From a virus: a stretch of 35,237 nt of DNA. Shown piece by piece: positions 1 to 35,237 of the stretch. Where the stretch lies: positions 1-35,237 of the IMG/VR virus record IMGVR_UViG_3300042462_000023; one strand, written 5' to 3'. The notes beneath the pieces were generated by a model. It did not search any database. It had not been told where the DNA came from and was given only the letters and a program-made list of their open reading frames with translations. Made by a program: the position numbers and the translations under genes. Every line of letters starts with the position of its first letter. Within the stretch, counting starts at the first letter, position 1.

Positions 1-291
1 CTAAGATCAGATTTGCGTAAGTTTGCAAAGAACTTAGGATTCTCAGACCAAGAGCTATCAGCAGTACGAGATGCTCGGCACGTTATGGCATTGTATAAGG
101 CAATGCAGTACGACAAATTACAACAGTCTAAGCCTCAACTAAACAAGAGGGTTAGTGAACCGCCTAAGACTATTAAGTCTGGTAACAGTAATACATCTGT
201 AAATACTGACCAAGCTAAAAAGACTATGGCTCAATTACAAAAATCAGGCAAGGTGCGTGACGCTGCATCTGTCTTTGAAAACTTTATTTAA
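1..291 (+). CDS. Scaffolding protein, C-terminal fragment (window-edge copy)
   Basis: This is the last 96 codons of the capsid scaffolding protein, cut by the window edge. It translates to the same residues as the C-terminus of the full gene at 34265-35230. The open frame runs in from base 1; a TTG at base 13 is an internal leucine codon, not a start. Its TAA is followed directly by the capsid gene's ribosome binding site (AAGGA). It is not a second gene: it is the same locus seen at the other end of the linear map. Three bases differ between the copies and all three changes are silent. Confidence 0.9.
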   Translation, partial: LRSDLRKFAKNLGFSDQELSAVRDARHVMALYKAMQYDKLQQSKPQLNKRVSEPPKTIKSGNSNTSVNTDQAKKTMAQLQKSGKVRDAASVFENFI

Positions 292-298
292 GGAATTA
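1..298 (+). repeat. Terminal direct repeat, left copy (pairs with 34940-35237)
   Basis: The first 298 bases are repeated at the right end of the window. I see three mismatches: base 67 C versus A at 35006, base 99 G versus A at 35038, base 171 T versus G at 35110. All are synonymous in the scaffold reading frame (Arg, Lys, Thr). The repeat lies inside the scaffold gene and stops two bases before the capsid start codon, which looks like an assembly overlap of a circular or circularly permuted genome, not a biological terminal repeat. Confidence 0.9.
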
Positions 299-300
299 TC

Positions 301-1245
301 ATGGCAACATATCAAACCTATACCAGCATCGGTCAACGTGAAGACTTGGCTGATGTTATTTACAACATCTCACCTACAGATACACCATTTATGACATCTG
401 TTGGTAAAACCGCAGCTACTGCTGTATACCACGAATGGCAAACTGACAGCTTATCTGCTGTTAACGTATCAAACGCTGTTGTTGAGGGCGCTACTGCATC
501 TGATGCAACAATCTCTCCAACTACTCGTGTTGGTAACCGTACACAAATTTCACAAAAAACCATTAAAATTTCTGGTACTTTGGAAACTGTAAACAAAGCT
601 GGTCGTAAATCAGAAAAAGCATACCAATTGGCTAAGGCTTCTGCCGAAATCAAACGTGACATGGAAGCTATCCTATTAAGCAACCAAGTTGCTTCTGCTG
701 GTGACTCTACAACTGCTCGTGTTTTAGGTGGCTTACAAACATGGTTAAGCTCAAACTACTCTGGTGGTACTTCTGGTACTGCTGGTTCTTTGGGTACTAC
801 TGCTCGTGTAACTGGTACAGACCGTGCTTTCACTAGCACTATCTTAAACACAGTAATCCAATCTACTTACACTAACGGTGGTTCACCAACAATCTTGATG
901 GTAACTCCAGCACAAAAAGTAGTTGCATCTACATTTGCCGGTATCGCTACTCGCTTTAAAGATGTACCTAACAATGTCCAAGCAGCCATCATCGGTGCAG
1001 CAGACGTTTATGTTTCTGACTTTGGTACTATCTCTATCGTGCCTAACCGTTTCATTCCTAATGCAGACGGTGATGACGTAGCATTCTTATTAGACCCTGA
1101 AATGGCTGCTGTATCTTACTTGCGCCCATTCCAAACTAATGAGCTTGCCAAAACTGGTGACGCTGATGTAACTCAACTATTGGTAGAGTACACATTAGAA
1201 GTTAAAAACCAAGCAGCACACGGTATTATCGCTGACTTAACCTAG
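301..1245 (+). CDS. Major capsid protein, SU10/DUF5309-like
   Basis: The 314-residue product forms the icosahedral head shell. The N-terminal stretch with SIGQREDLADVIYNISPTDT and TPFMTSVGKT is typical of the major capsid family of phage SU10 and many small podoviruses (DUF5309). The following regions (VSNAVVEGATASDA, then NRTQISQKTIKISGTLE) also fit this family. The size is normal. The gene directly follows the scaffold gene, with AAGGA seven bases before the ATG, the classic scaffold-then-capsid order. The codon choice is regular and rich in GCT, GGT and ACT, as expected for a highly expressed gene. A GC-rich hairpin follows the stop. The family call is by motif recall; the capsid role is also supported by position. 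Confidence 0.9.
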   Translation: MATYQTYTSIGQREDLADVIYNISPTDTPFMTSVGKTAATAVYHEWQTDSLSAVNVSNAVVEGATASDATISPTTRVGNRTQISQKTIKISGTLETVNKAGRKSEKAYQLAKASAEIKRDMEAILLSNQVASAGDSTTARVLGGLQTWLSSNYSGGTSGTAGSLGTTARVTGTDRAFTSTILNTVIQSTYTNGGSPTILMVTPAQKVVASTFAGIATRFKDVPNNVQAAIIGAADVYVSDFGTISIVPNRFIPNADGDDVAFLLDPEMAAVSYLRPFQTNELAKTGDADVTQLLVEYTLEVKNQAAHGIIADLT

Positions 1246-1262
1246 TAGTTAGTTAGATATGT

Positions 1263-1282
1263 GGGGAGGGGAAACTCTCCCC
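1263..1282 (+). promoter_or_regulatory. GC-rich hairpin with GAAA tetraloop after the capsid gene
   Basis: Stem GGGGAGGG pairs with CTCTCCCC (seven Watson-Crick pairs and one G-T) around a GAAA loop, a GNRA-type tetraloop. It begins 18 bases after the capsid stop and ends just before the GAGG ribosome binding site of the next gene. No T-run follows, so a simple intrinsic terminator is unlikely. An RNA-processing or 3'-end-stabilising hairpin that lets capsid mRNA outlast the downstream message is a reasonable inference. Its all-G/C stem stands out in this AT-rich genome. Confidence 0.6.
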
Positions 1283-1296
1283 CATTACGAGGTCTT

Positions 1297-1614
1297 ATGA
1301 GTAATACAATATCCAACGGCATTACCAATACATCGTTTATTGATAACGGTGACCAATTAGTTATAGCTAAAAGCCAAGACATTACAAATATACTTGAGAT
1401 GAACAAGCGTGAGTACGCTGCTCAAGACGAACGTAAGACATGGGGCAACGATGCCTTTAGTAACAAGGTAGCATCAATACCGCTTACAGTTTTCTCAGAA
1501 TTAGAAAAGCAAGGCATAACACGAGGCTTTGCAGTAATAGATAAGAAACGATTTAACGAATGGTTAAACAATCCCGACAATAGGGCATTCAGAACAAGGG
1601 CAGGGCGCATATAA
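1297..1614 (+). CDS. Conserved phage protein of unknown function, 105 aa
   Basis: The product is a soluble, charged protein with no signal peptide or membrane segment. I chose the ATG at 1297 because GAGG lies five bases upstream; an upstream GTG at 1261 would read through the capsid hairpin. The gene sits between the capsid gene and the head-tail adaptor, and its stop overlaps the next ATG by one base (TAATG), so the two are translationally coupled. Many podoviruses have a small unassigned protein here. The central KTWGNDAFSNKVASIPLTVFSELEKQGI region suggests an alpha-helical fold. I do not recognise a function. Confidence 0.75.
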   Translation: MSNTISNGITNTSFIDNGDQLVIAKSQDITNILEMNKREYAAQDERKTWGNDAFSNKVASIPLTVFSELEKQGITRGFAVIDKKRFNEWLNNPDNRAFRTRAGRI

Positions 1615-2234
1615 TGGCATTGACAAATTACTCTGATTTACAGACTACGATTGCCAGCTATCTTGCTCGTAGTGACTTAACGGCAATGATTCCTGACTTT
1701 ATCAGGCTTGCTGAAACACGTTTACGTAGAGAACTCCGTATTCGCCAAATGCTCAAGGTAGTAACAACAACTGCAACAGCCGGTGACTCTACAGTAGAGC
1801 TACCATCAGACTTCTTGCAGATGCGTGATTTACACGTATCAACAAACCCAGCAGCAACATTAGAGTATCAGTCACCTAGCGCACTATTCCGTAACGCTCG
1901 TACTACAGATACAGGTTTACCACATCAATACACCGTACTAGCTCAAGAGTTTCAACTAGCTCCAATACCGGATAGCAACTACACGCTAAGTATGTTGTAT
2001 TACGCTGCACCAGTATTTTTAAGTAGCTCCGTGCCATCTAACGCATTTATGGCTATATGCCCAGACTTGTTGCTTTATGGTGCATTGGGTGAAGCAGAGC
2101 CATACATTATGAATGACTCACGTCTACAAACATGGGCATCATTATATGACCGTGGTGTAAATGCTTTAACCGTATCAGATGACCAAGGCGAGTATGCTGG
2201 TTCACCAATTGCAATCTCAATAGCAACACGATAA
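1614..2234 (+). CDS. Head-tail adaptor (SU10 adaptor / P22 gp4-like)
   Basis: The 206-residue product resembles the adaptor that extends the portal and joins it to the tail. The N-terminal half is helical, with a typical start (NYSDLQTTIASYLARSDL then IPDFIRLAETRLRRELRIRQM). A beta-rich middle follows (VELPSDFLQMRDLHV), then an LYYAAPVFLSS region and a second helical part ending near residue 190. This helix-beta-helix layout matches SU10-type adaptors found just after the capsid gene. Its start overlaps the upstream stop by one base. Confidence in the adaptor role is good, but the exact family is by recall. Confidence 0.75.
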   Translation: MALTNYSDLQTTIASYLARSDLTAMIPDFIRLAETRLRRELRIRQMLKVVTTTATAGDSTVELPSDFLQMRDLHVSTNPAATLEYQSPSALFRNARTTDTGLPHQYTVLAQEFQLAPIPDSNYTLSMLYYAAPVFLSSSVPSNAFMAICPDLLLYGALGEAEPYIMNDSRLQTWASLYDRGVNALTVSDDQGEYAGSPIAISIATR

Positions 2235-2244
2235 AGGAATTATT

Positions 2245-2631
2245 ATGTCAGAAATGTCCAATTACCTAGAAAATGCGCTGATTAATGTAACGTTACGAGG
2301 CACAGCTTACACAGCACCAACAACAATCTATGTCGCACTATTTACTAGCGACCCTACCGATGCCGGTAGCGGTACAGAAGTATCTGGTGGCTCTTATGCT
2401 CGTACAGCAGTAACATTTGCTGCACCATCTAACGGTGCTAGTCTATCTAACGCAGACTGCACATTCCCACAATGTACCGTGGCATGGGGTACAGTTGGTT
2501 GGATTGGTCTATACGATGCATTAACTACTGGTAACTTGCTATATCACACTCCATTAGACGTATCTAAAACAATTGATGTAGGCGATATATTTAAGATTGC
2601 GTCAGGCAGTCTTTCAGTAACATTATCATAG
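2245..2631 (+). CDS. Tail-fibre-associated protein, Gp80-like
   Basis: The 128-residue product begins MSNYLENALINVTLRGT after a three-residue leader and continues YTAPTTIYVALFTSDPT. This module is very common among podoviruses and siphoviruses and is usually labelled a tail fibre or Gp80-type protein. The whole chain is beta-rich with a WGTVGWIGLYDA core and no membrane segment. AAAGGA lies seven bases before the ATG. It opens a run of four or five fibre-type genes (2245-6200), so a role in the adsorption apparatus is likely. Its exact place in the virion cannot be told from sequence. Confidence 0.7.
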   Translation: MSEMSNYLENALINVTLRGTAYTAPTTIYVALFTSDPTDAGSGTEVSGGSYARTAVTFAAPSNGASLSNADCTFPQCTVAWGTVGWIGLYDALTTGNLLYHTPLDVSKTIDVGDIFKIASGSLSVTLS

Positions 2632-2639
2632 GATAAAAC

Positions 2640-4049
2640 ATGGCTCTTATAGTCAAAGACCGTGTACAAGAAACATCAACCACTACTGGTACTGGCACGT
2701 TTACGCTTGATGGTGCTAATAGTGGCTTTGCTACATTCTCTAGCGCAGTTGGTAATGGCAACACAACTTACTACGCTATTGTAGGCGGTACAGAGTGGGA
2801 AGTAGGTATTGGCACAGTAGGTGCTGGTACGTTAGCAAGGACTACATTACTTGCATCATCTACAGGCTCTGCCATATCGTTTAGCGCAGGCATTAAAAAT
2901 GTATTCTGTACCTATCCTGCTAGCAAATCTGTAACCATAGACGATATACAGACTCTTACCAATAAAACAATCAACTTAGCCAGCAATACTTTAACTGGCA
3001 CAACAGCACAATTCAATACAGCTCTTTCAGATGGTGACTTTGCTACTTTAGCAGGTACTGAAACACTTACCAACAAGACGCTCACATCACCAACTGTTAC
3101 TGGTGGCGCACTAAACGGCACTCTAGGTGCTACAACACCTTCTACCATTGCTGCTACTACTATTAGTGCTAGTGGAGTAGCCACATTCTCTGCTGGCTCT
3201 GCTGCTGCACCTGCTATAACAACAAGTGGTGATACCAATACAGGCATACTATTCCCTGCTGCTGATACAGTAGCTTGTACTACTGGCGGTACGGAGCGTA
3301 TGCGTATTGACTCAGCAGGCAATGTTGGGTTGAGTGTTACTCCTAGCCCTTGGCTAAGTTCATTTAAAGCAATACAAATGCCTAATGGTGCTAGTTTTGC
3401 TGGATATGCTGGCGGAACTGATGATGTTTCAATTTATGTATTATCAAACACATATTATTCAGCTACTGGATATAAGTATATAGTCAATGATTTTGCAAGT
3501 TCCTATCAACAATATGATGGCGCACACATTTGGTCAACAGCGCCAAATGGCAATGCAGGTAATGCAGTTACATTTACTACAGCAATGACACTTAATACTA
3601 ATGGTAATCTTGCATTACAAGGCGGTACAACATCAGCAACAGGTGTAGGCATTACATTCCCAGCTACACAATCTGCTTCATCAAACGCTAACTGCTTAGA
3701 TGATTATGAGGAAGGTACTTGGACACCTTCTGTAGTTGCATATGCAGGTTCAATTACAACAGTTACTTCTGCTGGTCAATATAGAAAAATTGGTGGTTTA
3801 GTTATACTTCAATTTCAATACAACATAACAAATAACGGCACAGGGTCAACAGCTATTTATATAAATGGACTTCCATTTTCTGGCACTATTAATACATCTG
3901 GCGGTTTAGCTAGAGAAATAGCAGTAGTTGGCACAAGTGGTGGAGCTTATTTATCAGGAGCAACACAAATGTTAATTGTGACAGCAGTAGGCGCATATAT
4001 GGGCGGAACTAACTGGAATGTTTGTGGCACTCTTTCTTATCAGGTTTAA
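2640..4049 (+). CDS. Tail fibre with LTNKT repeats and a C-terminal beta domain
   Basis: The 469-residue product is a fibre protein. An N-terminal module (about 1-95) carries the [20 protein letters not shown] motif common to phage fibres. Two LTNKTI/LTNKTL repeats follow (about 105-150), then a low-complexity Thr/Ala-rich shaft. The next module is [11 protein letters not shown] with a [17 protein letters not shown] motif (about 200-235), very widespread in phage tail fibres. The last about 120 residues (from [11 protein letters not shown]) look like a separate beta-sandwich, probably the receptor-binding tip. There is no S74 chaperone here, unlike the fibre at 5121. A middle segment ([16 protein letters not shown]) closely resembles one in that fibre. 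Confidence 0.8.
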
Positions 4050-4094
4050 TTTAACTACACCATATTAATGTAGTACGACATTAAGGAAATTTAA

Positions 4095-4340
4095 ATGGCA
4101 TTATCAAAAGAAACAAAGATTGACCAAATAACAGTAACAGAAAACGGTACAGTTTTATATCGTGAAGTTACTCGCATATTAGAAAATGGTGTACAGCTAT
4201 CACAAACCTATCACCGTAGCTCACTAATACCAGCATCAGACTTAACAGATATTCCTGAGAATGTTGTTGCTATCTGCAATGTAGCTTGGACACCTGAAGT
4301 AGTGGAAGCATACCAAACGCAATTATCTTTAATCGGATAA
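4095..4340 (+). CDS. Small protein in the fibre cluster, 81 aa, function unknown
   Basis: The product is small and soluble, starting MALSKETKIDQITVTENGTV; this short module often accompanies phage tail fibre genes. It may be a fibre-associated chaperone or a small virion part, but nothing in the sequence proves this. AAGGAAA precedes the ATG. A 7-bp inverted repeat (TTAATGT and ACATTAA, 4065-4084) lies in the 45-base gap upstream and touches the ribosome binding site, so it could modulate translation. The next gene starts three bases after the stop. Confidence 0.65.
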   Translation: MALSKETKIDQITVTENGTVLYREVTRILENGVQLSQTYHRSSLIPASDLTDIPENVVAICNVAWTPEVVEAYQTQLSLIG

Positions 4341-4343
4341 CTT

Positions 4344-5117
4344 ATGTTTGGAATATCAGCATTTTCTCAAGGCACATTTAGTGCATTAGCTAATCAGCTT
4401 TTATTAGCAACTGCTAGTATTGATGGGAATGCACTTATTACTGCTAATGCAAATCAAATTAGTAGCGCAAATGCTATAATAGTCGCTAATGCAACAGTTA
4501 CTGCTAGTGGAAATAGAACACGACTAAATTCTGCTCAAATAAATGGTCTAGCAACTGTTATTGCAGAGGCAGTAAGGGTAAGAGTAGGTTCTGGTAGTAT
4601 AAATGGCTTGGCAAGCGTTTCTAGCGGTTCTAGCGTTATTTATAGTGCAAATGCTGTAATAATAGGCAATGCTACAGTACAATCTAGTGCATTTAGAATA
4701 AGAACTGCTGCTGGTGTAATAAACGGTAGTGCAACTGTTACAAGTAATGCCGTAAGAACTAGAAACGCATCAGGCTCGGTAGTCGGGCTTGCTACAGTTA
4801 CAGCTCTTGGTGGTGTTGAGTACAGCGCAGATGCTAATATTAATGGCTTTGCTTTAGTAACTGCTAACGGTAGAGCAATATGGAACGGAATAGGCGGCAT
4901 TACAGGTAATGCTACTGTTATTGCTAATGGGACAAAGTTAGGTGATAACTGGACACTAGTACCTGTAACAGCAAATACATGGGTAGACACAAATGTTACG
5001 GCAAATACATGGACAGCCACACCAGTAACAAGCAATACTTGGACAGATACATCGGTAACATCAAACACATGGACAGATACACCAGCAAATAGTAATACAT
5101 GGCTTTTAAAGGGATAA
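4344..5117 (+). CDS. Repetitive fibre or surface protein, 257 aa
   Basis: I see two repeat types. Residues about 25-200 hold about nine imperfect repeats of 19-21 residues built on an xINGxATVxA core (QINGLATVIA, VINGSATVTS, ANINGFALVTA), suggesting a solenoid or beta-helical shaft. The C-terminus (about 208-257) has five 10-residue repeats of the form VTxNTWxDTx. There is no signal peptide or membrane helix. It lies between tail fibre genes, so it is most likely a fibre or fibre-decorating protein. The repeat number could change by slippage, altering fibre length. I do not recognise a named family. Confidence 0.65.
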   Translation: MFGISAFSQGTFSALANQLLLATASIDGNALITANANQISSANAIIVANATVTASGNRTRLNSAQINGLATVIAEAVRVRVGSGSINGLASVSSGSSVIYSANAVIIGNATVQSSAFRIRTAAGVINGSATVTSNAVRTRNASGSVVGLATVTALGGVEYSADANINGFALVTANGRAIWNGIGGITGNATVIANGTKLGDNWTLVPVTANTWVDTNVTANTWTATPVTSNTWTDTSVTSNTWTDTPANSNTWLLKG

Positions 5118-5120
5118 ATT

Positions 5121-6200
5121 ATGGCTAAGAATAAGATAAGTGAGTTTTCATCAACACCAGCAAATAATACCGACATTGGTGGTATTGATATTGCCGAGGG
5201 TTGTGCGCCATCTGGCATTAATAACGCTATACGTGAATTGATGGCACAACTTAAAGACCAACAAGCTGGTACAGATGCAGATAACTTTACAGTAGGTGGT
5301 AACCTTGTTGTTACTGGCACTACTACTGCTACTGCATTAACAACTACCGGCAACACTATTTTAGGTGACGCAAGCTCAGATACGCTAAATGTTGGAAATG
5401 GTGGGTTAATTAAGAATGCTAGTGGAAATTTAGGTCTTGGTGTAAATCCTAGTGCTTGGGGTAGCGGATTTGTAGGTCAACAAATTGGCAATTCATTAAG
5501 TTTATGGGGAACTCCAACTTCCAGTAGTAACGCTGGCATGATGGCAAATTCGTATATTAATTCCTCTTTGGATAACATTTATATTGCAACAGGTTATGCA
5601 ACACTATATCAGCAATATCAAGGTGGACATTATTGGTACACAGCTCCAGCAGGCACAGCAGGAGCTACTGTTTCATTTACTCAACCAATGACACTAGATG
5701 CTAGTGGTCAATTGTTGGTAGGAACTACTAGCACATTTCTTGCCGGTACACATTCATTTCAAAATTATGGCGGTCAAGAAGGTGTTTTAACTTTAAGAAA
5801 CTCAAGTGCTACAGGAACAACATGGAGAGTTGGTCCGAATAGTGCTGGCAGTATGGTTGTTTACAATCAAAACAGCGTAGGTGTATATATGGCAACTGGC
5901 GGTACAGCTTGGTTAGCCAATTCAGATGAACGACTTAAAACTGATTTAAAACCTATTGAAAATGCAGCAGAAAAAGTATCAACATTACGTGCCGTTACTG
6001 GTAGGTATACAAAGGATGAACAAGGTGTTAGTCGTGCATTCTTAATTGCTCAAGATGTTCAAGCAGTATTGCCTGAAGCTGTAAACATACAAGATGATGA
6101 GTTAAGTACATTAGGTGTAGCATATACCGATGTTATTCCATTACTAGTAGCAGCAATTAAAGAATTAACTGCAAGATTAGATGTGTTAGAGAATAAATAA
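5121..6200 (+). CDS. Tail fibre with C-terminal S74 intramolecular chaperone
   Basis: The 359-residue product starts with NNAIRELMAQLKDQQAG (about 33-50), frequent in phage fibres. It continues through a GNLVVTGTTTA shaft repeat and a YQQYQGGHYWYTAPAG module shared with the fibre at 2640. From about residue 265 it becomes a peptidase S74 domain. The catalytic Ser268 and Lys273 lie in SDERLK, followed by IAQDVQAVLPEAV and VAYTDVIPLLVAAIKEL. In this family the domain drives trimer folding and then cuts itself off at the Ser, releasing here about 92 residues. The stop overlaps the next ATG by one base. Confidence 0.88.
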   Translation: MAKNKISEFSSTPANNTDIGGIDIAEGCAPSGINNAIRELMAQLKDQQAGTDADNFTVGGNLVVTGTTTATALTTTGNTILGDASSDTLNVGNGGLIKNASGNLGLGVNPSAWGSGFVGQQIGNSLSLWGTPTSSSNAGMMANSYINSSLDNIYIATGYATLYQQYQGGHYWYTAPAGTAGATVSFTQPMTLDASGQLLVGTTSTFLAGTHSFQNYGGQEGVLTLRNSSATGTTWRVGPNSAGSMVVYNQNSVGVYMATGGTAWLANSDERLKTDLKPIENAAEKVSTLRAVTGRYTKDEQGVSRAFLIAQDVQAVLPEAVNIQDDELSTLGVAYTDVIPLLVAAIKELTARLDVLENK

Positions 6201-6448
6201 TGATAGAGAAAATCTTAGCGTTTCTAAACAATATCCCATCAGACAAAATATATCATTGTCTAGGTGGGGTTATTCTATTTGCTATCGGTCAATTATTTGG
6301 TTGCGGTTTGTTATTTGCTGTTGTTGTAGCTATTGGCAAAGAGATTTACGATTACTTGCACCAAGACACACACACTCCAGATGTATGGGATGCAGTAGCC
6401 ACTACACTAGGCGGTTTATTAGGGTATATAATTTACCTTGGCTATTAG
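6200..6448 (+). CDS. Small membrane protein, possible holin or DUF2279/YfiM-like
   Basis: The 82-residue product has a DKIYHCLGG motif, a hydrophobic segment (about 23-45), KEIYDYLHQDTHTPDVWDAVA, and a second hydrophobic segment (about 65-82). The spaced His, Glu, Asp and second Asp resemble YfiM/DUF2279 and VanZ-like small membrane proteins found in phage. Two membrane segments also fit a class II holin, but the lysis cassette is far away at 15697-17151. The gene is translationally coupled to the fibre upstream (TAATG). A membrane location is well supported; the function is not. Confidence 0.65.
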   Translation: MIEKILAFLNNIPSDKIYHCLGGVILFAIGQLFGCGLLFAVVVAIGKEIYDYLHQDTHTPDVWDAVATTLGGLLGYIIYLGY

Positions 6449-6469
6449 CCTATTTTATAAAGGAACACT

Positions 6470-7900
6470 ATGGCTACCCAACGTATAGCATTTACAGAAT
6501 GGACTCCAGACTTAGCAGGTGTTGCTGAGAACTTGTCTGTTGCACAGAATGTAGTACCAACTGCGCTAGGCTATAACCCATTCCCATTAGCCGTAGACTA
6601 TTCTGCTGCTGCAAGTGAAAATCTTAACAATGTATTTGCTGGTAAGTTTAGTACGACAACAAGCATATTTGCCGGTGGTGCTACTAAACTATTCAAATTA
6701 GATAGTGCTGACTTGAGCATGGATAACGTATCTAAAACTGGTAATTATACCGGTGTGAATAAATGGAACTTTACTCAGTTTGGCGATACTATTATTGCAG
6801 CAAACAATAATGATAAATTGCAAAGCTATACTATAGGGGTAAGTTCGCTATTTGCTGATTTAAATGCAAGCGCACCAATAGCAAAATATGTAACTGTTGT
6901 TCGTGACTTTGTAGTAGCTGCTCACTTAGATTCTGGAACAAATGCAAACAAAGTTCAATGGTCTAATATTAACGATGAAGCAAACTGGACATCTGGTGGT
7001 GCAAGCCAATCTGATTTTCAGATAGTGGCTGATGGTGGCAACATTGTTGGTTTGACCGGTGGTGAGATTGGCTTAATACTATTAGACCGTGCTATTGTTC
7101 GTATGTCTTATATTGGTTCACCGTTGTTTTTCCAATTTGACACAATTAGTCGTGGTGTTGGTTGTGCAGAAGGTAACTCTGTTGTGCAATATGGTTCTAT
7201 GACTTACTTCTTAGGTGCAGATGGATTCTATTCATGTGATGGCTCTACAGTAACTGCCATTGGTACACAAAAGGTAGATGCATGGTTCTATGCTAATGTA
7301 AACCAATCAAAACTTACCTCAATGTCAGCAACGATTGACCCAGTTCGCAAGATAGTAGTTTGGAAGTTCATTGATAACTTTGCACAAAACACATTGCTTA
7401 TCTATAACTGGCAAGTACAGAAGTGGTCATCTTGTACGACTGACGTTGATGTTGTGGCTAGTTCTGCTTCTGCCGGCATAACATTAGAAGGCTTAGATTT
7501 ATTCGGCAACATGGACACATTGACTACTTCTTTAGATGACGCATTATGGACAGGCGGTAAGTTCTTATTTGCCGGTGCTAGGACTACAAAGATAGTAACT
7601 TTTACTGGTGCTAACTCTACAGCTACATTAACAACTGGTGACATAGGAAGCGAAGCAACCTCCGTGGTTACATTGGCACGACCAGTAGTAGATAATGGCT
7701 CTGGGAGTGTTGCTATAGCGTCTAGGATGCTTTTGAGCGCAGTACCACAGTTAGGTTCATATACAGCAGCAAGTAGTGAAAATCGTGTATCATTACGCAG
7801 TAGTGGTAAATACCATCGCTTATCAGTAATTCCTACTGGTAGCAATTGGTCTAATGCCATTGGTATTGATATTGATGTATCGCCACAAGGGACTAGATAA
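6470..7900 (+). CDS. Tail hub / packaged-DNA stabilisation protein, P22 gp10-like
   Basis: The 476-residue product matches the length of P22 gp10 (about 472), which plugs the portal and forms the tail nozzle. It begins with TQRIAFTEWTPDLAGVAENL and NVVPTALGYNPFPLAVDY, typical of podovirus stabilisation proteins. Repeating beta-rich blocks follow (FAGGATKLFKL, VVRDFVVAAHLDS, VSMTYFLGADGFYSCDGS-like), suggesting a beta-propeller. Its place among fibre and adsorption genes agrees. AAAGGA precedes the ATG, and the stop overlaps the next start by one base. I am fairly sure of the nozzle role; the family assignment is by motif and length, not alignment. Confidence 0.7.
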   Translation: MATQRIAFTEWTPDLAGVAENLSVAQNVVPTALGYNPFPLAVDYSAAASENLNNVFAGKFSTTTSIFAGGATKLFKLDSADLSMDNVSKTGNYTGVNKWNFTQFGDTIIAANNNDKLQSYTIGVSSLFADLNASAPIAKYVTVVRDFVVAAHLDSGTNANKVQWSNINDEANWTSGGASQSDFQIVADGGNIVGLTGGEIGLILLDRAIVRMSYIGSPLFFQFDTISRGVGCAEGNSVVQYGSMTYFLGADGFYSCDGSTVTAIGTQKVDAWFYANVNQSKLTSMSATIDPVRKIVVWKFIDNFAQNTLLIYNWQVQKWSSCTTDVDVVASSASAGITLEGLDLFGNMDTLTTSLDDALWTGGKFLFAGARTTKIVTFTGANSTATLTTGDIGSEATSVVTLARPVVDNGSGSVAIASRMLLSAVPQLGSYTAASSENRVSLRSSGKYHRLSVIPTGSNWSNAIGIDIDVSPQGTR

Positions 7901-8694
7901 TGTATCGTAAGCTCAACCCATCAGGTTCTACACCTCGTGAAATATCCGAGGTAGTAAACAATTTGGTTGAAGGTAAGTCTAACAATACTGGTACAATAAC
8001 ACTAGCAACCGGCACAACTACTACGACTTTGTATGATGAGCGTATTGGTTATGACTCAGTTATATTATTTGCTCCAACTACGGCTAGTGCATCTAATATT
8101 GCATTACCTTATGGCGCATGGCAAGATGATACAGACCAATCAGCAGCAAATACAACGACTGCCTATCCTATTACATTAAATACTATTGATTCCGAAAATG
8201 GCATAACTGTAGTAAGTGGGTCACAATTAAAAGTAGCTTACTCTGGTCTATATAACGTACAGTTTAGTTTGCAGTTATCTAACATAGATAATGCTACACA
8301 AGACGTAAGTATTTGGTTTAGAAAAAATGGTACTGATATACCTAAATCTAATAGCGCATTTGGTTTAGCACCACGTAAGAATGCTACTGACCCATACCAT
8401 GTTATTGCTGCAATGAACTTTTTTATAGACTTAGCAAAAGATGATTACATACAGATTATGTGGTCTACTACTAACGTGTTAGTTACTATTGATGCCAAAG
8501 CAGCACAGACTAGCCCGACACGACCAACTACACCTAGTGCTATTGTTACTATGAATTATGTATCGTCTGATGGCTTTACAACTAATATATTTAATTCGCC
8601 ATATGTTATATCAAGGTCTAAGGGTTCGGCTGTAATTGCACATCCATCATCAAGCATTACTGATTTAACTTACCAATATGTGGTGATTGCATAA
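7900..8694 (+). CDS. Virion protein with a C1q/TNF-like jelly-roll
   Basis: In the 264-residue product, residues about 25-65 hold a GTITLATGTTTTTLYDERIG module shared by many phage structural proteins. Residues about 105-215 have the look of a C1q/TNF-type jelly-roll: YSGLYNVQFSLQLSN, VSIWFRKNGTDIPKS and a FIDLAKDDYIQIMWS strand in the usual order. Such domains trimerise and often bind receptors. There is no signal peptide or membrane helix. The gene is coupled at both ends by one-base overlaps with the tail hub and the GNAT-like gene, so it is most likely part of the tail. Confidence 0.65.
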   Translation: MYRKLNPSGSTPREISEVVNNLVEGKSNNTGTITLATGTTTTTLYDERIGYDSVILFAPTTASASNIALPYGAWQDDTDQSAANTTTAYPITLNTIDSENGITVVSGSQLKVAYSGLYNVQFSLQLSNIDNATQDVSIWFRKNGTDIPKSNSAFGLAPRKNATDPYHVIAAMNFFIDLAKDDYIQIMWSTTNVLVTIDAKAAQTSPTRPTTPSAIVTMNYVSSDGFTTNIFNSPYVISRSKGSAVIAHPSSSITDLTYQYVVIA

Positions 8695-9083
8695 TGGACT
8701 TCTCATATGTACAGCCTAACGAACTAAGACATTGCTGGTGGTGGGTTCGTATGGGTCTTGAGAAGGTTCGTGCTAAAGGTCATTCAGAATGGCTTGCAGA
8801 AGACATATATTGCGACTGCTACGAGCAACGCTCTATGTTATGGATATTGCCAGAAAAGAAAGGTTTTATTGTATTACAGCCTAACGGTGTAGAGATGCAC
8901 ATTTGGGCAGCATGGTTAGATTCAAGCAACCCTGATGATTTATCCTTTGGACTTGAGTTTGCCAAGAGCATTGCTAAACAAGGCAACTGCAAAAAAGTGA
9001 CGTTTTCTTCTATGAGAAGTGGATGGGAAACGAGAGCAAAACAACTAGGATTCAGACCAAGAAATTGGGAATTAAGCATTTAG
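8694..9083 (+). CDS. GNAT-fold internal virion protein, T7 gp13-like
   Basis: In the 129-residue product the order of elements is that of a GNAT acyltransferase: an N-terminal helix, strands around residues 50-75 (LWILPEKKGFIVLQ, MHIWAAWLD), a long helix (FAKSIAKQ) and a last strand with GFRPRNWELSI. The usual acetyl-CoA loop (Q/RxxGxG/A) is not obvious, so it may be inactive. T7 gp13 is a GNAT-like protein needed to assemble the internal core, and it sits before the other internal proteins as here. Its start overlaps the upstream stop. The role is inferred from fold and position. Confidence 0.65.
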   Translation: MDFSYVQPNELRHCWWWVRMGLEKVRAKGHSEWLAEDIYCDCYEQRSMLWILPEKKGFIVLQPNGVEMHIWAAWLDSSNPDDLSFGLEFAKSIAKQGNCKKVTFSSMRSGWETRAKQLGFRPRNWELSI

Positions 9084-9092
9084 GAGCATTAC

Positions 9093-10220
9093 ATGAAATA
9101 CAATCACTTAGATATGTTGCCAGAGTTAGCATTCAAACCAGTAGGCAAACGCATGACTTTAGAAGGCGGTGGTGGCGGTGGTCAGACACAGACATCTAAA
9201 ACCACCATTGATCCAACATTAAAGCCATATGTTGAGTTTGGTCTACAAGAAGCAAAAAATCTTTATGGCGGTGCTAGTCCTCGTTATTACCAAGGTCAAA
9301 CTTATGTAGATCCTTCAGCCAATACTCAAGCAGCTTTAACGGCAGCAGGCAATCGTGCTATGGCAGGCAATCCATTATTACCGGCAGCACAGCAACAACA
9401 ACAAGATGTAATTAGCGGTCAATACCTACAAAATAACCCATACTTTAACCAAGCCCTAGCCGGTGCATCACAAGGTGCAACACAAACCTACATGGATGCA
9501 ATTAAAGCTGCCCAAGGTGGCGCATCAATGGCTGGTCGTTATGGCTCTGGTGTAAGTGCTGATATTCAAAACCGTGCTGCTAATACTTTATCAAACACAT
9601 TGGCTAACAAGTATGGTGATTTAGCTTATCAAAACTATGCTGCTGAACGTGGTAGACAAGAAGCTGCTGCAATGGGCGCACCTGCATTGGCTAACGCTGA
9701 TTACACAGACATCAATCAATTACTTAAAACTGGTCAAGCGCAAGAAGACTATGCCAACACAGCACTACAGGCAGACATTAATCGTTTCAACTACAACGAG
9801 AACTTGCCTACTGCTAAACTTAATCAATACGCTCAATATTTATCTGGTACACCTCAAGGTTCTAGCACTACAAGTAGCGGTAGTAGTGGTAAAATAGTAT
9901 GTACCGCAATGAATGAGGCTTATGGCTTTGGTTCATTCCGTCAAGCTGTTTGGTTACAACATTCTGCTAACATGAAGAATGCTAAGACCATTGAGAAGGG
10001 CTATCACACATTATTCTTACCTGTCGTAGCCTATGCCTTCAACGGTACACCAAATGCGCTTAGAAACGCTGTAAAACGTGTTGCAGAGCATATTGCTCGT
10101 CACCGTACTGCTGACTTGTGGAAAGAGATGCGTGGTAAGAAGCGTGATCCACTAGGTCGTATCTATCGTGCAATTATAGAGCCTATCTGTTACGTTGTTG
10201 GCAAGGTAAAGGGAGCTTAG
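9093..10220 (+). CDS. Ejection / internal virion protein with conserved C-terminal phage domain
   Basis: The 375-residue product has two parts. Residues 1-270 are Ala/Gln/Gly-rich, with a hexaglycine run near residue 25 and a DPTLKPYVEFGLQEAKNLY motif, typical of T7-like internal proteins. A Ser/Thr-rich linker (TPQGSSTTSSGSSG) leads to a compact C-terminal domain (about 268-375). It begins KIVCTAMNEAYGFGSFR and includes KGYHTLFLPVV and HIARHRTADLWKEMRGKKRD. I recall this C-terminal domain fused to different phage virion proteins, so it looks like a mobile module. AGGAG precedes the ATG. It is probably ejected with the DNA. Confidence 0.65.
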   Translation: MKYNHLDMLPELAFKPVGKRMTLEGGGGGGQTQTSKTTIDPTLKPYVEFGLQEAKNLYGGASPRYYQGQTYVDPSANTQAALTAAGNRAMAGNPLLPAAQQQQQDVISGQYLQNNPYFNQALAGASQGATQTYMDAIKAAQGGASMAGRYGSGVSADIQNRAANTLSNTLANKYGDLAYQNYAAERGRQEAAAMGAPALANADYTDINQLLKTGQAQEDYANTALQADINRFNYNENLPTAKLNQYAQYLSGTPQGSSTTSSGSSGKIVCTAMNEAYGFGSFRQAVWLQHSANMKNAKTIEKGYHTLFLPVVAYAFNGTPNALRNAVKRVAEHIARHRTADLWKEMRGKKRDPLGRIYRAIIEPICYVVGKVKGA

Positions 10221-10221
10221 T

Positions 10222-10896
10222 ATGGGTCAATTAGCCGTTCCGATGATGATAGGCGCTGCCGTAGGTGGCGGTACAAAATTACTGCAAGGCAAAGGTCTTG
10301 GTGGCATTCTTAAAGGTGCTGCTTTAGGTGGTGCAATGGGCGGTGTTGGTGGTGGATTAATGAATGCTGCTGGTGGTATTGGCGGTGCTGCTGGTGGTGT
10401 TACTAGTTCACAAGGTGCTAGTGGATTATTGGGCGCTACAGGTTCTGCCGGTACTGGTGCAAGTTTAGCAGTTCCTACGATTGCTGAAGGTTCATTAGCT
10501 GCTAATACTATGATTCCATACAGCGCAGAGATTGGCATGGCTAACTCGTTTAATCCTATAACTGGTGCACCAATAGCAACAGAAGCATCATCATTTGCCC
10601 CTGCTATGTTTTCCAATGCTCCTAGTGCAGGAGGCTTAACGGCATTAAACTCAGGTGTACCAGCAGCCGGAACTTTTGATACTATGTTTGGCAACATAAA
10701 AGATTTAGCAACAATTGATAATCTTAAAGGTGCAGCACAAGTAGCTTCTATGTATCAACCAACACCATTACAATCAGCACCTAGTGGTAGCATTAAAGTT
10801 GGTCAAGCTCCTACTGGTGATATTTATGATGAATTGCGAAAATATGGCTACACATTGCCTAAACGCAGAGAAACAAATTTTAGCTTGTTAGGATAA
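10222..10896 (+). CDS. Glycine-zipper ejection protein
   Basis: In the 224-residue product, residues 1-65 are almost entirely Gly, Ala and hydrophobic residues in a glycine-zipper pattern (GAAVGGGTKLLQGKGLGG, AALGGAMGGVGGGLMNAAGG), able to insert in or cross a membrane. The rest is small-residue-rich with a more polar C-terminus (GDIYDELRKYGYTLPKRRE). This resembles podovirus ejection proteins that help form the trans-envelope channel. The gene begins one base after the upstream stop and is followed closely by another large ejection-type gene. The exact role is inferred from composition and position. Confidence 0.6.
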   Translation: MGQLAVPMMIGAAVGGGTKLLQGKGLGGILKGAALGGAMGGVGGGLMNAAGGIGGAAGGVTSSQGASGLLGATGSAGTGASLAVPTIAEGSLAANTMIPYSAEIGMANSFNPITGAPIATEASSFAPAMFSNAPSAGGLTALNSGVPAAGTFDTMFGNIKDLATIDNLKGAAQVASMYQPTPLQSAPSGSIKVGQAPTGDIYDELRKYGYTLPKRRETNFSLLG

Positions 10897-10899
10897 ATT

Positions 10900-12504
10900 A
10901 TGGCAAACGGATTATTAGATTATTTAAGTGGATTTGGTACAACACCACCAGAGTATATGGGTGGATTACTTGGTCAGGAGGCTGTAGACAAATTAAAAGG
11001 TCGTGCAGCAACTACTGGTATCGCCAATGCTGTTTTAGGCTATCTAGCAGCGCCTAAGAATCAAAATTTAGGGCTTGGTCGTATCATTGGTCAGTCACTA
11101 CAGGCAGGTATGACAGGCGCACAAGGTGTCTATGATACTGCTTTACAAGACTGGCAAACTCAGCAAAAGATTACTGAGATGCAACGTCAACAAAAACAAC
11201 AAGCAGCACAAGATGCATTTAGAGCCGGAATTGGTCAACCTAATGCAACTCGTGAAGTTGTTATGCAACCTACTGAGCAAGTCCCTGTAGCTCCTATTGC
11301 CGGTGCAGAAGTTCCAAACTTCCAAACTCAACTTCCTGCTCCAGTAGTTACTGAAGAAAAATATTACGATCCAAATAAAATGATTGAAGAGGGATTAAAA
11401 TCAGGCGCTTTGGATATTAAAGACTATTTAACTTATGCTACTAAAGCAAAAGCTGGGACTGAAATTTTAACTCCAGAAAAAGTTGCAGCAATGAACTTAC
11501 CAACAAATCGTGGTCAAGTATATCAACGTGATTTAACTACAAATAAAATTGATTTAATTGAAGGCACTTTAGCACCTGAAGCTAAAACTTTTAAAGTTGG
11601 TGATACTCGTGAATTTCAAAGTGGTGATAAAAAGATTACGCAAGAATATCAAGGTGCAGATAAAGGTTGGGTTGCAATTGCCACAGGCGCTGCATGGAAA
11701 CCTGAAGCTGCTGGTGAAGGTGCTGTAGATTTCTTAAATAAAGATGCTCAAGCTATGGCTGCTGCATTATATTTAAAAACTGGCACATTACCTCCATTAG
11801 GTGGTGGTAAAAATGCTGCACTAGCAAAAGCTAACATAATGAACATAGCTTCATTAATGAACTCTGGCAAAACTCCAGAAGAAGCTGCAACTGCTGTTTT
11901 TCAAAATAAACAAAATCGTGCAGCAGAGCAACAGGCAATGAAAACATTTGCTGGTGGTATTGAGGGTAGAACTAAACGCTCAATGAATACTGCTACAGAT
12001 CACTTGTTTACATTAGAAGAGGCTGGTTTAGCTCTTAAAAATGGTGATATTCGTATATTTAACTCTATTGCCAATAGGGTTAATAAAGAACTTGGTGTAC
12101 CTGCTCCAACGTCATTTGATGCAGTTAAGAAAATTGTTGCAGGTGAAATTGTTAAGGCAACAACTGGTTCTGCTGGTGCTTTAGGTGATCGCCTAGAAGT
12201 TGAGGCATCTATTATGGCAAGCAACTCACCAGAGCAATTACTTCAATCAATTGATTATTACAAAAAATTAATGGCTGGACAATTACAAAGTCTTGAGTTG
12301 CAATGGGAAACAGGAACAAATAGACCTGCATCTGAATTTAGACAAGGCTTATCAAAACGTACATTATCATTATTTCCACCATTGGAAAGTAAAGCTACTT
12401 CCCCTGCTGCACCTGCTGCAAATCAGCAATTGAAAGATGAAAAAGGTATTTATATTTGGGAATATAGCCCTGATCAAACAAAGAGAAGGAAAAAATATGT
12501 CTGA
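10900..12504 (+). CDS. Large internal virion (ejection) protein, 534 aa
   Basis: The N-terminus MANGLLDYLSGFGTTPPEYMGG and a Gly/Ala-rich segment to residue 75 are typical of phage internal proteins. A Gln-rich helix follows (WQTQQKITEMQRQQKQQAAQ, about 85-105). The middle is mixed. Residues about 330-500 form a long helical region (GRTKRSMNTATDHLFTLEEA, then a VNKELGVPAPTSFDAVKKI motif). There is no signal peptide. The last eight bases overlap the next gene. I recall proteins of this shape from many podoviruses as unassigned virion proteins. No enzyme motif is visible. Confidence 0.6.
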   Translation: MANGLLDYLSGFGTTPPEYMGGLLGQEAVDKLKGRAATTGIANAVLGYLAAPKNQNLGLGRIIGQSLQAGMTGAQGVYDTALQDWQTQQKITEMQRQQKQQAAQDAFRAGIGQPNATREVVMQPTEQVPVAPIAGAEVPNFQTQLPAPVVTEEKYYDPNKMIEEGLKSGALDIKDYLTYATKAKAGTEILTPEKVAAMNLPTNRGQVYQRDLTTNKIDLIEGTLAPEAKTFKVGDTREFQSGDKKITQEYQGADKGWVAIATGAAWKPEAAGEGAVDFLNKDAQAMAAALYLKTGTLPPLGGGKNAALAKANIMNIASLMNSGKTPEEAATAVFQNKQNRAAEQQAMKTFAGGIEGRTKRSMNTATDHLFTLEEAGLALKNGDIRIFNSIANRVNKELGVPAPTSFDAVKKIVAGEIVKATTGSAGALGDRLEVEASIMASNSPEQLLQSIDYYKKLMAGQLQSLELQWETGTNRPASEFRQGLSKRTLSLFPPLESKATSPAAPAANQQLKDEKGIYIWEYSPDQTKRRKKYV

Positions 12505-13507
12505 TAAAACATATGGTGAGTGGGAGTCAGTTCCTGCATCTGAATTAGCATGGGAAGACGTACCTAAACCTAAATCATCGTTTGATACTTTACCTTCTCC
12601 AGTTGATGTTAACGCACCTAGAGCTATGCCTAACAATGACTTATTGAGCAAGGCTGCTAAAATAGTATCAGGTGGTAAGTTTGGTACTATGCAAGACTTA
12701 GTATATGGCGGTGAAAGACCAGCAGGTACTTTGCTAGGTAAAGTTGGTCAGATATATAATCAATCAGGTTTAGCAGGTATTGCACCAGAAGTTTATCCTG
12801 TTAGTGGAGTTACGCAACTTCCGTCTGGTAAATTAGCATCTAATATTGGTTCTAGAGCAGCTAAAGTAGCAAATATGCCAATATCAGCCATTAAAACAAT
12901 TGCTAGCGAACTTGCCCCTGCTAGCATGAAAGGTGGTTATGAGGTAGCTAGATCTAAAAATCCATTATATGTAAAAGAATGGAGTTTAGGTAAGGTTGAA
13001 GGCTTGTCAGCAGATGAAATTGCCAAAGCTAAAAGTGGTATTGCTAATTACTTTAAAGCATTTTTTCCAGAAGCCAATAAAGCAGATGTATCAAAAGCAA
13101 CTAGTATGAGCAAACAAGCTGGCGGTGTTTGGGATGTAGCAAAAAAAGCACAGGAAGCCGAACAAAAGGTAGCTCAAATAGGTGGAAGATATAATATGTC
13201 ATTCCCAAGTGATGCTACATTAGTATTGCCACAAAATGTACAAGCTACTCAATCTGGTATGACTGCTGCCAATGCAAGACGTATTGGTCAAGAGGCATCA
13301 TGGTTTCCAAACTTTATTACAGCTAAAGATGTTATGAAGAACCCACTTCATTTTGCTGGAATTGCATCACCAAGAATTAATACTAATCTAGGATATGCTG
13401 GCGGTAAAATTGAAAATGCATATCAAATGATCCCACGTTTATCAGACGAAGATTTATTAAATTTAGGTCTGTTAGCTCCACGTTTTATAAATAATGAAGG
13501 GCAATAG
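12497..13507 (+). CDS. Internal virion protein of unknown function, 336 aa
   Basis: I chose the ATG at 12497, which has AGAAGGA seven bases upstream and gives MSDKTYGEWESVPASELAWED; a longer frame from 12437 lies entirely inside the upstream gene. The first 60 residues are acidic and disordered-looking, with Trp/Pro-rich short motifs common at the N-termini of phage ejection proteins. The rest is Ala-rich and helical (KKAQEAEQKVAQIGG, MTAANARRIGQEASW). It sits at the end of the ejection-protein block before a run of small genes. No catalytic motif is seen. Confidence 0.6.
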   Translation: MSDKTYGEWESVPASELAWEDVPKPKSSFDTLPSPVDVNAPRAMPNNDLLSKAAKIVSGGKFGTMQDLVYGGERPAGTLLGKVGQIYNQSGLAGIAPEVYPVSGVTQLPSGKLASNIGSRAAKVANMPISAIKTIASELAPASMKGGYEVARSKNPLYVKEWSLGKVEGLSADEIAKAKSGIANYFKAFFPEANKADVSKATSMSKQAGGVWDVAKKAQEAEQKVAQIGGRYNMSFPSDATLVLPQNVQATQSGMTAANARRIGQEASWFPNFITAKDVMKNPLHFAGIASPRINTNLGYAGGKIENAYQMIPRLSDEDLLNLGLLAPRFINNEGQ

Positions 13508-13508
13508 C

Positions 13509-13685
13509 ATGACTCCAGAAGAACAAAAAGAACTACACAAAGCAGCATTCAAAGAGGCTATTTCCGAGTGGCTAGACAAGCAATTTGCTACGGTTGGTAA
13601 GTGGACATTACGTGGTATAACATCGGTGGCTCTAGGTATGTTCCTGTATGCCTACGCTGCTGCACATGGCTGGGTAATAAAGTGA
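13509..13685 (+). CDS. Small single-span membrane protein, 58 aa
   Basis: The product starts MTPEEQKELHKAAFKEAISEW, a charged amphipathic helix, then has one membrane span (about 35-53, ITSVALGMFLYAYAAAHGW). I chose the ATG at 13509 because GAAGGG lies just upstream; a start at 13494 would overlap the previous gene. I recall similar short proteins in phages near ejection or lysis genes, and a holin-like or membrane-anchor role is possible but unproven. The last four bases overlap the next gene's GTG. Confidence 0.6.
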   Translation: MTPEEQKELHKAAFKEAISEWLDKQFATVGKWTLRGITSVALGMFLYAYAAAHGWVIK

Positions 13686-13855
13686 AACAAGTCATGATTA
13701 ATCGCATTGCATTATGCGAGAAGTGTCGGCAAGCATTTATTATTAATGAGCAGGGCGATGAAACTACCTGTGACAATTGTTTAGCGGAAGACGAGCTAAC
13801 GCATGAATTGCTAGACTCCGGTGACTTGATTGGGATTAATTATGACCGTGCATAA
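13682..13855 (+). CDS. Small zinc-ribbon-like protein, 57 aa
   Basis: The product has two CxxC pairs (CEKCRQ and CDNCLA) about 20 residues apart, the pattern of a small zinc ribbon, followed by an acidic tail. I chose the GTG at 13682 because it overlaps the upstream stop in the usual GTGA form; an ATG at 13694 is an alternative. A longer frame from 13601 would overlap the membrane protein by 85 bases and is unlikely. It could bind nucleic acid or protein. The function is unknown. Confidence 0.55.
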   Translation: MKQVMINRIALCEKCRQAFIINEQGDETTCDNCLAEDELTHELLDSGDLIGINYDRA

Positions 13856-14030
13856 ACTATTTGGTATGCAAGACTACTTTCAACATATGGTCGGCAAGAC
13901 CATAGAAGAAGTGGCTATCTTTGATGGTGAGCTAGTAATATTTTTAGACGATCTATCTGAGGTATGCATATTTGAAGACGAAGCAGGTTTGGCAATGCAG
14001 ATAAACGAACGACCAGAATTGGATGGATAA
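13842..14030 (+). CDS. Small acidic protein, 62 aa, function unknown
   Basis: The product begins MTVHKLFGMQDYFQHMVGKT and has an EVAIFDGELVIFLDDLSEVCIFEDE beta-rich core with many acidic residues. Start 13842 is supported by GGGA seven bases upstream. It overlaps the zinc-ribbon gene by 14 bases, and its TAA overlaps the next ATG by one base. No membrane segment or signal is present. It looks like one small beta-sheet domain. I do not recognise it. Confidence 0.55.
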   Translation: MTVHKLFGMQDYFQHMVGKTIEEVAIFDGELVIFLDDLSEVCIFEDEAGLAMQINERPELDG

Positions 14031-14494
14031 TGAAACATATATTACTTTTTATTACTTTATTCTTTGTAACTATAGTTTATGCCGATGAAACGACAATTAA
14101 TTATAAGGGTCAACCTGTGTCCTCTGCTGTCGCTCCTTCAATGTCGGCTTTCAGTCAAGACGTTTGCAGTATTGGTATTAGTGGTGCTGTCAACGGTGGG
14201 ATATTTTCTGTAGCCGGTGGCACGATGGTAACAGATAGTAACTGTGTTAAGTTACGTTGGGCTAAGTTCCTAAGTGATAGTGGTTTAAAGGTTGCAGCAG
14301 TATCGTTAGCCTGTGCAGCTAACCATGAAAACTGGGTTGCTATGGAGATGTCTGGTTCGCCTTGTCCTGTAGGCGGTGCTATTGGTGATGCAGCTAGAAA
14401 GGCTTGGTATGATTTACATCCAGATTGGTTTGAGGCAATATATGGCAAGGATTTTGTGCTTATTACTCCTCTGCCTAATTCTAAAGAGCAATAA
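14030..14494 (+). CDS. Secreted phage protein, 154 aa
   Basis: A clear signal peptide is present: a Lys at residue 2, a hydrophobic core LLFITLFFVTIV, and a probable cut after VYA (about residue 19). The mature part has four Cys (about 44, 70, 93 and 109), which may form two disulphides in the periplasm. There is no lipobox. Its role is unknown; being next to another exported protein and just upstream of the lysis genes, it may act on the cell envelope, for example in lysis or in exclusion of other phages. Its last 53 bases overlap the next gene. Confidence 0.6.
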   Translation: MKHILLFITLFFVTIVYADETTINYKGQPVSSAVAPSMSAFSQDVCSIGISGAVNGGIFSVAGGTMVTDSNCVKLRWAKFLSDSGLKVAAVSLACAANHENWVAMEMSGSPCPVGGAIGDAARKAWYDLHPDWFEAIYGKDFVLITPLPNSKEQ

Positions 14495-15839
14495 TGCTAG
14501 TGCATACTGCTATGCAAATGCTTGGGAAAATAATATGCCCGTGTACTCAAGCCTTGGGGTTGCTCAAGGTACGACTATGCAGGCTTGTCAGCAACTTGCG
14601 TGTCAGATTTATCCTAACATACCTGAGTGTGGTCAACCTCCAGTACCTACCTGCTCAGACCGTGAGGAAGTGCAAAGTTTGGCTTGCGAACCGAATCACT
14701 CAGGTTCAATCAACCAAACAAGAACCTATCAATGCCAGACATCTAGCTACACAGCTTGGACTACAACCTCAAACAATTGTAGCCCAAACCCAGCAACCTG
14801 TTCTTACAGCGCACAAACAGAAGAAAGGCAAAGTTGTGGGAGTAACCAAATCGGCACGGTCACGTACAAGAAAGAACAAAACTGTCCAGACCCATACGGC
14901 AGCCCTGTTGACTCAGGATGGTTTGAGATCTCAAACTCGTGTCAGCCAGCTCCTCCAACGTGTCAAACAACTGTTGAAAGTCAAAACTTAGTATGTCCGC
15001 AAAACTTCTCTGGCTCAATACAGCAAACAAAAACGAATACTTGCTCAGACCCGTATGGACAACCAACGGAAGGCATATGGACAACTGTGTCAAATTCATG
15101 CACACCAAATCCAGCAACCTGTTTAACATCTACTCAAATTAGGACTCTTTCATGTCAAGATGGCTTCATTGGATCAATAACAGAAAACAGAATTTCTGTC
15201 TGCTCTACACCATACAGCGAACCGCAATGGAGCGATTGGATTCAATCACAAGACGCTTGCGTAAAGAGTCAAACAAATCCAACAAACATGAGCAGTCCGG
15301 TAAATCCAGCGAGTCCGCTATCACTACCTATGGAAACTGCACCCCAGCCACCTGCACTTGCGCCAGAACCTCCTCCAGAAATGGCTACCGCATCCCCTAC
15401 AAATGCACCACCGGAAGCACCGCCTCCAGCAGAAGCTCCACCACCGGAAACACCAAAGGCAGAAGCACCAAAGGCAGACACACCAAAAGCGGAAGCACCG
15501 CCATCGCCAACCGTGAATGCGCCAACGACATCCTCGCAAGGGAATACGCAGAATACCTCGCCAGTACAAGTGCCGGCAGGAAAGACGTTAGTACAAGGGT
15601 TTGGGCTAGTAATGAGCCTAGAGATTTTAAACAAGCCGATGCAAACTCAGGAGATTCAATTGAACGATGCATTGGCATACCAGCAGGAGTTACCGTATGA
15701 GCTTAGAGGAAATCAAGGAGTCTTACTCCAACTTATCACCGAAAGCAATATTTCTGACGCTTTCAATAATCTTGCCAGCGATAGGTGGGACAGGTTACGT
15801 AGGGATAACGACTTACAATCGTGTTATAGCTGCGACTGA
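14442..15839 (+). CDS. Secreted protein with four four-cysteine repeats and a proline-rich tail
   Basis: I start at the ATG 14442 (GAGG six bases upstream), which gives a signal peptide: MARILCLLLLCLILK, with a probable cut after NASA (residue 21). Four near-equal repeats follow at 71-113, 120-167, 174-220 and 227-273. Each has four Cys spaced 11-12, 16 and 15-19, joined by six-residue Pro-rich linkers (PNPAT, APPT). They resemble small thrombospondin-like disulphide modules. A Pro/Ala/Glu-rich stretch (about 315-365) comes next. The reading frame then overlaps the next gene by 143 bases. The -1 frame from about 15495 has better codon use and ends in ATGA at the next start, so a frameshift is likely and the real product may be about 419 residues. 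Confidence 0.65.
   Translation: MARILCLLLLCLILKSNNASAYCYANAWENNMPVYSSLGVAQGTTMQACQQLACQIYPNIPECGQPPVPTCSDREEVQSLACEPNHSGSINQTRTYQCQTSSYTAWTTTSNNCSPNPATCSYSAQTEERQSCGSNQIGTVTYKKEQNCPDPYGSPVDSGWFEISNSCQPAPPTCQTTVESQNLVCPQNFSGSIQQTKTNTCSDPYGQPTEGIWTTVSNSCTPNPATCLTSTQIRTLSCQDGFIGSITENRISVCSTPYSEPQWSDWIQSQDACVKSQTNPTNMSSPVNPASPLSLPMETAPQPPALAPEPPPEMATASPTNAPPEAPPPAEAPPPETPKAEAPKADTPKAEAPPSPTVNAPTTSSQGNTQNTSPVQVPAGKTLVQGFGLVMSLEILNKPMQTQEIQLNDALAYQQELPYELRGNQGVLLQLITESNISDAFNNLASDRWDRLRRDNDLQSCYSCD
15480..15700 (+). other. Probable -1 frame continuation of the cysteine-repeat gene
   Basis: After the Pro-rich stretch the -1 frame reads ANRECANDILAREYAEYL, then GRKDVSTRVWASNEPRDF, and ends TGA at 15698-15700, which overlaps the next ATG (15697) as ATGA. 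Its codons end in A/T as elsewhere in the genome, while the continuing original frame is full of G-ending codons. A possible slip is at CCA AAA G (about 15483-15489), where AAA can re-pair one base back. It is not a classic heptamer, so a one-base indel in the assembly is an equally good cause. Confidence 0.5.
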
Positions 15840-16167
15840 AGCAATTGAGGCAGCCAAGCCTTATGACGATGCAGAGTTACGAGCAGAAGTGAATGCATTA
15901 AAGGTTCAATTATCTGCACAACAAGCCTCAGTAAATGTAGTTAAAGATTCTATGGTGACTACATCAAATCAGCTTGTATCTATGCAAGAGAAGGTATCTA
16001 ACGCTATTGGTACAGCTAATGAAGCCAAGGCTATTACTAATGGTAACGTGCGTGAAACTTCAGCATCTTTACTAGGTGTGCGTGAAGAGATGAAAGCTAC
16101 CCGTGAAGGAATAGAATCACAACTTAAAGCACTTAAACGTGCTACCTCAAACCCACTAGGAAATTAA
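15697..16167 (+). CDS. N-anchored coiled-coil membrane protein, possible i-spanin
   Basis: The 156-residue product begins with a short tail (MSLEEIKESYSNLSPK), then one membrane span (about 17-38, AIFLTLSIILPAIGGTGYVG). A long helical, coiled-coil-prone region follows, rich in Glu, Lys and Gln (LRAEVNALKVQLSAQQ, EKVSNAIGTANEAKA). Length, topology and position just before holin and endolysin fit an inner-membrane spanin (lambda Rz is about 153 residues). No outer-membrane lipoprotein partner is seen. AGGAG lies seven bases before the ATG. A baseplate-like or ejection role remains possible. Confidence 0.6.
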   Translation: MSLEEIKESYSNLSPKAIFLTLSIILPAIGGTGYVGITTYNRVIAATEAIEAAKPYDDAELRAEVNALKVQLSAQQASVNVVKDSMVTTSNQLVSMQEKVSNAIGTANEAKAITNGNVRETSASLLGVREEMKATREGIESQLKALKRATSNPLGN

Positions 16168-16169
16168 TT

Positions 16170-16667
16170 ATGTTATCAATCATATCAGGTCTATTAGGCA
16201 TCGGTTCTTCTGCCTTACCAAGTTTATTAGGTTTCTTTCAACAGAAAGGTGACCAAAAGCATGAAATGAATATGGCTCGTTTGCAGACAGAACGTGAAGC
16301 TGCTATGGCTGCTGCTGGCTTTGTATCACAAGAAAAGATTGAGGCTATTAAGTTAGACCAAATTGAAGTGCAGACTTATACGCAAGAACGTGAAGCACTA
16401 TATGCTCACGACATGAAAATCATGGACAAGGCATCGCAATCAACTGTTGATCTAAACGCTAGAGTTCGTCCATACATTGCATTTACCTTTGTTGGCTTGT
16501 TAGTTCTCGTAGACATAGTAGGTCTTGGCTGGGCTATCTATACTGGTGTTGAGTTTACAACGGCTATGGGTTTAGTATTTTCTGATGACGAAATGGCTAT
16601 CGTATCTAGTATAATTGGTTTCTACTTTGGCTCACGTCAATGGGAAAAGCATCGTGAAGGCAAGTAA
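16170..16667 (+). CDS. Holin, 3-TM GTA-type
   Basis: The 165-residue product has an N-terminal hydrophobic segment (LSIISGLLGIGSSALPSLLG). A soluble helical middle of Glu/Arg/Gln residues follows, then RPYIAFTFVGLLVLVDIVGLG and a third segment ending with IIGFYFGSRQWEK. This is the layout of the holin family first described from gene transfer agents, whose C-terminus usually ends in FGSR. It would permeabilise the inner membrane so the endolysin can leave the cytoplasm. The endolysin gene follows, overlapping by 14 bases. Confidence 0.75.
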   Translation: MLSIISGLLGIGSSALPSLLGFFQQKGDQKHEMNMARLQTEREAAMAAAGFVSQEKIEAIKLDQIEVQTYTQEREALYAHDMKIMDKASQSTVDLNARVRPYIAFTFVGLLVLVDIVGLGWAIYTGVEFTTAMGLVFSDDEMAIVSSIIGFYFGSRQWEKHREGK

Positions 16668-17151
16668 AGAATTAATTAAAATGTTGAAGCACCATGAAGG
16701 TGTTAGATACAAACCATACCAATGTCCGGCTAAACTCTGGACTATTGGTGTTGGTAGTGTTTTATATCCAGAACAGGCTAAAATACCATCAAGCATAGAA
16801 GGTATGGCTACTCGTAAAGCGTACCCTTTAAAGCCTGAAGACAACCGTAGATGGAGTGAGGAAGAAGTTGACAAGTTATTGGCTAAGGATGTCGCACGAT
16901 TTGAACGAGGGCTTGCCCGTTATTTACCTATACGACTTTCACAGAATGAATACGATGCTATTCTTAGCTTCTGCTTTAATCTTGGTCTTGGTACATTTCA
17001 GCGGTCAACACTCCGTCAGGCGCTTTTGCGTGGGGATAAAATTACGGCTATACAAAGTCTTCTCAAGTATAACAAAGCTGGTGGCAAGGTCTTAAAAGGC
17101 TTAGACAATAGACGTAAAGACGAAGCAGCGTTATTTAATAAACAAGGATAA
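16654..17151 (+). CDS. Endolysin, GH24 lysozyme with E/C/T triad
   Basis: The 165-residue product cleaves peptidoglycan. It has the GH24 motif E-x8-C-x5-T: Glu15 in LKHHEGVRYKPY, Cys24 in QCPAK and Thr30 in WTIGVGS. T4 lysozyme has Asp where Cys is here; the E/C/T variant is known in other phage lysozymes. Later blocks (NEYDAILSFCFNLGLGTFQRSTL) are also typical. There is no signal peptide or SAR anchor, so release should depend on the holin. I chose GTG 16654 (gives KASKELIKML, with GGGA upstream); ATG 16681 would still keep the triad. Confidence 0.85.
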   Translation: MKASKELIKMLKHHEGVRYKPYQCPAKLWTIGVGSVLYPEQAKIPSSIEGMATRKAYPLKPEDNRRWSEEEVDKLLAKDVARFERGLARYLPIRLSQNEYDAILSFCFNLGLGTFQRSTLRQALLRGDKITAIQSLLKYNKAGGKVLKGLDNRRKDEAALFNKQG

Positions 17152-17154
17152 GTT

Positions 17155-18810
17155 ATGGCAATAACACAAGAAGATTTAGATAGAGTCTTAGGCAATAAAC
17201 GTAAGCCTAGTGATAATGTCAACTATGGCTCTAACTATAATCCTAATCCATTATCTAATGTTGATATCTTAGGCAGCCTTGGCACACAGTTACGTCAAAT
17301 GGCAAACAATGCATACGTTAACGTACCTAATACAGTACGTGCTATTGGTGCAGAAGCATCTAGCGATCCATTTGTCAAAATGTTTCAGCCTATTACTCCT
17401 AAACCAAAACAAAACTATACTGTTTCACAAGCACCTGCTAACTATCAATCAATGTCACTAGGTGATCAAAGAATACAAGATGCAGCCAGCATATTATTAG
17501 ATCCAATTAATGCAATCCCCTTTGCCGGTACAGCAGCAAAAGGTGTAGTAAAAGGTGCTAAGTATTTAGGTAAAGAGGCATTAAGGCAGGTTGATACAGG
17601 TACAGGTGTACTTGGTAAAATTGTGCCAGATATGAATATGTATGCTGTACCAAATATTAATGGCATTCCATATCATGAAATCTTATATCCAAATAGAACT
17701 TTAGATTCATTAACATCAGCAGAAAAATCAGCTTTAACTAAGTTTACTAAAGGTATGCAAATACCTGCATTTAATACTAGAGAAACGCTTAAATATAGTG
17801 GTACTGGTGATGTTGTAAGTCCAGACCATTATACTTTTGTTGAAAGAAAAGGGATTAATCCAGAAATTTTATTAAATAAAATATTAGTTCCAGTCGCTGG
17901 GGATATGGCACGTACTGGTGGGAAAGTGCAACAAATTGCAGGTAATAAATTAGTAGACCCATATACAGAATTACCAATGGAAGTTGAAAGACAAGGCGGT
18001 AATAAATTCCCATTTATTAAAGAAAACTTTGATAATAATATTGGATGGGGAAGTGAGTTAAGTGCTGCTAAATCAAAAGTTAATAACTTTGAAAAATATG
18101 CTGACACAGGTAAAGATGTGCTTGGTGTGTATCAATCATTAGCACCAGAAGGAATTAATTTTTCACATCATGTAGCTCAAGGAATGATTGGGCAATTAAA
18201 AAAACTAAATCCATCAAAAGATGCTATCAGACAATTAAATATAGAAATACAAAATACTCCACATACCGTTAAAAATCCAAAAACTGGTGTAGTTAAAGTT
18301 ACATATCCATATAAGAATTTTTCTGGTGTAACAGATGAAAATATTGCTAATGAATTATTGCAAGGCACAAGCACATCAAGTGCAGGCAATTTAAGAAAAG
18401 TAATAATTGAAAAAATGGGTCTTGATAAATATAAAAAATTAGGATTTCCATCTTATGAAGACACACGAATAATTATGTCAGAGCCAGATTTATATACTGG
18501 AGCTTCTGGAAAAACAATATTTCAATCTGACGTATCTGGAAAAGTAGTTACTCCAGCAATGAATCATTTTAGTTATGGTACAAGCATACCAAGATTAGAA
18601 AATGGGTTACTTGGAGGAATAGAGGATGCAAGTGGAAATATTGTATCAGTTCCAGATGATGCTTTATGGAGAAAACTATTTGCAGAAAAAAGAGCAAAAG
18701 GTGCTACTGAACATGGCATAAGAAGATCTATGATGATGTCACACCAAGGTGAAGTTTTTGATCAAGAATCACTAGACAATGTTATGAAGATTCTTGGATA
18801 TGCGAAATAA
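17155..18810 (+). CDS. Large virion-associated protein of unknown function, 551 aa
   Basis: The product starts MAITQEDLDRVLGNKRKPS, followed by a disordered Asn/Pro-rich region, then a hydrophobic patch (about 115-140, LDPINAIPFAGTAAKGVV) as in membrane-interacting ejection proteins. The remainder is mixed alpha/beta with no motif I know; HHVAQGMIGQLKKL and KGATEHGIRRSMM are notable. AAGGA precedes the ATG by seven bases. It is the last rightward late gene and overlaps a leftward small gene tail-to-tail by 29 bases. A virion or host-acting effector role is inferred from company and size only. Confidence 0.6.
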   Translation: MAITQEDLDRVLGNKRKPSDNVNYGSNYNPNPLSNVDILGSLGTQLRQMANNAYVNVPNTVRAIGAEASSDPFVKMFQPITPKPKQNYTVSQAPANYQSMSLGDQRIQDAASILLDPINAIPFAGTAAKGVVKGAKYLGKEALRQVDTGTGVLGKIVPDMNMYAVPNINGIPYHEILYPNRTLDSLTSAEKSALTKFTKGMQIPAFNTRETLKYSGTGDVVSPDHYTFVERKGINPEILLNKILVPVAGDMARTGGKVQQIAGNKLVDPYTELPMEVERQGGNKFPFIKENFDNNIGWGSELSAAKSKVNNFEKYADTGKDVLGVYQSLAPEGINFSHHVAQGMIGQLKKLNPSKDAIRQLNIEIQNTPHTVKNPKTGVVKVTYPYKNFSGVTDENIANELLQGTSTSSAGNLRKVIIEKMGLDKYKKLGFPSYEDTRIIMSEPDLYTGASGKTIFQSDVSGKVVTPAMNHFSYGTSIPRLENGLLGGIEDASGNIVSVPDDALWRKLFAEKRAKGATEHGIRRSMMMSHQGEVFDQESLDNVMKILGYAK

Positions 18811-18961
18811 TATTTATTTCATGCTGCAAGTTAAAAATAACGTCATTAAGACATTTTAATTTTTCTTCATTAGTAAGACATAAGTAATTTTTAGCCCATT
18901 TAATTTTTGATTCATTAGTATCATCATTATAAGAGCTATAAATAACAATTTTATTAGCCAT
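18782..18961 (-). CDS. Small protein, 59 aa, function unknown
   Basis: The product (MANKIVIYSSYNDDTNESKI at the N-terminus) is soluble, Lys/Asn-rich and probably helical in the second half (KLKCLNDVIFNLQHEINI). I start at 18961, where GAAGGA sits in the end of the upstream gene; a longer start at 18976 has no ribosome binding site. It is the last gene of the leftward block and overlaps the end of the converging rightward gene. I see no terminator between the converging blocks. It is more AT-rich than its neighbours. Confidence 0.55.
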   Translation of the reverse strand: MANKIVIYSSYNDDTNESKIKWAKNYLCLTNEEKLKCLNDVIFNLQHEINIISHIQESS

Positions 18962-18965
18962 AATA

Positions 18966-20132
18966 TTATCCTTCAATCATTCCAATGTCGCAGGTATGTC
19001 GCTCTATCTCACCATATTCTTTGTGTAAGATAATAGCGCACATATCACGACCAGCTCTGTAGCCTTGTCCTTGATGCCAAGCATCTCTAGCTGCCAATGT
19101 CCTAAAGTACTCAACCACACCACCGTGATACTCTTTAACGTCTTTGTGGTGTACGTGACCAACGTACCAATACCTAAACTTAGACCTTCCCCAATCCTCT
19201 GACTTGTCTGCTGCCATGATAGACAACATATCTTTACCCTTAACTGTATCGCCATGCGTAGAGCCTATTAGCACCTTGCCAAACGTGTAGTACCAGCATA
19301 CTGATGGTGATAGATCCACCTCCATGCGTGGCTCGTTATGAAAGTAACAGCTAATCATCAATGCTAGTGCGTAAGATGAATGCCCATCGTGGTTACCTTT
19401 ATTGATCCGGAAGACTACCTTCTGGTGTTTCTCTAGCAATCGTTTTAGGCAGTAGATAATCGCACGTAGACCAACCTGCTGCACCTTTGCCCAGCGACCA
19501 TCAACGTCTAGCTGGTGACCGGAGGCGGTAATATTCTTTTGGTTGTCGGCATGAAACATATCGCCAAGATTGAGCAGTAATGCCGTGTGTGAATTAGGTG
19601 AGCTTGCTATGAGCCTGTCTATTGCGCTGCAAGTAAGTTTCTCTGCAATGTCCAAGTCAAAGTCATCTCCAGCGTCTTGATGCCATGCGTATAAGCCAAA
19701 GTGTGGATCGCCCATAGGAATGACTGTAAGAATGTTGTCAGAGCTAATTGCCGGTGGTGGAATCATTGGTGCTAGACCTTTGATGTCTTCTGCCAGCTCT
19801 GCAACAAAGTTACGAACTATCTCCTCTAGTTGACTGTCCTGTACCCGTGTTTTAACCCATTGCCCACTAGCCTTACCTTCAGCATTGTAGTAGGTAGACA
19901 CACCACGAACTATAAACGGCTCTGGTGCTGCCCTAGTCATGTCGTGGTTAGGTGCATAACCGGCTAGTGCTGCCTTAGCTTTTAATCCCCTAACAGCAAC
20001 ATCAACTACCGTAGCAGTTACACCAAAGAACTTGGCTGCTGCACGATTAGAATTAAGCTCACAAGACTTGCTATAATACTGCCATTGTTTATCAGTAGCG
20101 TACTGGGCTAATCTGTCATCTATGTCTGCCAT
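18966..20132 (-). CDS. Calcineurin-like metallophosphoesterase with N-terminal HTH-like part
   Basis: The 388-residue product has all the motifs of the two-metal phosphoesterase fold: GDPH (141-144), LGDMFH (189-194), GNHD (246-249), THGD (292-295) and GHVHH (325-329). The N-terminal about 60 residues (NSNRAAAKFFGVTATVVDVA) look like a DNA-binding helix-turn-helix. I use the ATG at 20132, with AAGGA five bases upstream, instead of an upstream start lying in another gene. Similar proteins are common in phage early regions; substrates may be nucleic acid ends, nucleotides or phosphoproteins. It closes the recombination and early-gene block. Confidence 0.8.
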   Translation of the reverse strand: MADIDDRLAQYATDKQWQYYSKSCELNSNRAAAKFFGVTATVVDVAVRGLKAKAALAGYAPNHDMTRAAPEPFIVRGVSTYYNAEGKASGQWVKTRVQDSQLEEIVRNFVAELAEDIKGLAPMIPPPAISSDNILTVIPMGDPHFGLYAWHQDAGDDFDLDIAEKLTCSAIDRLIASSPNSHTALLLNLGDMFHADNQKNITASGHQLDVDGRWAKVQQVGLRAIIYCLKRLLEKHQKVVFRINKGNHDGHSSYALALMISCYFHNEPRMEVDLSPSVCWYYTFGKVLIGSTHGDTVKGKDMLSIMAADKSEDWGRSKFRYWYVGHVHHKDVKEYHGGVVEYFRTLAARDAWHQGQGYRAGRDMCAIILHKEYGEIERHTCDIGMIEG

Positions 20133-20256
20133 ACATATCCTTATGTTTTTGTTTATTATATACATATTTAGAATAGTATGTAGATATAATTAACCCCACC
20201 ACAATACCTAGTATAAAAGCCTCTTTGTAACACAAGATGTAGTCTAACGTGTACAT
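20116..20256 (-). CDS. Tiny membrane protein, 46 aa
   Basis: The reading frame starts MYTLDYILCYKEAF, has one membrane span (FILGIVVGLIISTYY, about 14-28), and ends in a basic tail (NKQKHKDMYGRHR). GAAGG lies five bases before the ATG. It overlaps the start of the phosphoesterase by 17 bases and the gene upstream by 13, in the tight packing usual for this block. Function unknown. A coding role is supported by its start signal, hydrophobic pattern and gene packing. Confidence 0.55.
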   Translation of the reverse strand: MYTLDYILCYKEAFILGIVVGLIISTYYSKYVYNKQKHKDMYGRHR

Positions 20257-20381
20257 TTTCGCCTTCTTTTAATGTAATTAATTAATGCTCTACTTTTACT
20301 GCTAAACGATTTAAATCGCCTCATGCGACCATCAAAGTTAGGTTTACCATTAGGCAGTTTATAAGGTCGGTATATCAGCAT
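20244..20381 (-). CDS. Tiny basic protein, 45 aa
   Basis: The product starts MLIYRPYKLPNGKPNFDGRM and is followed by an Arg/Lys-rich half (RRFKSFSSKSRALINYIKRR), so it may bind nucleic acid or a membrane surface. The ribosome binding site is weak (GAAAGAAAAG). It fills the space between two other small leftward genes, overlapping them by 23 and 13 bases. I do not recognise it. Confidence is limited by its size and weak start. Confidence 0.4.
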   Translation of the reverse strand: MLIYRPYKLPNGKPNFDGRMRRFKSFSSKSRALINYIKRRRKCTR

Positions 20382-20532
20382 ACTTTTCTTTCATTGCCTC
20401 AATGCCTCGCATAAGCAAAACTTCAAAGCCTAGTTGCATCAAGTACATCTTACCTTCTTCGTCTATGTCCAGTTCCGCAATACCGCTACCATCTGGGTGG
20501 TCTTTTATATCGCCTATTAATTCTATTTTCAT
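20359..20532 (-). CDS. Small conserved phage protein, 57 aa
   Basis: The product starts MKIELIGDIKDHPDGSGIAE and continues LDIDEEGKMYLMQLGFEVLL. This short acidic form, with a strand pair and one helix, I recall from other phage early regions without known function. AAGGAG lies six bases before the ATG, the best ribosome binding site in this part. Directly upstream on the transcript is an 8-bp inverted repeat (20545-20564) whose 3' arm abuts that site, so translation or transcription may be regulated there. Confidence 0.6.
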   Translation of the reverse strand: MKIELIGDIKDHPDGSGIAELDIDEEGKMYLMQLGFEVLLMRGIEAMKEKYADIPTL

Positions 20533-20740
20533 GTGTTTCTCCTTATGTAAAGCATACTTTACATTTTGTCAGTTATGTTGCCTATAAGTAACAGGTTTTA
20601 GTTCAAAACTAAACTAATAGTGTAGACTTGTGTGTAATTTTAAACCGTTTATTCAACACAAACTTTTTTGTCTATTACGAATTAAACGCAAAAAAGTGAT
20701 ATATGCGACTTTATTGAACCACTTTGCAATATAGTAGCGA
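20533..20740. other. Non-coding gap inside the leftward block
   Basis: No reading frame with a credible start is visible in these 208 bases, on either strand. The stretch holds the 8-bp dyad at 20545-20564, a second perfect inverted repeat (TTTAGTT, CAA, AACTAAA at 20597-20613), and one copy of the GTGATATAT motif (20696-20704) also found near two other promoters. It probably contains a promoter for the distal genes of the leftward block, but I see no near-consensus -35/-10 pair. Confidence 0.5.
20545..20564 (-). promoter_or_regulatory. 8-bp inverted repeat next to a ribosome binding site
   Basis: ATGTAAAG and CTTTACAT form a perfect inverted repeat around a four-base centre (CATA). In the leftward transcript it would fold just upstream of the AAGGAG of the gene at 20359-20532, and in DNA it is a dyad of operator size. 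It could be a repressor site or an RNA hairpin gating translation. Sequence alone cannot separate these. Confidence 0.45.
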
Positions 20741-20965
20741 CTAAACTGAAGTGCCAAGGTAAGTTGCCTTAACACCACCACCAAATTGCACCTCTACAGC
20801 GCAGTCTTGTCCTTTAGTTCCATGCATTAGTTTATATAATCCAAATCCCATAGAAACAATACAGATAAGTAGCAATGTTGCTACAACTACGGTGGCTCTA
20901 TCTACACTTGAATCTTTCTTGCAGTCGCAGTTACGACCTTGATTACAGTTTTGATTGCACGGCAT
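20741..20965 (-). CDS. Cys-rich single-span membrane protein, 74 aa
   Basis: The product starts MPCNQNCNQGRNCDCKKD, a Cys-rich N-terminus seen in many phages of Betaproteobacteria and others. One membrane span follows (about 30-52, ATVVVATLLLICIVSMGFGL) and then a short C-terminal beta part. I use the ATG at 20965 because GGAGG lies six bases upstream; longer starts fall in the neighbouring gene. Its role is unknown; the five Cys could bind metal or form disulphides. It overlaps the upstream gene by 23 bases. Confidence 0.65.
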   Translation of the reverse strand: MPCNQNCNQGRNCDCKKDSSVDRATVVVATLLLICIVSMGFGLYKLMHGTKGQDCAVEVQFGGGVKATYLGTSV

Positions 20966-21155
20966 TATATCCTCCATAATATTCAATAAGTACGTTAAGT
21001 GCTTTTACTACCTTCTTATCGTGCTTTATGTCTTCTTCATTAGTAGCTTGCCATTCAATGATATTCTGCTTACAGGTCTTTAGGTGCGACAACACCATCG
21101 TGTCAAGCATATCAGCGATGACGTTGTTATCATCAATCTCAATTGCTATTTTCAT
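20943..21155 (-). CDS. Small protein, 70 aa, function unknown
   Basis: The product starts MKIAIEIDDNNVIADMLDTM, is helical and acidic, and ends NVLIEYYGGYNAVQSKL. GGGGAA lies seven bases before the chosen ATG. The pattern resembles small helical phage early proteins that may bind host targets, but no function is known to me. It overlaps both neighbours, as is usual in this leftward block. Confidence 0.55.
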   Translation of the reverse strand: MKIAIEIDDNNVIADMLDTMVLSHLKTCKQNIIEWQATNEEDIKHDKKVVKALNVLIEYYGGYNAVQSKL

Positions 21156-21390
21156 AGTGTTCCCCAGTATTGCCATTTTGCCCAATAGTATCTACACGGT
21201 CTTCATCCCAGTTAAGCTGGCAACCAGTCCATGCACACTCTTTCGTAGTGCTTAAAGTCTTGCCACACACATTGCAAATTGGGTCTTTCTTTTTAAAGAT
21301 ACGGTCAAAGCCTTCATCATACTTTTGCTTTTGTTCTTTGCTGCCAATCTTACTTACTAGGCTATCTCCAGTTACAGGGTTGCTAGACAT
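21139..21390 (-). CDS. Small protein with a C-terminal zinc-binding-like motif, 83 aa
   Basis: The product starts MSSNPVTGDSLVSKIGSKEQ, a start I recall from several phage early proteins. It has a basic helix (YDEGFDRIFKKKD) and then CNVCGK and CAWTGC, four Cys that could hold a zinc ion. I start at 21390 with GGAG seven bases upstream; an in-frame ATG at 21447 lacks a good site. Its end overlaps the next gene. A nucleic-acid-binding role is possible but not shown. Confidence 0.6.
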   Translation of the reverse strand: MSSNPVTGDSLVSKIGSKEQKQKYDEGFDRIFKKKDPICNVCGKTLSTTKECAWTGCQLNWDEDRVDTIGQNGNTGEHYENSN

Positions 21391-21462
21391 AGGTAAACTC
21401 CATAAATTTATTGGTTTCAAAAGAAGGTCGTGCCATTTAAGTTTCATAACACGACCTATACG

Positions 21463-21846
21463 CTAGAATGGTATATCTGATTCTACGTTATCCATAAAAT
21501 GCTCAACCGTATGTGGCTTGCCTTCAATCTTAACTTCTGCCTTACCACCCAGCAAACTTACTGTGCTAACACGGCACTCTAGGCTTGATTTCTCTGTGCC
21601 ATCCTTTGCTTTGTATGGGCGCAAGCTGATCTCGCCTGTAATGCCTATCTGCGTGCCTTTAAGAAGCATTGGTGCTAATATTTCCCCACGCTTACCCCAC
21701 AACGAGCAATTCAACCACGTAGTGGTAGCCTTATCTCCGTAACCTGCAGTCAGCGATACTGAAAAGTTGCAGATTGCATCTTGGTTTGCCGTGTAACTTA
21801 ATTTTGCGTCTTGTCCTAAGCGACCTGTTGCGTTTAAATTATTAAT
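21463..21846 (-). CDS. ssb: Single-stranded DNA-binding protein, apparent ATT start
   Basis: The 127-residue product has the OB-fold pattern of bacterial/phage SSB: NNLNATGRLGQDAKLSY at the start, TWLNCSLWGKRGEILAPML and GITGEISLRPYKAKDG in the middle, and the acidic tip ending ESDIPF that recruits partner proteins. It coats ssDNA for replication and recombination beside the annealase and exonuclease. No ATG, GTG or TTG lies in frame between the upstream stop and residue 45. The only sensible start is ATT at 21846, with AAGGAG seven bases before it, at the exact place where homologues have Met. A homing gene ends one base upstream. Confidence 0.85.
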   Translation of the reverse strand: MNNLNATGRLGQDAKLSYTANQDAICNFSVSLTAGYGDKATTTWLNCSLWGKRGEILAPMLLKGTQIGITGEISLRPYKAKDGTEKSSLECRVSTVSLLGGKAEVKIEGKPHTVEHFMDNVESDIPF

Positions 21847-21847
21847 T

Positions 21848-22480
21848 TTAGTTCTCCTTAAATGTAGTTAAAGACTTTTCTAAAGTCCATTTTGTTAATC
21901 GTTCATTAAGAGTTGTGAATGAAATTCCAAGATAATCTGCCCAGTCAGTCATACACATATTCATATTATTTAATTCATAAAATCTGTTAGTTCTTTTATT
22001 GCGTGATTGAGTAAAATTTGTTGCCCATCTGCAATTTTCTTTTGAATATCCTTTAGAGTTATCTATCCTATCTATTGAATAATCTTTGCCTGGTTTTAAT
22101 CCCATGTCATTAAAAAATGTTTCAAAAGAATTTAACCATTCATTACTAATTGTTATGCCTCTACCTCCATATAAAAAATAATCTTTTGAGTTTTTATTTA
22201 AACATCTTTGTTTAATTTTGCACCAAGTTGTATATTCTGGAGTTCGGTTATTATTTCTAGACATTCCATGAGTTTTGTTATTTCCAGCTTTAAGTAAGCA
22301 TCCACAAGATTGTAATTTTCCAGACCTTAAAGAATTTAATCTAACTGTTTTTTCTATTCCACAATCACATTTGCATAACCATAAAATATGCTTTCTGCTT
22401 GGAGATTGATAAAATCCATTTGGTTTAATTGCAGTTAGTTTTCCAAATTTCATATTAGTAATATCTAATTTGCTAGCCAT
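21848..22480 (-). CDS. HNH/AP2-type homing endonuclease
   Basis: The 210-residue product has three parts. An N-terminal zinc-ribbon-like part (about 8-62) carries CKCDCG and SCGCL. A nuclease part (about 80-165) carries YGGRGI, NDMGLKPG, SIDRIDN and NCRWA, the pattern of phage HNH/AP2-type mobile endonucleases. A C-terminal HTH-like helix region (ADYLGISFTTLNERL) would bind the target. AGGAG precedes the ATG by eight bases. The gene is clearly more AT-rich than its neighbours and stands between yqaJ and ssb, ending one base before the ssb start. It looks like a recent selfish insertion. Confidence 0.8.
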   Translation of the reverse strand: MASKLDITNMKFGKLTAIKPNGFYQSPSRKHILWLCKCDCGIEKTVRLNSLRSGKLQSCGCLLKAGNNKTHGMSRNNNRTPEYTTWCKIKQRCLNKNSKDYFLYGGRGITISNEWLNSFETFFNDMGLKPGKDYSIDRIDNSKGYSKENCRWATNFTQSRNKRTNRFYELNNMNMCMTDWADYLGISFTTLNERLTKWTLEKSLTTFKEN

Positions 22481-22521
22481 TTAATAACTCCTAGAATGAA
22501 TAAATTAAAATGTAATTATAA

Positions 22522-22537
22522 CATTAAGATTATTCAT
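22522..22537 (-). other. Possible remnant of the original ssb start
   Basis: Upstream of the homing gene the leftward strand reads ATG AAT AAT CTT AAT, encoding MNNLN, the same five residues that open SSB at 21846 (written there ATT AAT AAT TTA AAC). Here the frame soon stops. Twelve of 16 bases match. This may be a leftover of the ssb start on the far side of the insertion. In AT-rich sequence a chance match is possible. Confidence 0.4.
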
Positions 22538-22547
22538 TTGTCTATTG

Positions 22548-23153
22548 TCATTTTAGTTCCTTTAGTTTAGTTGTTAAGTCTTCTACTTCTGTTAAAAACA
22601 ATTTTACTGCATTTTGCACTTCATCTATGTACTCGTAATCTCTTTCAACACGAACTACAAACAATGCTAGGTTATCACCTACTGTTGGACAGTAGCTAAC
22701 AAAGTCACACCACTTAGCACCAGTACAAGCCATCTGCCATTGCATCTGCGGTATGTATTTGCTAGGTGCTTTGCCGGACAGTAGCGTATCTATATGATTG
22801 GCTGCCGTAGGGCATTTAATCTCTACTAGACCATCAAGACCTACAAGACCATCTGGACTAGCACCAGACATCTCAATGCTTGGGTGGTCAATAAAGCCTA
22901 CCTCGGTTACCGTAACACCTTGCTTAAACTCGTATGCTGCTCTGGCTAATGGCTCAAGCTCAATGCCTCGCTCCATGTGTGAGTTAGTAAAGCCTTCCTC
23001 ACGTTGACCAGTTAGACGTTGACATACAAGCTCCATGCGATAGTTCTTACGACTAGCAGATTCGCCTGTCTTAATGGTGGCTAACACATCTGCAACACGA
23101 CTGGCTGTTACTTTGCCAATGCGTGACTCAAACCATTCTTCTGTACCTTGCAT
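22548..23153 (-). CDS. YqaJ-type recombination exonuclease
   Basis: The 201-residue product has the YqaJ/lambda exonuclease nuclease motif: SGASPDGLVG (Asp101), LVEIKCP (Glu111 and Lys113), then YIPQMQWQM. The N-terminal GTEEWFESRIGKVTASRVADV is also typical. It degrades one strand of dsDNA ends to feed the annealase. The 201 aa length is normal for the family. It is coupled to the 45-residue gene upstream (TAATG), and both follow the annealase gene, a standard recombination operon. Its last bases, AAGGAACTAAAATGA, resemble the signal just before ssb. Confidence 0.85.
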   Translation of the reverse strand: MQGTEEWFESRIGKVTASRVADVLATIKTGESASRKNYRMELVCQRLTGQREEGFTNSHMERGIELEPLARAAYEFKQGVTVTEVGFIDHPSIEMSGASPDGLVGLDGLVEIKCPTAANHIDTLLSGKAPSKYIPQMQWQMACTGAKWCDFVSYCPTVGDNLALFVVRVERDYEYIDEVQNAVKLFLTEVEDLTTKLKELK

Positions 23154-23290
23154 TATCTAATCCTCGGCATTGGTTTTGAAAGTAGCCACTTGTGACCTAA
23201 ATCTTTTAGAGCCTTTGCTATCTTAGCATCACGGTCTGCCATCTCTTTTTGGCTAGGTGACTTTAAGCCGTATAGTGATTTAATAATCAT
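23153..23290 (-). CDS. Small protein between annealase and exonuclease, 45 aa
   Basis: The product starts MIIKSLYGLKSPSQKEMADR and continues DAKIAKALKDLGHKWLLS, a basic helical protein. Its start overlaps the annealase stop (ATGA) and its stop overlaps the exonuclease ATG (TAATG). GAAGGG lies upstream. This tight coupling on both sides strongly supports a real gene. A role in the recombination complex is possible; no motif shows one. Confidence 0.6.
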   Translation of the reverse strand: MIIKSLYGLKSPSQKEMADRDAKIAKALKDLGHKWLLSKPMPRIR

Positions 23291-23838
23291 GCTGTCATCC
23301 CTTCAAATAGTGCTTTCATATCGTCTTTTGCTTTTGTTATAGGTGCTGTATAAGCTGGGTTAGATTTAACTGTGTTACGCACATCTATAAACACTTTTTG
23401 CAACTCTGCCATTGTTTTAGCACTACGAATCATAGCGACATAAACATCTACTGACTCAAGTTCTACAGAAGGCAAGTCTTCACCGGCATAAATATACAAA
23501 CCTAGACCATGCAGAGCAATTGCTTTAACTAGGCATCGCTGTATTGATGTGTTGATTTGAAAAGCATTTGGTACTGGTATTGTTTTGTTGTTGTTATCTA
23601 GCACCGGATGAATCTGGCTTAGTGTAATGCCATCTACCGTAACAGCTACCTCAACAAAGTAACCACACTCTGTTTTGCAGAACGGCAAGCCATCAGTCTT
23701 AATAACTTCCCATGTAGCTGTTGGCGATGCCTTGCGTAATTCTGCTACAGCCCATGCCCAAGATAGGTAAGTAAACTGACCCTTCTTCTCTACGTGCTGG
23801 TTTACATCTATACCGCTTAGTGTTTTAAATACCGACAT
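23287..23838 (-). CDS. Single-strand annealing protein, Sak3/DUF1071
   Basis: The 183-residue product has the DUF1071 (Sak3) pattern: a YLSWAWAVAEL motif near residue 25, a beta-rich core (TECGYFVEVAVTVDGI), and a highly conserved FQINTSIQRCLVKAIALHGL stretch (about 93-112) followed by GLYIYAGEDLP. These Rad52-like proteins anneal complementary ssDNA. With the YqaJ nuclease and SSB it forms a complete annealing recombination system. GAGGAG precedes the ATG. The C-terminal helix is less conserved. Early expression is expected from the promoter at 24699-24727. Confidence 0.85.
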   Translation of the reverse strand: MSVFKTLSGIDVNQHVEKKGQFTYLSWAWAVAELRKASPTATWEVIKTDGLPFCKTECGYFVEVAVTVDGITLSQIHPVLDNNNKTIPVPNAFQINTSIQRCLVKAIALHGLGLYIYAGEDLPSVELESVDVYVAMIRSAKTMAELQKVFIDVRNTVKSNPAYTAPITKAKDDMKALFEGMTA

Positions 23839-23944
23839 TTTCTTCTCCTCGTAATTCGTTTAATTCTTTATTAGCACATTCTATTAAATACTCTAGGTAT
23901 TCTTCTAGCTCTATAAAATCTGTATCTTGACGATTGTCTTCCAT
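23825..23944 (-). CDS. Tiny acidic protein, 39 aa
   Basis: The product starts MEDNRQDTDFIELEEYLEYL and is strongly acidic and helical. Its end overlaps the start of the annealase by 14 bases and carries the annealase ribosome binding site. Its own site (GGTGG) is weak. It could be a host-targeting early protein or only a leader that couples translation. No homologue comes to mind. Confidence 0.45.
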   Translation of the reverse strand: MEDNRQDTDFIELEEYLEYLIECANKELNELRGEENVGI

Positions 23945-23945
23945 G

Positions 23946-24062
23946 TTAAGCCACCAACAGCAAGTATAGAAAAATTGAGAGCAAGACCACACCAACAAAG
24001 CAAATGCCTTCTATCCACGGTGTTAGGTCTGTCTTAGGTTTGTAATTTTTGTAATCAGTCAT
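23946..24062 (-). CDS. Tiny membrane protein, 38 aa
   Basis: The product starts MTDYKNYKPKTDLTPWIEGI and ends in a membrane span (ICFVGVVLLSIFLYLLLVA). AGGAGA lies five to six bases before the ATG, a strong site. It overlaps the gene upstream by eight bases. One-span early phage proteins of this kind often act on host membrane complexes, but nothing here shows a target. Confidence 0.55.
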   Translation of the reverse strand: MTDYKNYKPKTDLTPWIEGICFVGVVLLSIFLYLLLVA

Positions 24063-24183
24063 CTTTATTCTCCTGTTCACGTTTAGCTAATTTAACTTCT
24101 AACTCTTCAAACTCTTTACGCATTGCTTGTATTTCTTTTATTATCTGCTCAAGTTTTGGGTCTTTTAGGTCGTTAGTGTGCAT
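24055..24183 (-). CDS. Tiny coiled-coil protein, 42 aa
   Basis: The product starts MHTNDLKDPKLEQIIKEIQA and continues MRKEFEELEVKLAKREQEN, an almost unbroken charged helix with leucine/isoleucine heptads, so it is probably a coiled coil. GGGAGG lies five bases before the ATG. Overlaps of 11 and 8 bases tie it to its neighbours. Function unknown. Confidence 0.55.
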   Translation of the reverse strand: MHTNDLKDPKLEQIIKEIQAMRKEFEELEVKLAKREQENKDD

Positions 24184-24400
24184 TACGAGCCTCCCTTGTT
24201 TCACGGTCACATTTAGCTTTGAATAGGCAAACAGATGCTTCTATCTCAGCAACACGTGTGTATACCTTCTCAACCATTTGGTATTGGTTAAGTAAGGCGC
24301 AAGCTAGTTTGTAGGAATTGTAGGTAGAGTTGACAACTTTACCGTTTTCTAAGATGTCCCATTTTTGTTTTGGGAATTTTGTAGATTTGATTGTGTACAT
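24173..24400 (-). CDS. Small protein, 75 aa, function unknown
   Basis: The product starts MYTIKSTKFPKQKWDILENG, with a small beta part, then a long helix (MVEKVYTRVAEIEASVCLF). I use the ATG at 24400 (GGAG six bases upstream). Its leader (24398-24424) is nearly the same as the leader of the gene upstream (24642-24668), so the two were probably copied or share a regulator. No motif gives a function. Confidence 0.55.
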   Translation of the reverse strand: MYTIKSTKFPKQKWDILENGKVVNSTYNSYKLACALLNQYQMVEKVYTRVAEIEASVCLFKAKCDRETREARNAH

Positions 24401-24432
24401 TTTTATCTCCACCGTTTCTATTTAATTGATTT

Positions 24433-24448
24433 ATGCCCCGAAGGGCAT
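24433..24448 (-). terminator. UUCG-loop hairpin between small leftward genes
   Basis: On the leftward transcript, ATGCCC and GGGCAT pair (six bases) around a TTCG tetraloop closed by C-G, an unusually stable hairpin. It lies just after the stop of the promoter-proximal gene. No T-run follows, so it may be a processing or mRNA-end-protecting hairpin and not a full terminator. Confidence 0.5.
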
Positions 24449-24452
24449 TAAG

Positions 24453-24644
24453 TTAGTATGTAATTGCTATTGAGTTACCGTTAATTTGAACTTCATATTT
24501 TTCAGGAAGTTTAATACCAAATTTTTTAATAGCCTCTAAATATGAAATATTGAAATAAGATTTTTCTTTACCTTTTGATTGAACTAAAACAAAATAATCT
24601 TCATCACTTGTTACATCATTTTTAATTTGAGCAGTTATTAACAT
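24453..24644 (-). CDS. First gene of the leftward block, 63 aa, function unknown
   Basis: The product starts MLITAQIKNDVTSDEDYFVL and is beta-rich, ending KYEVQINGNSIAITY. I use ATG 24644 (GGAG with seven bases spacing). It is the first gene after the strong promoter at 24699-24727, so it should be made earliest and most. Early first genes are often host take-over proteins, but no family is recognised. It is AT-rich. Confidence 0.55.
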   Translation of the reverse strand: MLITAQIKNDVTSDEDYFVLVQSKGKEKSYFNISYLEAIKKFGIKLPEKYEVQINGNSIAITY

Positions 24645-24698
24645 TTTATTCTCCACTGTTTCTATTAAGTTAATCGCATAACTTGCTGCGATGTGTGT

Positions 24699-24727
24699 AT
24701 AATATCAACAGCAAATAGCCATGTCAA
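24699..24727 (-). promoter_or_regulatory. Strong sigma70 promoter for the leftward early block
   Basis: On the leftward strand TTGACA (24722-24727) is followed after exactly 17 bases by TATTAT (24699-24704), close to the sigma70 consensus. It lies 55 bases before the first leftward start codon, between the divergent early blocks. Use of host RNA polymerase fits the absence of a phage polymerase gene. Confidence 0.75.
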
Positions 24728-24757
24728 GCATTATTTATACATAAAGTGAAAATAATT

Positions 24758-25117
24758 ATGAAAGTATCAGAACATCAAGAACAGGTCATGCTAATTACAT
24801 GGTTCAGAATGCAATACAAGCAATACAAGTATCACCTATGGGCGATTCCTAACGGTGGGTCTAGGCACATAGTCACGGCAGTCAATTTAAAGGCAGAGGG
24901 AGTGCTTGCCGGAGTCAGCGATTTATTCTTAATGATTCCTAATAGTAAGTACCACGGAATGTTTATTGAGATGAAGGCAAAGTCTGGCAAAGTGTCAGAT
25001 AGTCAGAAAGAGTTTATGGCAGCAGCTAGTTCAATGAACTACTTGCCGGTTGTCTGCTATGGTTTTGATGAAGCTAAAGAGGAGATCACAAAATACTTGC
25101 ATGAAATTAAAAGTTAG
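24758..25117 (+). CDS. VRR-NUC domain nuclease
   Basis: The 119-residue product is a stand-alone VRR-NUC nuclease. The motifs are in order: E5 and Q8 in the first helix (SEHQEQV), PNGGSR (31-36), GVSDLFL (Asp55), FIEMKAKSGKVS (Glu71 and Lys73), then QKEF (Q83). These enzymes are Holliday-junction or structure-specific nucleases. It is the first rightward early gene, opposite the recombination operon, so joint-molecule resolution is plausible. I start at ATG 24758; a GTG 12 bases upstream is possible. A strong terminator follows. Confidence 0.8.
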   Translation: MKVSEHQEQVMLITWFRMQYKQYKYHLWAIPNGGSRHIVTAVNLKAEGVLAGVSDLFLMIPNSKYHGMFIEMKAKSGKVSDSQKEFMAAASSMNYLPVVCYGFDEAKEEITKYLHEIKS

Positions 25118-25155
25118 TTTATAGTTATTACATCACTTGACGGTGAACAACTAGT

Positions 25156-25238
25156 AAGCCTTAGTCAACACTCTGCTGGTACTAGCCAGTCCGTCAACAT
25201 CCCTAAAAAAGATGAGAGTGTTGTCTAGGGCTTTTTTT
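25156..25238 (+). terminator. Large structured intrinsic terminator / attenuator
   Basis: Bases 25156-25174 pair with 25215-25233 over 19 positions, with one T-T mismatch and one G-T pair, and a run of seven T (25232-25238) ends the element. The 40-base loop holds an inner hairpin (CTGG and CCAG, 25176-25189). A second pairing, TTGACGG (25137-25143) with CCGTCAA (25191-25197), crosses the first and would form a pseudoknot or a competing fold. It lies between the nuclease gene and the replication gene. Confidence 0.75.
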
Positions 25239-25251
25239 ATGGAGAAAGCAA

Positions 25252-25923
25252 ATGCATTATTACAAAAGAAATCTTGGCGATTACGCTAAGAAGGCTGGAA
25301 GGCTAACAATGCTTCAGCACGGAGCGTACACGCTCTTGATTGATTCGTGCTATGACCGTGAAGTATTTCCAACACTTGAACTTGCTATTGAATGGACTTG
25401 GGCTTCTACAGAGGCTGAGATTGATGCGGTTAAGTTTGTTCTTAGTAGGTTCTTTACTATTACAAAAGATGGTGAATATGTACAGGATAGAATATTGCAA
25501 GAATTATTAGAGTACCACGCTAAAGCTGATAAAAACAAAGAGATTGCTATTGAAAGAGAAGCAAAGCGTAAAGAAAAAAGCACAGATCGTACACGAACCG
25601 TAGACGAACCGTCACCTAACCATAAACCAATAACCATTAACCATAAACCATTAACCAATATAAAACCTATACGCACTAACGTGCTTGAAAATTACTTTGA
25701 AGACTTCTGGTACAAGTACCCAAAGAAAGTAGGTAAAGAGGCTGCACGTAAAGCATGGAATAAAGCAAACCCTGACATAATAAAAGTAATTGATGCTATT
25801 AACTGGCAACGAGATACTAAACAATGGCAAGCAGAAGATGGTAAATACATTCCTAACCCTGCTACTTACTTAAACCAAGGTCGCTGGCAAGATGAAGCAC
25901 CTGTACAAGAATCACCATTCTAG
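25252..25923 (+). CDS. DUF1376-type replication protein (putative initiator)
   Basis: In the 223-residue product the N-terminal about 90 residues (MHYYKRNLGDYAKKAGRLTML, then QHGAYTLLIDSCYDRE) are a DUF1376/YdaU-type domain with a winged-helix look. A charged linker holds two NHKPxTx repeats (about 122-136). The C-terminal part (FEDFWYKYPKKVGKEAARKAW, then YIPNPATYLNQGRW) is the end seen in many phage replication proteins. The linker DNA carries 7-bp repeats (25617-25657), as the lambda origin lies inside gene O. GGAGAAA precedes the ATG. Confidence 0.7.
   Translation: MHYYKRNLGDYAKKAGRLTMLQHGAYTLLIDSCYDREVFPTLELAIEWTWASTEAEIDAVKFVLSRFFTITKDGEYVQDRILQELLEYHAKADKNKEIAIEREAKRKEKSTDRTRTVDEPSPNHKPITINHKPLTNIKPIRTNVLENYFEDFWYKYPKKVGKEAARKAWNKANPDIIKVIDAINWQRDTKQWQAEDGKYIPNPATYLNQGRWQDEAPVQESPF
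25617..25657 (+). repeat. Six tandem 7-bp iteron-like repeats, candidate origin
   Basis: Six units of TAACCA/TAAACCA/TTAACCA follow one another with an almost exact period of seven bases, AT-rich and within the replication-protein gene. Three units encode seven residues, so the protein shows NHKPITI then NHKPLTN. The set looks like initiator-binding iterons. The adjoining sequence is also AT-rich. Confidence 0.5.
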
Positions 25924-25931
25924 GAGTTGCC

Positions 25932-26360
25932 ATGATTGAAACTGACAAAAAAGCATTTAAAGACATGGTAAACGCAGTCTTTACTATTTATGGAAAGCCA
26001 CTACCAGAGAAAGAGATGCTGAGGATCTGGTGGCATAAGCTAGAACGATATGATTTTAGCGCAGTAGGTCGTGCATTTGATAAGTGGACAGACACACCAA
26101 ACAAGCTACCACAACCTGCCGACATAGTTCAGATGTGCAAGCCAAGGGAAGCTGAATATCATGCGCTGCCAGCTCCAGTTAGTATTGCTGATAACAAAGC
26201 AAATGTTGAAAAGCTAAACAAGTTTATTGCAAAAGAAATCAAACCAAAAGATGACTTTCATGGTTGGGCTAAACGAATATTAAAGACTCCTCAAAACTTT
26301 CCAGAGATGTCAGTAGATGCTGCACGTAAATTGCTAGGAGAAAATTATGCGGTGGGTTGA
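25932..26360 (+). CDS. Putative helicase loader / replisome organiser
   Basis: The 142-residue product starts MIETDKKAFKDMVNAVFTIY, followed by a helical N-terminal domain with ERYDFSAVGRAFDKWTDT and KLPQPADIVQMCK. This 'A-x-x-x-W-...-P-x-P-A-D-I' pattern is shared by phage helicase loaders of the lambda P / SPP1 gp39 type. No Walker motif is present, so it is not a DnaC ATPase. The gene follows the initiator as lambda P follows O. It would bring the host DnaB helicase to the origin. GGAG precedes the ATG. Its end overlaps the next gene by 14 bases. Confidence 0.6.
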   Translation: MIETDKKAFKDMVNAVFTIYGKPLPEKEMLRIWWHKLERYDFSAVGRAFDKWTDTPNKLPQPADIVQMCKPREAEYHALPAPVSIADNKANVEKLNKFIAKEIKPKDDFHGWAKRILKTPQNFPEMSVDAARKLLGENYAVG

Positions 26361-26505
26361 ACAAGACAAGTACCACATTAGCTCTGGATCGTGGACTATA
26401 GCAAAATACTTCTCGCCTACCGGCATCAAGTATGGTCTTAGCCAGCGCAATAAAAACTTAGGGTACTTTGACACATTGGAAGCAGCTAAAAGAAAAGCTA
26501 AGTAA
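26347..26505 (+). CDS. Small phage protein, 52 aa
   Basis: The product starts MRWVEQDKYHISSGSWTIAK and continues YFSPTGIKYGLSQRNKNLGY, ending in a Lys/Ala helix. The pattern (strands, then DTLEAAKRKAK) resembles small proteins near replication genes in other phages. AGGAG lies six bases before the ATG. It overlaps the loader gene by 14 bases. A strong promoter for the next gene begins four bases after its stop. Function unknown. Confidence 0.6.
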   Translation: MRWVEQDKYHISSGSWTIAKYFSPTGIKYGLSQRNKNLGYFDTLEAAKRKAK

Positions 26506-26508
26506 TTC

Positions 26509-26538
26509 TTGCATATTTTATACAGCGTGATATATAAT
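26509..26538 (+). promoter_or_regulatory. Sigma70 promoter for the Cro-like gene
   Basis: TTGCAT (26509-26514), 18 bases, then TATAAT (26533-26538), a good sigma70 match about 30 bases before the regulator gene. The GTGATATAT motif (26527-26535) overlaps the -10 element, so a protein binding it would block the promoter; the same motif recurs at 20696 and 28593. Confidence 0.65.
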
Positions 26539-26567
26539 AATTCTATCAACGACAGAAAGGATTATTA

Positions 26568-26735
26568 ATGACGCACACAGAGTTAAAAGAACTACGCACT
26601 AAAACAGGGTTATCACAGAAAGAATTTGGGATTAAGTTGTTTAAGACTAGGGATAGCATTGCCAAGTACGAGTCCGGCAAGTTTACGATCCCTGCTTACA
26701 TGGACATTTTAGTAAAGGCTGTATTTAGTGACTGA
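26568..26735 (+). CDS. Cro/C1-type HTH regulator, 55 aa
   Basis: The product is one helix-turn-helix domain of the Cro/C1 (HTH_3) family: ELKELRTKTGLSQKEFGIKL, then TRDSIAKYESGKFTIPAYM. The LSQKEFG turn and the IAKYESGK recognition end are typical. With no dimerisation tail and no integrase nearby, it is more likely a Cro-like timer of early genes than a lysogeny repressor. AAGGA precedes the ATG. It overlaps the next gene by eight bases. Autoregulation through the motif at its own -10 is likely. Confidence 0.75.
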   Translation: MTHTELKELRTKTGLSQKEFGIKLFKTRDSIAKYESGKFTIPAYMDILVKAVFSD

Positions 26736-26919
26736 AATTACCTGTAATGAATTTATAAGGCGCATGAAGGCTGCTGGGTTCACAGGTAAATTTAGGGCAA
26801 CAGACGGAACTAGAGTATTTACTGGTGAAATAAAGCAAGACAAAATAGAAACGGTGAAAGTGGCTACATCTCAAGAGTCACGCAGAAAGATAAAGGATTT
26901 ATTTAAAGATGGAAATTAA
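26728..26919 (+). CDS. Small protein, 63 aa, GTG start
   Basis: The product starts (GTG) MTEITCNEFIRRMKAAGFTG and has a small alpha/beta pattern with a basic C-terminus (SQESRRKIKDLFKDGN). The GTG overlaps the regulator stop, and no ATG lies nearby in frame except inside the first helix. AAAGG lies upstream at a long but usable distance. Its stop overlaps the next gene by 11 bases. No function is recognised. Confidence 0.55.
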   Translation: MTEITCNEFIRRMKAAGFTGKFRATDGTRVFTGEIKQDKIETVKVATSQESRRKIKDLFKDGN

Positions 26920-27277
26920 ATCATTCAATATTAGCAGCAGTAACTTGCCTTACTTGTTTGAAAAGATTAAGGCACTAGATTTATCACAGGGTTATGTGGC
27001 TAACGTAACGATCAAGTCGCACACACGTAACCTAGAACAAAACTCACGCTTATGGAAGCTGTATGGATCACTTGGCGAATATATTGGCGAGTCACCAGAT
27101 AAGGTTCATGAGCTGATGGGCTGGAAGTTTCTACGCAGTCAAAGTGTAGTAAATGGTGAAACAATTGAAGCCATAAAGAGTACAACTAAATTATCTACCG
27201 CAGAGATGGCAGACTACCAGCGTCACGTAGAGATTTGGGCTGGCAGCATTGGATTTGTCTTTAACGAAAACTTTTAA
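26909..27277 (+). CDS. NinB-like recombination protein
   Basis: The 122-residue product matches NinB (lambda Orf family): RNLEQNSRLWKLYGSLGEYI (about 40-60), PDKVHELMGWKFLR and TTKLSTAEMADYQRHVEIWA (about 88-108). Lambda Orf helps load the annealase/recombinase on SSB-coated DNA. Here it would work with Sak3 and SSB encoded on the other strand. ATG 26909 overlaps the end of the previous gene. A nuclease gene follows after two bases. Confidence 0.75.
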   Translation: MEIKSFNISSSNLPYLFEKIKALDLSQGYVANVTIKSHTRNLEQNSRLWKLYGSLGEYIGESPDKVHELMGWKFLRSQSVVNGETIEAIKSTTKLSTAEMADYQRHVEIWAGSIGFVFNENF

Positions 27278-27279
27278 AC

Positions 27280-27543
27280 ATGGCGAGTAAAAATGAAAAA
27301 GAATATCTTAGTAGGGTTGCTGATCTTGGGTGCATTGTTTGTGGTGCGCCAGCGGAAATTCACCACCTCAGAACTGGTATGGGACTTGGTATGCGTAATG
27401 ACTACAAGAACGCTATACCACTATGTCCATCGCATCATAGGACGGGTGGGTATAAGGTAGCTTATCACGCAGGTAGATTAGCATTTGAGTCCCAATTTGG
27501 GACAGAAATAGAATTATTAGAGAAAGTTAGGAGTTTATTATGA
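27280..27543 (+). CDS. Ref/DUF968-like HNH nuclease
   Basis: In the 87-residue product the motifs are in order: CIVCGAPAEIHHLRTGMG (Cys pair, His-His), then AIPLCPSHHRTGG, then VAYHAGRLAFESQFGTE. This is the HNH pattern of the P1 Ref / DUF968 recombination nuclease group, often beside NinB. It probably binds one structural zinc through the Cys and His residues. It is short and has no other domain. The ribosome binding site is weak, and it may be translated by coupling from ninB. Confidence 0.75.
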   Translation: MASKNEKEYLSRVADLGCIVCGAPAEIHHLRTGMGLGMRNDYKNAIPLCPSHHRTGGYKVAYHAGRLAFESQFGTEIELLEKVRSLL

Positions 27544-28142
27544 TTGTTTTTCGTAAGAAGGTTGACGCATGGGTAGTAACGGCTAGGGACTCAGAATGCC
27601 AGATTATCCACATTGGCAATTATCAGACGCAAGAAGAAGCCAAGGCAGCCGAGCAAGTATTTAGAGAGAAAAGAATAGCAGACTCATACGCAAAACAAGA
27701 AGCCAAGTTAGACAGGATGGCAAAAGAGATGGTCGCTAGATACAACGTCTACCTAGAATTTTGCGTATTGCCTAAGACTTTAACAGACATGAAGCAACAA
27801 TTAGATGCTGATAAGAATACTGCGTCTAACACAATTAAGAGCTTAATGGCTAGAGGCTTTATGAAAAGCATTATTGTTAGCGACACCGGCACACGTAAGT
27901 ACTACAGCTTTGTCACTACCAAGTTAATGAACTACGATGATGCGCTAGAGTATGTATCACCTAAGAAATACAAAACAAAGGTTAGCGAAAACACACCAAC
28001 AATAGAAGGTGCTAGGGTAATTAATTTTGATGACAGGAAACTAAGCAATCTATACATGACTCAACGTGCAATAGACAGGGCTAACATGAAGTCACCTAAA
28101 AACCACGTAAGCGGTGCTTTAATGTCAACGGCAGATTGGTAA
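27540..28142 (+). CDS. AP2-like plus winged-helix DNA-binding protein
   Basis: The 200-residue product has an N-terminal about 40 residues (AWVVTARDSECQIIHIGNYQ, then TQEEAKAAEQVFRE) with the three-strand-plus-helix look of an AP2 domain. Residues about 80-135 (TLTDMKQQLDADKNTASNTI, then KSLMARGFMKS) form a winged helix with a wing at TGTRKYYSF. The tail is basic and disordered. It may be a transcription regulator of middle or late genes. It is coupled to its neighbours by short overlaps at both ends. No enzyme motif is seen. Confidence 0.6.
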   Translation: MIVFRKKVDAWVVTARDSECQIIHIGNYQTQEEAKAAEQVFREKRIADSYAKQEAKLDRMAKEMVARYNVYLEFCVLPKTLTDMKQQLDADKNTASNTIKSLMARGFMKSIIVSDTGTRKYYSFVTTKLMNYDDALEYVSPKKYKTKVSENTPTIEGARVINFDDRKLSNLYMTQRAIDRANMKSPKNHVSGALMSTADW

Positions 28143-28405
28143 TGAGAGTTACTAGCGATGGTTCAAGCGCAAGCTATTATGAGTTGCCTAATAATGCTAA
28201 TGAGTTACAGGACTTGATTAGCGCAAAGAATATGAACGCACAGATCGGTGAGATATTCCGTGAGTGCTACCGTTATGGTCAGGCATCACATTGTGACGAG
28301 ATAAGGGGAATTAAAAAGATACTGTTCTATGCTAATGCAGAACTTAAAAGATTAAACAATCAAGAACCCAGCCATGAAGACATCATGAAGAATGTAACTC
28401 CATAA
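28142..28405 (+). CDS. DUF3310-like early protein, 87 aa
   Basis: The product starts MRVTSDGSSASYYELPNNAN, then ELQDLISAKNMNAQIGEIF and ECYRYGQASHCDEIRGIKKI, which follows the DUF3310 layout (SxYYxxP, then a region with G-x-I/F-...-R-x-G). T7 gp1.7, a nucleotide kinase, is related to this family, but catalytic function here is not established. ATG 28142 overlaps the upstream stop (TAATG). It is the last gene of the rightward early block. Confidence 0.6.
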   Translation: MRVTSDGSSASYYELPNNANELQDLISAKNMNAQIGEIFRECYRYGQASHCDEIRGIKKILFYANAELKRLNNQEPSHEDIMKNVTP

Positions 28406-28427
28406 CTGGGTATATACAATCTATATA

Positions 28428-28499
28428 CTATTTGTTCATTACGTACATAGTTACTTCAAAACCGAAACGTATTTCAGTAGCTGCTGGTGATGTCCACAT
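28428..28499 (-). CDS. pqqA: PqqA, precursor peptide of pyrroloquinoline quinone
   Basis: The gene encodes 23 residues, the usual PqqA length in many Proteobacteria. The peptide begins MWTSPAATE and ends IRFGFEVTMYVMNK. The hallmark is Glu15 and Tyr19 in EVTMY: in PQQ synthesis PqqD presents PqqA to the radical-SAM enzyme PqqE, which joins these two side chains, and the pair becomes the whole cofactor. Trp2, Pro5, Arg11, Gly13 and Phe14 also fit. By recall about 15 of 23 positions match Pseudomonas-type PqqA. AAGGA lies eight bases before the ATG. It is alone and leftward between two rightward blocks, like an acquired accessory gene. No pqqBCDE is in the window, so it would depend on host enzymes. 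Confidence 0.88.
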   Translation of the reverse strand: MWTSPAATEIRFGFEVTMYVMNK

Positions 28500-28600
28500 G
28501 ATTAGATTCCTTTGTTTTATGTACACGTCATTGTGTATATGTACGAATTATGCTCTTTTTTAGACACGTTACCATAGTTAAAACCATTAAAAGTGATATA

Positions 28601-28629
28601 TTGACCACGATTGATAAGTATGGTAAAGT
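28601..28629 (+). promoter_or_regulatory. Candidate promoter for the rightward late genes
   Basis: TTGACC (28601-28606), 17 bases, then TAAAGT (28624-28629): a fair -35 and a moderate -10. It lies about 150 bases before the first late gene and directly abuts a GTGATATAT motif. It would make a long leader that includes the GC-rich pseudoknot region. Confidence 0.45.
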
Positions 28630-28727
28630 CACGTAACGATTTATAGTAGTGCGAGTCTGCATTACTCTTTTATTCCAGCGACAGTACATCGCTAGAAAGC
28701 AATCATCGCCCCCCAGACGTGGTAGGG

Positions 28728-28760
28728 TAGACTCCGAGGCAGTCTAGTTGCGAGAGCCTC
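28728..28760 (+). other. GC-rich H-type pseudoknot before the packaging genes
   Basis: TAGACT (28728-28733) can pair with AGTCTA (28741-28746), and GAGGC (28736-28740) with GCCTC (28756-28760). The order of the four arms is that of an H-type pseudoknot. The stretch, with CGCCCCCC just upstream and CTAATTTTT just downstream, is far richer in G+C than its surroundings. It could be a leader RNA element, an attenuator or part of a packaging start (cos/pac) site. Confidence 0.45.
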
Positions 28761-28781
28761 CTAATTTTTAAGGGAATAACT

Positions 28782-29156
28782 ATGGCAAGAGGTTTGTTAG
28801 ACACAAAAACTACTATTGGCACAGCCAAAGAGATTGCTGACAACACCAAGAATGCCATTGATAACTATTCTCTAGGAGCAATGAACCCAAGTTTGCCTAA
28901 TACCGAGTACTGGGCAAAGATGGCTAAGATGTTCCGAATCACACCAGCAGAAGCCAAGCGTCAACGATGCGGTAACTGCGAATACTACGACAACACTCCC
29001 GAAATGTTTGAGGCTATGGAAGCCATCCCACTAAACAAGTACGACCTGTATGATGGTCAAGCTCAACGTGGCTGGTGTCATAAGCTAGATTTGATTTGCC
29101 ATAACTCCCGTCTATGCTCTGTATGGGAACGTAAAGACTTTGAAACCGAGGATTAA
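28782..29156 (+). CDS. Conserved phage protein with Cys cluster, 124 aa
   Basis: The product starts MARGLLDTKTTIGTAKEIAD. The C-terminal half carries CGNCEYYDNTP, then GWCHKLDLICHNSRLCSVWE. These five Cys resemble small metal-binding domains (zinc or an iron-sulphur HiPIP-like type) known in phage late regions. AAGGG precedes the ATG. It opens the late block just upstream of the packaging genes and is probably a virion or assembly protein. The metal cannot be told from sequence. Confidence 0.65.
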   Translation: MARGLLDTKTTIGTAKEIADNTKNAIDNYSLGAMNPSLPNTEYWAKMAKMFRITPAEAKRQRCGNCEYYDNTPEMFEAMEAIPLNKYDLYDGQAQRGWCHKLDLICHNSRLCSVWERKDFETED

Positions 29157-29158
29157 TT

Positions 29159-29314
29159 ATGCGATTAGATAAAGCAGCAGAAAAGATTGGCAAGGTTATG
29201 GGCGAGTATAAAGACAAAGAGCTTCACTCCGGCAAGGGTGGCAAGGTAGTTAAGTCACGTAAGCAGGCGATAGCAATCGCTCTCAGCGAAGCAAATAAAA
29301 TGAAGGGTAAATAA
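29159..29314 (+). CDS. Small basic phage protein, DUF6496-like, 51 aa
   Basis: The product starts MRLDKAAEKIGKVMGEYKDK and continues ELHSGKGGKVVKSRKQAIAI, ending ALSEANKMKGK. The GKVMGEYK and KSRKQAIAIALSEA motifs are typical of short phage proteins of the DUF6496 kind, found near head genes. The chain is Lys-rich and could bind DNA. The ATG lies directly after the upstream stop with only a weak site, so coupling is likely. It was easy to miss because of its size. Confidence 0.65.
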   Translation: MRLDKAAEKIGKVMGEYKDKELHSGKGGKVVKSRKQAIAIALSEANKMKGK

Positions 29315-29316
29315 TT

Positions 29317-29634
29317 ATGAGTATAATTCAAAAAGATGATAATGGTAATTTAGTTGAGGCATATACACCGGCTGTATCACAAGTATTTTCTGCCGGTAAC
29401 ACTTCAGCACAATCAGCAGCATTTGCTACTGGCACTACTTTAGTTCGTGTAGCAGCATCATTAGGTCATTGCCATGTGGAATTTGGATCTAATCCAACGG
29501 CTTCTATTACTACAAGCGTAATGATTCCAAACAATAGCGTAGAGTTCTTTAAGGTTACTGCCGGCAATAAGATGGCTTATATTAAAGATGCAGCGACTAC
29601 ATCATCAACGGTATGCGTAACTGAATTAGCTTAA
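29317..29634 (+). CDS. Small beta-rich virion protein, 105 aa
   Basis: The product starts MSIIQKDDNGNLVEAYTPAV. It is Ala/Ser/Thr-rich and beta-rich throughout (TTLVRVAASLGHCHVEFGS, NNSVEFFKVTAGNKMAYI), like small head decoration or fibre-base proteins. AAGGG lies about ten bases upstream. The stop overlaps the next ATG by one base. A structural role is inferred from composition and late position only. Confidence 0.6.
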   Translation: MSIIQKDDNGNLVEAYTPAVSQVFSAGNTSAQSAAFATGTTLVRVAASLGHCHVEFGSNPTASITTSVMIPNNSVEFFKVTAGNKMAYIKDAATTSSTVCVTELA

Positions 29635-29714
29635 TGAACGACCATTGGTTTATTATCCTGTTAGCTGTAATCGCTAACATTACACTTATCATTAACGCAA
29701 TACATCATTGGTAG
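29634..29714 (+). CDS. Tiny membrane peptide, 26 aa
   Basis: The product starts MNDHWF and is almost entirely a membrane helix (IILLAVIANITLIINAI) ending HHW. Its ATG overlaps the upstream stop (TAATG) and the next gene begins three bases after its stop, so it fits exactly in an otherwise empty gap. It may be a small membrane regulator or a lysis accessory. No function is known. Confidence 0.5.
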   Translation: MNDHWFIILLAVIANITLIINAIHHW

Positions 29715-29717
29715 AAT

Positions 29718-30224
29718 ATGGCTGGACTATTAGACAACAATATATTTAGCAATATGTCTGCTTGGGAAAAGGCTAAGACATTAGTTTCAGGTCACGGTGG
29801 TGCGCTATTAAACTCAATTATGCATCCTCAAGAGGCTTGGGCGCATGATGGTTATCCAGACGAATTAAGTCAATCACTAGTAAGTAAAAATCCAGAAGTT
29901 GGTTTCAAACGATATGATAGGACACCATTAGATGTGGCAATTAATTACGGTGGTGGTTATCAGTATGCAACTTCACCTAATGTATCGTATGATGAAGCTG
30001 AAAATAGAGCGAAAGCATATCAACTTAGAAGTTATCTATACGATGGAATGCTAGGCAATAAAGATCGCCAAGTAGATGCAGTAAGAGATTACGAAGAAAA
30101 CCTAGCTGGCATTAAGCAAGCTATAGCAGATAAGAAAGTTAACTCAGTAATGAACGAAGACAAGATCCGCCAGATGTCAGCCAAGTACGGTAAACAGAAA
30201 GCAACAGCAAGACCGCAATACTAA
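29718..30224 (+). CDS. Late protein of unknown function, 168 aa
   Basis: The product starts MAGLLDNNIFSNMSAWEKAK and is soluble, with a Tyr/Asp-rich middle (DGYPDELSQSL, YGGGYQYATSPN) and a helical charged C-terminus (DYEENLAGIKQAIADKKV). The MAGLLD start is shared with many phage internal virion proteins. It sits just before the terminase pair. Only GGTAGAAT precedes the ATG, a weak site. No catalytic motif is visible. Confidence 0.55.
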   Translation: MAGLLDNNIFSNMSAWEKAKTLVSGHGGALLNSIMHPQEAWAHDGYPDELSQSLVSKNPEVGFKRYDRTPLDVAINYGGGYQYATSPNVSYDEAENRAKAYQLRSYLYDGMLGNKDRQVDAVRDYEENLAGIKQAIADKKVNSVMNEDKIRQMSAKYGKQKATARPQY

Positions 30225-30266
30225 TTTTAACAACAGGGTGACCAACCTACTAGGAGTCACAACAAA

Positions 30267-30584
30267 ATGACAGACGAAAAAGCAGCACAATTAGAAGCAG
30301 CCAGAGTTAAGGCAGCAGAAGCGAATAAGAACAATTCTCATTCAAGTAAAATCAATAGGTTGATGAACGATACTCTGAGAAGGGTATTAATACAAGATGA
30401 GGCATTAAGAGCTAGAACTATCACAGAAGCTCTAGTGACTAAAGCAGAAGAAGGTGACGTATCAGCCATTAAAGAAGTCTTTGACAGAATGGATGGCAAG
30501 GTAGTCCAAGAGAACAAGATAAGCGGTGATGCTGATGCACCATTGCTGATACAAGTGGTAACGGGTATAGATGACAACTACTAA
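30267..30584 (+). CDS. Terminase small subunit
   Basis: The 105-residue product starts MTDEKAAQLEAARVKAAEAN. A helical centre (MNDTLRRVLIQDEALRARTI, then TEALVTKAEEGDVSAIKEVF) and DRMDGKVVQ match the common form of podovirus small terminases, which recognise the packaging site and load the large subunit. AGGAG lies upstream. The last 14 bases overlap the large subunit gene, as is usual for this pair. Confidence 0.75.
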   Translation: MTDEKAAQLEAARVKAAEANKNNSHSSKINRLMNDTLRRVLIQDEALRARTITEALVTKAEEGDVSAIKEVFDRMDGKVVQENKISGDADAPLLIQVVTGIDDNY

Positions 30585-31839
30585 CCCAATTGATTTAGGC
30601 TACAAGCCTCGGTTACCACAGAAAGAGATACACAAGGCAGTAAAAGAGAATCGGTTTGTTGTGGCAGTAGCTCATCGTAGGATGGGTAAAACTGTTTCTG
30701 CGATTGTACAATTGATACATTCTGCGTTACAGAACACACAAAAGAATCCTAGGTATGCTTATATAGCGCCTACTTACTCACAGGCTAAAAGGGTCGCATG
30801 GGATTACCTAGTAGAATATACTCGCTCACTTGGTGGTACTGCAAACATCGCAGAGCTACGAGTGGACTTCCTAGGGAGAAGGATAAGCCTGTACGGAAGT
30901 GAGAATGGTGACAGCTTACGTGGTCAATACTTTGATGGTGTTGTACTAGACGAGGTAGGTGATCAAGATCCAAAGATATGGAACGAGATAATTAGACCGG
31001 CTCTTGCCGACAGAAAGGGCTATTGTTTATTTATCGGGACACCTCGTGGTAACAATCACTTTCTTTCTTTTAAGGAAAGAGCATTAGTAACAGAGGGCTG
31101 GAAGTTCTTAGAGTTTAAGGCTAGTGATACTGGCATACTAGACCCACAAGAGTTGGCTAGTGCTAAGAACGAGATGGGCGAGGACAAGTATAAACAGGAA
31201 TTTGAATGTTCTTTTGATTCACCGGTGGAGGGTAGTTATTTTGGCGCACTACTACATGAAGCCGATAACGAGAACAGAGTTACTAAAGTACCTAAAGACG
31301 GCTTGGCAAAGATTGTTTGTAGCTGGGATTTGGGTGTGTCTGATTCTACTTGTATATGGGTAGCGCAGATAGTCGGTAAAGAGATACAGCTAATAGACTG
31401 TACTGAGAACCACGGAGTAGGATTAGATTACTATGTTAGTTGGTTACGTGATAATGGTTATGACAAGGGTCAGCAGATACTTCCGCACGATGTAAGAGTT
31501 AGAGAGATGACCACAGGTCGCAGCAGGTTAGAAGTCTTAATGGAAGCTGGATTAGATGTTACTGTAGCACCAAGCCTATCTATAGCAGATGGCATTCAAG
31601 CAGTCAGACGTATGCTGCCAAGATGCTGGTTTGATATGGAAGGCACAAAGAACGGTCTGGTAGCATTGCGTAACTATAGACGAGAGTTTAACGAGAAGCA
31701 GAACGTGTTTTATGATAAGCCGGTACATGATTGGTCATCACACTTTGCAGACTCGTTTAGGTACTTAGCAATAGGGTTAGTAGAAGTAGATACAACATGG
31801 TCTAAACCATTACAACAAAATAAGGCATGGGTCGTATAA
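30571..31839 (+). CDS. Terminase large subunit
   Basis: The 422-residue product is the packaging motor. The ATPase part has Walker A AHRRMGKT (34-41, Lys40), the IAPTYSQAKRVAWD motif and Walker B VVLDE (124-128, Asp127, Glu128). A coupling motif at IGTPRGNNHF follows. The nuclease part has Asp253 in CSWDLGVSDS and Asp394 in HFADSFRYLA, typical acidic positions of the RNase H-like fold. The size is normal. It pairs with the small subunit upstream and portal downstream. The family fold would suit headful or cos cutting; sequence alone does not decide. Confidence 0.92.
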   Translation: MTTTNPIDLGYKPRLPQKEIHKAVKENRFVVAVAHRRMGKTVSAIVQLIHSALQNTQKNPRYAYIAPTYSQAKRVAWDYLVEYTRSLGGTANIAELRVDFLGRRISLYGSENGDSLRGQYFDGVVLDEVGDQDPKIWNEIIRPALADRKGYCLFIGTPRGNNHFLSFKERALVTEGWKFLEFKASDTGILDPQELASAKNEMGEDKYKQEFECSFDSPVEGSYFGALLHEADNENRVTKVPKDGLAKIVCSWDLGVSDSTCIWVAQIVGKEIQLIDCTENHGVGLDYYVSWLRDNGYDKGQQILPHDVRVREMTTGRSRLEVLMEAGLDVTVAPSLSIADGIQAVRRMLPRCWFDMEGTKNGLVALRNYRREFNEKQNVFYDKPVHDWSSHFADSFRYLAIGLVEVDTTWSKPLQQNKAWVV

Positions 31840-33989
31840 TGATGAATCAAGAAGAGTTAAAGGCACTATGTGCTGACGAGATCAATAACGCTATTGGCTA
31901 CTTAGAGTCCGATACTGTTCAAGAACGTGCTGATGCCATGAACTACTACTTCCGTGATAAGTACGGAACTGAGGTAGAAGGTCGTAGCCAAGTTGTAACA
32001 GGGGAAGTAGCGGAGGCGGTGGATGGCGCTCTTCCACAGCTTATACGTGTTTTCACCAGTTGTGAGGATGCTGTACGCTTTGAGCCAACTAAAGATGGTG
32101 AAGAACCATTGGCTGACCAAGCTAGTGACATGGCTAACTGGGTATTCTATAAAGACAACGATGGCTTCTTAATCCTACACAATTGGTTCAAGGATGCGTT
32201 GCTTCAGAAGGTTGGTGTTGTTAAAGCCTACTGGGAAGAGAAGAAAGACACCATCAAAGAGAAGTACAAAGGCTTAACCGATGACGAGTTAGCCATGATT
32301 ATGCAGACAGGTGAGTGGGAAATAACCAAGCAAGTGACTGACATAGTAATTGGTATTGATGGCTTTGCTTACAACACGCATAACGTAACGATTGAGCGCA
32401 TCCAAGATGACAGCCGTATCGCTGTTGAGAACGTACCACCTGAAGAGTTCCTAATTAGCAAACGTGCTAAAACCATTGAGGACTCACCATTCACAGCACA
32501 CCGTAGAATGATTGCTCGTGGTGACTTGATTGCTATGGGCTACGAGAAGTCTATCGTTGATACTATCCCAGCCGGTGACCGTTTAGAGTATTCACCAGAG
32601 CGACTAGCACGTTTTGGTCGTGACGAGATGCCAGACTACGCACAGTCTACTGACCTATCAATGGAAGAGGTAGAGATATTTGAATGCTACATCAAGGTAG
32701 ATACTAACGACAATGGCTTGCTAGAGTTACGCAGGGTTATCATCGGTGGTGAGCAGATTCTATCTAATGAAGAGTGCGACTACGTGCCATTCCACTCTGT
32801 ATGCCCGATTCCTATCCCACACAAATTCTTTGGTCAGTCACTAGCCGATAGGACAATGGACTTGCAACTAACCAAGTCTACTATATTGCGTCAGATGCTA
32901 GACAACTTGTACCTAACTAACAACGCACGAGTAACTGCCGTAGAGGGGCAAGTAAATCTAGATGACTTGCTAACGTCTACTGCCGGTGGTGTTATCCGTG
33001 TTAAGAATCCTCAAGCAGTAAATCAACTAACAGTAGCAAACACAGCCGGTCAATCATTCCCAATGATGGAATACTTGGATGGCGTACAGGCTAAACGTAC
33101 CGGTGTTAGTGACCTGCAGCAAGGTCTTGATGCTAACGTGCTTCAGAACACTACAGCAACAGCCGTGGCAGCCATGATGCAACAGTCAGCAGGTAAGTTA
33201 GAGTTAATGGCTCGTATCTTTGCTGAAACAGGTGTTAAATCATTATTCCGTGGCATCCTGCATCTACTATGCAAATACCAAAACCAAGCTAAGACAATCC
33301 GTATGCGTGGCAAATGGGTATCTTATGACCCACGTGAATGGTCTGACCTATACGATGTATCAATCAACGTAGGCTTGGGTAACGGTAACCGCCAAGAGCA
33401 GATTGCTATGCTGCAAATGATTATGGCTAAACAGGAAGAGATCATCGGCAAGTACGGTGCTAATAACCCATTGGTGACTGTAACGCAATACCGTAGCACT
33501 CTTGGTCGCATGATTGAGATGGCTGGCTTTAAAGACACCACATCATTCATTAATGACATTACACCAGAGGTTGAACAGCAAATAATGCAACAGGCATCAC
33601 AGCCACCTGCTGATCCAACGTCTGAAGCAGCACAGTTATATGCTAAGGTAGAAGCAGACAAGGCTCAACTTACTGCACAAACTAACCAAGCTAAGTTGCA
33701 ACTAGACCGTGAGCAAATGCAGGTAGATAACGCTCGTAAAGAACTAGAGATGCAACAGAAACAAATGCAAATGGAAGGTGACTACCGTATCAAGGAAGCC
33801 GAGCTTCAATTGAAACAGATGGAGCTTGAGATTAAGACACAGGCAACAGACGGTAAACTACAGACAGAACAGCTTAACGCTATTATGTCAGCCATCACTA
33901 GCTTGAATGAAATGGTAAAAGGTGGTATAAAGGCTGAACCACAAGATATGGAAGAAAACTTTGATATTAACACAACCTATGGTGTATAA
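31839..33989 (+). CDS. Portal protein, P22-like
   Basis: The 716-residue product is the dodecameric head gate. It has the P22-type pattern: an EVAEAVDGALPQLIRVFTSC motif near residue 55, an FLISKRAKTIEDSPFTAHR segment, then PIPHKFFGQSLADRTMDLQL and GVSDLQQGLDANVLQNTTAT. The C-terminal about 130 residues are a long Gln/Lys-rich coiled coil (barrel), with QMQVDNARKELEMQQKQMQ. I start at ATG 31839, which overlaps the terminase stop (TAATG); 31827 is possible. The order terminase, portal, scaffold and capsid is standard. Confidence 0.88.
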   Translation: MMNQEELKALCADEINNAIGYLESDTVQERADAMNYYFRDKYGTEVEGRSQVVTGEVAEAVDGALPQLIRVFTSCEDAVRFEPTKDGEEPLADQASDMANWVFYKDNDGFLILHNWFKDALLQKVGVVKAYWEEKKDTIKEKYKGLTDDELAMIMQTGEWEITKQVTDIVIGIDGFAYNTHNVTIERIQDDSRIAVENVPPEEFLISKRAKTIEDSPFTAHRRMIARGDLIAMGYEKSIVDTIPAGDRLEYSPERLARFGRDEMPDYAQSTDLSMEEVEIFECYIKVDTNDNGLLELRRVIIGGEQILSNEECDYVPFHSVCPIPIPHKFFGQSLADRTMDLQLTKSTILRQMLDNLYLTNNARVTAVEGQVNLDDLLTSTAGGVIRVKNPQAVNQLTVANTAGQSFPMMEYLDGVQAKRTGVSDLQQGLDANVLQNTTATAVAAMMQQSAGKLELMARIFAETGVKSLFRGILHLLCKYQNQAKTIRMRGKWVSYDPREWSDLYDVSINVGLGNGNRQEQIAMLQMIMAKQEEIIGKYGANNPLVTVTQYRSTLGRMIEMAGFKDTTSFINDITPEVEQQIMQQASQPPADPTSEAAQLYAKVEADKAQLTAQTNQAKLQLDREQMQVDNARKELEMQQKQMQMEGDYRIKEAELQLKQMELEIKTQATDGKLQTEQLNAIMSAITSLNEMVKGGIKAEPQDMEENFDINTTYGV

Positions 33990-34220
33990 ATGACCAAATC
34001 AGAGTGGGCAAACAATATGCTCCAAGACCAAAACTTCTTGGATGTATTTAAAGAGATGGAAGATTTACAAATGCTACGGTGGGCTAATTCACCGCTTTAC
34101 GATTACGATGAGCGACAAGATGCTTACACAAAGCTAACAGCCATCCGTGAAGTAATGGCTCATATAGTGGGCATGGCAGATGATCGCAAGATTAATGCAA
34201 AACGCTGGAAGATTTTATAG
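33990..34220 (+). CDS. Small conserved head-region protein, 76 aa
   Basis: The product starts MTKSEWANNMLQDQNFLDVF directly after the portal stop and ends DRKINAKRWKIL. It is helical and charged. Short proteins of this shape between portal and scaffold are found in many podoviruses, with the RWKIL end especially steady. A role in head assembly is likely, but no biochemical function is known to me. Confidence 0.7.
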   Translation: MTKSEWANNMLQDQNFLDVFKEMEDLQMLRWANSPLYDYDERQDAYTKLTAIREVMAHIVGMADDRKINAKRWKIL

Positions 34221-34264
34221 TATCTATAAAACGTGGCTAGGCGCACTAGCATTTGGAGATTTAA

Positions 34265-35230
34265 ATGACTACCGACACCAACCCTAACGGGAGTGACACA
34301 CAGAGTACTGGCACTATCAATGAAGCACAAAACGCATTCTTAGGTTTAATGGATGCATCGGAAGCACCCGAAGAAGGGCAAGCAGAAGAGCAACCAGAAC
34401 AAGAGAATGAGCAGGTAGAAGCGCAGCAAGAAGAGCAAGGCGATGATGGCTCAGAGGAGTCTGTATCAGACCAAGACGAACAACGGTTTCAAGTTAAAGT
34501 CGGTGGCGAGGATAAAGAACTAACCTTAACTGAACTAAAGTCACTAGCCCAACAAGGTGCTGACTATACCAAAAAGACGCAACAAGTAGCAGAGCAACGC
34601 AAAGCAGTAGAGGCTGAACAACAAGCTATTGAAGAAGCCAAATATATGCGTGATGCTTATGCAGAACGGTTGCAAGCAATGGAGCAATTACTGAATGCTC
34701 AACAACCAGTAGAGGATTTAGAGTATCTAAAAGAGTCCGACCCTATTGGTTACGCTGTACGAGTGGCAGAGATGTCGCAGAACAAAGAGAAGTTATACGC
34801 AATACAAGCTGAACGTAATCGCATTGCAGAGATGCAACAAGCGGAGCAACAGCAAGGAATGCAGCAATATCTATCTCAACAGGCTGCCGTATTGTCTGAA
34901 ACACTACCGGAATACAGCGATCCAGTAAAAGGTGAAACACTAAGATCAGATTTGCGTAAGTTTGCAAAGAACTTAGGATTCTCAGACCAAGAGCTATCAG
35001 CAGTAAGAGATGCTCGGCACGTTATGGCATTGTATAAAGCAATGCAGTACGACAAATTACAACAGTCTAAGCCTCAACTAAACAAGAGGGTTAGTGAACC
35101 GCCTAAGACGATTAAGTCTGGTAACAGTAATACATCTGTAAATACTGACCAAGCTAAAAAGACTATGGCTCAATTACAAAAATCAGGCAAGGTGCGTGAC
35201 GCTGCATCTGTCTTTGAAAACTTTATTTAA
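34265..35230 (+). CDS. Capsid scaffolding protein
   Basis: The 321-residue product has an acidic disordered N-terminus (residues about 30-70, many Glu and Gln), then FQVKVGGEDKELTLTELKSL, and a long Gln/Glu-rich coiled coil (about 105-215). A basic C-terminal part ends VRDAASVFENFI, which likely docks to the capsid protein. This order, and the place just before the capsid gene, are those of podovirus scaffolds. GGAG precedes the ATG by six bases or so. The last 291 bases are also seen at the left edge of the window. Confidence 0.85.
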   Translation: MTTDTNPNGSDTQSTGTINEAQNAFLGLMDASEAPEEGQAEEQPEQENEQVEAQQEEQGDDGSEESVSDQDEQRFQVKVGGEDKELTLTELKSLAQQGADYTKKTQQVAEQRKAVEAEQQAIEEAKYMRDAYAERLQAMEQLLNAQQPVEDLEYLKESDPIGYAVRVAEMSQNKEKLYAIQAERNRIAEMQQAEQQQGMQQYLSQQAAVLSETLPEYSDPVKGETLRSDLRKFAKNLGFSDQELSAVRDARHVMALYKAMQYDKLQQSKPQLNKRVSEPPKTIKSGNSNTSVNTDQAKKTMAQLQKSGKVRDAASVFENFI

Positions 35231-35237
35231 GGAATTA
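34940..35237 (+). repeat. Terminal direct repeat, right copy (pairs with 1-298)
   Basis: This is the partner of bases 1-298, with differences at 35006 (A), 35038 (A) and 35110 (G). It contains the end of the scaffold gene and the beginning of the capsid gene's ribosome binding region. Joining the two copies restores one continuous scaffold-capsid order, so the genome is about 34,939 bases when closed. Confidence 0.9.

Follow-up and report, generated by a model that had tools for sequence, protein, structure and literature searches.

The DNA analysed here, referred to as the window, is a viral record of 35,237 bases. Between positions 28428 and 28499 it contains a leftward frame of 72 bp on the minus strand, made up of 23 codons and a TAG stop, which encodes the peptide MWTSPAATEIRFGFEVTMYVMNK. 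A sequence-only reading had described this frame as a gene for PqqA, the substrate peptide of PQQ synthesis, and the frame, its strand, its peptide and the ribosome-binding site AAGGA (28508–28512, minus strand) are all as claimed. The peptide also carries the full PqqA signature that had been listed for it (Trp-2, Pro-5, Arg-11, Gly-13–Phe-14, Glu-15, and Tyr-19). The codons of the two residues that are cross-linked by PqqE were read from the sequence and lie at 28455–28457 (Glu-15) and 28443–28445 (Tyr-19) on the same strand. A search with the PqqA family profiles, which had been suggested as a check, gave 38.9 bits with Pfam PF08042 (cut-off 21.1, E = 8e-10) and 34.9 bits with the NCBIfam equivalog TIGR02107 (cut-off 20, E = 1e-8). 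Because both scores are well above their cut-offs, the match is not due to chance, and judged by its sequence the peptide is certain to be PqqA at the family level. A PDB sequence search with the peptide gave no match.

Profile annotation of the flanking open reading frames agrees with the earlier description of pqqA as standing alone, leftward, between two rightward blocks. One flank is a replication and recombination block (primosomal protein, NinB), and the other is a packaging and structural block (terminase, portal, major head protein). The record also encodes an exonuclease, Sak, a DNA-ejection-like protein and a holin-like gene, and pqqA is thus found in a genuine phage genome amid phage genes. 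A tRNA search of the window found none, and Rfam gave one weak, sub-threshold match in the window, far from pqqA. The phage had been called lytic-type; no integrase was seen among the part of the reading frames that was scanned, but this does not prove a lytic type. When the right part of the window was searched against phages at the DNA level there was no match, and relatives were reached through protein sequences. The closest named terminase relatives are phage ctXG6705 and the OM43 phage Venkman (~62–63% identity), followed by pelagiphages (~45% identity). Together with the peptide and the operator described below, the terminase relatives point to a host among the Methylophilales, an order whose OM43 and LD28 members oxidise C1 compounds and are abundant in lakes and coastal seas.

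The upstream region of the window pqqA, on the minus strand, contains a putative PQQ-type operator box, TTTAATGGTTTTAACTAT, at 28574–28591. Its score of 17.7 bits compares with 10.2 bits for the runner-up in the window. A predicted −10 element, CATAAT (28547–28552), follows the box at a distance of exactly 21 nt downstream. A simple promoter scan of the window did not pick up this promoter because it has no −35 consensus. Between the promoter and the ribosome-binding site there is an inverted repeat, TACAC-N6-GTGTA (28522–28537), which is short enough to have arisen by chance in the window alone and is present in several close relatives too. The box was defined by motif discovery in the 150 nt preceding each of 140 non-redundant viral pqqA genes, which revealed an 18-bp motif, TTnMATGrTTTTCnnTAt, whose log-likelihood was 689 (57 when the sequence was shuffled). 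A matrix trained on such sites was run over both strands of 2.23 Mb of viral DNA, and 76 of the 79 strong sites are located upstream of pqqA. Across 106 viral promoters, the distance between box and −10 element shows one strong peak, at 21 nt: 41 of them have a −10 with five of six matches at this distance, and any other distance accounts for at most 12.

The host version of the box is a clean palindrome, CTMATGA-WWW-TCATKAG. A plain pattern search of 18 whole host genomes located it at 24 places, 18 of which are within 200 nt upstream of pqqA; with the reversed pattern as a control, the total was 3 sites. Two further places, in two genomes, lie upstream of pqqB, and these provide an independent check since they were not used in finding the motif. 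The host −10 element is situated 44 nt after the palindrome, and a second half-site, TTCATGA, lies 23 nt downstream of the palindrome. As 23 and 21 add up to 44, the phage promoter is a one-site version of the host promoter, with its single site at the position of the host proximal site, while the host has two sites 23 bp apart. The host Methylophilaceae pqqA genes therefore have the same operator type and −10 geometry as the phage genes, and in the hosts, too, pqqA is commonly found as a lone copy separate from pqqBCDE. A putative box at a fixed distance from the −10 element, upstream of PQQ synthesis genes, is common to phages and hosts, and from this shared operator the phage pqqA appears to be plugged into the host PQQ regulon. 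The operator also offers a handle on the regulator of PQQ synthesis in Methylophilaceae. At 2 of the 24 places, in two Methylophilaceae genomes (G002/L386 and G017:C17/L392), the palindrome precedes the same gene, for a secreted, periplasmic pentapeptide-repeat-like protein, possibly a new member of the regulon.

The box might itself be the selected element, titrating a host regulator while the peptide gene is a passenger. Its high conservation, and its near confinement in phage genomes to the position upstream of pqqA, would suit such a role. In the window lineage, however, where all 30 terminase-linked pqqA genes with a full upstream region carry the box, relatives without pqqA never have it as a promoter element. 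The ribosome-binding site and the −10 spacing are maintained, the coding part of pqqA is under purifying selection (see below), and pqqA persists in one phage group that has no box, so that we consider a regulatory decoy very improbable. Seven pqqA-less loci with strong box scores turned out to be contigs that end in or before pqqA, or chance intragenic sites.

To determine how widespread the gene is, the peptide was searched with tblastn against 50,697 phage records. It was found in P19250A, which has an LD28 host, in MEP301, Venkman, MEP401, MEP402 and four Melnitz isolates, which have OM43 hosts, and in the metagenomic phage ctXG6705. The cultured Methylophilales phages that bear pqqA are of unrelated types. 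Pelagiphages of the same terminase lineage gave no pqqA match in this search, and pqqA therefore follows the methylotroph host and not the phage lineage. A degenerate DNA pattern scanned over 2.9 million viral contigs gave at least 120 matches, and pqqA is present in well over 100 viral contigs; the matches listed read as genuine PqqA frames that have a start codon and, before it, a purine-rich ribosome-binding site of the AGGA type. A second viral group has gammaproteobacterium-like peptides and no operator box (L011, L020, L022, L029, L036, L040, L049, L058, and L066). Two of the tblastn matches are labelled 'Acinetobacter phage MD-2021a' (L134, which is CAKLQF020000010.1, and H12). The first was set aside because it is a stretch of bacterial DNA that contains the whole pqqABCDE operon, and for this reason the label looks wrong.

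In the phage isolate records examined, pqqA is unannotated or is overlaid by a hypothetical gene call on the opposite strand, and PHROGs has no family matching the window peptide. This bears out the view that so short a gene falls below gene-finder cut-offs and is easily overlooked, yet the 72-bp gene appears to be a common tool of Methylophilales phages. The substrate peptides of ribosomal-peptide pathways are thus a class of phage metabolic genes that is missed by standard annotation.

Conservation of the cross-linked residues was assessed with a degenerate pattern that left positions 15 and 19 free. Among the matches listed, Glu-15 and Tyr-19 are present in 129 of 129 distinct viral genes, and they are likewise kept in the copies from the terminase relatives of the window. 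Loss of either residue, or stops and frameshifts at the locus, had been named as observations that would count against the gene; neither internal stops nor frameshifts were seen. Divergent viral PqqA peptides (GMEITAY, EHRIGFEVTAY) keep both residues as well (L002, L003, L005, L007, L026, L045, L259, and L306). The pN/pS ratio is 0.23 over 160 distinct viral pqqA genes, a set obtained with a pattern that fixes some residues, and 0.35 in the set found through terminase only. Codon changes at the invariant Glu-15 and Tyr-19 are synonymous. These ratios indicate that the coding part is under purifying selection.

A search for the same gene at this locus in related phages had also been suggested. 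Relatives were counted on contigs that extend 3.5 kb or more upstream of the terminase; these contigs are not fully independent and include some fragments. With terminases at least 87% identical, 12 of 16 contigs have pqqA at the same place and one has it elsewhere; it is absent in three, which may be incomplete. It is at the same place in 6 of 7 contigs at 69–72% terminase identity and in 0 of 4 at 67–68%. Since some near relatives are without it, pqqA seems to help but is not essential, and these counts, with the pN/pS ratios, indicate that the gene is kept by selection in related phages. A neutral passenger, captured recently and repeatedly from a mobile, multicopy host gene, would be in keeping with the many dispersed pqqA copies in hosts and with the different locations of pqqA in different phages. 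Such a passenger would not be expected in unrelated phage types and in most near relatives, under purifying selection, with a fixed promoter geometry and with no decayed copies seen, and it is hardly a probable explanation.

The phage carries only the substrate. None of the viral pqqA loci has pqqBCDE nearby, and so phage pqqA is never seen adjoining these genes, unlike the host set; among 39 pqqA-bearing viral records searched whole, none contains PqqE over the cut-off and one contains a PQQ alcohol dehydrogenase. The latter, a viral contig of 72,356 bases (L064), has three clustered tRNAs as well as pqqA and a 628-residue frame that matches PQQ-dependent alcohol dehydrogenase. In the sampled Methylophilaceae, pqqA is present in 100 of 100 genomes, with 1–12 copies each. 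According to an earlier genome study of the host family, there are 3–12 copies of pqqA, whereas pqqBCDE is typically present as one set (PMC4109929). In the loci compared, lone host copies do not generally adjoin a methanol dehydrogenase gene. With the host-type operator, these counts uphold the proposal that the phage supplies the peptide and leaves all the enzymes to the host.

The host PqqA (PF08042, TIGR02107) is the same 23-residue peptide with the same Glu-x3-Tyr core, and a close homologue of the phage gene is thus found, by sequence, in the likely hosts. Host and phage peptides are nearly identical, and the host consensus, MWTTPAATEMRFGFEVTMYVMNK, is also the peptide of phage P19250A. 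This bears on a further alternative, in which the phage peptide would occupy PqqD or PqqE, or run into a dead end, and so lower host PQQ, for instance to redirect carbon. PqqA acts together with the chaperone PqqD, and titration of enzymes by their own substrate peptide is possible in principle. An inhibitor would nevertheless be expected to have lost Glu-15 or Tyr-19 in some lineages, while both are kept without exception among the matches listed, and the phage peptides are equal or nearly equal to those of the hosts. An inhibitory role is therefore a poor prospect.

The preferred explanation, which we hold to be likely, is that the window pqqA serves as an auxiliary metabolic gene which provides PQQ synthesis with the substrate it uses up and so keeps methanol dehydrogenase supplied. 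That it is a lone substrate-peptide gene plugged into the host PQQ regulon is a well supported interpretation. A host regulator on the operator box, which is centred at about −42 from the predicted start, the position of a class II activator, would help host RNA polymerase to transcribe phage pqqA from a promoter without a −35 consensus. We infer that the regulator is an activator rather than a repressor, although a repressor would fit too. The 23-residue phage peptide would be bound by host PqqD, its Glu-15 and Tyr-19 would be cross-linked by host PqqE, and a host protease, PqqB and PqqC would complete PQQ; the chemistry of these steps is that of the known pathway. Each PQQ made destroys one PqqA, and it is thus the peptide and not the enzymes that needs replacing when host expression falls in infection, so that multiplying pqqA only is an economical route to a larger supply. 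The phage would in this way keep the PQQ-dependent methanol dehydrogenase, the entry point of host energy and carbon, supplied.

The hosts appear to raise PqqA supply by carrying several copies of the gene, to which the phage adds another. If the consumed peptide is limiting, 1–12 pqqA copies against typically one pqqBCDE set is the expected ratio. One extra copy may matter little unless the multicopy host genes are shut off or destroyed. The presence of this tiny gene in unrelated cultured Methylophilales phages suggests that methanol oxidation is kept running during infection. The phage gene would be expressed in infection, would raise PQQ and methanol oxidation, and would benefit the phage. 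As cultured phage-host pairs exist, the role of pqqA in infection is directly testable.

A comparable case is psbA of cyanophages, which encodes the D1 protein and replaces the one component that a host energy pathway consumes most rapidly. Phage pqqA would likewise replace such a component. The psbA product is a reaction-centre subunit, whereas PqqA is a substrate used once per cofactor, and unlike cyanophage psbA the phage pqqA is a gene of 72 bp with a host-type operator.

The window gene is not the first pqqA in a phage. The single earlier detailed report, from 2020, concerns the T4-like Methylophilaceae viruses VP_139 and VP_266 of Lake Baikal, in which pqqA lies beside a phage methanol dehydrogenase gene and was proposed to raise PQQ for methanol dehydrogenase (PMC7678222). 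The window phage, of 35 kb, by comparison has pqqA alone. Neither an operator nor the prevalence of pqqA is described in the text consulted. The gene is also named, though with no detail, in a list of viral phosphorus genes from 2026 (PMC13188868). In the searchable papers on MEP301, MEP401/402, Melnitz and Venkman, pqqA is not mentioned, and the literature searched contains no account of its prevalence in phage isolates or of the shared operator. The shared operator is new here, and the wider pattern is largely unreported.

In the marine branch, a structured element of ~50 nt is found between the promoter and the pqqA start codon, and was compared in 13 sequences from phages and 5 genes from OM43 hosts. 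Loci that have the element include the viral L048, L052, L053, L060, L064, L091, L096, L097, L099, L117, L120, L351, and L131/L132 (MEP402/401) and the host L153, L156, L224, L234, L243, and L393. In its 6-bp helix, 98.1% of cells are paired and five of the six pairs have changed on both sides. None of 500 shuffles reached as high a pairing or covariation, and slid controls were 23–57% paired. The element also has an outer helix, and its internal loops (UCAA/GANCU and CYU/CUC) are conserved. Rfam 15, searched with five loci, has no matching family. With a covariance model, 11 of 100 genomes of the host family were found to contain the element, which immediately precedes pqqA where coordinates were comparable, and there was one further weak match elsewhere; in pqqA-bearing viral loci it occurs only upstream of pqqA. 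The window pqqA is without it.

The leader RNA is a candidate riboswitch and a concrete candidate for a new regulatory RNA. A broader proposal, which we regard as conceivable though rather doubtful, is that phages repeatedly captured only the consumed peptide together with the host PQQ-regulon promoter, switched by host signals, and that the previously undescribed leader RNA shared with OM43 would sense a metabolite, which might be PQQ or an intermediate.

In the OM43 genome LSUCC0665 (L393, C1:874800–876200), two tandem pqqA genes ~200 bp apart follow the box, promoter and leader RNA, downstream of a gene for a small secreted peptide. A pqqA-bearing marine viral contig also contains a ROSE_3 thermosensor-like RNA that scores over the Rfam cut-off (L117:1445–1510).
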